Positions 1-64,000 of a stretch of 64,000 nucleotides of DNA are shown piece after piece. The notes beneath the pieces are model-generated. The model saw nothing but the letters and a program-made list of their open reading frames with translations. It was not told the DNA's origin and ran no database searches. Source of the stretch: Flavobacteriaceae bacterium (GTDB taxonomy: Bacteria > Bacteroidota > Bacteroidia > Flavobacteriales > Flavobacteriaceae); assembly GCA_029243385.1 (NCBI GenBank), contig JAQWSC010000014.1:1-64000 (forward strand). The letters are read 5' to 3'. Made by a program: the position numbers and the translations under genes. How positions within the stretch are numbered: position 1 is the first letter of the stretch; every line of letters starts with the position of its first letter.

Positions 1-394
1 CGGTCACCTTGCCGTCGGCATCGGTCACGTCGAGTTTTTTACCGGCTTTTACTTTGCCGGAACCCATGATCACATCAATCTTATTCTTTTTCATGAGGAA
101 TTGAACCCCCTTGCTCATGCCTTCAGCAACGTTGCGACTGCGCTTGACAACTCCTGCAAAGTCCACGGTGGGATCTGAGGTTTGAATGCCGTAGTCGGCT
201 GCGTGGTTGATGTATTCGAACACATTAGCGCTCTTGAGGAGTGCTTTGGTAGGAATACAACCCCAGTTGAGGCAAACCCCTCCCAAGCTTTCTTTTTCGA
301 CAACAGCGGTTTTGAACCCCAATTGAGAAGCACGAATGGCGGTTACATATCCTCCCGGTCCACTTCCTAAAACAATCACATCATATGTACTCAT
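1..394 (-). CDS. lpdA: Dihydrolipoyl dehydrogenase, N-terminal part (runs off window)
   Basis: This is the E3 flavoprotein of 2-oxoacid dehydrogenase complexes, which reoxidises dihydrolipoamide with NAD+. The first 131 residues are visible. They begin with [20 protein letters not shown], an FAD-binding GxGxxG fold, followed at about residues 38-48 by [11 protein letters not shown], the redox-active disulfide motif CxxxxC. The ATG is at 394, and a Bacteroidota -7 element lies about 25 nt upstream. The gene leaves the window at base 1, so the NAD and dimerisation domains are not seen. Within the pyridine nucleotide-disulfide oxidoreductases, the LNxGCIPTK motif and the start favour lipoamide dehydrogenase over glutathione or mercuric reductase. 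Confidence 0.95.
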
Positions 395-417
395 AACTTG
401 TTCTGATTTAATGGTGG

Positions 418-425
418 CAAAATTA
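418..425 (-). promoter_or_regulatory. Candidate -7 element of lpdA promoter
   Basis: On the minus strand this reads TAATTTTG, matching the Bacteroidota -7 consensus TAnnTTTG, 23 nt ahead of the lpdA start codon. No clear -33 TTG is seen at the expected distance, so the call rests on one element. Confidence 0.4.
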
Positions 426-484
426 CAAAACCTTCCTTTAATAAAAGGAGATTGTTAAAAAAATAGTAAAGAATAAACTTGCAA

Positions 485-883
485 TCAGGAAGGGTTGAAA
501 TGTAAGCTAACCGAATTTACACAATATCGCACACCCTTAGGAGTAGGGCCGTCATTAAAAACATGTCCCAAATGCCCTCCACATTGGGTGCACAAAATTT
601 CTGTTCGAAGCATGTTGTGAGTAGTATCTTTTTTGTATTCGACGGCTCCCTCAATGGCTTCGTCAAAACTAGGCCATCCACAACCGCTTTCAAATTTTTG
701 GTCGCTTAAAAAAAGCGGCTGATTGCACCCTTTACAACTATAAGAGCCGTTCTCAAAGTGTAAATTATATACGCCAGATCGAGGATATTCAGTTCCTTTG
801 TTGCGCAATACATGAAAACTCTGCTCGTCGAGTTGTTCTTTCCATTCCTTTTCGGATTTGTCTTTAGGGTACTTTTTACTCAT
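485..883 (-). CDS. msrB: Peptide-methionine (R)-S-oxide reductase, cytoplasmic
   Basis: This enzyme reduces methionine-R-sulfoxide in proteins. The 132-residue protein has the MsrB fold with two zinc CxxC pairs (CKGC and CTQC) and the C-terminal catalytic motif RYCVNS. I place the start at 883 (MSKKYPKDKSEKEW). A longer reading frame exists upstream, but it would run through the preceding msrB. The start overlaps that gene's stop in ATGAGTAA, which suggests translational coupling. There is no signal peptide, so it should act in the cytoplasm, unlike its upstream paralogue. Confidence 0.95.
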   Translation of the reverse strand: MSKKYPKDKSEKEWKEQLDEQSFHVLRNKGTEYPRSGVYNLHFENGSYSCKGCNQPLFLSDQKFESGCGWPSFDEAIEGAVEYKKDTTHNMLRTEILCTQCGGHLGHVFNDGPTPKGVRYCVNSVSLHFNPS

Positions 884-1355
884 TTTCTTTGGGTTCAAAT
901 TCAAGCGCCGCAGAGTTGATACAGTGTCGCAGTCCAGTTGTTTCTTTGGGTCCGTCATTAAAGACATGACCCAAATGTCCTCCACAGTTTGAACACAGAA
1001 CTTCAGTTCGTGGAATTCCAATTTTATAATCTACGTCAAATTTCAAGCTGCCTTTTACAGCGTTGTCAAATGCGGGCCAACCGCATTTCGAGTCGTATTT
1101 ATTTTCCGACATAAACAATTTTTGATTGCATCCAGCACAACGGTAAACTCCGTCTTCAAAGTGCTTGTCGTATTCGCCCGTAAAGGGTCTCTCTGTTTCG
1201 CCTTTTCGCAAGATACGGTAACTTTGCTCAGACAGTTCAGCTTTCCATTGGTCTTCTGATTTTGTTACTTTTACAGCAGTGTTGTTTTGCTTTTGAGCAC
1301 ATCCAAAGCTAATTACCATTAGCATTAAGAAGGTGGGATTCAGGATTTTTTTCAT
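876..1355 (-). CDS. msrB: Peptide-methionine (R)-S-oxide reductase, lipoprotein form
   Basis: This is a 159-residue second MsrB. It starts with a lipoprotein signal (lipobox VISFGC, acylated Cys about residue 19), then the MsrB domain with zinc pairs CAGC and CSNC and the catalytic motif RHCINS. It should repair oxidised methionines in exported proteins at the membrane or in the periplasm. It lies 2 nt behind the alpha/beta hydrolase gene and overlaps the next msrB by 8 nt, so the three genes form an apparent operon. The paired paralogues look like a tandem duplication in which one copy gained or lost the export signal. Confidence 0.95.
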   Translation of the reverse strand: MKKILNPTFLMLMVISFGCAQKQNNTAVKVTKSEDQWKAELSEQSYRILRKGETERPFTGEYDKHFEDGVYRCAGCNQKLFMSENKYDSKCGWPAFDNAVKGSLKFDVDYKIGIPRTEVLCSNCGGHLGHVFNDGPKETTGLRHCINSAALEFEPKENE

Positions 1356-1357
1356 TG

Positions 1358-2212
1358 TTATTTTTTAAAAGTTATAATTTTATTAATGACTTGAGAGTCT
1401 CTCAGAATTCTTCGATGTCCCAAATTTTCTGTGATTAGCAGTGTTCCATTTTTAATAGAATCCTTGATTTGATAGGCACAGTAAACAGGAACTTCAAAAT
1501 CTGAATTGTCATGAATAATAAGACCAGGAATGGATGAGTTTCTTATAAATTCGCTAGAAGCTAATTGGTCAATATCCTTTCCGGTTCTGTTTTCTATGTA
1601 CTGAATCATTTTTTTTGCCACTTTTGGTGATAGATGAATGTTTTTCACAAAACTTTTGATGATATCTTCCACTTTGTTGCCACTGCTAATGATTGTGAAT
1701 TTATCTAAAACCATGCCACGGTAAATTGCGTTCAACAAAATCATTCCTCCAAAGGAATGCCCAATGGCAGCTTGAAAGTTTCCGTGCGTGTGATTTAGGT
1801 AAAGTACAGTTTCAACAAATTCCTCAAAAATAGTATGATTTCCAGATGATTCACCATGAGCAGGACCGTCGAAGCTAAGAATTTCAAAACCTTGGTCTAC
1901 TAATGTTTCCGCTATTTTATACAATTGAGTTCCTCGACCACTCCAACCATGAATTAATAGTATTTTTTTATCAGAACTTCCTAGTTGGTAGAGTTGAATG
2001 TGCTTTCGAATGGTGGGTACAAAAATGCGTTTGGATTTTGCGGTTTTATAAAAAGCGATTTCTCTTTTTGGAAGATGGTGTCTTTGAGGCCTCCCAAAGA
2101 TGTAAAGGGCATACCGAACCGCTAGGTAAGTTGAAAAAAACGCGATAGTTTTTCCTGTCCATAAAATTACTTTTGGAATTTCAAACGATGGTTTTTTTGT
2201 TTTTTTGGACAT
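1358..2212 (-). CDS. Alpha/beta hydrolase
   Basis: This is a 284-residue serine hydrolase of unknown substrate. After an N-terminal hydrophobic stretch (about residues 15-40, possible membrane anchor) the fold shows the oxyanion-region motif LIHGWSGRG and the nucleophile elbow GHSFGG near residue 150. The acid is probably in HDNSDFEV and the histidine in LGHRRIL near the C-terminus, so a full Ser-Asp-His triad is visible. It is the first gene of an apparent operon with two msrB genes and is transcribed divergently from the M48 protease gene. The family includes lipases, esterases and thioesterases, and nothing here decides between them. Confidence 0.8.
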   Translation of the reverse strand: MSKKTKKPSFEIPKVILWTGKTIAFFSTYLAVRYALYIFGRPQRHHLPKREIAFYKTAKSKRIFVPTIRKHIQLYQLGSSDKKILLIHGWSGRGTQLYKIAETLVDQGFEILSFDGPAHGESSGNHTIFEEFVETVLYLNHTHGNFQAAIGHSFGGMILLNAIYRGMVLDKFTIISSGNKVEDIIKSFVKNIHLSPKVAKKMIQYIENRTGKDIDQLASSEFIRNSSIPGLIIHDNSDFEVPVYCAYQIKDSIKNGTLLITENLGHRRILRDSQVINKIITFKK

Positions 2213-2228
2213 TAACTGGTTTCAATAT

Positions 2229-2259
2229 TTGTGTAAAACTACTAATTATACTAGCTTTG
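2229..2259 (+). promoter_or_regulatory. Bacteroidota-type promoter for the M48 protease gene
   Basis: TTG at 2229-2231, a 20-nt spacer and TAGCTTTG at 2252-2259 match the Bacteroidota primary sigma promoter (TTG, 19-21 nt, TAnnTTTG). Transcription would start about 25 nt before the ATG at 2289. Confidence 0.6.
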
Positions 2260-2288
2260 AAATACATTAATCATTTTTATTTTACACA

Positions 2289-3107
2289 ATGAAAAAGTTA
2301 GCCCCTTTAATTATTCTTTTTTTCGTTTTGAGTGCTTGTAAAACCAATCCTTTTACAGGAAAGAAAACCTTCAATATTTACAGTTCCAACGATAATTTAT
2401 TTGCTTCATCCTTTCAACAATATGACAAGTTTTTGTCAGAAAATGATGTAGTTACTGGTACATCGGAAAGCGAGATGATTACACGTGTTGGGCAAAAAAT
2501 AGCAAAAGCAGCCCAGCGGTGGTTCGAAGCCAATGGTCAGCCGGGGTATCTGAGTAAATACAAATGGGAATACCAATTGGTTAAGGATTCTACCATCAAT
2601 GCCTGGTGTATGCCTGGAGGTAAAATCGTGTTTAATACAGGAATTTTACCCATAACGCAAACCGAAACAGGAGTTGCCGTAGTTATGGGGCATGAAGTCG
2701 CTCACGCTCTAGCAAATCATGGGGCACAACGAATGACTGCTGGTATTGCACAGCAATTGGGCGCTATCGGTACTCAAATAGCCGTTAAGGATAAAGACGC
2801 TCAAACACAAGCCGTTTGGATGCAAGCCTATGGAATTGGTTCAACTGTAGGCGGAATGTTGCCTTTTAGTAGAAGTCACGAAACCGAAGCCGATCGAATT
2901 GGGTTGCAAATTATGGCTATTGCAGGTTATAATCCCGATGAGGCTCCTGAATTATGGAAACGTATGAAAAAGGCTAACGAAGGCAAGCAACCCCCAGAGT
3001 TTTTAAGTACACACCCTTCCAACGATACGCGTATTCGAAATTTGACTCAATGGTCCCAATCAGCTAAAGATGAGGCCAAAAAATTCGGCGTTACCTCATT
3101 TCGTTGA
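2289..3107 (+). CDS. M48 family metalloprotease, lipoprotein (LoiP/BepA-like)
   Basis: This is a 272-residue zinc peptidase with a lipoprotein signal (MKKLAPL..., lipobox VLSAC, Cys about residue 17). The zinc motif HEVAH is followed by the downstream glutamate in ETEADRIG, the third metal ligand, so the catalytic site is complete. Family members in the periplasm degrade or help assemble misfolded outer-membrane proteins. The length fits LoiP-like proteins without TPR repeats. It is monocistronic or weakly linked to the MFS gene 61 nt downstream. Confidence 0.9.
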   Translation: MKKLAPLIILFFVLSACKTNPFTGKKTFNIYSSNDNLFASSFQQYDKFLSENDVVTGTSESEMITRVGQKIAKAAQRWFEANGQPGYLSKYKWEYQLVKDSTINAWCMPGGKIVFNTGILPITQTETGVAVVMGHEVAHALANHGAQRMTAGIAQQLGAIGTQIAVKDKDAQTQAVWMQAYGIGSTVGGMLPFSRSHETEADRIGLQIMAIAGYNPDEAPELWKRMKKANEGKQPPEFLSTHPSNDTRIRNLTQWSQSAKDEAKKFGVTSFR

Positions 3108-3168
3108 GCCAGCGTTTTAAATAAAAGCCTTACTTTTAGTCCCATTAACTATCAAAATAAGGGATGAA

Positions 3169-4497
3169 ATGGGCAGGAAAGGTGCGTACGCTGTAAAAGG
3201 AAGTAAAAAGTTATTGAATGCCTGGGCTTCCTATGATTGGGCAAACTCTGTTTATCCTTTGGTTATCTCTACTGCAGTTTTCCCTATATATTACGGCGCT
3301 ATTTGTGCCGATCAACTGTATTTGGACATCTTTGGTCAGAGTATAAAAAACACGGCACTTATCAGCTTTGTTACTGCATTTGCATTTATTGTGATTGCTT
3401 CTTTGTCTCCTCTTTTGTCTGGAATTGCAGATTATGTCGGAAACAAAAAACGATTTATGCAATTCTATTGCTATTTGGGTTCATTGTCCTGTATGGGCTT
3501 GTATTGGTTTGAATTAGAATCGCTTCAAATTGGTTTAACGTTTTATTTCTTTGCATTAATTGGTTTTTGGTCAAGTTTGGTTTTTTACAATTCCTACTTG
3601 CCCGACATTGCTCATCCCGAGCAACAAGACCGCGTTAGTGCCAAAGGATATGCTCTTGGATATTTTGGTAGTGTTTTGCTGTTGGTTTTTAATCTAGCAA
3701 TGGTCATGAAGCCCGAACTTTTTGGAATTACAGGTTCGGAAACAGAAGCTTCCCTAAAGGCAATGCGTTATTCGTTTATTACGGTCGGCGTTTGGTGGAT
3801 GACTTTTAGCCAATACGCTTTTTATCATTTACCCATGGGGAATTCGGGTAACAAAGTAACTCGTTCAGTGGTTATGAATGGATACAAAGAACTCAAAACC
3901 GTGTACCGATCGCTTGCATCAACACTCCGATTGAAGCGTTATTTGGGGGCATTTTTTGTGTATAGTATGGCGCTTCAAACGGTTATTTTAGTAGCTACCT
4001 ATTTTGGGGAGCAAGAAATAAGTTGGGGTGAAGGTGAAAAAACCATCGGTTTGATAGTAAGTATTATTTTAATTCAATTGGTTGGAATTGCAGGAGCCTT
4101 ATTAACCGCTAGAATTTCAAAAAAGATAGGCAACATTACGACTTTGATTGCACTCAATTTTATTTGGTCTGGATTGTGTGTTTATGCCTTTTTTATTGAA
4201 ACGCCTATACAGTTTTATATGGCTGCTGGAGTGTTGGGATTGATTTTTGGAGGTATTCAAGCACTCTCGCGTTCTACCTATTCCAAACTCATTCCACCTA
4301 CAGAAGATACCGCATCTTATTTCAGTTTTTATGACATATCTGAAAAGATAGCTATTGTTTTTGGAATGCTTCTCTTTGGTTTTGTTGATCAAATTACGGG
4401 AAGCATGCGAAATTCCATTTTGTTTTTTATGGTTTTCTTTTTTGTAGGTGCACTTCTGCTCAATCGTATGTTGAGAATCGATCGAAAAAACGCCTAA
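3169..4497 (+). CDS. MFS transporter, UMF1 (Atg22-like) family
   Basis: This is a 442-residue integral membrane protein with about 12 hydrophobic segments. The N-terminal motif NAWASYDWANSVYPLVI is typical of the UMF1/Atg22-like branch of the major facilitator superfamily. The conserved stretch GGIQALSRSTYSKLIPP falls in the C-terminal half. Fungal Atg22 exports amino acids from vacuoles, but the substrate of bacterial members is unknown. Its stop codon overlaps the stop codon of the convergent GIN-domain gene by 4 nt. Confidence 0.88.
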   Translation: MGRKGAYAVKGSKKLLNAWASYDWANSVYPLVISTAVFPIYYGAICADQLYLDIFGQSIKNTALISFVTAFAFIVIASLSPLLSGIADYVGNKKRFMQFYCYLGSLSCMGLYWFELESLQIGLTFYFFALIGFWSSLVFYNSYLPDIAHPEQQDRVSAKGYALGYFGSVLLLVFNLAMVMKPELFGITGSETEASLKAMRYSFITVGVWWMTFSQYAFYHLPMGNSGNKVTRSVVMNGYKELKTVYRSLASTLRLKRYLGAFFVYSMALQTVILVATYFGEQEISWGEGEKTIGLIVSIILIQLVGIAGALLTARISKKIGNITTLIALNFIWSGLCVYAFFIETPIQFYMAAGVLGLIFGGIQALSRSTYSKLIPPTEDTASYFSFYDISEKIAIVFGMLLFGFVDQITGSMRNSILFFMVFFFVGALLLNRMLRIDRKNA

Positions 4498-5279
4498 TTC
4501 CTTGTCACACTTCCCGATCCAGAGGTAGATACTTTTTCAATAGTAGGTGATCCACTATATCGAATATCTCCCGACCCCGAAACAGAGGTACGAAGTGTTC
4601 CATCGCAGTGAACCGATACATCGCCCGATCCCGAAATGGATATTTCAACATCGTTGGCTTTGAGTTGATCCGCAACAACGTCTCCAGATCCCGAAATCGA
4701 TATGTCCAGTCGATTTTCAACCTTTCCAGTGAGCGTAATATCTCCCGAACCAGCAATGGAGGCGTTCCATATTTGCGCATTTCCATTCAACTCAAGGTCT
4801 CCCGACCCAGCGATGTTGCTTTCTATTTCTTCGGCAGATACTTCAAGATTCATTTCCCCTGAACCTGCTATGGATAGCTCTAAATTTTCATTGAAAATGG
4901 TAGTTTTTCCTTCAACATGGCCCGAACCTGCTAAGGCAATTTTATGTACAGACTCAATGGGGACTGTAACCAAAATATTTTTACCATACGAAGGTTTCAA
5001 GCGAAATCCTTTTTTAACTTTTACAGAAAGTGTACGGTTTCGCACTTCTGTTTCAATGTAAGAAAGCAGGTTGTTTTCTCCCTCAATGACAATATTGCCC
5101 TCGTCTCCTTGGACGAGTTCAACATCAAAAAAACCACTAATTTTAATAGCGTCGTAGGATGAAGTTGTTCTGTTTTCGACTTCAACAGAACCATCTCCTT
5201 TTACAGAAGTGCCCCAATGTTGTGCACAAGAAATTTGAAACAATAGTAAAGATGAAATTAACAAGTTTAGGGTTTTCAT
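4494..5279 (-). CDS. GIN domain (DUF2807) protein, secreted
   Basis: This is a 261-residue exported protein with an N-terminal signal ending near SCAQ (possible lipobox QISC). From about residue 112 it carries eight copies of a GSGD/GSGE/GSGH/GSGS motif about 20 residues apart, which is the signature of the GIN/DUF2807 beta-helix. These proteins are widespread in Bacteroidota and often labelled putative auto-transporter adhesin, but no function is established. The repeats also give a periodic DNA pattern with opposite-strand shadow frames. Confidence 0.85.
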   Translation of the reverse strand: MKTLNLLISSLLLFQISCAQHWGTSVKGDGSVEVENRTTSSYDAIKISGFFDVELVQGDEGNIVIEGENNLLSYIETEVRNRTLSVKVKKGFRLKPSYGKNILVTVPIESVHKIALAGSGHVEGKTTIFNENLELSIAGSGEMNLEVSAEEIESNIAGSGDLELNGNAQIWNASIAGSGDITLTGKVENRLDISISGSGDVVADQLKANDVEISISGSGDVSVHCDGTLRTSVSGSGDIRYSGSPTIEKVSTSGSGSVTRN

Positions 5280-5351
5280 AAGAGTGCGTTTTAAGACATA
5301 TACATCAGACGAATTAAAGTGTATTTTGTTTCACGAAAATCCTTTTTTGTG

Positions 5352-5366
5352 TGGCATGGAAATTGT
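5352..5366 (+). promoter_or_regulatory. TGGCAT-N5-TTG motif upstream of lon (possible heat-shock promoter)
   Basis: TGGCAT at 5352-5357 and TTG at 5363-5365 resemble a -24/-12 (sigma-54-like) element. The same layout, TGGCAC-N5-TTG, sits upstream of dnaK at 19386-19399. The -12 dinucleotide is GT rather than the canonical GC. It lies 129 nt ahead of the lon start. The rest of 5280-5494 is AT-rich with no other gene seen. Confidence 0.35.
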
Positions 5367-5494
5367 CAATTACTTATTGAACTTAAATGAGATGTGTTTG
5401 TATCAATATGATAAACAACACATTAAGTGATTAATTTTAAAAATCCAGCCTAATTTGAAGCAATAGATGCGACAAAATGGCGCAATTATAGATT

Positions 5495-7942
5495 ATGTCA
5501 AAACCAAAACTTTTAAATATTGACACCTTGTCACTCAAAGAACTGGATGAAGATGCTGATTTGATTCCATTGATGACTTCAGATGACGAGGAAGCCATTT
5601 CTAAAGAATCAATTCCAGAAATCATTCCGATTTTACCACTTAAAAACACAGTATTGTTTCCAGGTGTAGTCATTCCAATTACAGCCTCAAGAGACAAGTC
5701 CATTCAGTTGATTAAAGATGCGAACTCTAGCGATAAGTTGTTGGGGGTTGTGGCTCAAAAAGATGCTTCGGTTGAAAATCCCTCTTATGATGATATTCAT
5801 CACTTGGGAGTGGTGGCCAAAATTCTTCGAGTTTTAAAAATGCCCGACGGAAATACCACGGTTATTATTCAGGGTAAAAAACAATTTGAAGTTAAGGAGT
5901 TTGTTAGTAATGAACCCTACTTTACGGCCAAAGTTGAAGAGGTAAAGGAAATTAAACCGGACAAAAACGAAGAATTTTTGGCTATCATTGATTCCATCAA
6001 AGAGTTGGCACTTCAAATCATTGATGAAAACCCAAACATTCCTTCTGAAGCTTCTTTTGCGATCAAAAACATCCAAAGCGATTCCTTTTTAGTGAATTTT
6101 GTTTCGGCAAATATGAACCTTTCTGTCAAAGAGAAACAACATATACTTGAGGTCAATGCATTAAAAGAAAGAGCTTTGATGTGTTTGGAAAAAATGAATG
6201 TCGAATTTCAAAAATTGTCCATTAAAAATGACATTCAATCCAAGGTTCGTTTTGATTTAGATCAGCAACAGCGTGAATATTTCCTTCATCAACAGATGAA
6301 AACCATCCAAGAAGAATTGGGAGGTGTGTCTCAAGAATCTGAAATTGAGGAAATGAGAATCAGAGCAACCAAGATGAAGTGGAGCAAAGAAGTCAAAGAT
6401 CATTTTGACAAAGAGCTCGCAAAGTTGATGCGAATGAATCAGCAAGTCGCTGAATATTCGGTTCAAAGAAATTATCTGGATTTATACTTGAATTTGCCAT
6501 GGAATAAGTTTTCTGAAGATAAATTTGATCTTAAAAAAGCTCAAAAAATATTGAATCGTGATCATTTTGGATTGGAAGATGTCAAACGTCGCATTATAGA
6601 ACATTTGGCTGTTCTTAAACTTCGGAACGATATGAAATCACCCATTTTGTGTTTGCACGGACCACCAGGAGTTGGAAAAACTTCTTTAGGAAAGTCCATT
6701 GCTGAAGCCTTGGGAAGAGAATACGTACGAATTTCTCTCGGAGGACTTCGTGATGAGGCCGAAATTCGTGGGCATCGAAAAACCTATATCGGAGCCATGC
6801 CTGGGCGTATTATTCAAAGCCTTAAAAAAGCAGGAACTTCCAATCCTGTTTTTGTGTTGGATGAAATTGACAAGCTTTCATCTGGGAGTCAGGGCGACCC
6901 ATCTTCTGCTATGCTAGAAGTATTGGACCCAGAACAAAACACTTCTTTTTATGACAATTTTTTGGAAATGGGATTTGACCTTTCTAAAGTCATGTTTGTG
7001 GCAACAGCGAACACCCTTGGAACTATTCAACCAGCACTTAGGGATCGTATGGAGATCATTAATGTTTCGGGATATACCATCGAGGAGAAAATCGAGATTG
7101 GAAAACGTCATTTATTGCCCAAACAAATTAAAGACCATGGTCTTACGTCCAAAGATTTGTCCATTCCAAAATCTATTATGCAGCGATTGGTCGAAGGATA
7201 TACGAGAGAATCTGGAGTTCGAGGACTTGAAAAGCAATTGGCCAAAGTGGTTCGCTATGCAGCAAAGTCTATAGCCATGGGAGAGGAGTATGTTAAAAAA
7301 ATGACAGTAGCACAATTGACTTCCATTATGGGGCCTGCTCGTATGTTACGAGATCAATATGAAAACAACGATGTTGCTGGTGTTGTGACAGGTCTTGCAT
7401 GGACTCAAGTGGGTGGAGATATTTTGTTTATTGAGTCGTTGCTTTCCAAAGGCAAAGGAGGTCTTTCTATAACAGGAAATCTCGGTAAAGTGATGAAAGA
7501 ATCGGCTACCATTGCTTTGGAATACATCAAATCCAATGCAGAATTGTTGGGTATTGATCATCAGCTATTAGATAAATACAATATTCACATTCATGTTCCC
7601 GAGGGTGCAACTCCCAAAGATGGACCGAGCGCAGGAATAACAATGTTAACTTCTTTAGTTTCACTCTTAACGCAGCGAAAGGTTAAAAAGAGTATTGCTA
7701 TGACGGGCGAGATTACGCTGCGCGGAAAAGTATTACCTGTGGGAGGGATTAAAGAAAAAATTTTAGCAGCTAAACGTGCTAAAATCAAAGAGATTGTTTT
7801 GTGTCAAGAAAACGAAAAGGATATTTTAGAGATCAATCCTGATTACTTAAAGGGATTGAAATTCCATTATGTTGTTGATATGATTGATGTTATTAAAATT
7901 GCCGTAACTTCTCAGAAAGTCAAAAACGCCAAAAAATTATAG
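5495..7942 (+). CDS. lon: ATP-dependent protease La
   Basis: Lon is the cytoplasmic AAA+ serine protease that degrades misfolded and regulatory proteins. The 815 residues show the N-terminal substrate-binding domain (about 45-240), the Walker A motif GPPGVGKTS at about residue 389, the Walker B motif FVLDEIDK, and the C-terminal protease domain. The Ser-Lys dyad is Ser712 (PKDGPSAG) and Lys753 (VGGIKEK). Length is normal. It starts at 5495 (MSKPKLLN). The 215-nt upstream region carries a TGGCAT-N5-TTG motif shared with dnaK, suggesting joint stress control. Confidence 0.98.
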
Positions 7943-7994
7943 CTACCAACACTAAACTTCAATACCTTGCGTTTTCAAGAGTAGGGATTTGTTT

Positions 7995-9020
7995 ATGATA
8001 CGATTAGGGCTATTTTTTGGATTTTTGATGTTGCCGTTTTTTTTTAGTTACTCACAAATAGGAGGAAAGCATACCTATCAGTTTTTAACACTCAGTCCAT
8101 CACCACATCAAGCAGCTCTTGGGAGTAAAAATATTACTCTGTTTGGATCAGACCCAATCAACGGTTTGTACAATCCTGCTTCGATCAATCCAGATATGGG
8201 AAGTCGTTTGTCTATGAATTACCGACCTTATTTCTCTGGTATCAATATGGGAACTGCTGCTTATGTTTATACGTGGGATCGAAATTTCAAAGCCGTTCAT
8301 TTTGGAGTTCAATATATCGATTACGGTAGTTTTGATGGGCGCGATGAATTTGGAAATCCTACCGAATCGTTTTCTGGTAACGAAATAGCCCTTTCAGGAG
8401 GATATGCCTACAATATTCCTTGGACAGAATGGTTTGTAGGCGTCAATCTAAAACTGATTTCCTCAACGTTAGAACAATATCAATCCTTTGGAATGGCTGT
8501 TGATTTGGGAGTGTACTATAAAATTCCCTCTAAAGAATTTGAAGCCGCATTAGTTGTTAAAAATTTGGGAACCCAGCTTACCACCTACAGTGGATTAAAG
8601 GAATCGTTGCCTTTAGAAATTATGCTTGGACTGTCACAAGAACTCGAGTTTCTTCCGCTTCGATGGCACGTGACTTTTCAAAACCTTCAAGATTGGAATC
8701 TTTCCTATGTAAATGAAAATCGAAGAGCTTCATCTTTAGATGGAAGTAAAAATTCTGAGAGTACATCGTTTTTAAAGGAAACATTACAACACCTTGTGTT
8801 GGCCGCAGAGTTGTTTCCTGATCGGTTGTTTTCAGTTCGTTTGGGATATAATTTTCGTCGTGGAGAGGAATTGCGTATTTTAGAGCAGCGAAATTTTTCA
8901 GGATTTTCTGTTGGATTGGGGATAACGCTAAAACGATTTCGCTTTCAGTATAGCCATGCGCGCTATACCACAGCAGGAAATGCAAACATATTTGGTGTAA
9001 CTATTGACATGAATCCATGA
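7995..9020 (+). CDS. porQ: Type IX secretion system protein PorQ
   Basis: This is a 341-residue outer-membrane beta-barrel protein with a signal peptide (MIRLGLFFGFLML..., cleavage about SYSQ). It matches the PorQ family, one of the accessory T9SS proteins linked to A-LPS attachment of cargo in Porphyromonas. The recognisable N-terminal region is about residues 23-70 (HTYQFLTLSPSPHQAALGSK). I chose the ATG at 7995 over the TTG two codons upstream. Its end overlaps cmk in ATGA, and porQ-cmk linkage is common in Bacteroidota. Its presence implies that the organism has T9SS and possibly gliding. Confidence 0.9.
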   Translation: MIRLGLFFGFLMLPFFFSYSQIGGKHTYQFLTLSPSPHQAALGSKNITLFGSDPINGLYNPASINPDMGSRLSMNYRPYFSGINMGTAAYVYTWDRNFKAVHFGVQYIDYGSFDGRDEFGNPTESFSGNEIALSGGYAYNIPWTEWFVGVNLKLISSTLEQYQSFGMAVDLGVYYKIPSKEFEAALVVKNLGTQLTTYSGLKESLPLEIMLGLSQELEFLPLRWHVTFQNLQDWNLSYVNENRRASSLDGSKNSESTSFLKETLQHLVLAAELFPDRLFSVRLGYNFRRGEELRILEQRNFSGFSVGLGITLKRFRFQYSHARYTTAGNANIFGVTIDMNP

Positions 9021-9700
9021 AAAAAATAAACATAGCGATTGACGGTACTTCTTCAACTGGAAAAAGCACGTTGGCCAAACAAATTGCAAACAAACTCAAT
9101 TATATTTACATAGATTCGGGTGCGATGTATCGATGTGTAACTCTTTTTGCTATTCAAAACAATTGGTTGAATGGATCCCATTTTGATAAAGAGTCCTTAA
9201 TTGAATCTTTGCCTGATATTCATTTGAAATTTGCATTGAACAAAGAAAAAAACGACCAAACTATTTTTTTAAATGGAATTGCTGTTGAAGATGAAATTCG
9301 CTCTATGGAAGTTTCCAACGCGGTAAGTAGGGTAGCGGCTGTTCCCGAAATTAGAAGGGCAATGGTTCGGTTGCAACATGAATTTGGAAAAGACAAAGGC
9401 GTTGTTATGGATGGACGCGATATAGGAACTGTTGTTTTTCCCAATGCCGAATTGAAACTATTTCTTACTTGTTCACCCGAAGTTAGAGCTCAAAGAAGAT
9501 ACGAAGAAATGCAGCAAAAGGGAATCTCTGCTTCTTTTGAGCAAGTTCTGTCCAATATAAAGTCTCGTGATCACCTTGATTCTTCTCGAGCAGATTCTCC
9601 ACTTATTAAAGCTTCTGATGCGTTGGAAATTAACACCGAAAACCGATCTGTGAATGAGTTACTTGATCATGTTTTAAAACTGATTGCTAAAAAATCGTAG
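9017..9700 (+). CDS. cmk: Cytidylate kinase
   Basis: Cmk phosphorylates CMP and dCMP to the diphosphates in pyrimidine salvage. The 227-residue protein has the P-loop GTSSTGKST at residues 10-18. The NMP-binding region includes YIDSGAMYR and VVMDGRDIGTVVFP, and a lid-type arginine cluster follows. It is translationally coupled to porQ through a 4-nt ATGA overlap. Confidence 0.97.
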   Translation: MKKINIAIDGTSSTGKSTLAKQIANKLNYIYIDSGAMYRCVTLFAIQNNWLNGSHFDKESLIESLPDIHLKFALNKEKNDQTIFLNGIAVEDEIRSMEVSNAVSRVAAVPEIRRAMVRLQHEFGKDKGVVMDGRDIGTVVFPNAELKLFLTCSPEVRAQRRYEEMQQKGISASFEQVLSNIKSRDHLDSSRADSPLIKASDALEINTENRSVNELLDHVLKLIAKKS

Positions 9701-9738
9701 CTTTAATTTGCTTTGTGTTTACTAATTCACAAAAAAAC

Positions 9739-9769
9739 TTGGTTTTCAATAAATAAGCCCCTATTTTTG
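9739..9769 (+). promoter_or_regulatory. rpsA promoter
   Basis: TTG at 9739-9741, a 20-nt spacer and TATTTTTG at 9762-9769 fit the Bacteroidota consensus. The start would lie near 9775, giving a leader of about 108 nt before the rpsA ATG at 9883. That is long enough for autoregulation by S1, but no specific structure is claimed. Confidence 0.65.
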
Positions 9770-9882
9770 CGCACCTTTTGAGAAGTTTTTGAAGAGAACT
9801 CAAAGGAACAATCAAAATTTAATCACTTTCAATCACTGATCTTAATTCTCTTGCAGTAGATTGAAATACAAACAACATCAGC

Positions 9883-11718
9883 ATGGCTGAAGAAACTACA
9901 CCCGTTGAATCTCAGGAAACCCCTGAAGTTCAAGAAAACCAAGTTCAGGAAGAAGCAGTAGCTACTGAACCTCAACAAACTCCCGAAGAATTTTTAGAAA
10001 ATTTTAATTGGCATAATTATGAAGAGGGCATTGATCCTGTTCAAGATGACAAATTAGTGGAGTTTGAAAACCTTGTCAAAGAAAATTTTGTGGATACTGC
10101 CGACGACGAAGTCGTTGAAGGACTTGTTATACACATGACAGACCGCGAGGCTATTATAGATATCAACGCAAAATCAGAAGGCGTTATCTCACTCAACGAA
10201 TTCCGTTACAATCCCGATCTAAAAGTAGGCGATAAAGTGGAAGTCTTGGTGGATGTTCGTGAAGATAAAACAGGACAACTTGTTCTTTCTCACAGAAAAG
10301 CCAGAACCATTAAAGCATGGGATCGTGTGAATAATGCTCACGATAAAGAAGAAATTGTAACTGGATTTATCAAATGCAGAACCAAAGGAGGAATGATTGT
10401 CGATGTATTTGGTATCGAGGCGTTCTTACCAGGATCTCAAATTGATGTAAAACCTATCCGTGATTACGATCAATACGTAAACAAGAATATGGAATTCAAA
10501 GTGGTTAAAATCAATCACGAATTTAAAAACATTGTTGTTTCACACAAAGCATTGATTGAAGCCGATATTGAAATCCAGAAAAAAGAAATCATCAGTCAAC
10601 TTGAAAAAGGTCAAGTTCTTGAAGGAACTGTTAAAAACATTACCTCTTACGGTGTGTTTATCGACCTAGGTGGTGTTGATGGATTGATTCATATTACCGA
10701 CTTGTCTTGGAACCGAATTAGTCATCCAAGTGAAGTCTTAGAACTCGATCAAAAGCTGAATGTAGTAATCCTTGATTTTGATGATGATAAATCTCGAATC
10801 CAATTAGGATTGAAGCAATTGAGCCAACATCCGTGGGATGCCTTGAGCGAAGATCTTAAAGTAGGAGACAAAACCAAAGGAAGAGTAGCTGTAATTGCTG
10901 ATTACGGAGCGTTCATTGAAATTTCTGACGGAGTTGAAGGACTTGTTCACGTTTCTGAAATGTCTTGGTCAACACACTTACGTTCTGCACAAGACTTTGT
11001 TAAAGTAGGAGATGAAATTGATGTAGTTGTTTTGAGTTTGGATCGTGATGAACGTAAAATGTCATTGGGAATCAAACAATTAACTCCTGATCCGTGGACC
11101 GATATTACTTCAAAGTATCCAAAAGGATCCAAGCATACTGGAACCATTCGCAACTTTACCAATTTTGGTGTATTTGTTGAATTGGAAGAAGGTATCGATG
11201 GACTGATCTATATTTCAGATCTTTCTTGGACCAAAAAAGTGAAACATCCTTCTGAGGTGGTTACTGTAGGTGATCAACTGGAAGTTGTTGTTCTTGAATT
11301 GGATGTTGATGGCAGAAAACTAAGCCTTGGTCACAAGCAAACTCAAGACAACCCTTGGGATGCTTATGCAACTACTTTTGCCGAAGGAACTGTTCACAAC
11401 TCAGAACTTACTGAAATTGTTGACAAAGGAGCTACCATTACTTTTAACGAAGACATTATAGCCTTTGTACCTTCCAGACATTTGGAGAAGGAAGACGGTA
11501 AGAAACTTCAAAAAGGAGAAGCTGCTGACTTCAAAGTAATTGAATTCAACAAGGACTTTAAACGCGTAGTGATGTCACATACGGCCATGTTCAAGGAACA
11601 GGAAGAAAAAAATGTGAAAGCTGCTGTTAAGAAGATGAAAGCCTCTAACAACGAAAAATCAACTTTAGGTGATTTGGATGTCTTGGCTGAGCTTAAAAAG
11701 AAAATGGATAGCGAATAA
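9883..11718 (+). CDS. rpsA: 30S ribosomal protein S1
   Basis: S1 binds mRNA on the small ribosomal subunit. The 611-residue protein has an acidic, Glu/Gln-rich N-terminus (about residues 1-60) followed by a series of S1 RNA-binding repeats. The clearest are near residues 245, 330 and 415, with cores such as YGVFIDLGGVDGLIHI, YGAFIEISDGVEGLVHV and FGVFVELEEGIDGLIYI. The flanking repeats at about 80, 160 and 500 are more divergent. Length and repeat number fit the Bacteroidota form. Confidence 0.97.
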   Translation: MAEETTPVESQETPEVQENQVQEEAVATEPQQTPEEFLENFNWHNYEEGIDPVQDDKLVEFENLVKENFVDTADDEVVEGLVIHMTDREAIIDINAKSEGVISLNEFRYNPDLKVGDKVEVLVDVREDKTGQLVLSHRKARTIKAWDRVNNAHDKEEIVTGFIKCRTKGGMIVDVFGIEAFLPGSQIDVKPIRDYDQYVNKNMEFKVVKINHEFKNIVVSHKALIEADIEIQKKEIISQLEKGQVLEGTVKNITSYGVFIDLGGVDGLIHITDLSWNRISHPSEVLELDQKLNVVILDFDDDKSRIQLGLKQLSQHPWDALSEDLKVGDKTKGRVAVIADYGAFIEISDGVEGLVHVSEMSWSTHLRSAQDFVKVGDEIDVVVLSLDRDERKMSLGIKQLTPDPWTDITSKYPKGSKHTGTIRNFTNFGVFVELEEGIDGLIYISDLSWTKKVKHPSEVVTVGDQLEVVVLELDVDGRKLSLGHKQTQDNPWDAYATTFAEGTVHNSELTEIVDKGATITFNEDIIAFVPSRHLEKEDGKKLQKGEAADFKVIEFNKDFKRVVMSHTAMFKEQEEKNVKAAVKKMKASNNEKSTLGDLDVLAELKKKMDSE

Positions 11719-11738
11719 GCTTTTTATTTTCCAATACA

Positions 11739-11773
11739 AAAAAAGAGAGGTCAACGACCTCTCTTTTCTTTTT
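11739..11773. terminator. Bidirectional rho-independent terminator between rpsA and leuB
   Basis: The stem AAAGAGAGGTC / GACCTCTCTTT has a 3-nt loop (AAC) and is flanked by A-rich sequence on the left and T-rich on the right. It can therefore terminate both rpsA from the left and the convergent leu operon from the right. Confidence 0.9.
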
Positions 11774-11789
11774 TATATATGTTTTAAAA

Positions 11790-12851
11790 TTAGCTTTTGG
11801 CAATGCTTTCAGCGATGAAATCTCCCACTGCATTGGTTCCGTAGATGCTTGATGGATTCAGATCAGAAGTACTTACGTTAGATTCTAACGCCTTGTCAAC
11901 CGCGTTTCGTACACATTGGGCTTCATCAAACATCTCAAAATGCTCCAACAACATAGAAGCTGATAAAATAGCAGCTACAGGATTGGCGATGTCTTTTCCA
12001 GCTCCTTGAGGAAATGATCCGTGAATGGGCTCAAACATAGCATATTGATTTCCCACAGAAGCGGATGCCAACAGACCTATGGATCCACCAATGACGCTCC
12101 CTTCATCCGAAATCACATCTCCAAACAGGTTTTCTGTCAAAATCACATCAAATTGAGAAGGGTTCAATATCATTTGCATGGCTGCGTTGTCCACAAACAA
12201 AAAATCAAGAGATACATCTGGATAGTTAGTACTCATCTCAGTGACTACCTTTCTCCACAATCGAGAAGACTCCAATACGTTGGCTTTATCAATTAAAGTC
12301 AATTTTTTCCGTCTGTTTTGAGCCGCTTTAAAAGCCATCTTTGCAATACGTTCGATTTCCTCTCTTGTGTACAAACACAAATCAGAAGCAGTATTTCCAT
12401 CCTCAGACAAATACTTCTCTCCAAAATAAATTCCGCCTGTTAGCTCTCGGTAAATGACAAAATCGGTTCCTTGAATACGGTCAATTTTTAACGGTGATTT
12501 ATCGATCAGAGTTGAGTAGGCTTTTACTGGTCGAATGTTACTGTAAAGCCCTAAAGACTTTCGTAACTTTAACAAACCTTGTTCTGGACGTACTTTTGCC
12601 GAAGGATCGTTGTCGTATTTTGGGTGTCCAATGGCACCAAACAAAACCGCATCGGATTCTTTGCAGTTTGTTAAAGTCTCTTCTGGCAACGGATCTCCCG
12701 TTTCATCAATTGCAACAGCTCCAACCAAAGAAGTGTTATATTCAAATTGATGATTGTATTTTTTAGCAATTGCGTTTAAAGCTTTAATGGCTTGATCGGT
12801 GACTTCCGGTCCAATGCCATCTCCCGATAATACAGCTATTTTTTTATTCAT
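11790..12851 (-). CDS. leuB: 3-isopropylmalate dehydrogenase
   Basis: LeuB performs the NAD-dependent oxidative decarboxylation of 3-isopropylmalate in leucine synthesis. The 353 residues show the family start [18 protein letters not shown], the substrate/metal motif [15 protein letters not shown] and the NAD-binding stretch [19 protein letters not shown]. It is the last gene of the leuA-leuC-leuD-leuB operon, and its start overlaps the leuD stop by 4 nt. Confidence 0.98.
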
Positions 12852-13435
12852 GAGTTCTTTTTTTCGAAAGCAATAATTTTATCTCTATTGTTGACCAAAT
12901 AATCAATATCATCGTACCCATTAATCATGCATTGTTTTTTGTATGCACTGATTTCAAAGGTTTCAAATCGATCCGATCCTTCAATACTCAGTGTTTGTTT
13001 TTCTAAATCTACATGCAAATGAGTGTTGGGGTTCTTTTGAATTTCTTCAAACAAAATTTCCAAAAATGCTTCAGATACTTGAATTGGCAACAAACCGTTG
13101 TTCAAGGCGTTGCCTTTAAAAATATCAGCAAAGAAACTTGAAATAATGACTTTAAATCCATATCCCGTAAGCGCCCATGCAGCATGTTCACGACTTGATC
13201 CGCATCCAAAATTGTTTCCAGCTACTAAAATCTGTCCGCTAAAGGTAGGATTGTTCAGAGGAAATGCTTGATTTTCACTTCCATCTTTGTGGTAACGCCA
13301 ATCTCTAAATACATTATCACCAAATCCTTTTCTGTCGGTAGCTTTTAAAAACCGAGCAGGAATGATTTGATCCGTATCAATGTTTTCAATTTGGATGGGA
13401 ACGGCAGTTGAGTTAAGCTTTTTAAATGCTTCCAT
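12848..13435 (-). CDS. leuD: 3-isopropylmalate dehydratase small subunit
   Basis: This is the swivel subunit of isopropylmalate isomerase. It is 195 residues, with the typical [13 protein letters not shown] near the start and the substrate-specificity segment [14 protein letters not shown] at about residues 76-89. It starts 2 nt after the leuC stop and overlaps leuB by 4 nt, so it is coupled to both partners. Confidence 0.98.
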
Positions 13436-13437
13436 AG

Positions 13438-14811
13438 TTATGAATTCAAATCAATTATTTTACCAGCAACAGCCGTAGCTGCAGCCATTAAAGGACTAGC
13501 GAGAAGTGTGCGTGCTCCGGGACCTTGTCTTCCTTCGAAGTTTCGGTTAGAAGTCGAAACACAGTATTCTCCTTGCGGAATTTTATCGTCGTTCATTGCC
13601 AAACAAGCTGAACATCCAGCCTGACGAAGTTCAAATCCTGCGTTTTCAAAAACTTTATCCAAGCCTTCTTTTCGAATTTGAGCATCTACTTGTTGAGATC
13701 CGGGGACAATTAATGCGTGTTCATTTTCTGCTTTTTGTTTCCCCTTAATATAGGCTGCAGCAATTCTAAAGTCTTCAATTCTTGAGTTGGTGCAGCTTCC
13801 AATAAACACATAGTTTATGGGTTTGTTAATCAGAGATTCTCCTTTGTTGAAACCCATATACTCCAACGATTTTTCAAACGAATCATTTTGTAAGGAAGGA
13901 ATTGTCTCGGTAACTTTCATCCCCATTCCTGGGTTGGTTCCATAAGTGATCATGTGTCCGATATCGGCAGCGTCAAATTCAAATTCAGCATCGAATGAGG
14001 CACCCTCATCGGTGGGTAATGTTTTCCAATACGCTACTTTTTTATCAAAGTCACTCCCTTTAGGAGCAAATTCTTTTCCTTGAACATAGTCAAATGTTGT
14101 TTGGTCAGGAGCGATCATTCCGCCTCTGGCACCCATTTCAATGCTCATATTGCAAACGGTCATTCGACCTTCCATAGTCATGTTTTCAAAAACATCTCCT
14201 GCATATTCAACAAAATACCCTGTGCCTGAGTCAGTTCCTAATTTGGAAATGATATACAAAATCACATCTTTTGGTTGAATAGTTTTTTTTAGAGTTCCAT
14301 TTACGGTAATACGCATGCTTTTGGGCTTGCTCAACAATAGACATTGACTGGCAAATACTTGAGCAACCTGACTGGTCCCAATTCCAAACGCTATTGAGCC
14401 AAAAGCTCCGTGTGTAGAAGTGTGACTATCTCCACAAACCATGGTCATACCAGGCTGGGTGATTCCTAATTCAGGGCCAATAACATGAACAATTCCTTGG
14501 TATTCATGCCCCAATCCGTATAAAGTAATCCCGTTTTTTTCACAGTTAATAGTCAATTGATTGACTTGTTTTCTGGAAAGCGCATCTTTGATAGGCAAAT
14601 GTTGATTTTGAGTAGGAACATTATGATCGGCAGTAGCTACAATTTGATCCGGTCTAAAAACAGGAATGCCACGTTCTTCTAGCTCATTAAAAGCTTGAGG
14701 GCTTGTGACTTCATGTATCAAATGTTTGTCGATGTACAAAATGTCGGGTCCGTTTTCTGAACGCTCTACTACATGCGAGTCCCATACTTTATCAAAGAGG
14801 GTTTTTTTCAT
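13438..14811 (-). CDS. leuC: 3-isopropylmalate dehydratase large subunit
   Basis: This is an aconitase-type [4Fe-4S] subunit that isomerises 2- to 3-isopropylmalate together with LeuD. The 457 residues include the substrate motif [13 protein letters not shown] and the cluster cysteines in FIGSCTNSR and GCSACLA. Length is typical. There is a 76-nt gap from leuA. Confidence 0.98.
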
Positions 14812-14887
14812 GGAATGATATTTTTTGATGGATAGTTATAAAAAGAAACACAAATCATTTTTTGAATGAACTACAGCTAAGTTTCTA

Positions 14888-16042
14888 TTATATGTTACAG
14901 GCTTCAATGATTTTTGGAATGTCTTCGTCCAATACTTCTTTTCGCACATCAGCGTATCGAAGAAACTCTTGATAAACCACATCGAGTTGATCTTTGGTCA
15001 ATTCAAAACCAATGTTTTTTGCACGATAAGCCAATGCAGCACGACCGCTACGAGCAGTCAAAACAATAGCCGATTCGGTTACACCTACTTCGTACGGATC
15101 AATTATTTCATAGGTTTCGCGATTTTTAATCACTCCGTCTTGATGGATCCCTGAACTATGAGCAAAAGCATTGGCGCCAACAATTGCCTTGTTGGGCTGA
15201 ACAGGCATTCCCATGCTATCGGAAACCATTTGGCTAGTGCTGTAAAGCAATTTTGAATTGATTCCTGTATCAAGGTTCAAATTTGGGTGTTGTCTCATAA
15301 TCATGACAACTTCTTCCAAAGAGGTGTTTCCTGCACGCTCACCAATTCCATTAATCGTACATTCAATTTGACGCGCTCCATTGATTACTCCTGCAATTGA
15401 ATTTGCTGTTGCCAATCCTAAATCGTTGTGGCAGTGACATGAAATCACAGCTTTATGAATTCCTGTAACGTTTTCTTTCAAATATTTTATTTTGGCACCG
15501 TATTCTTCTGGCAAACAATATCCTGTAGTATCAGGAATGTTCAAAACGGTTGCACCTGCTTTGATCATGGCTTCACAAACTTGCGCCAAATATTCATTGT
15601 CGGTTCTTCCAGCATCTTCTGCGTAAAACTCTACATCTTCTACATACGACTTGGCATGTTTGACAGCCGCAACCCCACGTTCAATAATTTTTTCACGAGT
15701 GGTGTTGAATTTATGAATGATGTGAGAGTCTGATGTGCCAATGCCTGTATGAATTCGGGGTCGGACAGCGTTTTTCAATGCTTCTGCAGCAACATCAATA
15801 TCTTTTTGTACAGAGCGGGTAAGTCCGCAAACAACAGCATTTTTAACAATTTTGGAAATCTCCTCCACCGATTTAAAATCTCCAGGACTGGAAATTGGAA
15901 ATCCCGCTTCGATGATATCGACCCCTAAGTCATCTAGCCGTTGTGCGATTACAAGTTTTTGATTGGCGTTTAACTTACAACCCGGAACTTGCTCTCCATC
16001 TCTTAAAGTCGTGTCAAAAATCTGAACTTTTTCAGTATTCAT
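14888..16042 (-). CDS. leuA: 2-isopropylmalate synthase, short form without regulatory domain
   Basis: This enzyme condenses acetyl-CoA with 2-oxoisovalerate, the first committed step to leucine. The 384 residues contain the TIM-barrel catalytic domain with [14 protein letters not shown] at residues 9-22 and metal ligands in [15 protein letters not shown]. The C-terminal linker region ends at residue 384. Enterobacterial LeuA of about 520 residues carries a further leucine-binding allosteric domain that is absent here, so leucine feedback by the usual mode is not expected. Homocitrate synthase is a less likely alternative, because the leuCDB neighbours fix the role. Confidence 0.93.
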
Positions 16043-16194
16043 TATTTATTTCCGTAATTTGCTGAACGGTTATACGAATATAGGTTATTAGAAAAAAATA
16101 GCGACTATTTTATTTATTTTTTTTTACAACGTACACCAATAGGCTACTTTATTTAATACACTTATAATCAAACGTTTATATCAATAATTATACA

Positions 16195-17739
16195 ATGACT
16201 AACATACAGAAAGATTCATTATTTATTTTGATCAAGTCGCTTTCCAAATCAGAAAAGCGACAATTCAAATTGTATGTAGGTCGATTGGGTGTCAATACAG
16301 ATTCCAAATTTTTGTCCCTTTTCAATTTGCTAGAAAAAATGAATGCTTACGATGAGCCCACCATATTGAATAGCAATATTGTAAAAAAACAACAATTATC
16401 CAATTTAAAGGCCCATTTGTACAAACAAATTTTGGTGAGCTTGCGATTGAACCCAATTCATCACAACAGTCGTTTTCAAATCCGCGAACAGCTTGATTTT
16501 GCCACCATTCTTTATCACAAGGGGCTTTACAAACAAAGCCTTAAACTTTTAGATAAAGCCAAATCACTGGCTTTTGAATCACAAGAAAACATGATGGCCA
16601 ATGAAATTGTTGAGTTTGAAAAAATTATTGAAAGTCAATACATTACTCGAAGCGTACAATCTCGTTCCGATCAATTGGTAGCGGAGGCGAGTTTGCTCAA
16701 TGATAAAAATATTTTGACAAGTCAATTGTCCAATTTATCCATCCAACTGTACAACACTATTTTACGGTCGGGATATGTTAGAAACGATGATGAATATCGA
16801 AAAATCACACAATATTTTTTTGAGCGTTTGCCTAAATACGACATAACAGAACTCAATTTTAGAGAAAAGTTGTGGATATACAAGGCACACCTTTGGTACA
16901 GTATTTTGGTTCAAGATTTTATAAGCTCTTTCAAATATTCTCAAAAGTGGGTCGAATTGTTTCACAACAACCCCAAAATGATTGCGCAAAACCCTGTTTT
17001 TTATCTGAAGGGAAATCAATATTTGTTGGAATCGCTTTATTTTTTAAAATACAAAACAAAGTTTAAAGCTACACTAAAACGCTTAGAGGAAGAAGTGGCT
17101 CGCGATACTTTTCCCAAAAATGACAATGTAAAGGTTTTGGTGTTTATGTGCTTGCACCAACATCGGTTGAATTTTTGTTTTTTGGATGGCATATTTGACA
17201 AAGGATTGGAATTTGTTCCTCAAATATTGAAAGGATTGAAAGAGTATTCGCATCAAATTGACGACCACCATGTTATGGTCTTTTATTACAAAATTGCCTG
17301 TATTTATTTTGGATTGGGAGATTTTAAAAATTGTATTGCCTACCTCAAAAAAATTATTGAGAACAAAAAGTTAACCATGCGCGAGGATCTTATGTGTTTT
17401 GCGAGAGTACTCAGTTTGGTGGCTCATTATGAGGCGGGTATGGATTATCACTTGGATGTTCAACTGCGCAGTACCTTTAAGTTTTTGATTAAAATGAATG
17501 AGTTGCAAAACGTACAGCGTGAAATGATTCGGTTCTTAAGGAGCTTGGGAAGTTTGTATCCTAGCGAATTAAAAGATGCTTTTAAGAAGTTGTACAAGGA
17601 ATTCAAAAAGTATGAAAACGACCCCTACGAAAAGCGCGCTTTTTTGTATTTAGATGTTTTGTCTTGGCTTGAAAGCAAAATAAACAACGAACCGATTTCA
17701 GAATCTATTCGAAAAAAATCGATTGAATTAAACCGATAA
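16195..17739 (+). CDS. Large helical protein of unknown function
   Basis: This is a 514-residue protein I cannot assign. It has no signal peptide and no membrane segment. It is rich in Lys, Leu, Phe and Tyr and reads as alpha-helical pairs resembling TPR-like repeats (for example about residues 110-140, LYHKGLYKQSLKLLDKAKSL). Its start MTNIQKDSLFILIKSLSKSEKRQFKLYV recalls proteins conserved as hypotheticals across Flavobacteriaceae. It is divergent from leuA across a 152-nt gap, and its stop region overlaps the convergent pseudouridine synthase by 12 nt. A scaffold role is possible, but this is inference only. Confidence 0.85.
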   Translation: MTNIQKDSLFILIKSLSKSEKRQFKLYVGRLGVNTDSKFLSLFNLLEKMNAYDEPTILNSNIVKKQQLSNLKAHLYKQILVSLRLNPIHHNSRFQIREQLDFATILYHKGLYKQSLKLLDKAKSLAFESQENMMANEIVEFEKIIESQYITRSVQSRSDQLVAEASLLNDKNILTSQLSNLSIQLYNTILRSGYVRNDDEYRKITQYFFERLPKYDITELNFREKLWIYKAHLWYSILVQDFISSFKYSQKWVELFHNNPKMIAQNPVFYLKGNQYLLESLYFLKYKTKFKATLKRLEEEVARDTFPKNDNVKVLVFMCLHQHRLNFCFLDGIFDKGLEFVPQILKGLKEYSHQIDDHHVMVFYYKIACIYFGLGDFKNCIAYLKKIIENKKLTMREDLMCFARVLSLVAHYEAGMDYHLDVQLRSTFKFLIKMNELQNVQREMIRFLRSLGSLYPSELKDAFKKLYKEFKKYENDPYEKRAFLYLDVLSWLESKINNEPISESIRKKSIELNR

Positions 17740-18423
17740 ACAAGCGTCCCAAATCGAATCTTTTGGGGGAGTTGCATCGATACTGATATGCTGTTGAGTG
17801 ACAGGATGCGTAAAAGTCAAATTGCGTGCGTGCAAATGAATACTTCCATCCGAATTGCTTCTGTCAAATCCATATTTTAAATCTCCTTTTATAGGACATC
17901 CGATATGCGACAGTTGTGCTCGAATTTGATGATGTCTGCCAGTCATTAAATGAACTTCCAACATAAAATACCGCTGTAATGAAGCAGCTACTTTATAGGA
18001 AAGAATGGCTTCTTTGCTATTAGGAACTGATTTTTTATAGGCATACGATTTGTTTTGCTTGGGATTTCGCACCAAATAATGGGTGAGGAGTTGCTGATTT
18101 TCGGGCGGTTGGTTTTTGACAACTGCCCAATACGTTTTTTGTGTCTTTTTTTCTGAAAACAATACATTCATTCGCGTTAGTGCCTTGGAAGTTTTTGCAA
18201 ACACAACGACTCCGCTAGTGGGTCGATCCAATCGATGAATAACACCCAAATATACATTACCAGGTTTGGAATAGGCAACTTTGATGTATTCTTTAACGAG
18301 TTCGCTCAAAGGCTTGTCGCCCGTTTTATCCCCTTGAACCAGTTGTCCTGGTTGTTTGTTAATGGCAATCAGGTGATTGTCTTCAAACAAAATACAACTT
18401 CGGAATTGAGAAATAGAAAACAC
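17728..18423 (-). CDS. RluA-family RNA pseudouridine synthase
   Basis: This 231-residue enzyme isomerises uridine to pseudouridine in rRNA or tRNA. The catalytic aspartate motif GVIHRLDRPTSGVVVFAKT is visible at about residues 61-79. The later motifs GRHHQIRAQLSHIGCPI and GDLKYG are also intact. There is no S4 domain, so it is a compact RluA/RluC-type member whose target site cannot be read from sequence. It lies 2 nt behind panB in an apparent two-gene operon. Confidence 0.92.
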   Translation of the reverse strand: MFSISQFRSCILFEDNHLIAINKQPGQLVQGDKTGDKPLSELVKEYIKVAYSKPGNVYLGVIHRLDRPTSGVVVFAKTSKALTRMNVLFSEKKTQKTYWAVVKNQPPENQQLLTHYLVRNPKQNKSYAYKKSVPNSKEAILSYKVAASLQRYFMLEVHLMTGRHHQIRAQLSHIGCPIKGDLKYGFDRSNSDGSIHLHARNLTFTHPVTQQHISIDATPPKDSIWDACLSV

Positions 18424-18425
18424 TT

Positions 18426-19244
18426 TTAGTACTGTTCCTCGTTATTGGGAAAACGCTTACTTTTCACATCCGACACGTATTCAGAAATCGCAGTTGTCAT
18501 GGACTCAAAAAGGTTTAGATAACGTCTTAAAAATCGAGGGCTAAATTCAGTCGTCATGCCAATCATGTCATGAATGACCAGTACCTGTCCGTCCACTTCG
18601 CTTCCTGCACCAATTCCAATGATAGGAATTTGAACACTTTCAGCTACTTTTGCGGCCAATTGAGCAGGTATTTTTTCAAGAACAATTCCAAAACACCCTA
18701 ATTTCTCGAGCATTTGAGCGTCTTTCAACAGTTGTTCGGCTTCTTGTTCTTCTTTGGCACGAACCGTGTACGTTCCAAATTTATAAATCGATTGCGGAGT
18801 AAGGCCCAAATGACCCATTACAGGAACACCAGCGTTCAGGATTCGTTTTACGGAATCTTTGATTTGATGACCTCCTTCAACTTTAATGGCATGAGCTCCC
18901 GATTCTTTCATAATTCGAATAGCAGACCGCAAAGCTTCTTTGGGGTCGGATTGGTAACTTCCAAAGGGAAGATCCACAACAACCAAGGCGCGTTGAACGG
19001 CTCGAACAACCGAAGAAGCGTGATAAATCATCTGGTCCAATGTAATGGGTAAGGTGGTTTCGTGACCTGCCATCACATTCGAAGCAGAATCTCCAACCAA
19101 TATCACATCCGTTCCTGCTTGATCTACAATTTTTGCCATCGAATAATCATAGGAAGTAAGCATCGATATTTTCTCACCTCTTGACTTCATTTCAATCAAA
19201 GAGTTTGTGGTAACTCGTTTGTATTCTTTCTTTGAAATTGACAT
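18426..19244 (-). CDS. panB: 3-methyl-2-oxobutanoate hydroxymethyltransferase
   Basis: PanB makes ketopantoate from 2-oxoisovalerate and methylene-THF in pantothenate synthesis. The 272 residues include [39 protein letters not shown] and the substrate-binding VEGGHQ. Length is normal. It shares its 2-oxoisovalerate precursor with the leucine operon 2.4 kb away, but no shared regulation is seen. Confidence 0.97.
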
Positions 19245-19360
19245 ACACTGTGCTTTTGAGTCCGTAAAAATACATTATTAAACCCAAAACCCACGAAATC
19301 TTAACTTCTTTTCCCCCAACGCTTGGTAAATGCTTGCTCCGTAAAGCATACTTGAAACTA

Positions 19361-19400
19361 TGACATCCTGTCAGTTATTTGTGGTTGGCACAATGATTGA
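19361..19400 (+). promoter_or_regulatory. dnaK upstream palindrome and TGGCAC-N5-TTG motif
   Basis: The 13-nt palindrome TGACA-TCC-TGTCA (19361-19373) is followed 12 nt later by TGGCAC-N5-TTG (19386-19399), 46 nt before the dnaK ATG. The second part resembles a -24/-12 promoter, with GA where GC is canonical, and repeats the layout upstream of lon. An operator plus stress promoter is inferred, not shown. Confidence 0.4.
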
Positions 19401-19445
19401 CTATGTGTGTTCAAATCATTGAAAAATATCATTTAAAATTATATT

Positions 19446-21341
19446 ATGAGTAAAATTATAGGAATTGATTTAGGAACTACCAACTCGTGTGTTTCTGTTA
19501 TGGAAGGTAACGAACCTGTTGTTATTCCCAATGCCGAAGGGAAACGAACCACTCCTTCAGTAATTGCCTTTGTAGAAGGTGGAGAAATTAAAGTAGGAGA
19601 CCCTGCAAAACGTCAGGCTGTTACTAACCCTACCAAAACAATTTCTTCTATAAAACGATTTATGGGTAACAATTTTTCGGAATCCAAAACCGAGGCCGAG
19701 CGTGTTCCTTACAACGTTGTAAAGGGAGACAACAATACGCCGCGAGTAGATATTGACGGTCGTTTGTACACACCGCAAGAGTTGTCTGCTATGGTACTCC
19801 AAAAAATGAAGAAAACAGCCGAAGATTATTTAGGGCAAGATGTAACAGATGCTGTTATTACAGTACCAGCTTATTTTAACGATGCGCAACGTCAAGCGAC
19901 TAAAGAAGCAGGAGAAATATCCGGTCTTAAAGTACATCGTATCATCAATGAGCCTACTGCGGCTGCATTGGCATACGGATTGGACAAAGGAGGAAAAGAC
20001 CAAAAAATCGCAGTTTATGACCTTGGTGGAGGAACTTTTGACATCTCCATCCTTGAGTTAGGAGACGGAGTATTTGAAGTGCTTTCTACGAATGGTGACA
20101 CCCATTTGGGAGGTGACGATTTTGACCAAGTCATTATCGACTGGTTGGCAGAAACTTTTCAGAAAGATGAAAAAATGGATCTTCGCAAAGATCCAATGGC
20201 CCTACAGCGCTTGAAAGAAGCTGCTGAAAAAGCCAAAATTGAATTGTCATCTTCTACACAAACAGAAATCAACCTTCCTTATGTAACTGCTACTGATTCT
20301 GGACCTAAGCACTTGGTGGTAACTCTTACCCGTGCAAAGTTTGAGCAATTAGCAGACTCATTGGTCAAACGATCTATGGAGCCTGTTAAAAAAGCATTGA
20401 AAGATGCAAGCTTGTCCACGGGCGATATTGATGAAGTAATTTTGGTAGGTGGTTCTACACGAATTCCTGTTATTCAAGAGCAAGTTGAAAAATACTTCGG
20501 AAAAAAACCTTCCAAAGGAGTCAACCCCGATGAAGTTGTAGCCATTGGTGCTGCCATTCAAGGTGGTGTTCTTACTGGAGATGTTAAAGATGTATTGTTG
20601 TTAGATGTTACACCCCTTTCTCTTGGAATTGAAACCATGGGAGGTGTTATGACCAAGCTGATTGATGCCAACACCACGATTCCGACCAAAAAGTCTCAAG
20701 TGTTTTCAACTGCTGCTGACAATCAGCCATCAGTAGAAATCCACGTACTTCAAGGAGAACGTTCGATGGCGACAGACAACAAAACCATTGGTCGTTTTCA
20801 TTTGGATGGAATTCCACCTGCACAGCGAGGAGTCCCGCAAATTGAGGTAACTTTTGATATCGACGCAAACGGAATCATTAAAGTAATGGCAGCTGATAAG
20901 GCTACTGGAAAATCTCAAGACATTCGTATCGAGGCTTCTTCTGGATTGACTGAAGAGGAAATTGAGAAAATGAAGCAAGAAGCTGAAGCCAATGCCGATG
21001 CTGACAAAAAAGCCAAAGAGCAAGTCGATATTTTGAACAATGCTGATGCGATGATTTTTCAAACTGAAAAACAACTCAAAGAATTTGGCGATAAACTATC
21101 GGATGATAAGAAAAAACCAATTGAAGATGCGTTGGAAGCCTTGAAAAAAGCACATGAATCCAAAGATGCTGAGACTATCAAGCCTGCTTTGGAGCAAATC
21201 GATGAAGCATGGAAAAATGCCTCTGAAGAGCTCTACAAAGCACAAGCCGAACAAGCTCCACAAGAAGACGAAGCGGCTTCAGCCGAACCTGCTAAAGAAG
21301 GAGATGACGTTCAAGATGTAGATTTTGAAGAAGTCAAATAA
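19446..21341 (+). CDS. dnaK: Molecular chaperone DnaK (Hsp70)
   Basis: DnaK is the ATP-dependent cytoplasmic chaperone. The 631 residues contain the nucleotide-binding domain ([12 protein letters not shown] at 4-15, phosphate loop [12 protein letters not shown] near 195). The hydrophobic linker ([13 protein letters not shown]) and substrate domain follow, then a lid and the acidic tail [11 protein letters not shown]. dnaJ and grpE are not adjacent. A strong terminator follows. Confidence 0.99.
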
Positions 21342-21365
21342 TTGATGATTATTATTTTTATACAG

Positions 21366-21397
21366 AAAACGCGCTAATTTTTTAGCGCGTTTTTTTA
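21366..21397 (+). terminator. Rho-independent terminator of dnaK
   Basis: The inverted repeat AAACGCGCTAA / TTAGCGCGTTT has a 4-nt T loop and is followed by a T run. It lies 25 nt after the dnaK stop and before the menaquinone genes. Confidence 0.92.
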
Positions 21398-21423
21398 TTT
21401 CTTATTTTTACAAAAAAAGAACC

Positions 21424-21843
21424 ATGAATTCTGAAGAAATTTTACAACGCCTCAACGAACGAAACACCCAAACATTTATGCGTGTTTTGAACATTGAATA
21501 TATTGATACGGGAGATGATTATTTGGTGGCCAAAATGCCTGTAACGCCCGATACGCACCAACCCGATGGCGTCCTTCATGGAGGGGTGACTGCGGCACTT
21601 GCCGAGAGTGTTGGAAGCGCAGCTTCATCTATTCGTGCCAATCTCGATACCCATTTTGTTAGAGGGATTGAAATTTCCGCAAATCATCTCAAAAGTGTTA
21701 GTGACGGATTTGTGATTGCCACAGCCAAAGCCATTCATTTGGGCAGAACGCTACAACTTTGGGACATCCGTGTGAGTGATGAAAACGATCAACTGATTTC
21801 TTCGTGTAAATTAACCACCATTACACTTCCCAAAAAACAGTAA
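21424..21843 (+). CDS. menI: Hotdog thioesterase, probable 1,4-dihydroxy-2-naphthoyl-CoA hydrolase
   Basis: This 139-residue PaaI/YdiI-type hotdog thioesterase has the motif HQPDGVLHGGVTAALAES, with His52, the GG turn and candidate catalytic Glu61. It aligns closely in layout with E. coli YdiI (MenI), including the LEINANH-like segment (here IEISANH) and the HLGRTLQLWDI stretch. It is immediately upstream of menF and menD, which strongly supports release of 1,4-dihydroxy-2-naphthoate in menaquinone synthesis. A general phenylacetyl-CoA-type thioesterase is the alternative. Confidence 0.82.
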   Translation: MNSEEILQRLNERNTQTFMRVLNIEYIDTGDDYLVAKMPVTPDTHQPDGVLHGGVTAALAESVGSAASSIRANLDTHFVRGIEISANHLKSVSDGFVIATAKAIHLGRTLQLWDIRVSDENDQLISSCKLTTITLPKKQ

Positions 21844-21844
21844 T

Positions 21845-22906
21845 TTGAACGCTACAGATTTTTTCAATCGTATCGAAGACCATTGGGGCAAACAAAGACC
21901 GTTGGTCGTTTACAAAACCCCAAACGCTTCTCGGGTAACGGCTTATTTACAAAACGATTCGTTGCTTCACAGGGTTTCTGAATCAACTGCTTCGGGATTT
22001 GTGATGGGTAAATTTGACACAAACGAAGCACCTTTTCTTATCCTTGACGATGAGGTTTTGGAAACGGAGATTGATACGCAATCGCCTCCCCAACCCACGG
22101 AAACAGTTGCTTTGCCTCACAATTCAAAGGAATACCAACGATACATTGCATTGCTAAATCAGTGCATTCAAGAAATTCAAAATACCCACTTAAAAAAAGT
22201 AGTTCTTTCCAGATCCATTGATCTTCCTTTGAAAAAGGTCAATCCCTGGGAACTTTTTCAAAAGGCTATCTCGCTTTACCCTTCAGCGTTTTGCTATATT
22301 TGGTATCATCCTCAAAAAGGCATATGGCTAGGAGCCACTCCTGAAACGCTTTTTAATTTGAAGAACCAACAGCTTTCTACGATGGCTTTGGCTGGAACTG
22401 CTATTGCAACCGATATCAATCTAGTACAATGGAGTCCAAAAGAAATTCACGAACAAGAATTGGTTACGGATAGCATTTTGAAGGCATTACGCTCACTGGA
22501 AGGAAATGAAACCGTTACATTTACCCCAGCTGAAACCGTTCAAGCAGGAAGTCTTTTTCATTTAAAATCGCATATTGCCGCTACCGTCACGAAAGCTTCT
22601 GTTTGGGAATTGGTAGCTGCTTTGCATCCCACACCAGCTGTAGGTGGTGTTCCTAGAAAAAAAGCATTTGATTTTATTCAAAAAAACGAAGGATACAATC
22701 GGTCGTTTTACAGCGGTTATTTGGGGCCTATTTCTGATAAAGAAACCCATTTGTTTGTCAATTTACGATGCTTGCAATGGCAACCGCATTTGGTAACCTT
22801 GTATGTAGGTAGTGGTATTACTGCTGCCAGTAATCCACAATCGGAGTGGGAAGAAACTCAACAAAAAGCCCAAACCATGCTTCGGTTGATTTCTTCTACT
22901 ATTTGA
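21845..22906 (+). CDS. menF: Isochorismate synthase
   Basis: MenF converts chorismate to isochorismate, the entry to menaquinone synthesis. The 353-residue protein has a chorismate-binding domain with VVLSRSIDL, LGATPETLF, the metal/general-base region HEQELVTDSI, and HPTPAVGGVPR. The start is a TTG at 21845, 1 nt after the menI stop. The next in-frame ATG would remove 54 residues, so TTG is preferred. Entry into menaquinone rather than siderophores is indicated by menD downstream. Confidence 0.93.
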   Translation: MNATDFFNRIEDHWGKQRPLVVYKTPNASRVTAYLQNDSLLHRVSESTASGFVMGKFDTNEAPFLILDDEVLETEIDTQSPPQPTETVALPHNSKEYQRYIALLNQCIQEIQNTHLKKVVLSRSIDLPLKKVNPWELFQKAISLYPSAFCYIWYHPQKGIWLGATPETLFNLKNQQLSTMALAGTAIATDINLVQWSPKEIHEQELVTDSILKALRSLEGNETVTFTPAETVQAGSLFHLKSHIAATVTKASVWELVAALHPTPAVGGVPRKKAFDFIQKNEGYNRSFYSGYLGPISDKETHLFVNLRCLQWQPHLVTLYVGSGITAASNPQSEWEETQQKAQTMLRLISSTI

Positions 22907-22936
22907 CGGGCGTTTTTTGTATTTTTGTGAGCTAAG

Positions 22937-24703
22937 ATGAAGTACTCAGAAATTCCTGTTGCACAAACTGTTTTGCTATCATGTCTTGATAAAGGAATCC
23001 GGCACGTAGTAATTTCCCCTGGCTCGCGAAACGCTCCTTTGACATTGGGCTTTACTGCGCATCCCGACATTACTGCATACAGCATCGTTGATGAGCGCTG
23101 CGCCGCTTTTTTTGCCTTGGGAATCGCTCAACAACTCCAACAAGCTGTGGCGGTGATTTGTTCTTCCGGATCGGCTTTGCTTAATTATTATCCTGCCATT
23201 GCAGAAGCTTTTTATAGCAACATTCCTTTGGTGGTGTTGTCGGCAGATCGTCCTGTTTATCGCATTGATATAGGAGACGGACAAACGATTCGGCAAGATC
23301 ATGTTTTTGATAGGCATTTGGCATATTCAGCGCCGTTGCAACAAGATGTAACTCATCACACAGAAGCAATTCTTCAGAGCAATCAACAACAGCTTATTCC
23401 CATTCCATTTCGGTCTGAGAAATTGGGTGAGTTGCAACAACAAACACAAGCCTTTAATGCCTTGGAAATTCACAATGCACTTTCGGCCGCCATCGAACAA
23501 CAAAAGCCGGTTCATATCAACATTCCTATGGAAGAACCGTTGTATAACACCATCGATAGTCCAACTGTTGTACTTCCCGTTTTTCCTGAGAATAGTCCAA
23601 AGGAAGTCGTTTCGTCTCCTTCAGAGTCATTTTTGAATTGTTGGAATCAAGCGTCTAAAAAAATGATTTTGGTAGGCTGCTTGCCTCCAAATACTCTTTC
23701 AAAAGAAATTCTCGATTGGTGGGCAGCAGATCCTTCAATAATTGTTTTGAAAGAAACGACCTCCAATTTGCATCATACTCAATTTATTTCGAGCATTGAC
23801 ACACTGATTGCGCCTGTTGAACATCAGTCGCAACAGCAAGAAACATGGAGCCTATTGCGTCCCGATATGCTGATTACAGTAGGAGGGATGATTGTTTCTA
23901 AAAAAGTAAAAACGTTTTTAAGGAACCATCCGCCGCAACACCATTTTCATATCGATGAGCGTGAAGCTTATGACACTTTTTACCAAGGGGTTTTTCATGA
24001 GGTGGCGTATCCCAACGCCTTTTTTAAAGCAGTACCCAAGTCAACGGTTACAAGTGATTATAAGGCAGTATGGTTGGCGTTGCAACACGAACGCACCCGA
24101 GCTCATGATCAATACATGAAAAATACACCCTTTTCGGATCTTAAAGTTTTTGAGGTGTTGCTGCGACGTATCCCGGATGCATACCAGCTTCAAATTGGAA
24201 ACAGTTCTAGCATTCGGTATATGCAGTTGTTTGAAAACAATCCTACACATACACAATTTTGCAACCGCGGAACCAGCGGTATCGATGGGAGTACTTCTAC
24301 GGCTGTGGGTGCTTTGGCAGCAAGCAAAACCCCGACTTTGTTGATTTCGGGCGATTTGAGTTTTTTGTATGATAGCAACGGACTTTGGAACGCTCACCTT
24401 CGAAACGATTTTAGAATTGTAGTGATTAACAACGGCGGTGGCGGTATTTTCCGAATTTTACCCGGTACACAGTCTGATGCTACTTTTGCCACTTTTTTTG
24501 AAACGCAACATGCTTTGACTGCCAAACAGTTGGCAAGAATGTACGGTTTTCGATATCAAAAAGCGCGCTCTAACTGGGGATTGAAACGTGCGCTTTCTAG
24601 TTTTTTCAAGCCGTCTTCTCAACCCAAGTTGTTGGAAATTTTTACACCTGCAGAAAAAAATGCGGAACTGCTTAAAAACTATTTTAAGTTTTTAGCTGTG
24701 TAG
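22937..24703 (+). CDS. menD: SEPHCHC synthase (2-succinyl-5-enolpyruvyl-6-hydroxy-3-cyclohexene-1-carboxylate synthase)
   Basis: MenD is a thiamine-diphosphate enzyme that joins 2-oxoglutarate to isochorismate. The 588 residues begin with the family segment VISPGSRNAPLTLGF (about 25-39). They carry the C-terminal ThDP domain with NRGTSGIDGSTSTAVGA and SGDLSFLYDSNGLW. The gene is 30 nt after menF. The rest of the pathway (menB, menA, menC, menE) is not in the window. Confidence 0.97.
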   Translation: MKYSEIPVAQTVLLSCLDKGIRHVVISPGSRNAPLTLGFTAHPDITAYSIVDERCAAFFALGIAQQLQQAVAVICSSGSALLNYYPAIAEAFYSNIPLVVLSADRPVYRIDIGDGQTIRQDHVFDRHLAYSAPLQQDVTHHTEAILQSNQQQLIPIPFRSEKLGELQQQTQAFNALEIHNALSAAIEQQKPVHINIPMEEPLYNTIDSPTVVLPVFPENSPKEVVSSPSESFLNCWNQASKKMILVGCLPPNTLSKEILDWWAADPSIIVLKETTSNLHHTQFISSIDTLIAPVEHQSQQQETWSLLRPDMLITVGGMIVSKKVKTFLRNHPPQHHFHIDEREAYDTFYQGVFHEVAYPNAFFKAVPKSTVTSDYKAVWLALQHERTRAHDQYMKNTPFSDLKVFEVLLRRIPDAYQLQIGNSSSIRYMQLFENNPTHTQFCNRGTSGIDGSTSTAVGALAASKTPTLLISGDLSFLYDSNGLWNAHLRNDFRIVVINNGGGGIFRILPGTQSDATFATFFETQHALTAKQLARMYGFRYQKARSNWGLKRALSSFFKPSSQPKLLEIFTPAEKNAELLKNYFKFLAV

Positions 24704-24763
24704 TTTGCCAAACGATTTTACAGGAAACCTTCCAAAGAAGGTAAAGTGGTTTTTGCTTTAACG

Positions 24764-25693
24764 TCAGGAATTTCTTTTGCTAACCGGTGTTTTGTTCCAG
24801 TTGGAGTATCCAAAAAAATCTTTTCCACCGTTGAAGGCGTTTTCTAGAAAAGTTACAAAACGGTATTTGAATTTTTCATGTTTCATTTTGGGTCTTCCTA
24901 GAATCCCTTTTTTGGTGTAGTTGAGTTTGTTTTTCCAATCCATTTTCTCACGAAATTCAGCCATTACTTTTGGATGACTTCCTTTGTAAGTAGGGAGGTT
25001 GCCCAAAGCTCCGTAATTGAATTCATTGGGCTTTAATTTGAATGCGGCATTTATTTTTTCTTTTCCGTGATGAATCGAGTCCTGTTCTTTCTTCTTAGAT
25101 TGCATCAGGTGTGGAGGGCGCACCCATCCGTAATGATAAACATGGGCGTTGACTGGAACGATGTTTAGTTTTTGATTGTCTTTTTTTCTAAAAGACTGTG
25201 CGTCTTTATAAGAATAAATTTCTGTCTTGTTTCTTACAATTCGAATTTCGTTTTTATACCAACCGTGAAACGGTAAATAATGATCATAATCTCCAAAAAA
25301 GTGATGGTAGTCAAACAACAAACCGTCAACATCTTTGTTGTTGAGGTTGTCAGCACAAGTTTTTACAATCACTTGATGGTCTTTTTCGTGAATGACCTCG
25401 TCGGCTTGCAAATAAAAACACCAATCGCCTGAACATTGATTCATAGCAAACGTAGTTTCATTAGCAAAAACTTGTCCATCAATAAAATCTTTTTCAGACC
25501 AAACGCGATCAATTATTTTGACTTTATCAGAATTGATGGATTCGATTTCTTTTCGTGTGGAATCATCGGGCGAACAGTCTCCCAGCGCAACGACAAACTC
25601 ATCTACGATGGGTAATATTGATTGTATTGACTCTTTGATTGGAAAGTAATACTTGGTGGCATTTCTAACCATTGTAAATCCACTAATTTTCAT
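24764..25693 (-). CDS. Glycosyltransferase family 2 protein
   Basis: This 309-residue protein has a GT-A start (ISGFTMVRNATKYYFPIKES) typical of family 2 enzymes of the WaaE/KdtX-like group. The nucleotide-binding acidic residues are VALGDCSPDDST and a DxD-like LQADEV at about residue 97. It should add a sugar to a surface polysaccharide or lipid, but donor and acceptor are unknown. It lies 90 nt downstream of an LTA-synthase-like gene on the same strand, and both are likely envelope functions. Confidence 0.85.
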   Translation of the reverse strand: MKISGFTMVRNATKYYFPIKESIQSILPIVDEFVVALGDCSPDDSTRKEIESINSDKVKIIDRVWSEKDFIDGQVFANETTFAMNQCSGDWCFYLQADEVIHEKDHQVIVKTCADNLNNKDVDGLLFDYHHFFGDYDHYLPFHGWYKNEIRIVRNKTEIYSYKDAQSFRKKDNQKLNIVPVNAHVYHYGWVRPPHLMQSKKKEQDSIHHGKEKINAAFKLKPNEFNYGALGNLPTYKGSHPKVMAEFREKMDWKNKLNYTKKGILGRPKMKHEKFKYRFVTFLENAFNGGKDFFGYSNWNKTPVSKRNS

Positions 25694-25783
25694 ACGTTAC
25701 GCTTGTCGTTAGTTGTTGTTGGATGCGTTGCAATTTTACGCATTTAATTTAATAAATTTTAGGTTAAGTAGGGAAGTAATGTA

Positions 25784-27718
25784 TTAGAAATTGTTTTTTA
25801 AGGATGTTTGTTTATTCAATAACACTTCTTGATATGTTTGAAGGAATGCTTTGGCATATTCTGACATTTCTTCCGCTTTTTGGGGTTCTTTGTCGTAGTA
25901 ATCCGTCTTATCGCCCTGTTTATAATGGTATAAGCTTGTTTTTTCTTTTCCCATGATACAAAAATAGGCGGTGTCCAAAATCCCCACCTTATCGTTGTTG
26001 TTGATTATAGCATATGTTCTCTTTTCTTTAAGCAAATCAATTCCAAGGGTATTGTTTGTATAAGGTTCTTGAATAAGCCCCATGATGGTCGGATAAACAT
26101 CTATTTGGCTTCCCATGTCTTGATATATTTTTTTGCTTTCAATACGCCCAGGAGCATAGACAACAAATGGAGAATGGAAATAGGCGAGAGGCACTTCGTA
26201 TGTCGAGCTTATAGGAGCTCCATGGTCAGCGATAAAAATAAAAATGGTGTTATCAAACCAAGGTTGTTTTGAGCTTTGCTCAATGAATTTTTTTAATGAC
26301 CAATCGGCATACTCAACGATTTTATTTTTAATGCCCTCTGATTTTGGAGAAAAATATTCAGGAATATAGTAGGGACCGTGATCGCTGGCTGTCATAAATG
26401 TTGCAAAGAAAGGCTTGTCTGTCTTGAGTACTTCATTAATAGTGGAAATTGAAAACCTAAACATATAATCATCAGGGACTCCCAGTGCCGTTTTTACCTC
26501 TCTGCGAGGGTAATCTTTTTGACTGACGATATACTCAAAACCATTGGCTTTTAAGAACCCACCAACGTTGTCAAACTGTTCGTCGTGAGTAGTAAAGTAC
26601 ATCGTAGTATATCCAATTTCTTGTAAGGTGCTGCCAATTCCGTTGTATGAGCGAATTTGTTTCATGGCATGCCTGCCATAAAGCGCAGGAAATGCAAACA
26701 GTGAGCTAAAAACCCCATTGTGGGTGTGCTTGCCACTGGTATAAAAGTTATCAAAGTACATGGAATTAGTTGACAAGCTGTCTAAAAATGGAGTTATGTT
26801 ATGAGGGTTTCCATGTCGACTCATTTTTGCTGCACTCATACTTTCCATCAGGATTAGTACCACATTGGGTTTTTTTTCTAAAACAGTATCTGGCACAACG
26901 TTCCTTGCGATTGGTGAAATGAATTCTTTTGAGTCGATTTGTAGGTATTCTCGCACCTTCGATATTGCCAATTCTTTGTCCATCAAGTCAATGGGCTGAT
27001 TGCGGGAGTCTTTACTTTCAAGGTAACTGCGCATGAAGGTAAATACAGGGTTTAGCCCCAGTTTGTTTAAAAAAGCGTTGTTGGAAAAGTAAGCAGTTCC
27101 AACTCTTATCGGTGATTTTTTTTCAATGCGACCTCTAATTCCTAAAAACATTAGCGAGACAAAAAGTAGAGAAACAAATACATTTAGATATATGTTTATT
27201 ACCACTGGCTTTGCTTCTTTAGAATGAAAGATTCTTTTTAAAAGCACAAAGAAAATAACCTCTAGGAGTATAAAAGGGAGGGAAGCCAAAAAATAGGAGG
27301 GTTCTTGTGCAATCATAGAAAGCACAAACTCCCAGTTCTCAACCCACTGAAACGCATCCATCGTAAAACGCTCAAAAAACTGATTGAAATAAGGAATGTC
27401 ACCTGATGAAATTATAAAGCCAACACTAAAAAAGATAAAAATCCAATAGAACAAAATTGTTGAAACAACCGTGTTTTGAGTGTTTGTAATTCCTTGTGTT
27501 AGTAGTACCAATGCAGGGAGTAACAGTATGTAGCCCGAGATTACAACATCAAACCGCAATCCCATTACAAACGCTTGGATGATTGTCCATACGGCAACTT
27601 CGTCAAAATTTATTCGATGCAATTCTGTACAGAACAAAACCACTCGAAACACAAAAAAAATGGAGATTGCAAGTAAATATACTTTTAAGACTAATGGAAT
27701 GTTTTTGTTAAATCTCAT
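25784..27718 (-). CDS. LTA synthase family protein (sulfatase/phosphoglycerol transferase fold)
   Basis: This 644-residue membrane enzyme has about five N-terminal transmembrane segments (residues 10-220) and a C-terminal extracytoplasmic alkaline-phosphatase/sulfatase domain. Metal-site elements are VVLILMESMSA, the candidate nucleophile threonine in SGKHTHNGVF, FIADHGAP and the His in TASDHGPYY. Gram-negative relatives transfer phosphoglycerol or phosphoethanolamine-type groups to glycans or lipids. True lipoteichoic acid is not expected here. It may act with the adjacent glycosyltransferase. Confidence 0.85.
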   Translation of the reverse strand: MRFNKNIPLVLKVYLLAISIFFVFRVVLFCTELHRINFDEVAVWTIIQAFVMGLRFDVVISGYILLLPALVLLTQGITNTQNTVVSTILFYWIFIFFSVGFIISSGDIPYFNQFFERFTMDAFQWVENWEFVLSMIAQEPSYFLASLPFILLEVIFFVLLKRIFHSKEAKPVVINIYLNVFVSLLFVSLMFLGIRGRIEKKSPIRVGTAYFSNNAFLNKLGLNPVFTFMRSYLESKDSRNQPIDLMDKELAISKVREYLQIDSKEFISPIARNVVPDTVLEKKPNVVLILMESMSAAKMSRHGNPHNITPFLDSLSTNSMYFDNFYTSGKHTHNGVFSSLFAFPALYGRHAMKQIRSYNGIGSTLQEIGYTTMYFTTHDEQFDNVGGFLKANGFEYIVSQKDYPRREVKTALGVPDDYMFRFSISTINEVLKTDKPFFATFMTASDHGPYYIPEYFSPKSEGIKNKIVEYADWSLKKFIEQSSKQPWFDNTIFIFIADHGAPISSTYEVPLAYFHSPFVVYAPGRIESKKIYQDMGSQIDVYPTIMGLIQEPYTNNTLGIDLLKEKRTYAIINNNDKVGILDTAYFCIMGKEKTSLYHYKQGDKTDYYDKEPQKAEEMSEYAKAFLQTYQEVLLNKQTSLKNNF

Positions 27719-27821
27719 CTAATACCTGCACTGCGAAATCATAAACCCGTCAAACTCGAAAAAACACATGTTTTTTATACTGTTTTTGGTCTTTGTTTAA
27801 GATCCAAAGATACGTGTAATT

Positions 27822-28037
27822 TTATTGTAACCTCAAACTCAACTGACTGACAAGCTGTTCGGCTTGTTTGACTTCGTTTTTTTTCAACTGTATTTTTACA
27901 TTGTGCTGAGCGTGGCAAATATCTAGAAGCATATCATAGTATCTGTCAGCTTGATTTTCAGATCCATTCTCGAGTGTATATTCCCAAATTCTGTTTAAGT
28001 CAGTTACAGCCTTGTTGGTCAATTCGTATTTAGCCAT
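27822..28037 (-). pseudogene. Truncated ParE-family toxin
   Basis: The first 41 residues (MAKYELTNKAVTDLNRIWEY and on to DICH) match the start of RelE/ParE-family toxins, which normally run to about 95-100 residues. After that the sequence loses family similarity and stops at residue 71. The missing C-terminal half holds the core beta-sheet and active surface, so this should be inactive. The start codon overlaps the end of the antitoxin frame in ATGGCTAA, the normal ParD-ParE coupling. Confidence 0.75.
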
Positions 28038-28278
28038 TCTTTAGGCGTTTGTTTAACTCCTCAAGATTTTTTGGAGTCGAAATCGTGTGCAATTCCGCTA
28101 TCAATTCCTTCTTGAATCGAATTTTGCAAGGCAATTACTTTACTTTCTTCATTTTCCAAAAGTCGGAGTCCAGCTCTGATTACTTCACACACATTTTTGT
28201 ATAATCCAGCAGAAACTTGAGTTTGTACAAACTGATCAAAATAATTTCTAAGCGATATTGATGTGTTTTTAATTCCAT
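28030..28278 (-). pseudogene. ParD-family antitoxin broken by two frameshifts
   Basis: Read across three frames, the minus strand encodes a ParD-like antitoxin with core segments SISLRNYFDQFVQTQVSAG, EVIRAGLRLLENEE and IQEGIDSGIAHDFD, ending LEELNKRLKNG. The ATG at 28278 is out of frame with the core, and one extra base in the A5 run at 28266-28270 would restore it. The core then meets a stop at 28071-28073, while the proper C-terminus is in another frame beyond the A6 run at 28077-28082. Both breaks are at homopolymers. The module is therefore decayed together with the truncated toxin. Confidence 0.75.
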
Positions 28279-28283
28279 TTTAA

Positions 28284-28509
28284 TTTTAATCAAATATCAA
28301 ATTTTGGTAAAATATTTAAATCTGTCGATTTGTATAATTGTTTAATTCAATTTTCGTAACTAATTAAAAATCAGATAGAATAAAAATAAAACCATGTGCT
28401 TAGGTGTATAGCTCAATAGTTTTATTTAATTGCCTTCAAATCGAGTTCCCCCCTATTAAGCATTTGGCAAAAAAAAATTATAGTCATAATTAGGGATTAT
28501 TAGAAAATA
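28284..28509. other. AT-rich gene-free stretch
   Basis: I see no gene here. The segment 28403-28454 has a tRNA-like look (a D-arm-like TATAGCTCAATAGTT and a T-arm-like TTCAAATCGAGT followed by CCCCCCT). It lacks an anticodon arm and acceptor pairing, so at most it is a relic. Confidence 0.3.
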
Positions 28510-29199
28510 ATGTACTGTATTATTAGAGACTATAAAAATAAATGTATGTATTTATATATTTTAGACAAGCAAAAGAGTGATCATACAGATCGTTTAAGAA
28601 AAGTTGCTGAAAAAAGTAAGGAAAGCGATGTAAACTTTGTAATACATAGAGGGAATCTTTATAAAATAAGCAAAACATTTTCAAATTTTGGTTTTTTAGA
28701 CCTCATTACAAATTTTATGAACGATCAAGCTAATCACTACCGTGCTAATTTTATGGTTTACAGTGAAGAAAGAGATGGATTTGAGTTTTTATACAAGAAT
28801 TATTTTGACGAAAAACTACATCGAAATAAGCCTAGAATAGCATATAATCAAATTGTGTTTAAAACATCACCAAACGAAGGTTTGATATTATATGATAATG
28901 GTGAAATTTATATGGGAAGTTTAATAAATGGATACCGTAACACAAATGGCCATGGAATATATGTCTATTCAAATGGAATATTTGAAATGGGGGATTTTTT
29001 AGACGATGAATTGCATTGTGAAAATGGAGTTACAACGATAGAAGGTGGAGTTACTTTATATGGAACATTTAGAGGAGGTGTATTTATTCGTGGGGAAAAA
29101 AAGGATTGGAAAGAGAACGTTGAATTGAAAGGTAAAATTGAAAGTGAAGCTCTGACAGGAAAGGGAGTGAAACTTTTTCCAAATGATATCTTCTTTTGA
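28510..29199 (+). CDS. MORN-repeat-like protein, orphan
   Basis: This 229-residue protein has an N-terminal part (1-115) I do not recognise and a C-terminal part with at least two MORN-like units (LYDNGEIYMGSLINGYRNT, VYSNGIFEMGDFLDDELH) plus a weaker third. MORN repeats form beta-strand arrays that bind lipids or proteins, and a specific role cannot be given. There is no signal peptide. Base composition is more AT-rich than in neighbouring genes. It sits between a decayed toxin-antitoxin pair and a truncated integrase that it abuts tail to tail, which suggests arrival by transfer. Confidence 0.7.
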   Translation: MYCIIRDYKNKCMYLYILDKQKSDHTDRLRKVAEKSKESDVNFVIHRGNLYKISKTFSNFGFLDLITNFMNDQANHYRANFMVYSEERDGFEFLYKNYFDEKLHRNKPRIAYNQIVFKTSPNEGLILYDNGEIYMGSLINGYRNTNGHGIYVYSNGIFEMGDFLDDELHCENGVTTIEGGVTLYGTFRGGVFIRGEKKDWKENVELKGKIESEALTGKGVKLFPNDIFF

Positions 29200-29607
29200 A
29201 AGGCTGTCAATGTTTTGCCCTTTAAAATGATCCTTAAATTTCAACAAACAAGAACAATACGTTTTAACCGTGTTTTGACTGTAACGTTTTAAAATCAATT
29301 GTTCTTTAAATCCTTTAGGTAGTTGAATTTCAGGTTTGGATTCTTTAGGAACCTTTTTAGAGAATGGAACAGTGGAGGATTTTTTTTGAAGTTGGAAATA
29401 ATCGATAAAAGCCTTGCCTTTAAACAATTGGTAAAAACGATTGAGTTTAAAATCTTTTTTAGGGAAATACCACGATTGCATTGACTGACTCCAGCGAGCA
29501 CTTTTTTGCGACTTAATAAGTGCAATCAATTCCCGATCATAAGCAAAGGCAGCTTTGATGATCTTTTTTTGGCGATGAATGTCGGGTATAAGCCGTAGGT
29601 TTTTCAT
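29056..29607 (-). pseudogene. Truncated tyrosine recombinase (integrase N-terminal part)
   Basis: Residues 1-141 match the N-terminal region of Bacteroidota phage-type integrases, ending in the SAM-like core-binding domain (LILKRYSQNTVKTYCSCLLK, then SLSKEDI). After about base 29185 the frame runs on into the antisense of the MORN gene and has no similarity. The whole catalytic domain with its R-H-R-Y residues is missing. This is a remnant of an integrated element or XerD-like gene, cut at the boundary of the MORN island. Confidence 0.78.
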
Positions 29608-29673
29608 GGCTGTAGAATCGATTTGGGTGCGTTTCTACGGCTAATTTACAAAAAAAAACGAATCGGTGGGTGT

Positions 29674-30258
29674 TTATCCGTGAACGGTTTCGGAGGTGCC
29701 GAGGTTTTTAATTACCGAAGCTTCAAACTTCAGCAAAGCTTTCCACTTTTGGTTCACTGCGTCAACAGAGGTTCCGTATTGTCGCGCAAAACCCAAAAAC
29801 AAGGTATAGTGGTTGGCTTCGCTAATCATAAGTTTTTTGTAAAAATCAGCAAGCTTTGGATCTTTCAGTTGTTCGGAAAGCAATCGAAACCGTTCGTAAC
29901 TCCGCGCCTCAATCAAAGCAGCGTAGAGTAGCTTGTGTACCAAAAAATCGGTGCGACTGCCTCCTTTGGGAAAAAACTGCATTACCGTATTTACATAAGC
30001 ATCTTTACGGTCGCGTCCGAGGGTTTCGCCGCGCTCCACTATAAGGTCGTGTACCATTTTAAAATGGCTCATTTCTTCTTTTGCCAAGGCAATCATAGCC
30101 TGAACCAGTTCGGTATGTTCAGGGAATAATACAATAAACGACAAAGCTGTACTGGCTGCTTTTTGTTCACAAAAGGCGTGATCTACAAGTATTTCGTGAA
30201 TGTTTTTTTCAACAATATTGACCCAGCGCGGGTCGGTGGGAAGTTTAAGGCCTAACAT
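29674..30258 (-). CDS. miaE: tRNA-(ms2io6A37)-hydroxylase
   Basis: MiaE is a non-haem diiron monooxygenase that hydroxylates the isopentenyl group of ms2i6A37 in tRNA. The 194 residues form a ferritin-like four-helix bundle, with metal-ligand candidates in EQKAAS, KEEMSHFKMVH, EARSYERF and SEANHYTLF. Its start overlaps the dnaX stop by 1 nt (TAATG), implying coupled translation. Confidence 0.93.
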   Translation of the reverse strand: MLGLKLPTDPRWVNIVEKNIHEILVDHAFCEQKAASTALSFIVLFPEHTELVQAMIALAKEEMSHFKMVHDLIVERGETLGRDRKDAYVNTVMQFFPKGGSRTDFLVHKLLYAALIEARSYERFRLLSEQLKDPKLADFYKKLMISEANHYTLFLGFARQYGTSVDAVNQKWKALLKFEASVIKNLGTSETVHG

Positions 30259-31955
30259 TACAAGTCGAGTTTAAATTCTTTGCGGATTTTTTCAATTACT
30301 GGATTGATGGCTTTGAACTGTTCGTACTTTTCCATTGGAGTAAATACGTATTTCTTTTCTTGTGTTTCATTGACTTCAATATGCAAGGCAATGGCGTGGT
30401 TGTTCAATTCATTTTTGATAAAAGGCATAAACAGTTGCTGTGCGCGTTCCAGTTCCAGTTTGTTGGTATGGTTGGGAAACGACAAATGAATTTCAGTTTC
30501 GTTTACTAAACTGGGCGTATCAAGCTCCATAAGGGTTGCCAAATTGCGTTCTCCTTGATCAATGAGTTGCTGCGTATATTTTTTCCAAACTTCCATAAAC
30601 TGCGCTTCGCTAAAAACACTTTTAGGTTGTTCGGTTTCTTTTGGAGTGATTTGATCCAACTGTTCTTGATGCGCTTTCTTTTTTTGCACACTAGACAGGG
30701 AGAGCCCCGACACGACCTTTCGGTCGGTAGGAATGGGAATCTGAACCTTGGGAAGCGGAATTTCTTTGACAGGCTCGGGAGTAGGAGCGGGGGCAACTTC
30801 CACCACTTGAGCTTCTGTAACGGTGCTTTCAACTGCCTTTTTGGGCAATTTTACCTTTTTGGCAGGAATTATAAAGGGTTTAGACTTTTTTTTTTCGTCC
30901 TCAGAAAGGATAGAAGCCAGTTGCATGAGACAGAGTTCTACAAGTAGCCGTTGATTTTTACTGGTTTTGTAGTTCAAATCGCATTGGTTTGCCAATTCAA
31001 TACCTCGTTGCAAAAATGCCTCAGAAGTTTTTTGAGCTTGTAGCAAATACTTTTCACGGGTATTGGTTCCTACTTCCAGCAACGATTCTGTAGCAGGATT
31101 TTTGGCCACCCACAAATCTCGAAAATGCGATGCCAATCCGGTTATAAAATGATGCCCATCGAATCCTTTTTTTAGAATTTCGTCAAACAACAAAAGCGCC
31201 TGAGGGATGTCTTGTTGTAGTAAAAAATCGGTAGCCGAAAAATAGGTGTCGTAGTCCAACACGTTTAAATTTTCGGCGACTTGTTGGACACTAATAGCGT
31301 TTCCAGAAAAACTTACGATACGATCAAAAATAGACAAGGCATCTCGCATGGCTCCGTCTGCTTTTTGAGCAATTAAATACAAGGCGTCGTCTTCTATTTG
31401 CACAGATTCCTTATCTGCAATATGTTTTAAGTATTGCTTTGCATCTTCTATTCCAATGCGCTTAAAATCATATATTTGACATCTTGACAAAATAGTTGGA
31501 ATGATCTTGTGTTTTTCGGTGGTTGCCAAAATAAAGATGGCGTGTTTGGGAGGTTCTTCCAAGGTCTTGAGAAAGGCGTTGAAAGCCGCCTGAGAAAGCA
31601 TATGCACCTCGTCAATGATATACACTTTGTACTGACCGGTTTGTGGGGGAATCCGAACCTGATCAATGACATTTCGTATGTCCTCTACAGAGTTGTTGGA
31701 AGCCGCATCAAGCTCAAAAATATTGAAGGCAAAATCTTCGTTGGGATCTTGTGATTCGTCTTGATTTATTTTTTTAGCAAGGATGCGTGCACAGGTAGTT
31801 TTTCCTACGCCACGAGGACCACAAAACAACAAGGCCTGTGCCAAATGATTCTGATCGATCGCGTTTTGAAGCGTTTGTGTAATAGAACCTTGCCCCACGA
31901 CATCCTCAAAAGTCTGTGGGCGGTATTTTAGCGCAGATACTACAAAGTGCTCCAT
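30258..31955 (-). CDS. dnaX: DNA polymerase III subunit gamma/tau
   Basis: DnaX is the clamp-loader ATPase. The protein is about 565 residues with Walker A GPRGVGKTT, the DEVHMLS box and sensor-1 region LATTEKHKIIPTILSRCQ, and a variable, proline-rich tau tail (about 370-450). The four-cysteine zinc module present after Walker A in E. coli is absent, replaced by a short acidic loop (DESQDPNEDFAF). I chose the ATG at 31955 rather than the GTG at 31961, because a TATATTTG promoter element at 31961-31968 leaves almost no leader. Confidence 0.95.
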   Translation of the reverse strand: MEHFVVSALKYRPQTFEDVVGQGSITQTLQNAIDQNHLAQALLFCGPRGVGKTTCARILAKKINQDESQDPNEDFAFNIFELDAASNNSVEDIRNVIDQVRIPPQTGQYKVYIIDEVHMLSQAAFNAFLKTLEEPPKHAIFILATTEKHKIIPTILSRCQIYDFKRIGIEDAKQYLKHIADKESVQIEDDALYLIAQKADGAMRDALSIFDRIVSFSGNAISVQQVAENLNVLDYDTYFSATDFLLQQDIPQALLLFDEILKKGFDGHHFITGLASHFRDLWVAKNPATESLLEVGTNTREKYLLQAQKTSEAFLQRGIELANQCDLNYKTSKNQRLLVELCLMQLASILSEDEKKKSKPFIIPAKKVKLPKKAVESTVTEAQVVEVAPAPTPEPVKEIPLPKVQIPIPTDRKVVSGLSLSSVQKKKAHQEQLDQITPKETEQPKSVFSEAQFMEVWKKYTQQLIDQGERNLATLMELDTPSLVNETEIHLSFPNHTNKLELERAQQLFMPFIKNELNNHAIALHIEVNETQEKKYVFTPMEKYEQFKAINPVIEKIRKEFKLDL

Positions 31956-31960
31956 CCCCA

Positions 31961-31968
31961 CAAATATA
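31961..31968 (-). promoter_or_regulatory. dnaX -7 element, nearly leaderless transcript
   Basis: The minus strand reads TATATTTG, ending 5 nt before the ATG at 31955. With the usual spacing the transcript would begin at or within a few bases of the start codon. No good -33 TTG is seen. Confidence 0.45.
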
Positions 31969-32046
31969 AAAAATTGAACGGTAGATTGGAATGCTTCCTG
32001 CTTTCAAAAAGTAGCTAGTTATTAACAATAGCGACCAAAAATGGTG

Positions 32047-32054
32047 TATTTTTG
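32047..32054 (+). promoter_or_regulatory. rnpB -7 element
   Basis: TATTTTTG lies 4 nt before the inferred 5' end of RNase P RNA at 32059, which is the right distance for initiation at the first base of P1. The -33 region is weak (TTA about 22 nt upstream). Confidence 0.6.
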
Positions 32055-32058
32055 TCCC

Positions 32059-32351
32059 GCAGGCCTTCTTATCGCTGTTCGCTTCGTGCGAAGAGAGGAA
32101 AGTCCGGACACCATAGGGCAGTATAGCGGGTAACACCCGTCGTTTTGAGCAATCAAAATAGGACCAGTGCAACAGAAAGCAAGTACAGTTCGGCTGTAGT
32201 GAAACCAGGTAAACTCTATACGGTGCAACGCCACGTAAACCAATGCTTGAGAGCGGCTCGCTCGATGTTGGAGGGTAGGCGGTTGGAGTTCATGAGCAAT
32301 TGTGAACCTAGATAAATGATAAGACACGACAGAATCCGGCTTACGGCCTGC
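32059..32351 (+). ncRNA. rnpB: RNase P RNA, bacterial class A
   Basis: This is the catalytic RNA that matures tRNA 5' ends. The conserved core GAGGAAAGTCCGGACACC lies at about 32095-32112. The matching P4 3' strand ACAGAATCCGGCTTA lies near the end. Helix P1 is formed by GCAGGCC (32059-32065) and GGCCTGC (32345-32351), followed directly by a T run that serves as terminator. The 3' strand of P1 overlaps the final codons of the convergent WbqC-like gene. Confidence 0.96.
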
Positions 32352-32964
32352 TTTTTTTTAAAAACGAAACCGCATTGGGGCCTTCGTTAAAAATCAAATC
32401 CAAAATACTGAGATTGGATAAAAATCCATTTTTTTCTGAAAAAACTTGAATGTAGGATTCGAGCGCAACCGGTTGATTTCCTTTTGCATCAATCCAGTTT
32501 CTTGCATCAACTTGTTCCGAAGGAAGTGTTTTATAATATGTGGTTGTGGTGGTTTCAGGAGCGTCCAATTGTATGCTTTCGCAAGCCCAACGCATACAGC
32601 GCATATTGAAGTCAAGCAGTGTAACAGCAGGGGTTGTGTAAAGCAGTTTGAGATCGTCTTCGTAAAACTCAAAAAAAGGAGACGATCGATAGGCACTCTC
32701 GAGTGATTTCCAATGTTGCTGTTGCCACGGAAAATCGTTTTCAATACGCACTGCATCTGATTTTTGATGCGTACCTTTTTGGGTGTGTTTGATAGGAATA
32801 TTGAGCATCAATTTTCCATTGGCTGCAGCAATATACGTGCGATTTCGATACGTTTGTTTTTGATAATGATCGTGGGTTTCCCACACAATAGGAGTGGAGT
32901 GTGCCAAAGGAATCCAATGCGAAATCGGAGCGAAATAGGCCGGACAAAGAACGAGCGCTTTCAC
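32341..32964 (-). CDS. WbqC-like family protein
   Basis: This 207-residue protein resembles the WbqC family, which is found in O-antigen clusters and is of uncertain chemistry. It starts LVLCPAYFAPISHWIPLAHS, where family members have a comparable Tyr-rich N-terminus, and contains NIPIKHT. It overlaps the lepB stop by 4 nt, so it is the last gene of the parA-to-lepB strand block. Its last codons (Ser-Arg-Pro) are encoded by the P1 helix of rnpB on the other strand. Confidence 0.82.
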   Translation of the reverse strand: MKALVLCPAYFAPISHWIPLAHSTPIVWETHDHYQKQTYRNRTYIAAANGKLMLNIPIKHTQKGTHQKSDAVRIENDFPWQQQHWKSLESAYRSSPFFEFYEDDLKLLYTTPAVTLLDFNMRCMRWACESIQLDAPETTTTTYYKTLPSEQVDARNWIDAKGNQPVALESYIQVFSEKNGFLSNLSILDLIFNEGPNAVSFLKKSRP

Positions 32965-34655
32965 GCCTTTTTACGCTTTCTAAAGTAATTGAACCCCCAC
33001 CATAGCAATACAAAAACTGCAAAATGCCAACGATAAGAAACCCGTTCTCCATCGAGTCCTACAGTGCTAAATACGCGATCCCATCGTATTTTCCAGTTTT
33101 TGATACCGTCGTTGATGCCGTCAATACTCATCCAAATAAATACGGGCTTTCCAACAATATGGTCTTCGGGGACAAATCCCCAAAAGCGACTGTCTTCCGA
33201 ACGGTGGCGATTGTCCCCCATCATCCAGTAATAATCCTGTTGAAAGGTGTAGAAATCGGTAGGCGTTCCGTTGATTACTACCGTTCCGTTAGTAACTTCC
33301 AACGAATTTTTTTCATAATCTCGAATGATTTTTTTGTATAGCGGTAGGTTTTCAGGGGTAATCGTGACTGTACTTCCCGCACTTGGAATGTTTATCGGTC
33401 CAAAGTTGTCTTCGTTCCAATTGTAGCGTATGTTGTTTGGAAAGAAGTTGGTATTGTAAGTTTTTTGAGTGTTTATTATTTGTTTGACACTGTCAATCCA
33501 AGGAAGTTTTTTAAGCGCTTCGGCTTGTTTTACAGTAAGCAACAACTCTTTTCGAGTTTCCAACAACTCTTTGGCGGCTATGCGGTGTTTTTGAATCAAT
33601 TTGGGCGGAATGCCTCTTGCACCTGTAAGGATTTGATAATTAGTGGGATTGTTGTTCGGGATATTCAATATGTGGGGACGGAGCGCATCAAACATGGATT
33701 GTGAAATGTTCGAAATTTGATATTTTCGGTACAAATCGGTAATTCCCAATTCGATGAGTTTACGGGAAGAAATTCCTTTGCTTCCATACACTTTGTGACT
33801 GTACAAGGGACGTGCCCGATCAGGCAATTCGGTTTGTTTGCCATTGATATAAATAAATCCATCGATGATTTCGAATCGATCGCCTGCGACTCCAACACAG
33901 CGTTTTACATAGTTGGATTTTTTGTCAATGGGTTTTTTTACACCTTGTTCTTTGACAAAAAATTGACGAACCGTGTCGGCAGGCCAACTAAAAACCACGA
34001 TATCGTTGCGCTTGATTTCTTGGATACTAGGAAGCCGAAAATACGGAATTTGCGGTTTGTTCAAGTAGGAGCGAATGCCTGTTCCTACAATCGTATCGTG
34101 AACCATGGGAAAGGCTACCGCTGTTTGGGGTGTTCGTGCGCCATAGTGAAACTTACTCACAAAAAGGAAATCTCCTATCAACAGTGATTTCTCAAGCGAT
34201 CCTGTGGGAATGATATACGGTTGAATGAAATAGGTGTGAACCAATGTCGCCAAAACAACCGCAAACAAAATGGAACTGAACCAATCTCCAAATGCCGTTC
34301 TTGGATGTAAGCTTCGATCTTTGATATGATCGACAGATAAAAAATAATTGACATAGTAGAGATAAAATCCAAGAGTAATCAAAACAAGCAGTGTATCTGT
34401 GGCACTGTTTTTTCCAAAGCTGCGAATGGATTCTACCCATATCACAGGAATCATAATCAGATTGATGATGGGAACAAAAAGGAAAAACACCCACCAAGTT
34501 GGACGGTTGATGATTTTCATTAAGATAACAGCGTTGTACACCGGTACAAGTGCTTGCCAAGGGTGGTATCCAGCTATTTTATAGAGTTTCCAGGTTCCTA
34601 GAAAATGGATGATTTGAACAACTCCTATAAATAATAACCATTCAATGCCTGTCAT
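32961..34655 (-). CDS. lepB: Signal peptidase I, large Bacteroidota form
   Basis: This enzyme removes signal peptides from exported proteins at the inner membrane. At 564 residues it is much longer than the roughly 325-residue E. coli enzyme. There are about four hydrophobic segments before residue 150. Catalytic Ser153 is in IPTGSLEKSLLIGDFLFVSK and general-base Lys251 is in NYVKRCVGVAGD. The last catalytic box WMMGDNRHRSEDSR is near residue 475. A long insertion (about 290-440) separates the protease boxes, as is usual in this phylum. Confidence 0.95.
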   Translation of the reverse strand: MTGIEWLLFIGVVQIIHFLGTWKLYKIAGYHPWQALVPVYNAVILMKIINRPTWWVFFLFVPIINLIMIPVIWVESIRSFGKNSATDTLLVLITLGFYLYYVNYFLSVDHIKDRSLHPRTAFGDWFSSILFAVVLATLVHTYFIQPYIIPTGSLEKSLLIGDFLFVSKFHYGARTPQTAVAFPMVHDTIVGTGIRSYLNKPQIPYFRLPSIQEIKRNDIVVFSWPADTVRQFFVKEQGVKKPIDKKSNYVKRCVGVAGDRFEIIDGFIYINGKQTELPDRARPLYSHKVYGSKGISSRKLIELGITDLYRKYQISNISQSMFDALRPHILNIPNNNPTNYQILTGARGIPPKLIQKHRIAAKELLETRKELLLTVKQAEALKKLPWIDSVKQIINTQKTYNTNFFPNNIRYNWNEDNFGPINIPSAGSTVTITPENLPLYKKIIRDYEKNSLEVTNGTVVINGTPTDFYTFQQDYYWMMGDNRHRSEDSRFWGFVPEDHIVGKPVFIWMSIDGINDGIKNWKIRWDRVFSTVGLDGERVSYRWHFAVFVLLWWGFNYFRKRKKA

Positions 34656-34710
34656 AAGACTTAAAATTTAATAATAAAATTAGCCATTCGCATTCATATA
34701 GCGTGGCACG

Positions 34711-35412
34711 TTAACCAATGTTTAACACATCATTCATTCCAAAAACACCTTGCTTTCCAACAATCCATTCGGCGGCAACAACAGCTCCAAGCGCAAAACC
34801 AGTTCGGTTATGGGCTGTGTGCTTAATTTCGATGGTGTCAACCTCGGATTCGTAAAACACGGTATGCGTTCCGGGAACATCGTCTATGCGTTGTGCAGTA
34901 ATTTTCAATTGATTGTTTTCTTCAGTATCCAATTTCCAGTTGGTATATGCGCTATTTTCAATCAATCCTTCTGCCAATGTAATCGCTGTTCCACTGGGAG
35001 CATCGAGTTTTTGGGTATGATGTATTTCATCAATAAGCGCTTTGTAATGGAATTGTCCCTGCATGAGTTTGGCCAGTTTTTTATTGAGTTCAAAAAACAA
35101 ATTTACTCCTAAACTAAAATTGGAAGCATACAAGAAAGCACTGTTTTTTTCTCCACACAATTGCTTGATGTCTTCGACTTTTTCGAGCCAGCCCGTTGTT
35201 CCACAAACAACAGGGACCGATCGGTTGAGTGCCTCGCTTATATTCCCAACCGCAGCATCAGGAACGCTAAAATTAATGGCAACATCGGCGGTTTCTAGAC
35301 CTTCCAATCCTGTGTCTTTGTCTATTTTGGCAACAATTTCATGTCCTCGACCAACTGCAATTTTTTCAATTGCTTTGCCCATGCGTCCGTATCCTAATAA
35401 TGCAATCTTCAT
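34711..35412 (-). CDS. dapB: 4-hydroxy-tetrahydrodipicolinate reductase
   Basis: DapB catalyses the NAD(P)H-dependent step of lysine and diaminopimelate synthesis. The 233-residue protein has the Rossmann start IALLGYGRMGKAIE, the DFS-like NFSVPDA, VCGTTGW, and the substrate-binding EIHHTQKLDAPSGTA with catalytic His-His. It is slightly shorter than the roughly 270-residue E. coli form, as in other Bacteroidota. It lies between the DUF5683 gene (4 nt) and lepB (55 nt). Confidence 0.97.
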   Translation of the reverse strand: MKIALLGYGRMGKAIEKIAVGRGHEIVAKIDKDTGLEGLETADVAINFSVPDAAVGNISEALNRSVPVVCGTTGWLEKVEDIKQLCGEKNSAFLYASNFSLGVNLFFELNKKLAKLMQGQFHYKALIDEIHHTQKLDAPSGTAITLAEGLIENSAYTNWKLDTEENNQLKITAQRIDDVPGTHTVFYESEVDTIEIKHTAHNRTGFALGAVVAAEWIVGKQGVFGMNDVLNIG

Positions 35413-35416
35413 TGTT

Positions 35417-35962
35417 CTAAAAATTATATTTTATTGCCAATCCTACCGTCGTACCCTTTTCGTAATAGTTGTTTTCCATAACGGGTTCAAAAGTCAATTG
35501 ATCGTTTACGTTGTATTGATTCAAGTGTGCATCGACGTTGGCGTCAAGGATGTTGAGTAAATAAATCCCTACAATAAAAACCATGGCTAAATCACGGTTT
35601 CTTTTATGGAAATTTTGCCCATCCAAAAGGCGATCGTCTTCGGTAATAATATCAAAAAATTCGTCGTTACTATACCCAGCCATCCGGCTTTTGTAAGCAT
35701 TTCTGTATCGTTTGTGTCGTTTGTTGTTGAAATCAAAGGAGTAAATAGCCGCTCCCAATCCACCATATAGCAGGGGCAGTTTCCAGTATTTTTTGTTGTG
35801 AATCTGTCCCAATCCGGGAAGAACGGCTGAATAAAACGCTGCTTTGGCCGGTGAAAGCGGGTCAATGACTTTGGGTTCTTTGACTTGTAAGCTGTCTTGG
35901 GCTTGCCCGACAAACATGCCTAGGAGGCACAAAACAATCCCAAATGATTTTGGAAACATCAT
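35417..35962 (-). CDS. DUF5683 domain protein, exported
   Basis: This 181-residue protein has a signal peptide (residues 1-21, ...GMFVGQAQ). A region with LSPAKAAFYSAVLPGLGQIH and a hydrophobic segment follow, typical of DUF5683. Two further hydrophobic stretches suggest membrane association. Function is unknown, but the gene is conserved between parB and dapB in Flavobacteriia. Its start overlaps the parB stop by 4 nt. Confidence 0.82.
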   Translation of the reverse strand: MMFPKSFGIVLCLLGMFVGQAQDSLQVKEPKVIDPLSPAKAAFYSAVLPGLGQIHNKKYWKLPLLYGGLGAAIYSFDFNNKRHKRYRNAYKSRMAGYSNDEFFDIITEDDRLLDGQNFHKRNRDLAMVFIVGIYLLNILDANVDAHLNQYNVNDQLTFEPVMENNYYEKGTTVGLAIKYNF

Positions 35963-36849
35963 TTTTTCAATTGTTTTTGCAGCTTTTTAAAATCGGCTTC
36001 TGAACCAAACGACAAGATGATTTTTCCTGAAGTTTGAGTTTCCATAGTTACGCTTACCCCAGTTGGCAAGCTTTTTTTCAATCCCTCGATTCCTTTTTGA
36101 ATGTTTTCTGTTGGGGCGATTGTTGTTTTTTTAGCGACTTTGGGTGCTTTTAGCTCTTTTACCAATTGTTCTGTGGCGCGAACTGAAAGCCCCTTTGCGA
36201 GTATTTTTTCATAGATTCCCAATTGATCGGTTTTGGATTCCACATTGACTAAAGCACGACCGTGCCCCATGCTCAAAAATCCGTCTCGCATGCCTGTTTG
36301 AATGATAGGGTCCAATTTTAAAAGCCGTAAATAATTGGCAATAGTAGAGCGCTTTTTACCTACGCGTGCACTCATTTGCTCTTGAGTGAGTTGGATATCT
36401 TCAATCAATCGCTGGTAAGACAGTGCAATTTCGATAGGATCCAAATCGCGGCGTTGAATGTTTTCTACCAGCGCCATTTCTAGGGACTCTTGATCGTTTG
36501 CTATACGGATGAAAGCAGGAATGCTTTCCATTTCGAGTTGTTTGACGGCACGAAATCTTCGCTCACCAGAAATCAATTGGTAGGATTGAAAACCAATTTT
36601 ACGGACGGTAATGGGTTGAATGATTCCTAATTCTTTGATAGAGTTGGCCAACTCAGAAATGCCTTCTTGATCAAAATGGGTTCTTGGTTGGAAGGGATTG
36701 ATGGCGATTTGATCCAAAGGCAATTCAATAACATTTCCAACCACTTGATCTGCATTTTTGTCTTCCGCAGACTGGATGTCGTTTTTTGGGTCGTTAAGAA
36801 GCGCAGACAAACCGCGTCCCAGCGCTTGTTTTTGTGTTGCTTTGGCCAT
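35959..36849 (-). CDS. parB: Chromosome-partitioning protein ParB
   Basis: ParB is a parS-binding CTPase that loads onto the origin region. The 296 residues include QALGRGLSALL at the N-terminus, PFQPRTHFDQEGISELANSI, the CTP-binding motif SGERRFRAVKQL and a helix-turn-helix (QMSARVGKKRSTIANYLRLL). The C-terminal dimer domain follows. It shares one nucleotide with the parA stop. No convincing parS was found in the window. Confidence 0.97.
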   Translation of the reverse strand: MAKATQKQALGRGLSALLNDPKNDIQSAEDKNADQVVGNVIELPLDQIAINPFQPRTHFDQEGISELANSIKELGIIQPITVRKIGFQSYQLISGERRFRAVKQLEMESIPAFIRIANDQESLEMALVENIQRRDLDPIEIALSYQRLIEDIQLTQEQMSARVGKKRSTIANYLRLLKLDPIIQTGMRDGFLSMGHGRALVNVESKTDQLGIYEKILAKGLSVRATEQLVKELKAPKVAKKTTIAPTENIQKGIEGLKKSLPTGVSVTMETQTSGKIILSFGSEADFKKLQKQLKK

Positions 36850-37616
36850 TAGTTTTTATTTTTTTTAATCAATTCCTGTGCGAGTTTTAAATAACTCGCA
36901 GCTCCTTTGCTACTGGCGTCGTACTTGATGATGCTTTCGCCATGGCTGGGAGCCTCTCCCAATTTTACATTTCGTTGAATGATGGTTTTAAACACCATTT
37001 CATTAAAGTGGGAACGCACTTCACTTACAACTTGATTGGAAAGTCGTAAGCGGGAATCGTACATTGTTAACAACAGCCCCTCAATGCTCAATGAAGGATT
37101 GTGAATTTTTTGAACACTTTTGATAGTGTTTAATAATTTGCCCAATCCCTCCAATGCAAAATACTCGCATTGAATAGGAATGATCACAGCGTCGGCAGCA
37201 GTTAGTGCATTAAGTGTCAGCAATCCTAAAGATGGTGCACAATCAATAATGATGTAATCGTACTTTTCTTTGATTGGGGCAATTGCCTTTTTCATCATCA
37301 GTTCACGCTCATCCAAATTTACCAACTCTATTTCAATTGCCACCAAATCGATGTGGGCAGGAATAATGTCAAGATTGGGAGAACTGGTGCTACGAATTGT
37401 TTCTTGGGCAGGGGCGCTGTGTTCTATCATACGGTAGGTTCCCTTTTCAACTTGCTCAACATCAATTCCAATTCCTGATGTAGCATTGGCTTGGGGGTCT
37501 GCGTCAATAAGGAGCACTTTGTTTTCTAAAACGCCTAAACTTGCAGCTAAATTTACGGCCGTGGTGGTTTTGCCAACGCCGCCTTTTTGGTTTGCAATAG
37601 CAATGATTTTGCTCAT
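36849..37616 (-). CDS. parA: Chromosome-partitioning ATPase ParA
   Basis: This is a 255-residue deviant-Walker P-loop ATPase of the ParA/Soj type. The motif KGGVGKTTTAVNLAASL is at residues 11-27, with the Walker A' partner in VLLIDADPQANATSG and YIIIDCAPSLGLLT. It works with ParB in origin segregation. It is the first gene of the parA-parB-DUF5683-dapB-lepB-wbqC strand block. Confidence 0.97.
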   Translation of the reverse strand: MSKIIAIANQKGGVGKTTTAVNLAASLGVLENKVLLIDADPQANATSGIGIDVEQVEKGTYRMIEHSAPAQETIRSTSSPNLDIIPAHIDLVAIEIELVNLDERELMMKKAIAPIKEKYDYIIIDCAPSLGLLTLNALTAADAVIIPIQCEYFALEGLGKLLNTIKSVQKIHNPSLSIEGLLLTMYDSRLRLSNQVVSEVRSHFNEMVFKTIIQRNVKLGEAPSHGESIIKYDASSKGAASYLKLAQELIKKNKN

Positions 37617-37750
37617 TTAATTTGGTATAAGTAAGCAGTAAAAATACAATTTTTATGCGTTCCTAAAAACATATTTTATGGAAAAGCGTTGTAGGTTTTT
37701 AACAATCTGTCAAAAACAAAAGGTATTGTTTTGAAGTTGAAATTTGAAAT

Positions 37751-38086
37751 TTAATTTTCGGAAGTTAAAAGGCTGTCGTTGATTTCTATTAAGAAAATTT
37801 CTTCGCCTTCTTTTTTCATAAAGTAATTTTCACGAGCATATTTTTCAAGCTTTTCTAGGTCTTGCAGTTCTTTGAGGGCTTTGTTGTCCGCAGCAATTTC
37901 TTTTTCAAGCTGGATTTTTTGGTCTTTCAATGTTCGTATTTCTGCGTCGAGTTGGTAATGAACTATGAGCGAGTTGGCATCTAAAAAGATCATCCATACT
38001 AAAAAACCCATTCCAACCAACAAGTACAGGTTGGTAGCTAAAGAAAACCATTTTTTTGTGCGAAGTTTTTTAAACATTTTAGTCAA
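37751..38086 (-). CDS. Septum formation initiator, DivIC/FtsB family
   Basis: This 111-residue bitopic protein has one transmembrane segment (about 17-36) and then a coiled coil (about 45-80, LKDQKIQLEKEIAADNKALKEL). It ends in the family motif EKYARENYFMKKEGEEIF. It should join the divisome with FtsL and FtsQ. It overlaps the udk stop by 8 nt and follows it in the same transcript. Confidence 0.88.
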   Translation of the reverse strand: MTKMFKKLRTKKWFSLATNLYLLVGMGFLVWMIFLDANSLIVHYQLDAEIRTLKDQKIQLEKEIAADNKALKELQDLEKLEKYARENYFMKKEGEEIFLIEINDSLLTSEN

Positions 38087-38684
38087 TCAGTTGCATGATG
38101 ATTTTTTCGAACAACAAAACTGCAGTGGGGTTGTGTTCGTTATGAGGAATAATGAGGTCGGCATGGGATTTTGAAGGTTCAATAAAAGCTTCGTGCATGG
38201 GTTTCATGGTGTTTTGATAACGATCCAATACCTCTTCGACGGTTCGGCCTCGGTCGGCGACATCTCTTTTCAATCTCCGAATCAATCGTTCGTCAGAATC
38301 GGCATCTACGAAAATTTTAGCATCCATCAACGATCGAACTTCAGTATTGGCCAACACAAGAATGCCTTCCAACAAAATTACCTTTTTTGGACTTATAGTT
38401 AGGGTTTCTTTCATTCGGGTGTGCTCGATAAACGAATAAACAGGTTGTTCGATGCTTTGCCCTTTTTTCAGTGCTTTGAGGTGTTCGTACAAGAGTTCGA
38501 AATCCAGTGCGTTGGGATGGTCAAAATTGATTTCACAGCGTTCTTCATAAGACAAATGTGCATTGTCTTTGTAATAAGAGTCTTGAGAAATGACAAGTAC
38601 TTCGTCTTGAGACAATTTTTCTGCAATTTTGGTTACCAAGGTTGTTTTCCCTGATCCCGTTCCTCCCGCAATTCCTATAATCAT
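38079..38684 (-). CDS. udk: Uridine kinase
   Basis: Udk phosphorylates uridine and cytidine in pyrimidine salvage. The 201 residues have the P-loop GIAGGTGSGKTTLV at residues 4-17, the substrate segment DSYYKD and NFDHPNALDFELL, and the lid RRLKRDVADRGR. Length is normal. The udk-divIC order is common in Flavobacteriaceae. Confidence 0.96.
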   Translation of the reverse strand: MIIGIAGGTGSGKTTLVTKIAEKLSQDEVLVISQDSYYKDNAHLSYEERCEINFDHPNALDFELLYEHLKALKKGQSIEQPVYSFIEHTRMKETLTISPKKVILLEGILVLANTEVRSLMDAKIFVDADSDERLIRRLKRDVADRGRTVEEVLDRYQNTMKPMHEAFIEPSKSHADLIIPHNEHNPTAVLLFEKIIMQLID

Positions 38685-38692
38685 TCGTTTAC

Positions 38693-39808
38693 TTAATTTG
38701 TAGGAACAATTTTAAATATTCCTTTGTTTTCAACAGCAATATACAAGTAGCCTTGGTTGTCTTGAAAGACATCCCGAACGCGACCAATATCTGCTGCAAT
38801 TTTTTCTCGAAACACTACTTTTTTGCCCTCCATTTTCAAACGCTCTAAATAACTAAATTTTAACGAACCTACAAAGAGACTTTCCTTCCATTTTGGATAT
38901 TTGTTTCCTGTTAAAAACACCATTCCACTGGGAGCAATGGAAGGAATCCAATAATAAATCGGTTGTTCAAGCCCCGGAAGCGACTTGTTCTTGGTAATGT
39001 TGGTGCCACTGTAATTGATTCCGTAAGTGATTTTGGGCCACCCGTAATTCAATTCTTTTTCAATAGTATTGATTTCATCACCGCCTCGGGGTCCGTGTTC
39101 GTGAATCCAAATTTTTCCATTAGGATGAAGAATCATCCCCTGCGGGTTTCGGTGTCCGTAGGAATAAATGGCTTTTTTGGCAGTTTCGTCGTTTGCAAAT
39201 GGGTTGTCGATTGGAATACTTCCATCGTCATGTAGGCGGTAAATTTTTCCTCCGTCTTTGGTGATGTTTTGTGGGTTGACATCGCGATTCCCACGATCTC
39301 CAATCGAAAAATACAAGTAATTGTCGTTGTCAAAAACAATACGCGAACCAAAATGTCTCCCGCTTTTTGTGTTGGGAGTTCCTTTGTAGAGAGTTTCAAA
39401 ATCTATGATCGCGTTGTTTTTGAGTTTTCCTCTTCCAATGGCGGTATGACCGCCTTTTTTTTCGCCTTCCTCACTGGCATACGAAAAATAAATCCAACCG
39501 TTTTCTTCGTAATCGGGGTGGAGTTCAACATCCATTAAGCCGCCTTGCCCTCGTTGATATATTTCGGGCAATCCAACGACAGTGTCCTTTTGTCCGTCAC
39601 GAGCTTTTATCAATGTCCCATTTTTTTCTGTAATCAAAAAACTTCCGTCAGGAAGAAATACACTTCCCCAAGGAATTTCAAGTCCTTCAACAATGGGTTG
39701 TAATTCGTAATTGATTTCTGAAGGGGTTTGAATGGATACATCGGTTTGAGAACACGAGGATAAAATGCCAAATAGGGTACAAGCTATAACAGGGATTAGT
39801 GTCTTCAC
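38693..39808 (-). CDS. PQQ-dependent sugar dehydrogenase (aldose dehydrogenase type), lipoprotein
   Basis: This 371-residue exported protein has a lipoprotein signal (lipobox GILSSC, Cys about residue 19) and a six-bladed propeller of the soluble glucose/sorbosone dehydrogenase family. Visible motifs are GLEIPWGSVFLPDG, SYGHRNPQGMILHPNG and HEHGPRGGDEIN, which include the catalytic and PQQ-site His/Arg positions. It oxidises aldoses to lactones in the periplasm. Whether the organism makes PQQ cannot be judged here. Confidence 0.92.
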   Translation of the reverse strand: MKTLIPVIACTLFGILSSCSQTDVSIQTPSEINYELQPIVEGLEIPWGSVFLPDGSFLITEKNGTLIKARDGQKDTVVGLPEIYQRGQGGLMDVELHPDYEENGWIYFSYASEEGEKKGGHTAIGRGKLKNNAIIDFETLYKGTPNTKSGRHFGSRIVFDNDNYLYFSIGDRGNRDVNPQNITKDGGKIYRLHDDGSIPIDNPFANDETAKKAIYSYGHRNPQGMILHPNGKIWIHEHGPRGGDEINTIEKELNYGWPKITYGINYSGTNITKNKSLPGLEQPIYYWIPSIAPSGMVFLTGNKYPKWKESLFVGSLKFSYLERLKMEGKKVVFREKIAADIGRVRDVFQDNQGYLYIAVENKGIFKIVPTN

Positions 39809-39865
39809 GGGTATTTTTTTGTGAAATTACGAAAATGTTATAGAAGTGAAGAAATGTTAGCACAT

Positions 39866-39985
39866 AAAAAAACCTAACTTCTTCCGAAGTCAGGCCTATA
39901 TTTGTCGGATGACAGGATTTTGATAATCCGAATTACATCGCTAGTGTTGCAAATAAGACCTAATGCTACCGCATTGTATTTTTTT
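39866..39985 (-). repeat. Degenerate second copy of tRNA-Pro 3' end plus terminator
   Basis: The segment 39866-39919 is nearly identical (a few differences) to 40026-40083, covering the terminator hairpin and the T-arm/acceptor end of tRNA-Pro(GGG). Beyond it, 39906-39985 keeps hairpins where tRNA arms would lie (GGATT/AATCC-like and AATGC TACC GCATT) but no cloverleaf with a valid acceptor. It is a decayed tandem tRNA copy or an integration scar. The rest of 39809-40066 is AT-rich with no gene seen. Confidence 0.7.
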
Positions 39986-40022
39986 TACAGGCACATTCAC
40001 ACAAGCAAGCTTGGTTCAGTAC

Positions 40023-40062
40023 CCATAAAAAAAACCTAACTTCTTGCGAAGTCAGGTCTATA
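40023..40062 (-). terminator. Terminator of tRNA-Pro(GGG)
   Basis: On the minus strand the stem ACCTGACTTC / GAAGTTAGGT is followed by a run of eight T residues. It begins a few bases after the tRNA 3' end. Confidence 0.88.
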
Positions 40063-40066
40063 TTTG

Positions 40067-40140
40067 TCGGGATGACAGGATTTGAACCTGCGACCCCACG
40101 CACCCCATGCGTGTGCGCTACCAGGCTGCGCCACATCCCG
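40067..40140 (-). tRNA. tRNA-Pro (anticodon GGG)
   Basis: The 74-nt cloverleaf has acceptor CGGGATG/CATCCCG, D-arm GCGC...GCGC, anticodon stem CACGC/GCGTG with loop ATGGGGT (anticodon GGG), and T-arm GCAGG TTCAAAT CCTGT. The discriminator base is A. The 3' CCA is not encoded. Confidence 0.95.
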
Positions 40141-40450
40141 AAAAATGTTTTGGTAAGTTGAAATTCAAATTGCAATCCAAACTTCCACAAACAGTGGGCA
40201 AATATAATTCAAAATATCATTAAAAGACAATTAAAAAATAGCTGAAACGAACAGTAACAAATTTTAAAAATACATTCACAAAAGAGAATGTTTAAAATTT
40301 ATAATGAGAAACCGCGTACAGCGAGTGGTTATAGACGCTCTCAATTTTATAATTATCACAAAATCAATGAATTACTAAAATTTAAACGTGTAAGAACAAC
40401 AGTGTGTTTCAGCTAATGGTATATCCTGTTTTTAGAAAAAACATCTTTCT
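40141..40450. other. AT-rich intergenic stretch with the tRNA-Pro(GGG) promoter
   Basis: Apart from the promoter at 40199-40230 I see no gene or clear structure in these 310 bases. The right part (about 40260-40440) is AT-rich and flanks a gene fragment, so it may be decayed sequence. Confidence 0.4.
40199..40230 (-). promoter_or_regulatory. tRNA-Pro(GGG) promoter
   Basis: On the minus strand TTG (40230-40228), a 21-nt spacer and TATATTTG (40206-40199) form an exact Bacteroidota-type promoter. It would leave a leader of about 50 nt before the tRNA. Confidence 0.65.
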
Positions 40451-40867
40451 TTAAACGTGCTTTTGGGTTTTACCAATGTGTTGTGAAGCAATAAATGCAC
40501 CTGTCCATGCATTTTGAAAATTAAAACCACCTGTAACAGCATCAACATTAAGGACTTCCCCAGCAAAAAATAAATTTTTATGGAGCTTGCTTTCGAAGGT
40601 CTTGAAGTTGATTTCTTTCAGTTTCACTCCACCCACTCTTTTCATAAAATCTTCTTTTGGGATCGTCTTATCAAAAAAATTATAATTTTTTTTAAAATAT
40701 TTAGCGTCAAACCCCTCATTTATTAATAATTCCGAATCGCCGGCTTCATTTAAAGTATCTAACTGTACAAAAGATTGTTCTGTAAACTGCCCTTTATTTT
40801 CTCTTTTAGTTCTAGTATTCTCTTTTACTTTTTGATTTTTCTCACTGGATAATTTAGGTTTCTCCAT
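40451..40867 (-). pseudogene. C-terminal fragment of a BaiN/HI0933-like FAD oxidoreductase
   Basis: The last 60 or so of 138 residues match the C-terminus of NAD(P)/FAD-dependent oxidoreductases of the HI0933 family ([19 protein letters not shown], then [20 protein letters not shown]). The full enzyme is about 400 residues with an N-terminal Rossmann FAD motif, which is absent here. The first 70 residues are Lys/Glu-rich and not recognisable. This is most likely a remnant left by a deletion. Confidence 0.75.
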
Positions 40868-41131
40868 TTGATTTATTTTTCAATATTTAGTAATTAAAAA
40901 TATATTTAATTTGAAAAATCCCCCCTAAATTGTTGATAAATAGTTGAGCCTTGAATATAAAAAAAACTGTGTTGTACAGTGTTTTTTAAAATAAAGTCGG
41001 GGTGGCGATTACCTATGCTTAGTCGGTTATGTTGTAAAGGGAATGTTGCTCAAGAAAGCCCTATACAGTTTCGCTGTAATATTTTTTATTTTACTACAAT
41101 CTTTGAAGCAAAGCTTCTGTATTTTGCAAAA
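40868..41131. other. Gene-free stretch with hairpins and a tRNA-Pro 3'-end fragment
   Basis: I see no gene. There are three small hairpins: ACTGT/ACAGT at 40966-40980 with A/T runs on both sides, TACAG/CTGTA at 41064-41078 before a T run, and GAAGC/GCTTC near 41105. The 11-mer GTCGGGGTGGC at 40996-41006 repeats the 3' end of the tRNA-Pro(TGG) gene 165 bases away. Confidence 0.5.
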
Positions 41132-41164
41132 TAAAAAGTCCAATTACTTTAGTAATTGGACCTT
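41132..41164 (-). terminator. Terminator of tRNA-Pro(TGG)
   Basis: On the minus strand the stem GGTCCAATTAC / GTAATTGGACT, with a short loop, is followed by TTTTTATTTT. It lies 5 nt past the tRNA 3' end. Confidence 0.9.
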
Positions 41165-41169
41165 CTTGG

Positions 41170-41244
41170 TCGGGGTGGCAGGATTCGAACCTGCGACCTC
41201 CGCGTCCCAAACGCGGCGCGATAACCGGGCTACGCTACACCCCG
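41170..41244 (-). tRNA. tRNA-Pro (anticodon TGG)
   Basis: The 75-nt cloverleaf has acceptor CGGGGTG/CACCCCG, anticodon stem CCGCG/CGCGG with loop TTTGGGA (anticodon TGG), and T-arm GCAGG TTCGAAT CCTGC. The discriminator is A and CCA is not encoded. Confidence 0.96.
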
Positions 41245-41256
41245 TAAAACGGAATG

Positions 41257-41286
41257 CAAAGATAGTATTTAATCTTACTTCAACAA
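41257..41286 (-). promoter_or_regulatory. tRNA-Pro(TGG) promoter
   Basis: On the minus strand TTG (41286-41284), 19 nt and TATCTTTG (41264-41257) match the Bacteroidota consensus, 12 nt ahead of the tRNA 5' end. Confidence 0.7.
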
Positions 41287-41342
41287 ACAAACTTTTTAAA
41301 TTTATATAACCAATACAATGATAAGAACTTTTGATAATTCTT

Positions 41343-41374
41343 TTGGCGGATACCTTGCAAATCTGTTACATTTG
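41343..41374 (+). promoter_or_regulatory. trxB promoter
   Basis: TTG (41343-41345), 21 nt and TACATTTG (41367-41374) lie 22 nt before the trxB ATG. This is an exact match to the Bacteroidota promoter pattern. Confidence 0.7.
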
Positions 41375-41396
41375 TTGGAACAAAAATCACATTACA

Positions 41397-42347
41397 ATGA
41401 GCGAGTCAATTGAACACATAAAGACCCTAATTATTGGTTCAGGTCCAGCAGGATACACGGCTGCTATTTATGCTTCCCGGGCCGATCTCAAACCCGTTCT
41501 TTATACAGGAATGGAACCCGGAGGTCAACTTACAACCACCACAGAAGTAGATAACTTTCCAGGATATCCAGAAGGAATTGATGGCCCTACTATGATGGTG
41601 CAACTGCAACAACAAGCAGAGCGTTTCGGAACCGATGTTCGAATTGGAATGGTTAGCTCTGTCACACTCTCTGATGAAGTAGGAGGGGTACACAAAGCTG
41701 TTGTCGATGGCTCGAAAGAAATTACAGCCGATACCGTTATTATTTCTACTGGAGCTACAGCCAAGTATTTGGGACTGCCGAGCGAACAGCGCCTTCGCGG
41801 AGGTGGTGTTTCGGCTTGTGCGGTATGCGATGGCTTTTTCTACAAAGGACAAGATGTGGCTATTGTTGGAGCAGGGGATACCGCTGCCGAGGAAGCTTCT
41901 TATTTGGCCAATATATGTTCGAAGGTAACCATGTTGGTTCGTAAAGGTGAAATGCGCGCCTCCAAAGCGATGCAACATCGTGTAAATAGCATTGAGAACA
42001 TCGACATACGCTATTTTACAGAAATCGATGAGGTTTTGGGTGATATGGTGGTAGACGGCATCCGTGTGGTCAACAACCAGACAGGCGACAAGGAAGAAAT
42101 CGCTATCACAGGTTTGTTTATCGCTATTGGACACAAACCCAATACCGATATTTTCAAAGGACAATTGGAAATGGACGATGCAGGATATTTGATTACCGAA
42201 GGAAAATCTACCAAAACTAACAAGCCGGGCGTGTTTGCATCGGGAGATGTTCAGGACAAAGAATACCGACAAGCGGTTACGGCTGCCGGAACAGGCTGTA
42301 TGGCGGCTTTAGACGCCGAGCGTTATTTGGCGAGTGTTGAACACTAA
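41397..42347 (+). CDS. trxB: Thioredoxin-disulfide reductase
   Basis: TrxB is the NADPH-dependent flavoenzyme that reduces thioredoxin. The 316 residues start at the ATG at 41397 (MSESIEHIKTLIIG). An in-frame upstream extension from 41331 overlaps the promoter and is rejected. Motifs are the FAD site IIGSGPAGYTAAIYA, the redox pair Cys141-Cys144 in SACAVCDG, the NADPH site VGAGDTAAEEA and the C-terminal GVFASGDVQD. Its end overlaps the convergent PspC gene by 4 nt. Confidence 0.97.
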   Translation: MSESIEHIKTLIIGSGPAGYTAAIYASRADLKPVLYTGMEPGGQLTTTTEVDNFPGYPEGIDGPTMMVQLQQQAERFGTDVRIGMVSSVTLSDEVGGVHKAVVDGSKEITADTVIISTGATAKYLGLPSEQRLRGGGVSACAVCDGFFYKGQDVAIVGAGDTAAEEASYLANICSKVTMLVRKGEMRASKAMQHRVNSIENIDIRYFTEIDEVLGDMVVDGIRVVNNQTGDKEEIAITGLFIAIGHKPNTDIFKGQLEMDDAGYLITEGKSTKTNKPGVFASGDVQDKEYRQAVTAAGTGCMAALDAERYLASVEH

Positions 42348-43998
42348 TCTCTTGTTTCGAATTCAATTCCGTTTTCATCAATTTTTAATTTGAATCGTTT
42401 GTCGTCTTCATAGTCGATTCGCAGCAATTGTTTGGATGCACAATCTACACACAACAACGTATGATTGGATTCTACTTTCCATAGGTGTTCTGTTATTTTT
42501 GAAAAACGCATTTTAGGATCTGTTTTGATGTGATAGTTTAAATATTTTTTTACGGAAGGGTCAAAACGGATTAATTGATTGTTGGGAACATACAGGGTTG
42601 CCTTTATTTTTTGATTGTGAAAACGATTTTTTGAATCGGTAACAAAATAATCATTGAATCGGATTTCAGTGGGAGTGGTTTCAAATTCATATATAATATT
42701 TGAAGCGATATTTTTAGCATTTTTAAAGCTATTCCCACTTGCCTTTTTTTCAATTTTTATTTCAGTTGCATCCTCCGATGTGTGTTTAATTCGCAATGCA
42801 ATTTCTTCTAAATACATTAAATGATCTCCGTTTTCGTCTTCAACCAAGTTAAAATCGGAGTCGTAAAACATTCGGTTTTTGTAAACGGTGTTTTCAACCA
42901 TTTTAATAAGTAAGGTGTCGCTTGTTTTTTGGTCAACAATCGTTCTTTCACTCATAGCGCTTTCAAAAGCGTATTGAGTGACTTCATGCGTTGCAATGAG
43001 AATACTGCCCAAAATACTCACAAACCAAATTCCAAGCAATAGGATTTTGCCAGTGTTTCCTAAAAACTTTCTTTTATTAAACAAAATTTTAGATCCCGCC
43101 AAAAAGAGGAAAAAAAAGGAATACCAATGCACAAAAATCCTGCTAGTGATAGTAGCCAAAATGGTGTTTGTGTTTTCTCGGCAAATTCAAACCAGTGTGT
43201 TGACACAAATCCCAAGGTTCCTGCCGAAAAAAAACCAATGAAGAGTCCGACAAGAATTACACAACTAGCAATTATAAAAACTGCACCAATGATGTTTTTA
43301 ACACCTCGAACAAATAACAGGAGCAAACTCCCAACGCCATTAAAGAAGGTTCTTACAGAGCTCTGAAAGCGACCGCTAACTTTCTCGTAGTCAACATTTT
43401 TGACACGTTCTGTAACATCGTCCAATCCTTCTTTAATTTTTTGCTCAATATTGGAGATGTTAATTGACTTTCCCCGCATGGAAAGTTTTTCTGAAGTTGT
43501 CTTCGCTTCTGGAATAAAAATCCACAACAAAATATAGATGATCATAAAACTTCCCGCAGAAAGTAAAAACAACAACAAAGCAATCAATCGGGCCCATTGA
43601 GGCTCTATACCCAAATAATGCCCTATACCAGAAACCACTCCGCCAATATATACATCGTCTCCGTCTCGAAACAATTTTTTGTCTTTTTGAGAGTTGCTGT
43701 CTGAATTGTTAGTCTTTGATTTTTTGGAGGCTTCTTCCCACACATAATCTTCGGGTTGCCCCATAATGGTTATGATTTCATCCACTTCATGTACGCCAAT
43801 AACTTGTCTTTCATGTTTCAGCTTTTCAGTGAAGAGTTCAGAAATTCGGATTTCAATATCCGCCATTATTTCTTCACATCCTTCTTCCGTTTCAAACGAT
43901 TTTTTGATGGCTTTGAGATAGTTTTTTAGCTTTTTATAGGCTTCTTCATCAATATAAAAAAAGGTATTTGCTAAATTGATGTTTACGGTTGTGTTCAT
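42344..43998 (-). pseudogene. PspC-domain protein interrupted by a one-base frameshift
   Basis: The upstream part (312 residues from 43998) holds a PspC domain near residues 105-165 (FRDGDDVYIGGVVSGIGHYLG). The downstream frame (from about 43115 to 42344) continues the same protein with FFFLFLAGSKILFNKRK and a long C-terminal domain. One extra T in the run of eight (43110-43117, minus strand) would join them into one protein of about 551 residues, the usual size of this flavobacterial family. It may be a pseudogene, a phase-variable or slippage-expressed gene, or a sequencing error. It is coupled to the PadR gene by a 4-nt overlap, so it is probably its target. Confidence 0.8.
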
Positions 43999-44336
43999 TT
44001 TGTTTGTTTTTTGGATTGAGTGATATGGGTAACTGCCCGATGCAAGTCGTTCCAGGATTGATCGAGTTCTTTTAAAGTTTCAACACCCTTTTTGGTAATT
44101 GAATAGTATTTTCTTGGCGGCCCTGATGTAGATTCTTCCCAATGATAACTTAGTAGCTCACTGTTCTTTAGTCGGGTTAAAAGCGGATATACTGTTCCTT
44201 CAACCACCAACATCTTTCCTTGTTTTAGCGTACTTAAAATTTCAGAAGTGTACTGATTTTGCTTTTTAATTATAGATAGAATACAATACTCCAGCACTCC
44301 CTTTCGCATTTGAGCTTTGGTGTTTTCGATGTTCAT
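43995..44336 (-). CDS. PadR-family transcriptional regulator
   Basis: This 113-residue winged-helix regulator has the PadR pattern KGVLEYCILSIIKKQNQYTSEI..., LVVEGTVYPLLTRLKNSELL and PPRKYYSITKKG. It overlaps the PspC-domain gene by 4 nt. This pairing is common in Bacteroidota and suggests that it represses its own two-gene operon, perhaps in response to envelope stress, by analogy. Confidence 0.93.
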   Translation of the reverse strand: MNIENTKAQMRKGVLEYCILSIIKKQNQYTSEILSTLKQGKMLVVEGTVYPLLTRLKNSELLSYHWEESTSGPPRKYYSITKKGVETLKELDQSWNDLHRAVTHITQSKKQTK

Positions 44337-44414
44337 TTTTTAGGTGCTTGTCAAATTATTTATCAAAGGTAAGTAAAAAAAGGTAATATGTAATGCATAG
44401 TACTAAAAAATTAT

Positions 44415-44891
44415 ATGAGTATTATTGATTATGTTTGTGATATGAGATATTTGAAATACGATTGGTTTACCTTACTAAAACTTCCTGCTGTTTGGATAAT
44501 GGGTGTTCGAGTATGTTATCTAGACGCATTGAGTTGTAAAGTTCGTGTGCGTCATCGGTGGATCAATCAAAACCCTTATCGTTCTATGTTTTGGGCTGTT
44601 CAGGGAATGGCATCCGAATTATCAACGGGTATTTTGCTTGCCAAAAAAGTAAAAGAAACAGGAAGGAATATTTCGATGTTAGTAACGCACAACAGAGCTT
44701 CGTTTACCAAAAAAGCTAGAGGTAAAATTATTTTCACCTGTCAACAAGGTCACGAAATCGATGAGCTGCTTCGCCGAGCGATTGCTACCGGTGAAGGTCA
44801 GACTTTGTGGATGCACTCCAATGGGATTGATGAAATGGGAGATACGGTCTCTTCTTTTTCATTTGAGTGGAGTGTGAAATTGAAAAATTAA
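44415..44891 (+). CDS. DUF4442 (hotdog-fold) protein
   Basis: This 158-residue protein matches DUF4442, a hotdog thioesterase-like family. Visible features are LPAVWIMGVRVCYLDALSCKVRVRHRW, then the helix region NPYRSMFWAVQGMASELSTGILL and a C-terminal strand pair. The substrate is unknown. The ATG at 44442 (MRYLKYDWF) is an equally plausible start that would fit family length better. No promoter decides between them. Confidence 0.8.
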   Translation: MSIIDYVCDMRYLKYDWFTLLKLPAVWIMGVRVCYLDALSCKVRVRHRWINQNPYRSMFWAVQGMASELSTGILLAKKVKETGRNISMLVTHNRASFTKKARGKIIFTCQQGHEIDELLRRAIATGEGQTLWMHSNGIDEMGDTVSSFSFEWSVKLKN

Positions 44892-44961
44892 CATTTCTAA
44901 AACATTTTTCATTTGTTTTATTAGTTAACTTGCTAACGCAAAACTAAAAACCATTGTATCG

Positions 44962-45150
44962 ATGATGTCTAAATCCATGTATTCGTACACCAAAAAAATT
45001 TTAAAAAAAGTAAGTTTTGACCCTGCCTTGTTTAGAAAAGAGCTTCGTAAGGCTCAAAAGTGCTTACATCCTGAAGAGTATGATCGATTGACGATTTGGC
45101 TGAGTTCTTATGTAAAAAAGCATCCCAGCTTGCAATACTGCCTAATGTAG
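44962..45150 (+). CDS. Small conserved-looking protein
   Basis: This 62-residue basic protein (MYSYTKKILKKVSFDPALFR... then LHPEEYDRLTIWLSSYVKKH) resembles short hypotheticals that recur in Flavobacteriia. No domain is known to me. It is helical and soluble. Starts at 44962, 44965 or 44977 are all possible, and the MYSYTKK start is the most family-like. Confidence 0.65.
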   Translation: MMSKSMYSYTKKILKKVSFDPALFRKELRKAQKCLHPEEYDRLTIWLSSYVKKHPSLQYCLM

Positions 45151-45154
45151 CAGT

Positions 45155-46096
45155 CTAAGGTTTCTTTTTGGGATCAATGATTTTTACGTTGTTAAAGGCA
45201 ATTGTTCCTCTAATCACACTCGCTATTAAGGATCGAAGTGCATCAATGATATGAAGCTTCAATTCGTTTTTGTTATACACCAAGCTGATTTCCCTGGCTG
45301 GTGAAGGGGCTTCGAAGTTGTGAAGAAATTTTCGCTCTTTTTCATTTAAATCCAATGTATGAAGATAGGGAAGCAGTGTCATTCCCATACCTTCTTGAGT
45401 TAGTTTAATAATCGTTTCAAAACTACCACTTTGCAGTTTAATTTTGTCTGGCTTTTTGTTGTTGCTGGTACTGCATAAGTTCAATACTTGATTCCTAAAA
45501 CAATGTCCGTCTTGAAGCAGCAATACATCATCGGGATCAATGTCTGCTACTTTGATGCTTTCTTTGGAAAATAATTTATGATTTCCAGGAACATACGCCA
45601 CAAAAGGTTCGTAGTACAACGGGCGTTCTATCAAATAATCAACGTTTAAGGGAGTTGCAGCAATTCCGGCGTCTAGGTTTCCGTCCTTAATTTTTTTTAA
45701 GACCTGTTCCGTAGTTAACTCTTCAATGGTTACTTCTAGCATAGGATACTTTTTTAAAAAAGTATTTAAAAACATCGGCAAAAGAGTAGGCATTACCGTT
45801 GGAATGATGCCAATCTTTAGGGGGCCAGCAATCATTCCTTTTTCTTGATCTACAACATCGTTCATCCGATCGGATTCGTTGATGATATTTCGTGCTTGAT
45901 GAATGATTTTTTGTCCAATTTTGGTCAGTTCGATCGGTTTTTTAGAGCGATCAAAAATTTGAATATCCAGTTCGTCTTCTAATTTTTGAACCTGCATACT
46001 CAACGTAGGCTGTGTCACAAAACTTTTTTCAGCAGCCAGTGTAAAATTTTGATATTTAGCGACTGCCAAAACATATTTGAGTTGGGTAATGGTCAT
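45155..46096 (-). CDS. oxyR: LysR-family peroxide sensor OxyR
   Basis: This 313-residue LysR-type regulator has an N-terminal helix-turn-helix (LKYVLAVAKYQNFTLAAEKS, TQPTLSMQVQKLEDEL). In the effector domain LLQDGHCFRNQVLNLC places cysteines at residues 199 and 208, the same positions as the peroxide-sensing Cys199/Cys208 pair of E. coli OxyR. It should activate peroxide defence genes on disulfide formation. No catalase or ahpC gene is adjacent in this window. Confidence 0.92.
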   Translation of the reverse strand: MTITQLKYVLAVAKYQNFTLAAEKSFVTQPTLSMQVQKLEDELDIQIFDRSKKPIELTKIGQKIIHQARNIINESDRMNDVVDQEKGMIAGPLKIGIIPTVMPTLLPMFLNTFLKKYPMLEVTIEELTTEQVLKKIKDGNLDAGIAATPLNVDYLIERPLYYEPFVAYVPGNHKLFSKESIKVADIDPDDVLLLQDGHCFRNQVLNLCSTSNNKKPDKIKLQSGSFETIIKLTQEGMGMTLLPYLHTLDLNEKERKFLHNFEAPSPAREISLVYNKNELKLHIIDALRSLIASVIRGTIAFNNVKIIDPKKKP

Positions 46097-46142
46097 AAGT
46101 ATAATTTTATTCTATAAATATAAGAATAATTATAATATAAAA

Positions 46143-46850
46143 CTATTCAATCAATTCCGTTTTAATGACCACATTGTCAATTGGCCACTCTCTTCTGTCG
46201 GCAGGGAGATGGGCAATTTTATCGACAATGTGCATGCCAGAGGTTACTTTACCAAAAGCAGTGTAATTGCCGTCAAGGTGGTAAGCACCGTCCTTTTTTT
46301 GAATAATAAAAAATTCATAAGGAGAGGCCAATTTGTGAGGATTATCAATTTCACTGCTTGGCATAGAAATTACGCCTCTGTGATGTTGATTCCCCTTTTG
46401 GGTGTCGGGAGGCAACAAATATTTGCCAATACGTCTTCGTTTTTGTGAAGTACTCTTCCGATCCGAGTTTCCTCCTTGAATGATAAAATCTTTAACGATT
46501 CTGTGGAAAAAAGTGCCATCAAAATATTTTTGTTTGGTTAAGTAAACAAAGTTGGCTCGATGATAGGGGGTGTTCTTATACAATTCTATATCAATGTTTC
46601 CATAGGATGTAATGATTCGAACGTTGTTTTCGGGATTATCTTTGGCGTATTGATTGAAAAAAGGAATGGCATTTTTATCCGTAAGTTGAAAGCGAGCTTC
46701 ACTCTTTTCTTTTTCCTTTTTTACAAGAACTGACTTGCTGGGTTCTTTTTTTGTAATTTGCGCCTTTTTGGGGGAATTGGGTTGCTGATTGCACCCCATC
46801 CAACCAAAAATTACTACACTTGTTATTAAAAGGATTTTGATACGATGCAT
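46143..46850 (-). CDS. Peptidyl-prolyl cis-trans isomerase, cyclophilin type, lipoprotein
   Basis: This 235-residue lipoprotein (lipobox GWMGC, Cys20) has a charged linker to about residue 70 and then a cyclophilin domain. Motifs are ITSYGNIDIELY, FFHRIVKDFIIQGG and YTAFGKVTSGMHIVDKIA. It assists proline isomerisation during periplasmic folding. Its start codon shares the palindrome ATGCAT with the divergent Nudix gene, so the two starts overlap by 6 nt and the promoters must lie inside the opposite coding regions. Confidence 0.93.
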   Translation of the reverse strand: MHRIKILLITSVVIFGWMGCNQQPNSPKKAQITKKEPSKSVLVKKEKEKSEARFQLTDKNAIPFFNQYAKDNPENNVRIITSYGNIDIELYKNTPYHRANFVYLTKQKYFDGTFFHRIVKDFIIQGGNSDRKSTSQKRRRIGKYLLPPDTQKGNQHHRGVISMPSSEIDNPHKLASPYEFFIIQKKDGAYHLDGNYTAFGKVTSGMHIVDKIAHLPADRREWPIDNVVIKTELIE

Positions 46851-47483
46851 TTTGAGTTTTTTAAGGAAAACATCACGAAAATAACAAATATTCCATTACC
46901 GGGATTGCAAGAGCAGCTTCGTATGGCACCTCCGGGTCGCTCAAAAATGATACAACAATATCAACAACGAATGCAATCTTCTAAAAAAGCGGCTGTTTTG
47001 GCGTTGCTCTATCCTGATTGGGAGCAGAAAATGCACTTGGTTTTTATTTTACGTCAAAAATATTCTGGAGTTCACTCCCAGCAAGTGAGTTTTCCTGGAG
47101 GTAAAAACGACACTACCGATCCCGATATGCGCTATACAGCCCTGCGCGAAACGCATGAAGAAATTGGAGTTTCTTCCAACAATATTTATGTTTTAAGACC
47201 GCTTTCTCATTTGTTTATTCCACCGAGCAATTTTTATGTGCATCCATTTTTGGGGGTAAGTAAGCAAACTCTAGACTTTACAAAAGAAGAAAAAGAAGTA
47301 TCTGAAATTATTGAAGTTCCTCTCAAAGAAATTCTTTCGGATGACTCAGAAGGAGTGTTTGAAGTAAATACCTCTCTAGATCAAACCATGGAAGTTCCTG
47401 CCTTTTATTTAAAAAAGCACATTGTTTGGGGCGCAACAGCGATGATTTTAGCCGAAATAAAAGCGCTTATCAAAACGTTATAA
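46845..47483 (+). CDS. Nudix hydrolase, CoA pyrophosphatase type
   Basis: This 212-residue protein has the NuCoA-like pattern LVFILRQKYSGVHSQQVSF leading into the Nudix box with GGKND...ALRETHEEIGVS (catalytic REx2EE, here RETHEE). It probably splits CoA and its derivatives to phosphopantetheine and 3',5'-ADP. The start at 46845 lies in ATGCAT shared with the divergent isomerase. An internal Met at residue 27 is a possible later start. Confidence 0.9.
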   Translation: MHFEFFKENITKITNIPLPGLQEQLRMAPPGRSKMIQQYQQRMQSSKKAAVLALLYPDWEQKMHLVFILRQKYSGVHSQQVSFPGGKNDTTDPDMRYTALRETHEEIGVSSNNIYVLRPLSHLFIPPSNFYVHPFLGVSKQTLDFTKEEKEVSEIIEVPLKEILSDDSEGVFEVNTSLDQTMEVPAFYLKKHIVWGATAMILAEIKALIKTL

Positions 47484-47501
47484 CTCATTCTTTTTTTATA
47501 T

Positions 47502-48323
47502 TTGACTAAAATTACCACAAAATTGAATTTTCTAAAAAGAAATCCTTTCGGGCACAATTTATATATCAAAAAATCCATCATTCGTGTTTTGGGCGTGATG
47601 TCACATCGCCGTTATAAAGGTTTTAATCAATTAAAAATTGAGGGTTCTGAAATTATCCAGAATTTACCTGAAAAGAATGTGTTGTTTGTATCCAACCATC
47701 AAACCTATTTTGCCGATGTTATGGCCATGTTTCATGTGTTTAATGCCAGTCTGAGTGGTCGTAAAGATTCTCTTAGAAATGTTGGTTATTTGTGGCATCC
47801 AAAACTCAATATTTACTTTATTGCTGCCCGTGAAACCATGAAAGCTGGACTTTTGCCACGTATTATGGCGTATGCAGGTTCTGTGTCTATTGATAGAACC
47901 TGGCGATCCAAAGGGCAAGACGTAAACAGACAGGTAAAAATGAGTGATATATCCAGTATTGGAAAGGCGCTCGATGATGGGTGGGTTATTACTTTTCCGC
48001 AAGGAACCACAACGCCCTTTAAGCCTATCCGAAAAGGAACTGCTCATATCATTCAGCGTTACAAACCTGTTGTTGTTCCCATTGTTATTGATGGTTTTCG
48101 ACGTTCGTTTGACAAAAAGGGACTGTTTATCAAAAAAAGAGGCATCCTTCAAAGTATGGAGATCAAAAAACCCTTGGATATCGATTACGACAACGAATCG
48201 GTTGAATCAATTATTGAAAAAATTGAATACGCCATTGAGCAACATCCCTCGTTTTTAAAAGTCATCCCTGCCAAAGAGCTTTCGGCATACGAAGCAAAAA
48301 ACAAAGAGCGCGAATGGAACTAA
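47502..48323 (+). CDS. 1-acyl-sn-glycerol-3-phosphate acyltransferase family protein
   Basis: This 273-residue membrane-associated acyltransferase makes phosphatidic acid or related lipids. The catalytic NHX4D motif is SNHQTYFAD (about residues 66-74) and the glycerophosphate-binding motif is TFPQGTTTPF. The likely start is a TTG at 47502, because family members begin with the segment around FLKRNPFGHNLYIKK. The first ATG would cut this away. It lies 18 nt after the Nudix gene on the same strand. Confidence 0.9.
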   Translation: MTKITTKLNFLKRNPFGHNLYIKKSIIRVLGVMSHRRYKGFNQLKIEGSEIIQNLPEKNVLFVSNHQTYFADVMAMFHVFNASLSGRKDSLRNVGYLWHPKLNIYFIAARETMKAGLLPRIMAYAGSVSIDRTWRSKGQDVNRQVKMSDISSIGKALDDGWVITFPQGTTTPFKPIRKGTAHIIQRYKPVVVPIVIDGFRRSFDKKGLFIKKRGILQSMEIKKPLDIDYDNESVESIIEKIEYAIEQHPSFLKVIPAKELSAYEAKNKEREWN

Positions 48324-48331
48324 TTGTGTTG

Positions 48332-48847
48332 CTACTCAATGATAGCAGCACAGCTTACTCTAGCCCCTGCAGCACCTGAAGGTTGCGATACAAGATCGTC
48401 TGCCCCTTGGTGAACAATCACAGCTTTACCCACAATGTTTTTTACAGGATCGTCACAACCAATACACCATTGATCTGTAGAAAATTGAACGGTACCAATT
48501 CCCAACGAATCGACTTCAAAATTTCCAATATCCCCTCTGTGGTATCCTTCAGCGGCTCCCCAAGCACCGTGTTTTGAAAACGTTGGGTTCCAATGTCCTC
48601 CAGTTGACTTTCCGTCATCTGAAGAGCAATCTGCTTTTTCATGAAGATGAATAGCGTGAATGCCCTCGCTCAGCCCTTTCATCTGTGCTTTCATTGTGAC
48701 AAAGTTACCCTCTTGACTAAAAACGACTGTTCCAGTAGCTTGACTGTTGTTTTTGGGATCCAACGTAATTGATAATTCTTTGCTTACTTTTGTACAACCT
48801 AATACAACTATCAAAAGAAAATATAATAAATAAAATCGGGTGTTCAT
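48332..48847 (-). CDS. sodC: Superoxide dismutase [Cu-Zn], lipoprotein
   Basis: This enzyme dismutates superoxide in the periplasm. The 171-residue protein has a lipoprotein signal (lipobox VVLGC, Cys about 18), copper ligands in HAIHLHEKADC, zinc/copper ligands in GGHWNPTFSKHGAWG, and YHRGDIGN. The C-terminal region has VIVHQGADD and the conserved Arg in GARVSCA. The disulfide cysteines are present. Confidence 0.93.
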   Translation of the reverse strand: MNTRFYLLYFLLIVVLGCTKVSKELSITLDPKNNSQATGTVVFSQEGNFVTMKAQMKGLSEGIHAIHLHEKADCSSDDGKSTGGHWNPTFSKHGAWGAAEGYHRGDIGNFEVDSLGIGTVQFSTDQWCIGCDDPVKNIVGKAVIVHQGADDLVSQPSGAAGARVSCAAIIE

Positions 48848-48895
48848 GTTTTAACTATTTTACAGCCAAATTAATCAAAAAAAAATTCTTGCTTG

Positions 48896-49903
48896 ATGAA
48901 AAACAGATTTATTCTCATTTTATGGGTTGTTTTATTCAATTCGTGTGCAACATCTTATAGGACTCAACAATATGCAAAAGAAAAGGCGCCCGAAGCTCCC
49001 GATTATTATTCAGAGCGTTCTTGGGCTGAACTTCCCAGTGTTCCCAGCGAACTCAAAACTCTCCACCTATCCGATTCAATACAACCCTTTGCTGCGGATG
49101 TTTTCTTTGTATATCCAACGTTGCTAACCAGTAGAAAAGATAAATCCTGGAATGCTGATATTTACGACAAAAGTATTCGATCGGAAATCATAAAAACATC
49201 GGTTAATTTTCAAGCTTCCGCATGGGCAACAGCTGGCAACTTATACGTTCCTTTTTATCGCCAAGCGCACCTGAGGGTTTATTACGATCCTTATACCCAA
49301 AACGGAGGGGAAGAAGCATACGAACTGGCTTATCAAGATGTAAAACGTGCGTTTGAAGTGTATTTAGAAAAATACAATCAAGGCAAGCCTATTATTATAG
49401 CTTCTCATAGTCAAGGAACTGGACATTGCAAGCGTTTGATTCAAGAGTTTTTTGATGGAAAACCGCTTCAAAGCCAATTGGTTGCTGCTTACTTGGTAGG
49501 AGGTAAAGTTACTACAGACGAATTTACTTCCCTACAACCCATGACAAAACCCAACGAAGTTGGTGGTTTTGTAACCTGGAATTCTTACAAGAAAGGAAAA
49601 CTTCCTAAACGTTACGATTCTTGGTTTAAGGGCGCTGTAACTTCCAATCCCATTACGTGGGATGATAAAGTAACTACAAGGTTTGAAGATCACAAAGGGG
49701 TGTATAATGGAGATGGAAAGCTATACCCAAAGAGTCTTCAAATTGAAAAAATAGATGGAATGATTTGGGTAAGCTTACCTAAAATACCCAAACGTTTTTG
49801 GTTGTCTTTTGTGAAAGATTATCATTTTGGAGATATCAATCTTTTTTGGGAAGATATTCGTCAAAATGCTCAACTTCGCGTAGCTACTTTTCTTAAACAA
49901 TAA
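48896..49903 (+). CDS. DUF3089 family protein, lipoprotein
   Basis: This protein of about 335 residues has a lipoprotein signal (VVLFNSC) and an alpha/beta-hydrolase-like core. The motif IIASHSQGTGHCKRLI contains a candidate nucleophile serine. Earlier AADVFFVYPTLLTS is typical of DUF3089. Substrates are unknown. I use the ATG at 48896, directly after the TTG at 48893. Confidence 0.85.
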   Translation: MKNRFILILWVVLFNSCATSYRTQQYAKEKAPEAPDYYSERSWAELPSVPSELKTLHLSDSIQPFAADVFFVYPTLLTSRKDKSWNADIYDKSIRSEIIKTSVNFQASAWATAGNLYVPFYRQAHLRVYYDPYTQNGGEEAYELAYQDVKRAFEVYLEKYNQGKPIIIASHSQGTGHCKRLIQEFFDGKPLQSQLVAAYLVGGKVTTDEFTSLQPMTKPNEVGGFVTWNSYKKGKLPKRYDSWFKGAVTSNPITWDDKVTTRFEDHKGVYNGDGKLYPKSLQIEKIDGMIWVSLPKIPKRFWLSFVKDYHFGDINLFWEDIRQNAQLRVATFLKQ

Positions 49904-49906
49904 AAC

Positions 49907-50230
49907 TTATTCGCTTTCTGGAGCAAGTTCAACAGTCAAACCGTTTAAATCTTCTACCATATTGATTTGGCATCCGAGTCGAGAATTGTCTTTTACATAA
50001 AAGGCTTCTGATAGCATGGCTTCCTCATTATCGTTGCGCTCTCCTATGTGTTCTTCTGAAAGCACATAAACTTGACAAGATGCGCACATAGCCATTCCTC
50101 CGCAAGTTCCCTCAACGGGAAGTTCGTAGCTTTTACAAACTTCCATTAGGTTCATATTCATATCGGTAGGAGCTATCAATTCGTGGCTTTCTCCTTCTCG
50201 GTCGATTACAGTAATAGTAACATCTTTCAT
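49907..50230 (-). CDS. 2Fe-2S ferredoxin (adrenodoxin type)
   Basis: This 107-residue ferredoxin has the cluster cysteines in GTCGGMAMCASCQ and later LGCQI (CX5CX2C...C), the vertebrate/adrenodoxin-like arrangement. It ends the sulfur-assimilation strand block, directly after a ferredoxin-NADP+ reductase-type gene. It is therefore likely to carry electrons to the sulfite/nitrite reductase upstream. Confidence 0.93.
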   Translation of the reverse strand: MKDVTITVIDREGESHELIAPTDMNMNLMEVCKSYELPVEGTCGGMAMCASCQVYVLSEEHIGERNDNEEAMLSEAFYVKDNSRLGCQINMVEDLNGLTVELAPESE

Positions 50231-50259
50231 GGCGGAATATTATTTTACAATAATATTAA

Positions 50260-51294
50260 TTAAATTAATACGGGCGTTTCTTTTTCTTCAAAACCTTGAA
50301 TCCCTTGTACCGTGGTATATTTCATGGTAAACTTTTTCTCAGGATGAATGATTTTGTATGCGGTTTGAACTGCAAGAGTTGCCTCGTGAAAGCCACAAAG
50401 AATCAATTTTAACTTCCCGGCATAAGTGTTGACATCTCCAATAGCAAAAATTCCTGGGATATTGGTTTGGTAGTCAAACGTGTCAACTACGATTGCGTTT
50501 TTTTCAATTTCAAGCCCCCAATTACCAATAGGTCCTAGTTTGGGTGATAATCCAAACAGTGGCAACCAATAATCTGTTTTGATAGTTTTCACTTCGTTTT
50601 TATTGACGGTAATTTCAATTTCTGACAATTGATCGTCACCTTTCAAAGCGGTAACTTCACCATGGGTAATGAGTTGTAATTTTCCTTGCTCTTGGAGTTC
50701 ATGTGCTTTTTGAACCGAATCTTTGTGCGCTCTAAAACGATCACTTCGATGTACTAGTGTTACAGGGTTTGAGCCTTCGTTAGCAAAATAAATAGCCCAA
50801 TCCAAAGCAGAATCACCACCTCCAGATATGACAATGTCATTCCCTAAAAAGGATTGCGGTTCTCTAACTATGTACTCAACGCCTTTTCCTTCAAAATCTC
50901 CAAGGTTTTCAATAAGCGGTCTTCTGGGTTCAAAACTTCCCAGTCCGCCTGCAATCATCACAACTGGAGCCTGATGTTGGGTTCCTTTAGAAGTGGTTAC
51001 AACAAAGTTTCCATCGTCCAACTTCGTAATGGTATCGGCACGCTCACCCAAAGTGTATCCCGGATTGAAAGGTGCAGCTTGCTCCACCAAGTTGTTCACC
51101 AAATCACCAGCCAGTACAGAAGGAAATCCTGGAATATCATAGATTGGTTTTTTAGGGTATATTTCGGAAAGTTGCCCGCCGGGTTGTGCAATCGCATCGA
51201 TCAAATGGCAGCGTAGCTTCATTAATCCAGCTTCAAAGACGGTAAATAAACCCACAGGTCCAGCTCCAATAATTAGTATATCTGTTTTTATCAT
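50260..51294 (-). CDS. Ferredoxin--NADP+ reductase, thioredoxin-reductase-like (YumC type)
   Basis: This 344-residue flavoprotein has FAD motif ILIIGAGPVGLFTVFEA and NADPH motif ISGGGDSALDWA but no CxxC redox pair, which separates the YumC-type ferredoxin reductases from TrxB. The start is at 51294 (MIKTDILIIG). A longer frame to 51336 would overlap cobA. With the ferredoxin downstream it can move electrons from NADPH to the operon's reductase. Confidence 0.9.
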   Translation of the reverse strand: MIKTDILIIGAGPVGLFTVFEAGLMKLRCHLIDAIAQPGGQLSEIYPKKPIYDIPGFPSVLAGDLVNNLVEQAAPFNPGYTLGERADTITKLDDGNFVVTTSKGTQHQAPVVMIAGGLGSFEPRRPLIENLGDFEGKGVEYIVREPQSFLGNDIVISGGGDSALDWAIYFANEGSNPVTLVHRSDRFRAHKDSVQKAHELQEQGKLQLITHGEVTALKGDDQLSEIEITVNKNEVKTIKTDYWLPLFGLSPKLGPIGNWGLEIEKNAIVVDTFDYQTNIPGIFAIGDVNTYAGKLKLILCGFHEATLAVQTAYKIIHPEKKFTMKYTTVQGIQGFEEKETPVLI

Positions 51295-51326
51295 TTTTTG
51301 TTTTTTTAAAGGTGATTGGCGTATAA

Positions 51327-52094
51327 TTACACCCAAATAGCTTCTTGGTTTTGAAGGTTATCGTATTGTGTTACTGCGTCATTGGCGGCGTTTCCAATAA
51401 AAATCACTGCAGGATTTGAAATTTGATGAGTAGCCACTAGCTCCTCAATGGATTCAAGCGTTCCAGAAATCGATCTGTTGTTTTTTGTGGTTCCATTCTG
51501 AACGATGCTAATGGGGAAATCCAAAGGCTTGTGTTTTTTAAATTCCTCCACAATATTTGACAAACGACTCATTCCCATCAAAATGACAACAGTCGCTGAA
51601 GATTTTGCTGCTAAGGGTATATCGGGGGAAATTACACCTTCACAGGTATAGCCAGTTGTAACCCAAAAACTTTCGTTTTCACATCGTTTGGTGATTGGAA
51701 TTTTGTTTTGTGCTGCTATCCCTGAGTAGCATGAAATTCCAGGTACTACTGTAGTTTCAATATTAAAAAACTGAGCGTATTGGATTTCTTCGGTTGCTCT
51801 GGCAAAAACAGACACATCACCACCCTTAAGCCGCACAACTTGCTTTCCTTCCAAAGCATATTCTATCAGTTCTTGGTTGATTTCTGATTGTTTTTTGGAG
51901 TGCTTTCCCAATCGTTTTCCCACATATACTTTTTTGGCAGTTGGATTGTGACTCAAGAGTTCTGTATTGACCAATGCGTCATATAAAATCACTTCTGCAC
52001 TTTGAATGGCTTTAAGCCCTTTTAAGGTCAACAATTCCGGATCTCCGGGTCCCGCTCCTACGAGAGTGATTTTACCTTTTGTTCTACTGTTCAT
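51327..52094 (-). CDS. cobA: Uroporphyrinogen-III C-methyltransferase
   Basis: This SAM-dependent enzyme makes precorrin-2, the precursor of siroheme. The 255 residues have the motifs ITLVGAGPGDPELLTLKGL, VRLKGGDVSVFARATEE and VVPGISCYSGIAA. It is a stand-alone SUMT without the CysG oxidase/ferrochelatase domain. It overlaps the reductase gene by 11 nt, and its product feeds the siroheme of that reductase. Confidence 0.95.
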   Translation of the reverse strand: MNSRTKGKITLVGAGPGDPELLTLKGLKAIQSAEVILYDALVNTELLSHNPTAKKVYVGKRLGKHSKKQSEINQELIEYALEGKQVVRLKGGDVSVFARATEEIQYAQFFNIETTVVPGISCYSGIAAQNKIPITKRCENESFWVTTGYTCEGVISPDIPLAAKSSATVVILMGMSRLSNIVEEFKKHKPLDFPISIVQNGTTKNNRSISGTLESIEELVATHQISNPAVIFIGNAANDAVTQYDNLQNQEAIWV

Positions 52095-54150
52095 TTCGCT
52101 TGTTTTTAATCCAATTGATTAGTTGATGCGCTTGTTCTAAGTAGGTGTTTGTAAAAGATTCTGTTGGCGCCTCTTGATTCATTTTTCCAACACTTTCTTC
52201 GAATGTTGTTCCTTCATTTTCTCCATATTCTTTAAAATGCTCATCAAAAGCCACTTTTATAGAATGGTGTGAATTGGTCTTGGCTTTTACAGTGGTTAAA
52301 AGCGCTTTTGCAGCCTTAATTTGTGCTGAGTAAGCGTAATAGATACTGTCGCTCCACTGCATTGCGGTTTTGCTTTCTAGTGCAAGTTCGAGACTTTCCT
52401 CTGCTTCAAATAAAAGGGTTTGTACCAAATCGATAGTAACACCAGCACATTCGCCAATACCAATAGCTTTTTTGTATTTTTCTTTTGCTCCCCAATCCAC
52501 AAAATCATCGGATTGCAGTTCAGTAGTGTCTGAAAAATGCTTTAAATTTTGATAAAAATAATCGGTTGTTTTTCGATCGTAATAGGCATTGAATGTTTCG
52601 TTGTTTTGATTTTCTTCAAAATCATTTAAAATCCAGCGCAATACGTCGGGTGTTTTCTTGGAAGGTGTTTTGAGCACCTTATCGGCAAATCTTCCTTCTC
52701 CATTTCCAAGGACACCTCCACCCAAAAGCAATTGAGTTGCGGGGGCGATTAGCCCATTGACTTTCATCGTCATTCCTTGAAAGCCTATGTTAGCTAAGGT
52801 GTGCTGCCCACAAGCATTCATACATCCACTGATTTTAATATCTAGCTTGTGATCTGTAATGACGTTTTCGTATTCATCTTCAATGATTTCCTGTAATTTG
52901 TTTGCCAATCCCATACTACTAGAAATCCCTAAATTACAGGTATCGGTTCCAGGACAAGCAACAATATCATTGACCTTATGAAATCCAATTCGAGTCATGC
53001 CGAGTTGTTGTAAATTTTCATAAAGTGCCGGAAGATTTTCTTTTCTGACGTGCCTTAGAAGAATACTTTGTGAAACCGATAATCGGGTGTCATCTCCACT
53101 GAAAGCTTCTATAATGTCTGCGAGTTTTCGTGCGGTTTTTGAAGAAAAGTCTCCTGTCTTTACTGCAATTCCAACCGATACTAACCCATCTTGTTTTTGG
53201 GCAACAACATTGGTTTTAAGCCACTTTTGGTATGCATCAGACTGGGTGTCTGTTTGAGAATGAAACAAATCGGTATTTTTAATTTGCGCTTCTTCAAATA
53301 CAATCGGGTAGGAGTCATGAGGAATAATTTTTCGTTCTTCAGCCACCCATTCTAAAAATTGTTCAACCCCAACTTCTTTTACTAAGAATTTCATCCGAGC
53401 TTTGTTTCTTCGGTTTCTTTCACCGTATTTATCAAACACACGAATCACTGCTTCACTAAACGGAATGAATTGATCTTCTTCTAAAAAATCAAAAATTACA
53501 TCAGCGGCACGAGGTTGCGAGCCAATTCCACCTCCAAGAAGCACTTTAACGCCTTTTTTGTTGTTTTTAATTTTAGGAATGAATCCCAAATCGTGGGCAA
53601 AACTTAAAGCATCGTCTGCATCTGAACTGGAAAAAGCTGCTTTGAATTTTCTCCCCAGTTCTTGACAGATAGGGTTTCTTAAAAAATACTCGAAAAATGC
53701 ATGTGCATAAGGAGAAACATCAAAAGGCTCGTTTGTGTCAACTCCAGCAAATATAGAAGCAGTAACATTTCTTACGGTATTTCCGCACGCTTCTCGAAGG
53801 GTAATATTGTCCTTTTCTAGGGTTTCCCAAAGTTCAGGAGTACGCTCCAAAGCTACGTAGTGAATTTGTATATCTTGACGGGTAGTGATGTGTAAATTCC
53901 CATTGGAATACTCGTCAGAAACTGCTGCAATTCTTCGCAATTGGCGCGCCGTAATTTTACCGTAAGGAATTTTGATGCGTATCATCTGAACCCCTTGTTG
54001 ACGTTGCCCATAAACACCTCTGGCTAATCGAAGGCTTCGAAATTTTTCCTCATCAATTTCTTGATTCTTAAATTGAAATATTTTTCGTTCCAATTCAAGA
54101 ATATCTTTTTCAACAACTTGATTTTCTAACTCTGTTCTAAAACTTTGCAT
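52084..54150 (-). CDS. Sulfite/nitrite reductase hemoprotein with C-terminal HEPN-like extension
   Basis: This 688-residue siroheme-[4Fe-4S] reductase has two ferredoxin-like/siroheme repeats (about 50-330 and 335-540). The cluster cysteines are in ACPGTDTCNLG and SGCMNACGQH. Siroheme-contact arginines are in LHITTRQDIQIH. The C-terminal 130 residues (YAYSAQIKAAKALL...) form a helical HEPN-like domain. The operon (cysH, cysD, cysN, cobA) points to sulfite as substrate, but nitrite cannot be excluded. Confidence 0.9.
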   Translation of the reverse strand: MQSFRTELENQVVEKDILELERKIFQFKNQEIDEEKFRSLRLARGVYGQRQQGVQMIRIKIPYGKITARQLRRIAAVSDEYSNGNLHITTRQDIQIHYVALERTPELWETLEKDNITLREACGNTVRNVTASIFAGVDTNEPFDVSPYAHAFFEYFLRNPICQELGRKFKAAFSSSDADDALSFAHDLGFIPKIKNNKKGVKVLLGGGIGSQPRAADVIFDFLEEDQFIPFSEAVIRVFDKYGERNRRNKARMKFLVKEVGVEQFLEWVAEERKIIPHDSYPIVFEEAQIKNTDLFHSQTDTQSDAYQKWLKTNVVAQKQDGLVSVGIAVKTGDFSSKTARKLADIIEAFSGDDTRLSVSQSILLRHVRKENLPALYENLQQLGMTRIGFHKVNDIVACPGTDTCNLGISSSMGLANKLQEIIEDEYENVITDHKLDIKISGCMNACGQHTLANIGFQGMTMKVNGLIAPATQLLLGGGVLGNGEGRFADKVLKTPSKKTPDVLRWILNDFEENQNNETFNAYYDRKTTDYFYQNLKHFSDTTELQSDDFVDWGAKEKYKKAIGIGECAGVTIDLVQTLLFEAEESLELALESKTAMQWSDSIYYAYSAQIKAAKALLTTVKAKTNSHHSIKVAFDEHFKEYGENEGTTFEESVGKMNQEAPTESFTNTYLEQAHQLINWIKNKRNEQ

Positions 54151-54154
54151 ATGT

Positions 54155-55399
54155 TTAATTTATAAACCCAACTCCTGCTGTATTGTTTGTTAATGGATCA
54201 ATGAGAATAAAAGCTCCCAGTTCTTTATTTGTTTTGTATGATTTTGAAATCAGTGGTTCGGCAGTAACAATAGAAGCTTCGCCAATGTCATTGAGAGATA
54301 ATTGTGTTGTGTTTTCACGGATGAATGAATCCAAATCTATTTTGTTGTGTACTTTTTGAACTTTTGCAAGCACTCTTTGAACTCCTTGTTGCATCCAATA
54401 TTTTTTTCCTGTCTCTAGTTCTTCGTTTTGCATCCAACAAATTTTGGCTTCCACGTTTTTTCCGATATTGAGTTGGCTTTTCATCCCAACAATACTATTG
54501 CCTCGAGATATATCTAGCTCATCGGTAAGCAATAGGGTACCGTTTTCTCCAGTGTTTAGACTGTTCACTTCACTGCCGTACTTTTCAATTCGCTTTATAT
54601 AACTGGATCTTTTGGATGGATATACTTTTACAGCATCTCCTTGTTTGATGGTTCCTGACTTTAACTTTCCAGCAAACCCTCTGTAATCATGGTATGCCTC
54701 TGTTTTGGGGCGGATAACATATTGAACTTGAAAAACAGTTTCCGTTCCAGAGGAAGTATTATTTGGTAATTGTTCTAAAATAGTCAATAAAGGTTCTCCT
54801 TTGTACCATTCTAAATTTTTAGAATTTTCTACTACAAAATCACCCAGTAGTGCTGAAATTGGAACAAAGTGATAGGTAACATCTGTTTGATGTTTATTGG
54901 ATTTGATTAATGAATTTAGTTGTTCTTGTATTTCGTTAAATCGACCTTCGTCATAGTTTACCAAATCCATTTTATTGATTGCAAATACGACTTGTTTGAT
55001 TTTGAGTAACTGGGTAATGTAGTAGTGCCTTTTGGTTTGTTCAATCACTCCTTTACGGGCATCAATTAGAATGATGGTTGCAGCTGATGTCGAAGCACCC
55101 GTAACCATGTTTCTTGTGTATTCAATGTGTCCGGGAGAATCGGCAATAATAAACCTTCTTTTGGGTGTTGAGAAGAATATATTGGAAACATCAATCGTAA
55201 TTCCTTGCTCACGCTCCGTAAGAAGTCCGTCGGTAGCTAAAGAAAAATCGAGATGGTCAAATCCACGAAGTTTACTACGTGATTGAATATGTTCGATTTG
55301 ATCCTTTTTTAAGGAGTTTGTTTCGTATAACAATCGCCCAATGAGCGTGCTTTTACCGTCATCAACACTTCCTGCAGTGGCTATTTTTAGTATATCCAT
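54155..55399 (-). CDS. cysN: Sulfate adenylyltransferase large subunit (GTPase)
   Basis: CysN is the GTPase that drives APS formation with CysD. The 414 residues have P-loop AGSVDDGKSTLIGRLLY, DSPGHIEYTRNM, and the guanine motif NKMD. EF-Tu-like domains 2 and 3 follow. It lacks a fused CysC APS kinase domain, consistent with direct reduction of APS by the CysH here. Confidence 0.97.
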   Translation of the reverse strand: MDILKIATAGSVDDGKSTLIGRLLYETNSLKKDQIEHIQSRSKLRGFDHLDFSLATDGLLTEREQGITIDVSNIFFSTPKRRFIIADSPGHIEYTRNMVTGASTSAATIILIDARKGVIEQTKRHYYITQLLKIKQVVFAINKMDLVNYDEGRFNEIQEQLNSLIKSNKHQTDVTYHFVPISALLGDFVVENSKNLEWYKGEPLLTILEQLPNNTSSGTETVFQVQYVIRPKTEAYHDYRGFAGKLKSGTIKQGDAVKVYPSKRSSYIKRIEKYGSEVNSLNTGENGTLLLTDELDISRGNSIVGMKSQLNIGKNVEAKICWMQNEELETGKKYWMQQGVQRVLAKVQKVHNKIDLDSFIRENTTQLSLNDIGEASIVTAEPLISKSYKTNKELGAFILIDPLTNNTAGVGFIN

Positions 55400-55410
55400 T
55401 TTTGTTTTAA

Positions 55411-56301
55411 TTAAAAGTAACCTACTTTTTTACGTTCTTCCATGGCTCCTTCAGATCGTTGATCGTCAATACGAGCACCGCGTTCGGAAATGATTGAGTC
55501 GCTAATTTCATCAATCACATCGTCCAGTTTGATGGCATCTGAAATCACAGCCGCTGTACATGTCATATCACCAACGGTTCTGAATCGTACATTGATTTTC
55601 TCAACGGTATCGTGTTTGTCTATGGTTACAAAGTCAGAAACAGGGATGAGTTGCCCATCACGGTTAAAAACTTGTCTTTGGTGCGAGAAATAAATAGAGG
55701 GAATAGTCAAATTTTCTTGACGAATATAATTCCATACATCCAGCTCAGTCCAATTGCTAATTGGAAAAACACGTACATTTTCGCCATTGTGAATTTTTCC
55801 GTTGAGCATATCAAAAAGCTCAGGCCGTTGGGACTTTTCATTCCATTGTCCAAAGTCATCTCTAACAGAAAAAATACGCTCTTTTGCGCGTGCTTTTTCT
55901 TCATCACGACGAGCTCCTCCTATACAAGCATCGAACTTTTCACTTTCAATAGCATTTAGAAGGGTAGTGGTTTGCAGTGCATTTCGACTGGCGTATCTTC
56001 CTGTTTCTTCACGAGCCCATCCTGCATCGATATCATCTTGAACATATTTTACAATCAGTTGAGCACCTAACTCTTTAGCCAGCTGATCCCTCAGTTCTAT
56101 GGTCTCAGGAAAATTATGTCCTGTATCAATGTGAACCAACGGAAAAGGAATTTTGTCGGGGGAAAATGCCTTTTTTGCCAAATGGGTCAATACAATGGAG
56201 TCTTTACCACCAGAAAAAAGCAATGCGGGCTTATTAAATTGCCCTGCTACTTCTCTTAATATGTAAATAGCTTCTTCTTCGAGTTGTTGTAATACAGTCA
56301 T
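55411..56301 (-). CDS. cysD: Sulfate adenylyltransferase small subunit
   Basis: CysD makes APS from ATP and sulfate with CysN. The 296-residue protein has the PP-loop LFSGGKDSIVLTHLAKKAF. The family also shows HIDTGHNFPETIELRD and GGARRDEEKARAKERI. The start is at 56301 (MTVLQQLEEEAIYIL). An upstream extension in the same frame overlaps cysH and is not used. It is 4 nt after cysH and 11 nt before cysN. Confidence 0.97.
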   Translation of the reverse strand: MTVLQQLEEEAIYILREVAGQFNKPALLFSGGKDSIVLTHLAKKAFSPDKIPFPLVHIDTGHNFPETIELRDQLAKELGAQLIVKYVQDDIDAGWAREETGRYASRNALQTTTLLNAIESEKFDACIGGARRDEEKARAKERIFSVRDDFGQWNEKSQRPELFDMLNGKIHNGENVRVFPISNWTELDVWNYIRQENLTIPSIYFSHQRQVFNRDGQLIPVSDFVTIDKHDTVEKINVRFRTVGDMTCTAAVISDAIKLDDVIDEISDSIISERGARIDDQRSEGAMEERKKVGYF

Positions 56302-56305
56302 TTGT

Positions 56306-57013
56306 TTATTTTTTATGCAATCCACATTCTTTATTACTAGTTTCCCACCACCATCTTCCGGCTCGTACATCCTCACCAGGCTCAATAGCCCTGGTACATG
56401 GAGCGCATCCAACACTTACGAATCCTTTTTTGTGTAGTTTGTTTTGAGGAACATGATTTTTTTCTAAATAGGTGTTTACTTCATCCAATGACCACTCCAG
56501 TAAGGGGTTAAATTTGACGACCTTAAAATGGCTGTCATATTCAAAATAAGAAAGCGATGATCGGTTTGAGCTTTGGTCAGCTCGGAGTCCTGTGATCCAT
56601 AAATCACAACTTTCAAGAGCCCTTTGTAAAGGCTCAATTTTTCGAATACGACAACATTCTTTTCGATTTTCAAGGGATTTGTAAAAACTATTGGGTCCTT
56701 TTTCGGTTATCAATTGTTCTACTTCGTCTTTTTTTGGAAAAAAAGAGTGAATGGTTTTTTTATAACGATTAATTGTAGAAGCAAACACATCGTATGTTTC
56801 CTCAAACAACCTTCCAGTGTCGAGAGTAAATAGTGTAACGGGAAGATTTTGGTTAAATATAACGTCCGTAATTACTTGATCTTCTTGACCGAAGGAAGTT
56901 GAAAAACAAGGGTTTTTGAAGTGTTGAGAAAGCACCCACTTCAAAGATTCTTCGATGGATTTTCCTTTTACTTTTTGATTCCACAAGTTGATGTCAAAGG
57001 GCAGTGTGTCCAT
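56306..57013 (-). CDS. cysH: Assimilatory APS reductase (CysH family, [4Fe-4S] type)
   Basis: CysH reduces adenylyl sulfate to sulfite with thioredoxin. The 235-residue protein has the nucleotide-binding SFGQEDQVITD, cluster cysteines Cys120-Cys121 (ECCRIRK) and Cys203/Cys206 (GCAPC), and catalytic Cys230 (KECGLH). The CC...CxxC set indicates the iron-sulfur APS reductase rather than the cluster-free PAPS reductase of E. coli. No APS kinase is in the operon, in agreement. Confidence 0.94.
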   Translation of the reverse strand: MDTLPFDINLWNQKVKGKSIEESLKWVLSQHFKNPCFSTSFGQEDQVITDVIFNQNLPVTLFTLDTGRLFEETYDVFASTINRYKKTIHSFFPKKDEVEQLITEKGPNSFYKSLENRKECCRIRKIEPLQRALESCDLWITGLRADQSSNRSSLSYFEYDSHFKVVKFNPLLEWSLDEVNTYLEKNHVPQNKLHKKGFVSVGCAPCTRAIEPGEDVRAGRWWWETSNKECGLHKK

Positions 57014-57016
57014 AAC

Positions 57017-57277
57017 TTATGATTTACCCCATGGAATGCGATTCCAAATTCGTTCATGAACAATATAAAGCCCCATTTTTGTAACCAGCTCAATAGCACC
57101 AATCGACATTGCAAAACTCCATGCTCCAGTAATCCAGTAACTGATTAGTATAGTGTCTAATGTCCCGATAATTCGCCAACTAATTGACTTAAGCAAACTT
57201 CTTGACACTTTCTCTTTACTTACTTTTCTTTCAGTTACGTTTTCTCTTTTCTGAAAAATATATTGGTCAATAATCAT
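57017..57277 (-). CDS. DUF2061 small membrane protein
   Basis: This 86-residue protein is the first gene of the cys operon. It has the DUF2061 pattern SLLKSISWRIIGTLDTILISYW with two hydrophobic helices (about 33-55 and 60-76) and ends HERIWNRIPWGKS. DUF2061 occurs in sulfur-assimilation loci, alone or fused, but its role is unknown. A sulfate or sulfite membrane function is inference only. The start at 57277 fits the promoter at 57300. Confidence 0.88.
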   Translation of the reverse strand: MIIDQYIFQKRENVTERKVSKEKVSRSLLKSISWRIIGTLDTILISYWITGAWSFAMSIGAIELVTKMGLYIVHERIWNRIPWGKS

Positions 57278-57299
57278 AATGATGTGGGTTTTATAATTG

Positions 57300-57331
57300 C
57301 AAATATATACATAAATTAGTATTCCTACCAA
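57300..57331 (-). promoter_or_regulatory. Promoter of the sulfur-assimilation operon
   Basis: On the minus strand TTG (57331-57329), 21 nt and TATATTTG (57307-57300) form a perfect Bacteroidota promoter 23 nt before the DUF2061 start. The -33 TTG falls in the spacer of an inverted repeat, the probable Rrf2 operator. Confidence 0.75.
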
Positions 57332-57343
57332 CATTATAGGAAT
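57321..57343. promoter_or_regulatory. Inverted repeat, probable Rrf2 operator
   Basis: ATTCCTA (57321-57327), 9 nt and TAGGAAT (57337-57343) are perfect 7-bp arms. The repeat covers the -33 element of the leftward cys promoter and sits just upstream of the rightward rrf2 promoter. Binding would block the first and probably autoregulate the second. Confidence 0.7.
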
Positions 57344-57363
57344 TAAAGTAATTAAAATTGTCT

Positions 57364-57371
57364 TACATTTG
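57364..57371 (+). promoter_or_regulatory. rrf2 -7 element
   Basis: TACATTTG lies 16 nt before the rrf2 ATG. The expected -33 position overlaps the right arm of the inverted repeat at 57337-57343. Confidence 0.6.
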
Positions 57372-57387
57372 GAAAAACACCTAGCAA

Positions 57388-57810
57388 ATGATATCTAACA
57401 AATGTAAATATGCCATTAAGGCACTCTTATATATAGCAGATCAAGCTGAAGACGATCGCCCCGTTTTGAGTTCTGAAATAGCGGCGAACCAAAAAATTCC
57501 CAAAAAATTTCTTGAGTCTATCCTTAGAGAACTCAGAAACAATATGATTTTGAGTAGTAGAAGGGGAAGAGCTGGGGGATATACCTTACTAAAAGATCCC
57601 AAAGAAATCTGCCTAACGGATATTGTTCGGATTATGGACGGACCTATTGCTATGCTTCCTTGTGTTTCTTTAAATTATTATTCTTCTTGTGACCAGTGTG
57701 ATGAATCAAATTGTAGAATCAAAGGCGTTTTTGAGGAAGTTAGAGATCGTACTTTGGAGGTGTTGACTGGCACTACTATCTATTCTATATCTAAACAACA
57801 GCAACATTAA
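57388..57810 (+). CDS. Rrf2-family transcriptional regulator
   Basis: This 140-residue winged-helix protein has the Rrf2 start MISNKCKYAIKALLYIADQA, the recognition helix region IPKKFLESILRELR and the wing SRRGRAGGYTLLKDP. Cysteines at 92, 101, 104 and 109 (MLPCVSL, SSCDQCDESNC) lie where Rrf2 sensors bind Fe-S clusters or sense thiols. Divergence from the cys operon with a shared operator suggests control of sulfate assimilation, in the manner of CymR or other sulfur-responsive Rrf2 proteins. A P-II-like gene follows. Confidence 0.93.
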   Translation: MISNKCKYAIKALLYIADQAEDDRPVLSSEIAANQKIPKKFLESILRELRNNMILSSRRGRAGGYTLLKDPKEICLTDIVRIMDGPIAMLPCVSLNYYSSCDQCDESNCRIKGVFEEVRDRTLEVLTGTTIYSISKQQQH

Positions 57811-57873
57811 TTGTTAAAAAACTAATAATATTTTTTTTTATTTTTTTATTTTTTGGTTCAATATTTAAAAATT

Positions 57874-58224
57874 ATGAAAAAAATAACTGGTGTCATTCGG
57901 AAATCAAAATACAAATCAGTAAAAAAGGAACTTAGTGATCTCGGAATTAATTTTTTTTTTAATTCTGATCTTAACTGCGATTGTAATATTCCCGAATCGT
58001 ATACTTTAAAAGGGATGCTTTTCCCTACTTTGGAGCACGTAAGATGTTCGTTCTATGTTGTTGTTCCCGACACATTGGAATATCAAACAATCCAAACCAT
58101 TCTACAAACTTGCTATACCAAAGATTTTGGAGATGGAATGATTTTTGTATCCGATATAAACGAGTCTTACAGAATAGATGATCAACAATTAGGTGAACAA
58201 GCGTTAGATTTTAACACTATTTAA
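57874..58224 (+). CDS. Divergent P-II-like protein with a cysteine-bearing T-loop
   Basis: This 116-residue protein starts MKKITGVIRKSKYKSVKKEL and ends with the P-II signature FGDGMIFVSDINESYRI, so the ferredoxin-like P-II fold is clear. The T-loop between residues 30 and 58 lacks the YRG/uridylylation tyrosine pattern and instead carries a CxC pair (Cys35, Cys37) and Cys58. Nitrogen signalling is therefore doubtful, and metal or thiol sensing is possible. The ATG at 57874 is preferred to the TTG seven codons upstream. Confidence 0.82.
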   Translation: MKKITGVIRKSKYKSVKKELSDLGINFFFNSDLNCDCNIPESYTLKGMLFPTLEHVRCSFYVVVPDTLEYQTIQTILQTCYTKDFGDGMIFVSDINESYRIDDQQLGEQALDFNTI

Positions 58225-58258
58225 CATTGTTTAACTCCTGTTATGTTTTTTTATTCTA

Positions 58259-58266
58259 TAAATTTG
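58259..58266 (+). promoter_or_regulatory. -7 element of the copper-set promoter
   Basis: TAAATTTG lies 13 nt before the ATG at 58280. There is no convincing -33, which may indicate an activator-dependent promoter. Confidence 0.45.
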
Positions 58267-58279
58267 CATTGTTTTGAAA

Positions 58280-58681
58280 ATGCTTTATAAGACCATATTG
58301 TCGATTGTACTGGCCTTTTTGGTAGTCTTTTCCTCTTCCTCATTTGTAGTAAGCCAACATTACTGCGGATCGAGACTTGTTGATGTTACGGTCTTTGGAA
58401 ATCCAGAAAAATGTTTTTCAGCTGCGGTTACATCGGAAAATATAACTTGTATTCAAGCCAATAGTTGCTGTAACGACGTCCTTATAAGCGTTCCTAGCAA
58501 CGATCTAGTCTCTATTTCTTTCGATGTTGACATAGACTCATTGATATTTGATGTCAATTCTATTTTAATTTCTGCACATATAGAGACATATGCTGACTCC
58601 AAATCGGTTACTTTTAATCATTACAAACCGCCTAAATTAATTCAAGACATACCTGTTTTTTACGAAGTTTATTTAATTTGA
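58280..58681 (+). CDS. HYC_CC_PP-type exported protein
   Basis: This 133-residue protein has a signal peptide (about 1-25, cleavage near VVSQ). Immediately after come His27-Tyr28-Cys29 (HYCGS), Cys45, Cys57, the vicinal pair Cys63-Cys64 (NSCCND) and, near the end, a YKPP motif. This is the pattern that gives the HYC_CC_PP family its name. The family is found beside TonB receptors in Bacteroidota and is thought to handle copper or another soft metal. The gene is followed at 85 nt by such a receptor. Confidence 0.82.
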   Translation: MLYKTILSIVLAFLVVFSSSSFVVSQHYCGSRLVDVTVFGNPEKCFSAAVTSENITCIQANSCCNDVLISVPSNDLVSISFDVDIDSLIFDVNSILISAHIETYADSKSVTFNHYKPPKLIQDIPVFYEVYLI

Positions 58682-58766
58682 TTTTTACGAATTTGATGTT
58701 TCCTTTTTCTTAAGGACTGGAAACTGTTGCCTTAAATTTTAAAAACAATTCAATAAAATCGTAAAA

Positions 58767-60998
58767 ATGAAATACTCATATTTATTCCTTTTTTTATCCT
58801 TATCACTGAACGTAACAGCCCAAAATGTTTTTGAAGGCCAGGTTCACTTTTTCGATGACAACAAAAACAAACAACCTTTAGAGGGTGCTACTGTTTATTG
58901 GGACAACTCTTCTATAGGTACAGTCACTGACAAGTCTGGTAAATTTAGTTTACCCGTAAGTGAAAAATTCAAAATATTGGTAATCAGTTATTTGGGATTT
59001 GACACCTTAAAACAACACATACATAACTATGACAATCAACAGTTTTTATTGACTTCAAATACTGATGAGCAATTGGATGAAGTCGTAGTCTCGAAACAAA
59101 AAAAAACCATTCAAAAGTCTTATTTTGAAGCACAAAACATTGTTACCGTTAATAGTGCCGAGCTTTTAAAGGCTGCTTGTTGCAATCTCTCAGAAAGTTT
59201 TGAAACCAACCCTTCTATAGATGTAAACTTTTCAGACGCTTTGACTGGCACTAAACAAATAAAAATGCTTGGACTGTCTAGTCCTTATTTATTAATTACA
59301 GAAGAAAACATTCCAATGATTCGTGGGGCATCACAAGCATACGGCCTCACTTTTACACCCGGAACTTGGGTTGAAAGTATTCAAATTACCAAAGGAACGG
59401 GTAGTGTGGTTAATGGATTTGAAAGCATGGCGGGTCAAATCAATGCCGAAATTCACAAACCTTTGAGCCAGCCTACTTTGTTTGTGAATGTGTATTCATC
59501 GGTTGATGGTAGAAACGAATTAAATACTCATTTTACTCAAAAAATTTCTGATAAATGGAGCACAGCATTGTTTGTTCATGGCAATCAACGTACTCAAAAG
59601 AATGATAAAAATAATGACAACTTTTCAGACAATCCATTGTCAAAACAAATCAACCTTTTGAATCGATGGCAATATATAGATGCTGAAAAAGGCTGGGTAG
59701 GGTTTGCAAACATTCGCTATATGGACGATCACAAACAGCTGGGTAGTTTAAATTTTGACCCTTCTATTCACAAAAACTCTCAATTGTTCTGGGGAAGTGA
59801 AATCGATACTAGACGTTGGGATTCTTCGCTAAAAATTGGATATGTTTTTCCTGAATTGCCTTATCAAAGCCTGGGTCTTCAAATGTCATACAGTCAACAC
59901 GATCAACAATCGTATTTTGGACTGAATACTTATGACATCAATCATCAGAGTTTTTACGCTAGTTTTTTGTTTAATTCTATTATTGGTAGTGTTAAAAGTA
60001 AATTCAAAGCGGGTGTTAATTTTATGCATGATACTTACGATGAACAAGTTGTATTAGACTCATACAAAAGGACTGATTATTCCTTGGGTGGGTATTTTGA
60101 ATACAGTTATGATAATTTGGATAATTTTAGCTTAGTTGCTGGTATTCGCGCCGATTCTCACAATACACTGGGTGTTTTTTTAACACCAAGACTTCACGCA
60201 CGATATGTGGTGGCTGAAAAAAATATTTTTCGTGGATCAGTAGGAAGTGGAAGAAGAATCGCTAATATTTTTGCAGAAAACCAACCGCTGTTTGCTACTA
60301 GTAGAACTATTAATATCAATAGCCAAAGTGATGGCGTTTTTGGTTTGAATTCCGAAAAATCCTGGAATTACGGACTTAGCTACCGTCGTATTTTTAATTT
60401 GTTTTCAAGACCTGGAGACCTTACTGTTGATTATTACGAAACTCACTTTCAAAATCAAGTAGTGGTTGATTGGGATAATTACAGAGAAATATCATTTTAT
60501 AATTTGGATGGAAAAAGTTATTCGAAAAGTTTTCAGGTTTCCTTAGATTATGAACTATGGAATAATTTAGACCTGCGATTGGCTTACAAGAATTATGACG
60601 TAAAAACTCAGTACAACGACAGTTTTAAGCAACGCCCATTGCTTGCTAAAAACCGTTTGTTTGGAAATTTGTCGTATGAAACTTATCCTAATGACAACAA
60701 TGCTTTGTGGCGCTTTGATACAACCTATCACCAGGTTGGTAAGCAGCGCTTGCCCAATACTGTAATTTATAATAATGAGTTTTCTGATTCCTTTTCTCTT
60801 TGGAACGCACAAATTACAAGAGTGTTTTCCAATCGGTTTGAAATTTATGTAGGAGGAGAAAACTTAGGTAATTATAGGCAACCTCAGGCTATTATTGATT
60901 CTGACAACCCATTTGGTCCTAATTTTGACAGCTCAATAGTTTATGGTCCAATTTTTGGGAGAAAACTTTACGCTGGACTTCGATATACAATCTTATAA
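58767..60998 (+). CDS. TonB-dependent outer-membrane receptor, probable copper uptake
   Basis: This 743-residue receptor has a signal peptide (1-18, ...NVTAQ), a carboxypeptidase-regulatory-like N-terminal domain (20-98, LEGATVYWDNSSIGTVTDKSG), a plug (about 110-235) and a beta-barrel ending in aromatic GLRYTIL. A vicinal pair Cys138-Cys139 (LLKAACCNLSESF) sits near the plug start. Cysteines are rare in such receptors, and neighbours with CC and HMA motifs support copper as substrate. A canonical TonB-box match is not obvious. Confidence 0.9.
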   Translation: MKYSYLFLFLSLSLNVTAQNVFEGQVHFFDDNKNKQPLEGATVYWDNSSIGTVTDKSGKFSLPVSEKFKILVISYLGFDTLKQHIHNYDNQQFLLTSNTDEQLDEVVVSKQKKTIQKSYFEAQNIVTVNSAELLKAACCNLSESFETNPSIDVNFSDALTGTKQIKMLGLSSPYLLITEENIPMIRGASQAYGLTFTPGTWVESIQITKGTGSVVNGFESMAGQINAEIHKPLSQPTLFVNVYSSVDGRNELNTHFTQKISDKWSTALFVHGNQRTQKNDKNNDNFSDNPLSKQINLLNRWQYIDAEKGWVGFANIRYMDDHKQLGSLNFDPSIHKNSQLFWGSEIDTRRWDSSLKIGYVFPELPYQSLGLQMSYSQHDQQSYFGLNTYDINHQSFYASFLFNSIIGSVKSKFKAGVNFMHDTYDEQVVLDSYKRTDYSLGGYFEYSYDNLDNFSLVAGIRADSHNTLGVFLTPRLHARYVVAEKNIFRGSVGSGRRIANIFAENQPLFATSRTININSQSDGVFGLNSEKSWNYGLSYRRIFNLFSRPGDLTVDYYETHFQNQVVVDWDNYREISFYNLDGKSYSKSFQVSLDYELWNNLDLRLAYKNYDVKTQYNDSFKQRPLLAKNRLFGNLSYETYPNDNNALWRFDTTYHQVGKQRLPNTVIYNNEFSDSFSLWNAQITRVFSNRFEIYVGGENLGNYRQPQAIIDSDNPFGPNFDSSIVYGPIFGRKLYAGLRYTIL

Positions 60999-61015
60999 AC
61001 ACAACATCTTAATAT

Positions 61016-61375
61016 ATGATAATCATGAATAAATTAATAATTGTAATAATTTGCTTGTTTTCTTTTGCCTGCTTTTCTCAAGAAAAAAAGAGCAAATCAG
61101 AAAAAACTTCTATTTACGTAAGTGGAAATTGCGAACATTGCCAAATGCGAATCACAAAAACTGCACTCTCTCAAAAAGGTGTTAAATATGCCACATGGGA
61201 TATACCTTCAAATCAATTGACATTGATATACAACGCTCGTAAAGTGGACTTGTTAGACATCCAAAAAGCCATTGCAGCCTCTGGACATGACACTGATAAG
61301 TTTAAAGCCTCTAATCAAGTCTATGAGGAGTTGCCAGGATGCTGTAAGTACGATAGGCAAGCGGAAGAAAAGTAG
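61016..61375 (+). CDS. Heavy-metal-associated (HMA) domain protein, exported
   Basis: This protein of about 116-119 residues has a signal peptide (LIIVIICLFSFACFSQ) and an HMA fold. The metal-site CxxC is in VSGNCEHCQMRI (Cys36, Cys39 from MNKL). The C-terminal tail adds a vicinal pair (PGCCKYD, Cys106-Cys107). It is likely a periplasmic copper chaperone for the metal brought in by the upstream receptor, 17 nt away. Starts at 61016 or 61025 are both possible. Confidence 0.9.
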   Translation: MIIMNKLIIVIICLFSFACFSQEKKSKSEKTSIYVSGNCEHCQMRITKTALSQKGVKYATWDIPSNQLTLIYNARKVDLLDIQKAIAASGHDTDKFKASNQVYEELPGCCKYDRQAEEK

Positions 61376-61382
61376 TGCCTGA

Positions 61383-61562
61383 TTATTTTTTTATTAAGGC
61401 GCGAAAAAACACACAACTTATTACAAATGCAACAATTCCTGAAATTGTAAGTTGAATTGTAGGGTCGTTAACTACTTCCAAACTGCATAACGAAAAATAA
61501 AAAATAAAGTAAAGTGCTACAAAAACCAACAGGGATAATAACACTACGTCAAATTTTTTCAT
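61383..61562 (-). CDS. 59-residue membrane protein
   Basis: This short minus-strand gene encodes MKKFDVVLLSLLVFVALYF... ending ALIKK, with two hydrophobic helices (about 5-27 and 38-56) around a short polar loop (EVVNDPTIQ). No family is recognised. An exact 7-3-7 palindrome lies 10 nt upstream of the ATG. It is convergent with the HMA gene, with only 7 nt between the stop codons. Confidence 0.6.
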   Translation of the reverse strand: MKKFDVVLLSLLVFVALYFIFYFSLCSLEVVNDPTIQLTISGIVAFVISCVFFRALIKK

Positions 61563-61571
61563 AATATAAAA

Positions 61572-61588
61572 ATTTAGGATACCTAAAT
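61572..61588 (-). promoter_or_regulatory. Palindrome ATTTAGG-ATA-CCTAAAT, DtxR-like operator
   Basis: The perfect 7-bp arms resemble the TTAGG/CCTAA half-sites of DtxR/MntR-type metalloregulators. On the minus strand it overlaps a TATATTTA sequence that could be the -7 element of the 59-residue membrane protein gene. Metal-dependent repression is inferred. Confidence 0.5.
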
Positions 61589-61705
61589 ATAACCAAATTT
61601 TATATCATAAAAAACATCTTCTAAAACAAGACGGTTGTCAAGCGTTTCTAGCAGCTCTTTTGGAGAGATAAAGAGGAGTATTTTAATCTTGTTGAGATTA
61701 CCCCT

Positions 61706-61739
61706 AAAAACAAAAACCCACAATGCAAGTTGTGGGTTT
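61706..61739 (-). terminator. Terminator of tRNA-Ser
   Basis: The stem AACCCACAA / TTGTGGGTT has a 6-nt loop and, on the minus strand, a trailing T-rich tract. It lies 8 nt past the tRNA 3' end. Confidence 0.88.
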
Positions 61740-61746
61740 TCTTAAG

Positions 61747-61831
61747 CGGAGAAAGAGGGATTCGAACCCCCGGAGGTGTGACCCTCAACAGTTTTCAAGA
61801 CTGCCGCATTCGACCACTCTGCCATTTCTCC
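61747..61831 (-). tRNA. tRNA-Ser (anticodon TGA)
   Basis: The 85-nt class II tRNA has acceptor GGAGAAA/TTTCTCC, anticodon loop CTTGAAA (anticodon TGA), a long variable arm (about 15 nt, TGAGGGTCACACCTC) and T-arm GGGGG TTCGAAT CCCTC. The discriminator is G. Confidence 0.96.
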
Positions 61832-61842
61832 TAATGCGGTTG

Positions 61843-61850
61843 CAAATATA
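61843..61850 (-). promoter_or_regulatory. tRNA-Ser -7 element
   Basis: TATATTTG on the minus strand, 12 nt ahead of the tRNA 5' end, has the same spacing as at tRNA-Pro(TGG). Confidence 0.6.
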
Positions 61851-61936
61851 ATGTCCTTTTTTGGTTTCTTAAAACATCCTTTTGTTTTTCTTTATAAAAT
61901 TTTCTATTCCCTTTTCAAAATGTGTACATTCGTAAC

Positions 61937-62701
61937 ATGTATTTGGTAATCGATTTGGGTTGGGAGTATCTAGTTCTTGTAGCTGTTGGCTTTGCTGCAG
62001 GCTTTATTAACACATTGGCTGGTGGCGGATCTTTACTTACATTACCAATGCTTATTTTTTTAGGGTTGCCATCCGCTGTTGCCAACGGAACCAATCGTAT
62101 TGCCATTCTCATTCAAACTTTTTTTGCCACAGCAGGCTTTAAAAGCAAAGGAGTATCTACATTTCCTTTTAATATATATCTAGGAATTTCTGCTATGTTG
62201 GGTGCTTTTTTAGGAGCCAAAATAGCTGTTGATATTCGCGGAGAGGTATTCAATAGAATATTAGCTATTATTATGATTGTTGTGGTTGCCTTAATGGTTT
62301 TCAAACCTAAGATTCAGGCGAGTTTTCAAAAAGAACGATTAACGGGGTATCACTTATGGGTTGCTATCTTTGCTTTCTTTTTTATTGGAATTTATGGAGG
62401 TTTTATCAATGCGGGGATTGGTTTTATCATTATGCTTTTTCTCCATTATTTTAATAAAATGTCGTTAATTCGGGTCAATGCAACCAAAGTTTCTTTGGTG
62501 TTTGTTTACACCATAGGAGCTGTAATTATGTTTGCTTTGAACGATAAAATAGATTGGGTCGTGGGGTTGATTTTAGCAACAGGAAATGCCTTAGGAGCCT
62601 GGATAGGAAGTCGGTGGTCTGTAAAAAAAGGTGAGGGCGTTATTAAAGCATTCATGGTCATCATGGTTTGCTTGATGTCTATAAAATTGTGGTTTTTTTA
62701 G
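61937..62701 (+). CDS. TauE/SafE-family permease
   Basis: This 254-residue membrane protein has about eight hydrophobic segments and the family motifs GFINTLAGGGSLLTLPML near the N-terminus and GGFINAGIGFIIMLFL in the second half. The family exports sulfite, sulfoacetate or related anions. Sulfite export would fit the sulfur operon 5 kb away, but the link is only by proximity. I take the ATG at 61937, and a GTG at 61922 would add five residues. Confidence 0.9.
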   Translation: MYLVIDLGWEYLVLVAVGFAAGFINTLAGGGSLLTLPMLIFLGLPSAVANGTNRIAILIQTFFATAGFKSKGVSTFPFNIYLGISAMLGAFLGAKIAVDIRGEVFNRILAIIMIVVVALMVFKPKIQASFQKERLTGYHLWVAIFAFFFIGIYGGFINAGIGFIIMLFLHYFNKMSLIRVNATKVSLVFVYTIGAVIMFALNDKIDWVVGLILATGNALGAWIGSRWSVKKGEGVIKAFMVIMVCLMSIKLWFF

Positions 62702-62706
62702 GAGTG

Positions 62707-63855
62707 TTAATACGTAACATAGTTTACAATTTCTAGCCCGTAGCCAACCATACCAACTCGTTTGATTTGAGTACTGTTGGTAAGCAAATCCAATTTATGA
62801 ATGTTTAGATCATGAAGTATTTGCGCTCCGATTCCAAAATCTTTTTTATCCATAGTAACCGGTGGTAATTTAAAATCCGTGTCTTGTTGCATGGCTTGAA
62901 GCTCACTCAATCGATGCAATAAGTTTTCAGATTTTTGGTATTGATTAACAAACACTATCGCTCCTTTCTCAACAGCATTTAATTTTGAAAATATGCGATC
63001 GAGTTGTTTGTTATTTCTTTGTGTCAACATACCGAGCAAATCATTATTGATTCGCGATGAGTTGATTCGAGTCACAACAGTCTCATTGGATTTCCACGAG
63101 CCTTTAGTCAGAGCAATATGCACTTGACTGTTGGTGGTTTGTTGATAGGCGTGGAGTTCAAATTTTCCGAATCGAGTATCAATTTCAAATTGATTTTTTT
63201 TCTCAATAAGGCTATCGTGTTGCATTCTGTAGGCTACCAAATCTTCAATAGAAACAATTTTAAGGTCAAATCGCTTGGCGACTTCCAACAATTCGGGCAA
63301 TCGCGCCATCGAGCCGTCTTCATTCATAATTTCAACAATCACTCCGGCAGGGTGGTATCCTGCCAATCGAGCAAAGTCAATAGCAGCTTCTGTATGGCCT
63401 GTTCTTCGCAATACTCCGCCTTCTTTGGCTACCAGCGGAAAAACATGTCCTGGGCGTGCTAACTCATGAGGTTTTAGAGATGGATTGACCAATGCTTGAA
63501 TTGTTTTGGCTCTATCAGAAGCAGAAATCCCGGTAGTAACTCCATTTCCGTTCAAGTCAACAGATACTGTAAAAGCAGTTTCCATAGGGTCTGTATTGGT
63601 TTCCACCATAGGCTTAAGTTGCAAATCTTGACACCTTTTTTCTGTAAGTGGAACACATATAAGCCCCCGACCGTGTTGCGCCATAAAATTGATAATTTCC
63701 GGAGTGATGCTATCCGCTGCCGCAATAAAATCGCCTTCATTTTCTCGGTTTTCATCATCTACAACGATAATAACCTTTCCTGCCTTAATGTCGGCTATGG
63801 CGTCTTCAATTTTATCCAGTGAGCTTGCGGTAGTATGTTTTGAACTTGAATGCAT
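62707..63855 (-). CDS. ribB: 3,4-dihydroxy-2-butanone-4-phosphate synthase with degenerate GTP cyclohydrolase II-like domain
   Basis: This 382-residue protein has a complete N-terminal RibB domain (about 10-215: DDENRENEGDF, RTGHTEAAIDFARLAG) that makes the four-carbon riboflavin precursor. The C-terminal part resembles GTP cyclohydrolase II (KDFGIGAQILHDL, VGYGLEIV). It has lost the three zinc cysteines (VTRINSSRINNDLLGM replaces the usual HSECLTGD...RCDCG) and the catalytic Tyr/Arg loop. It is therefore probably inactive as RibA, and a separate RibA should exist elsewhere. Confidence 0.92.
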   Translation of the reverse strand: MHSSSKHTTASSLDKIEDAIADIKAGKVIIVVDDENRENEGDFIAAADSITPEIINFMAQHGRGLICVPLTEKRCQDLQLKPMVETNTDPMETAFTVSVDLNGNGVTTGISASDRAKTIQALVNPSLKPHELARPGHVFPLVAKEGGVLRRTGHTEAAIDFARLAGYHPAGVIVEIMNEDGSMARLPELLEVAKRFDLKIVSIEDLVAYRMQHDSLIEKKNQFEIDTRFGKFELHAYQQTTNSQVHIALTKGSWKSNETVVTRINSSRINNDLLGMLTQRNNKQLDRIFSKLNAVEKGAIVFVNQYQKSENLLHRLSELQAMQQDTDFKLPPVTMDKKDFGIGAQILHDLNIHKLDLLTNSTQIKRVGMVGYGLEIVNYVTY

Positions 63856-63866
63856 CTGTTATGTTT

Positions 63867-64000
63867 TTACGACACTGTTTTTTTGTTAGTTTTAATCGCT
63901 CCGATTCCTTTTTGAATCAATGATCGAATGGGGTCTAAAATGGAATCCAAATTAACGATGTTTTTATCAGCAGTGGCGCGAAGGGTCAAATATATACCAA
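63867..64000 (-). CDS. C-terminal end of a probable LptF/LptG-family permease (partial)
   Basis: The last 43 residues of a gene enter from the right edge and read IYLTLRATADKNIVNLDSIL and on to a stop at 63867. A hydrophobic-to-polar end with this LTxRAxxDK pattern, next to ribB, fits the YjgP/YjgQ (LptF/LptG) permeases that often precede ribB in Flavobacteriia. Too little is visible to be sure. Confidence 0.45.
   Translation of the reverse strand, partial: GIYLTLRATADKNIVNLDSILDPIRSLIQKGIGAIKTNKKTVS

Follow-up and report, generated by a model that had tools for sequence, protein, structure and literature searches.

Three consecutive genes for predicted exported proteins each encode a Cys-Cys pair

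The window, that is, the whole 64,000-nucleotide stretch of DNA analyzed here, is part of a 1.69 Mb genome assembly (G000; 15 contigs, 99% complete). It contains three co-oriented genes on the plus strand, which encode a HYC_CC_PP family protein, a TonB-dependent receptor, and an HMA-domain protein; the intergenic distances are roughly 85 and 17 bases. The first gene (58280..58681; an in-frame TTG at 58274 is a possible alternative start to the ATG at 58280) encodes a protein with a hydrophobic N-terminus that is a full match to NF047658 (77 bits, cut-off 28) and in which the HYC, CC, and PP columns are conserved; the NCBIfam entry gives no function for this family. Its conserved residues are H27, C29, C45, C63-C64 (codons at 58466..58471, plus strand), and P117-P118. 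C29, C63, and C64 are the sole invariant columns among 62 HYC proteins compared, a result that is partly circular because this set was gathered with a cysteine-rewarding profile.

The second gene (58767..60998, plus strand) encodes the TonB-dependent receptor, which scores over the cut-offs for PF13715 and PF07715 (CarbopepD_reg_2, 58; Plug PF07715, 29.4 with a cut-off of 23.9) and is composed of a signal peptide (assigned by eye), a carboxypeptidase-regulatory-like domain, a plug, and a beta-barrel. The protein has only two cysteines, 138 and 139 (codons at 59178..59183, plus strand), which belong to an AACCNLSESFE motif where the plug starts. About 30 residues ahead of this pair, the stretch LDEVVV (residues 103-108; 59073..59090, plus strand), in which L103 and E105 are conserved, was recognized by eye as resembling a TonB box; the receptor is putatively TonB-coupled. 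The third gene (61016..61375, plus strand) encodes the HMA-domain protein (PF00403, 29.4 bits, cut-off 24.8), which has a signal peptide (by eye), a CxxC motif formed by Cys39 and Cys42 (61130..61141, plus strand), and the C-terminal sequence LPGCCKY with Cys109-Cys110 (61340..61345, plus strand). These four cysteines are invariant in 58 HMA proteins, again a profile-gathered and, therefore, partly circular set.

A preliminary description of this DNA had reported one CC pair in each of these three consecutive genes, and we verified all positions in the sequence; its numbering of the HMA pair as Cys106-Cys107 is correct when counted from the second ATG and corresponds to 109-110 from the first start. 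The reported pattern exceeds chance by a wide margin; outside the cassette, 26 of 876 conserved neighbor genes encode a CC pair.

The plug Cys-Cys pair is fixed in a clade of Bacteroidota receptors

We generated a receptor profile from 29 receptors adjoining HYC genes (set A1) and searched 296 genomes of the Bacteroidota phylum, scoring no more than three candidates in each genome, which means that paralogues can be missed. The scores were bimodal with, by our own count of the list, 77 rows at or above 516 bits and 71 rows at or below 390 bits, and we defined membership of the subfamily as at least 500 bits. The loci of all 77 subfamily receptors, one of which (in G146) is interrupted by a stop, and of 44 of the 71 sister receptors were inspected. 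ACC is present at the plug position in 77/77 subfamily receptors and in 0/44 examined sisters; one sister (L330) is gapped at this position, and the sole CC of another (L294) is at residue 9. In a tree of 76 CC receptors and 44 others calculated with the motif columns removed, the pair corresponds to a single change (SH-aLRT 100). Besides the pair, no cysteine, no methionine, and only one histidine, H271, is conserved in at least 90% of 76 receptors. Counted after residue 25, 47 of the 68 unfused receptors contain just two cysteines, and the other 21 contain at least three. Eighty named loci (L171-L250) had been retrieved by patterns containing ACC, and their CC was excluded as evidence; the receptor set is much less circular than the HYC and HMA sets.

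It had been suggested as a check that CC might be conserved only when the HYC and HMA genes are adjacent. This is not the case: CC is fixed throughout the clade, including 8/77 loci without a profile match to either partner, seven of which have another small CC protein upstream. A dependence of the receptor pair on its neighbors is not demonstrable in this sample, in which all 77 members of the subfamily have CC. In four receptors (L276, L277, L280, and L281), the motif reads ACCDL[AS]GCF and supplies a third plug cysteine; at these loci, HMA is replaced by a CxxC-less HMA-like protein (L277, L280), by a YHS-domain protein (L276), or by neither.

The model of the barrel superimposes on BtuB (2guf) with a Z-score of 22.1 and an rmsd of 3.2 over 465 aligned residues and, together with the Plug score, assigns the protein to the TonB-dependent receptor fold with its plug domain and 22-strand barrel. 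The plug was modeled poorly (pLDDT below 50 over most of its length), and the CC pair was not placed in the predicted plug. In a profile alignment to RagA, the pair falls beside the residues preceding the first RagA plug helix, and we suggest that it is periplasmic, close to the TonB-box side where the plug begins. A sequence search of solved structures returned only SusC/RagA-type receptors and one receptor N-terminal domain, mostly via the carboxypeptidase-like domain.

HMA proteins neighbor the receptor or are fused to it

The HYC and HMA families had been described as co-occurring with such receptors. By profile, 60/77 receptor loci have a co-oriented HYC gene upstream, and HMA is adjacent or fused in 56/77, with nine fusions and 21/77 loci without an adjacent HMA gene. 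All adjacent HMA proteins scoring above 80 bits have the arrangement CxxC...CC (131/131, both locus sets pooled; partly circular because such proteins had been used to build the profile). The nine fusions (L100, L125, L254, L259, L261, L262, L264, L265, and L267) encode HMA ahead of the receptor within a single frame. Five of these nine were scored by Pfam, with HMA over the cut-off in L261, where two HMA stretches were scored, and in L267, and just below it in L125, L100, and L254. Based on cysteine spacing, six fusions (L259, L261, L262, L264, L265, and L267) have two CxxC...CC units ahead of the plug CC. Because an N-terminal domain of such a receptor is periplasmic, the fused HMA must be in the periplasm, where it adjoins the inner side of the plug, and this fits a hand-over at that site.

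CopZ-like HMA chaperones and CusF-type periplasmic carriers have roles in copper handling. The HMA protein has in common with CopZ-like chaperones the HMA fold with CxxC and differs from them by its signal peptide and C-terminal CC; all three CopZ models matched it below their cut-offs (NF033795, 29.2 versus 91 bits; NF033794, 21.8 versus 95; NF047957, 17.1 versus 85). The HYC protein can be likened to CusF-type carriers as a small exported candidate copper carrier adjoining a transporter, and no relation was found in any family search made.

An HMA-MauE membrane protein with an invariant CACLG is encoded in 27 receptor cassettes (for example, L202:12621-13334) and in the window's own genome (G000:C3:240513-241208), and it is a possible inner-membrane partner. 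We rejected it as a fourth regular member because it is present in 18/296 genomes, 8/77 with the receptor versus 10/219 without (p 0.09). The window's genome also encodes a second, small exported HMA protein (G000:C6; L001:1348-1824), which starts like a lipoprotein and has several CC pairs in its tail.

The HYC_CC_PP protein occurs in two genomic settings

Among the 17 receptor loci without a HYC profile match, 14 have another small, apparently exported CC protein upstream (criteria: hydrophobic start, four or more cysteines, a CC, and a position within 900 bases upstream of the receptor), and L251, L263, and L270 have none. Several of these 14 proteins have PP-containing tails, and from their sequences they look like diverged HYC counterparts. 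By the same HYC/small-CC criteria, 2/44 sister loci scored, one of them (L254) owing to an adjoining CC receptor. At the level of genomes, HYC is present in 54/77 with the receptor versus 37/219 without (Fisher p 2.9e-17).

To describe HYC away from the receptor, 100 HYC loci were fetched, 34 with the receptor and 66 that are receptor-free by construction. An RND permease cluster is present in 49 of these 66 (representative over the CusA/CzcA cut-off), a TolC-like gene in 47 (representative below the cut-offs), an adaptor in 37 (representative cut by the end of the locus and below the cut-offs), and a P-type ATPase cluster in 12 (representative over the Cu-type cut-off). Genes of the CusA/CzcA, CusB-like, and multicopper oxidase kinds are found around HYC away from the receptor. 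Judged by its gene neighborhoods, HYC is of the copper type and belongs to two settings: the receptor cassette on the one hand and CusA/CzcA-type efflux loci on the other. Because HYC away from the receptor lies mostly beside CusA/CzcA-type efflux genes, HYC alone is not a marker of import. HYC-HMA(CC) pairs are present in 12/66 receptor-free loci, and the pair can, therefore, work otherwise; in L111, such a pair adjoins an unrelated CC-less receptor. The structure prediction for HYC (pTM 0.36) was excluded from structure searches.

In the window, a TAnnTTTG box (58259..58266, plus strand), which we take to be a Bacteroidota-type -7 promoter element, lies 13 bases ahead of the HYC ATG. The same box is found just upstream of HYC in 83/100 receptor-linked loci (shuffled sequences: mean 6.5, maximum 13). 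Because the box precedes HYC in these loci and in the window, HYC is probably the first gene of the transcript, which would be nearly leaderless. TTTG at the distance expected for a -33 element was found in only 9/100 loci, and no regulator site was found at the cassette.

The window's genome has cytochrome oxidase genes and no recognized copper exporter

A search for P-type ATPase domains of any kind found none in the window's 99%-complete genome (control positive in 14/14). The genome encodes one full-length RND permease, the best match of which is of the multidrug type and which is below the CusA/CzcA cut-off, and two further partial RND matches of unassigned type. COX1 and COX2 are both present. 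Because the cassette is kept where copper exporters are not recognized and cytochrome oxidase is present, this context favors import over resistance. Elsewhere, Cu-type P-ATPases (TIGR01511 over the cut-off) occur in some clusters (L065, L071), and the recurrent neighbors of the receptor include none specific for Hg, Ni, or Zn. Co-occurrence of receptor and oxidase was also considered and rejected as a link: COX1 is present in 76/77 genomes with the receptor (the one without it being G238) versus 205/219 without (p 0.13), and with COX1 in 281/296 genomes this comparison has low power. In plasmids, 4/72,556 records have a receptor match, and all four are called non-mobilizable.

The receptor differs from known outer-membrane copper importers

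According to the excerpted text of PMC12914433, the established outer-membrane copper importers OprC, CrtA, and MbnT are proteobacterial. The receptor resembles OprC/NosA in its TonB-dependent receptor fold; 6z8q and 6fok, with Z-scores of 19.6 and 19.2, are two of the many receptors that it matches. In the excerpted description of OprC, copper is bound by a plug CxxxM and a barrel HxM, including a plug cysteine, about 70 residues past the Ton box, and the authors regard the metal's path into the periplasm as unclear (PMC8610252). Unlike OprC, the window's receptor lacks both a CxxxM (its only cysteines are 138 and 139, with Ser and Glu at 142 and 143) and a conserved methionine, and its CC comes about 30 residues past the TonB-box-like stretch. 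CrtA/BfrG, as described in the excerpted part of PMC12914433, has no conserved cysteine or methionine, occurs mostly in beta- and gamma-proteobacteria, and has a PepSY_TM neighbor in >75% of loci, and its copper import is proposed to be linked to respiratory oxidases. Our receptor is, like CrtA, a TonB-dependent receptor with a proposed link from import to oxidase; unlike CrtA by that partial description, it is CC-fixed (77/77) and has HYC and HMA rather than PepSY_TM as neighbors. A flavobacterial OprC-like receptor with CxxxM-HxM, G2EC70 of Bizionia argentinensis, is encoded near CcoG and has been proposed to take up copper (PMC11213822). G2EC70, too, is a flavobacterial TonB-dependent receptor, but a receptor-HYC-HMA cassette is not mentioned in the excerpted text of that paper. 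In the open-licence literature, we found no paper on HYC_CC_PP, the plug motif, or the cassette. We conclude from sequence features that the receptor falls under neither the OprC nor the CrtA definition and would be a distinct class of TonB-dependent importer with its own thiol partners.

A candidate copper import pathway and alternative explanations

The three-gene cassette, present in many Bacteroidota, probably brings copper through the outer membrane and looks widespread but unstudied. The genes, motifs, conservation, gene order, fusions, and genome context are read directly from the DNA; copper as the metal, its Cu(I) state, the direction of transport, the order of transfer, and the periplasmic site of the pair are what we infer. 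The reading that we somewhat favor is a dedicated Bacteroidota system for import of a soft metal, most likely copper, in which the receptor pair passes the metal to HMA and HYC serves as a carrier. Specifically, the receptor would take up copper, free or chelated, from outside, and its sole fixed cysteines, paired at the start of the plug, would form the exit site. When TonB pulls on the plug, the pair would give Cu(I) to the CxxC and C-terminal CC of the periplasmic HMA protein. HYC, as a small cysteine protein that is exported or anchored in the periplasm, may be a general copper carrier or buffer, and this proposed role would explain its presence in CusA/CzcA-type efflux operons. The metal would then move onward to cuproenzymes such as cytochrome oxidase. 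Several observations weigh against this reading: the receptor does not track COX1, 21/77 receptors have no adjoining HMA gene, the ACCDL[AS]GCF variants have other partners, and HYC-HMA pairs also exist in receptor-free loci, in L111 beside an unrelated receptor. More tentatively, we propose a thiol relay inside a TonB-dependent importer, in which the plug pair holds Cu(I) and hands it to the CxxC and CC of HMA, in some species within one polypeptide with two HMA-CC units and the plug pair, while HYC is a shared carrier linking import and CusA-type efflux. The stepwise relay of the preliminary description thus stands in part: the conserved three-protein unit, the absence of the pair in 44 sisters, and HMA fused at the receptor N-terminus in 9/77 loci argue for it, whereas the receptor CC turned out to be independent of its neighbors and HYC does not mark import.

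HMA domains and cysteine pairs bind several soft metals, and the cargo might be silver, mercury, gold, zinc, or nickel, a metal complex, or an organic copper chelate, with the pair not being a Cu(I) site. The sub-threshold CopZ matches, a weak match to MerTP, and the lack of a methionine track as in OprC, CC and H271 being the only Cys, Met, or His positions with at least 90% conservation, are consistent with this. Against it, some clusters contain Cu-type P-ATPases, HYC elsewhere is accompanied by genes of the CusA/CzcA, CusB-like, and multicopper oxidase kinds, and none specific for Hg, Ni, or Zn recurs beside the receptor. We regard a different cargo as unlikely. It is also conceivable, though we rate it as distinctly improbable, that the pairs have a redox or structural role: the plug CC would form a vicinal disulfide for gating or folding of the receptor, and HYC and HMA would keep it reduced, with no metal relay. 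The plug pair always consists of two residues in the same place beside the first helix of the plug, and HMA-MauE, MauE being a redox-associated family, accompanies 27 cassettes; however, HMA CxxC domains belong to metal-binding families and not to oxidoreductases, and HMA-MauE is rare.

The explanation to which we give least credence is copper resistance, with the proteins capturing or sensing excess copper and the receptor being a bystander or carrying a binding protein. The location of HYC within efflux operons in most receptor-free loci points in this direction. Against it, the TonB-dependent fold is that of importers, the cassette is retained in the window's genome, which has neither P-type ATPases nor a recognized CusA-type pump, and the few plasmid matches are all on non-mobilizable records.

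Little is known about how bacteria acquire copper across their outer membrane. The receptor of the cassette would represent a distinct class in Bacteroidota, present in 77/296 sampled genomes. Under the import reading, it offers a hypothesis for the periplasmic step, which the excerpted text of PMC8610252 leaves open even for OprC. The natural HMA-receptor fusions make hand-over directly testable in one protein, and HYC_CC_PP, a named family without a function, gains a testable role.

Genes flanking the cassette

Upstream of the cassette in the window, genes for an Rrf2-type regulator and then a PII-like protein, which has a CDC motif and scores 34 bits for PF00543 (57388-58224), run divergently to the cysH, cysD, and cysN-type genes of sulfur assimilation. 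We considered the PII-like gene (57853-58224) as a member of the cassette and rejected it: it is in none of the other loci compared, and its sole match is in the window's own genome. L246 and L247 have Rrf2 and cysH neighbors in common with the window. In many flavobacterial loci, HYC is immediately preceded on its strand by two genes for small membrane proteins that have no Pfam match (L243:8280-8879 and L222:9028-9453; 46 loci each); to us, these genes look like the exosortase-F type. On the other side of the cassette, a possible small membrane protein is encoded on the minus strand right after HMA (61380-61563), and a tRNA-Ser lies beyond it, also on the minus strand (61746-61831).
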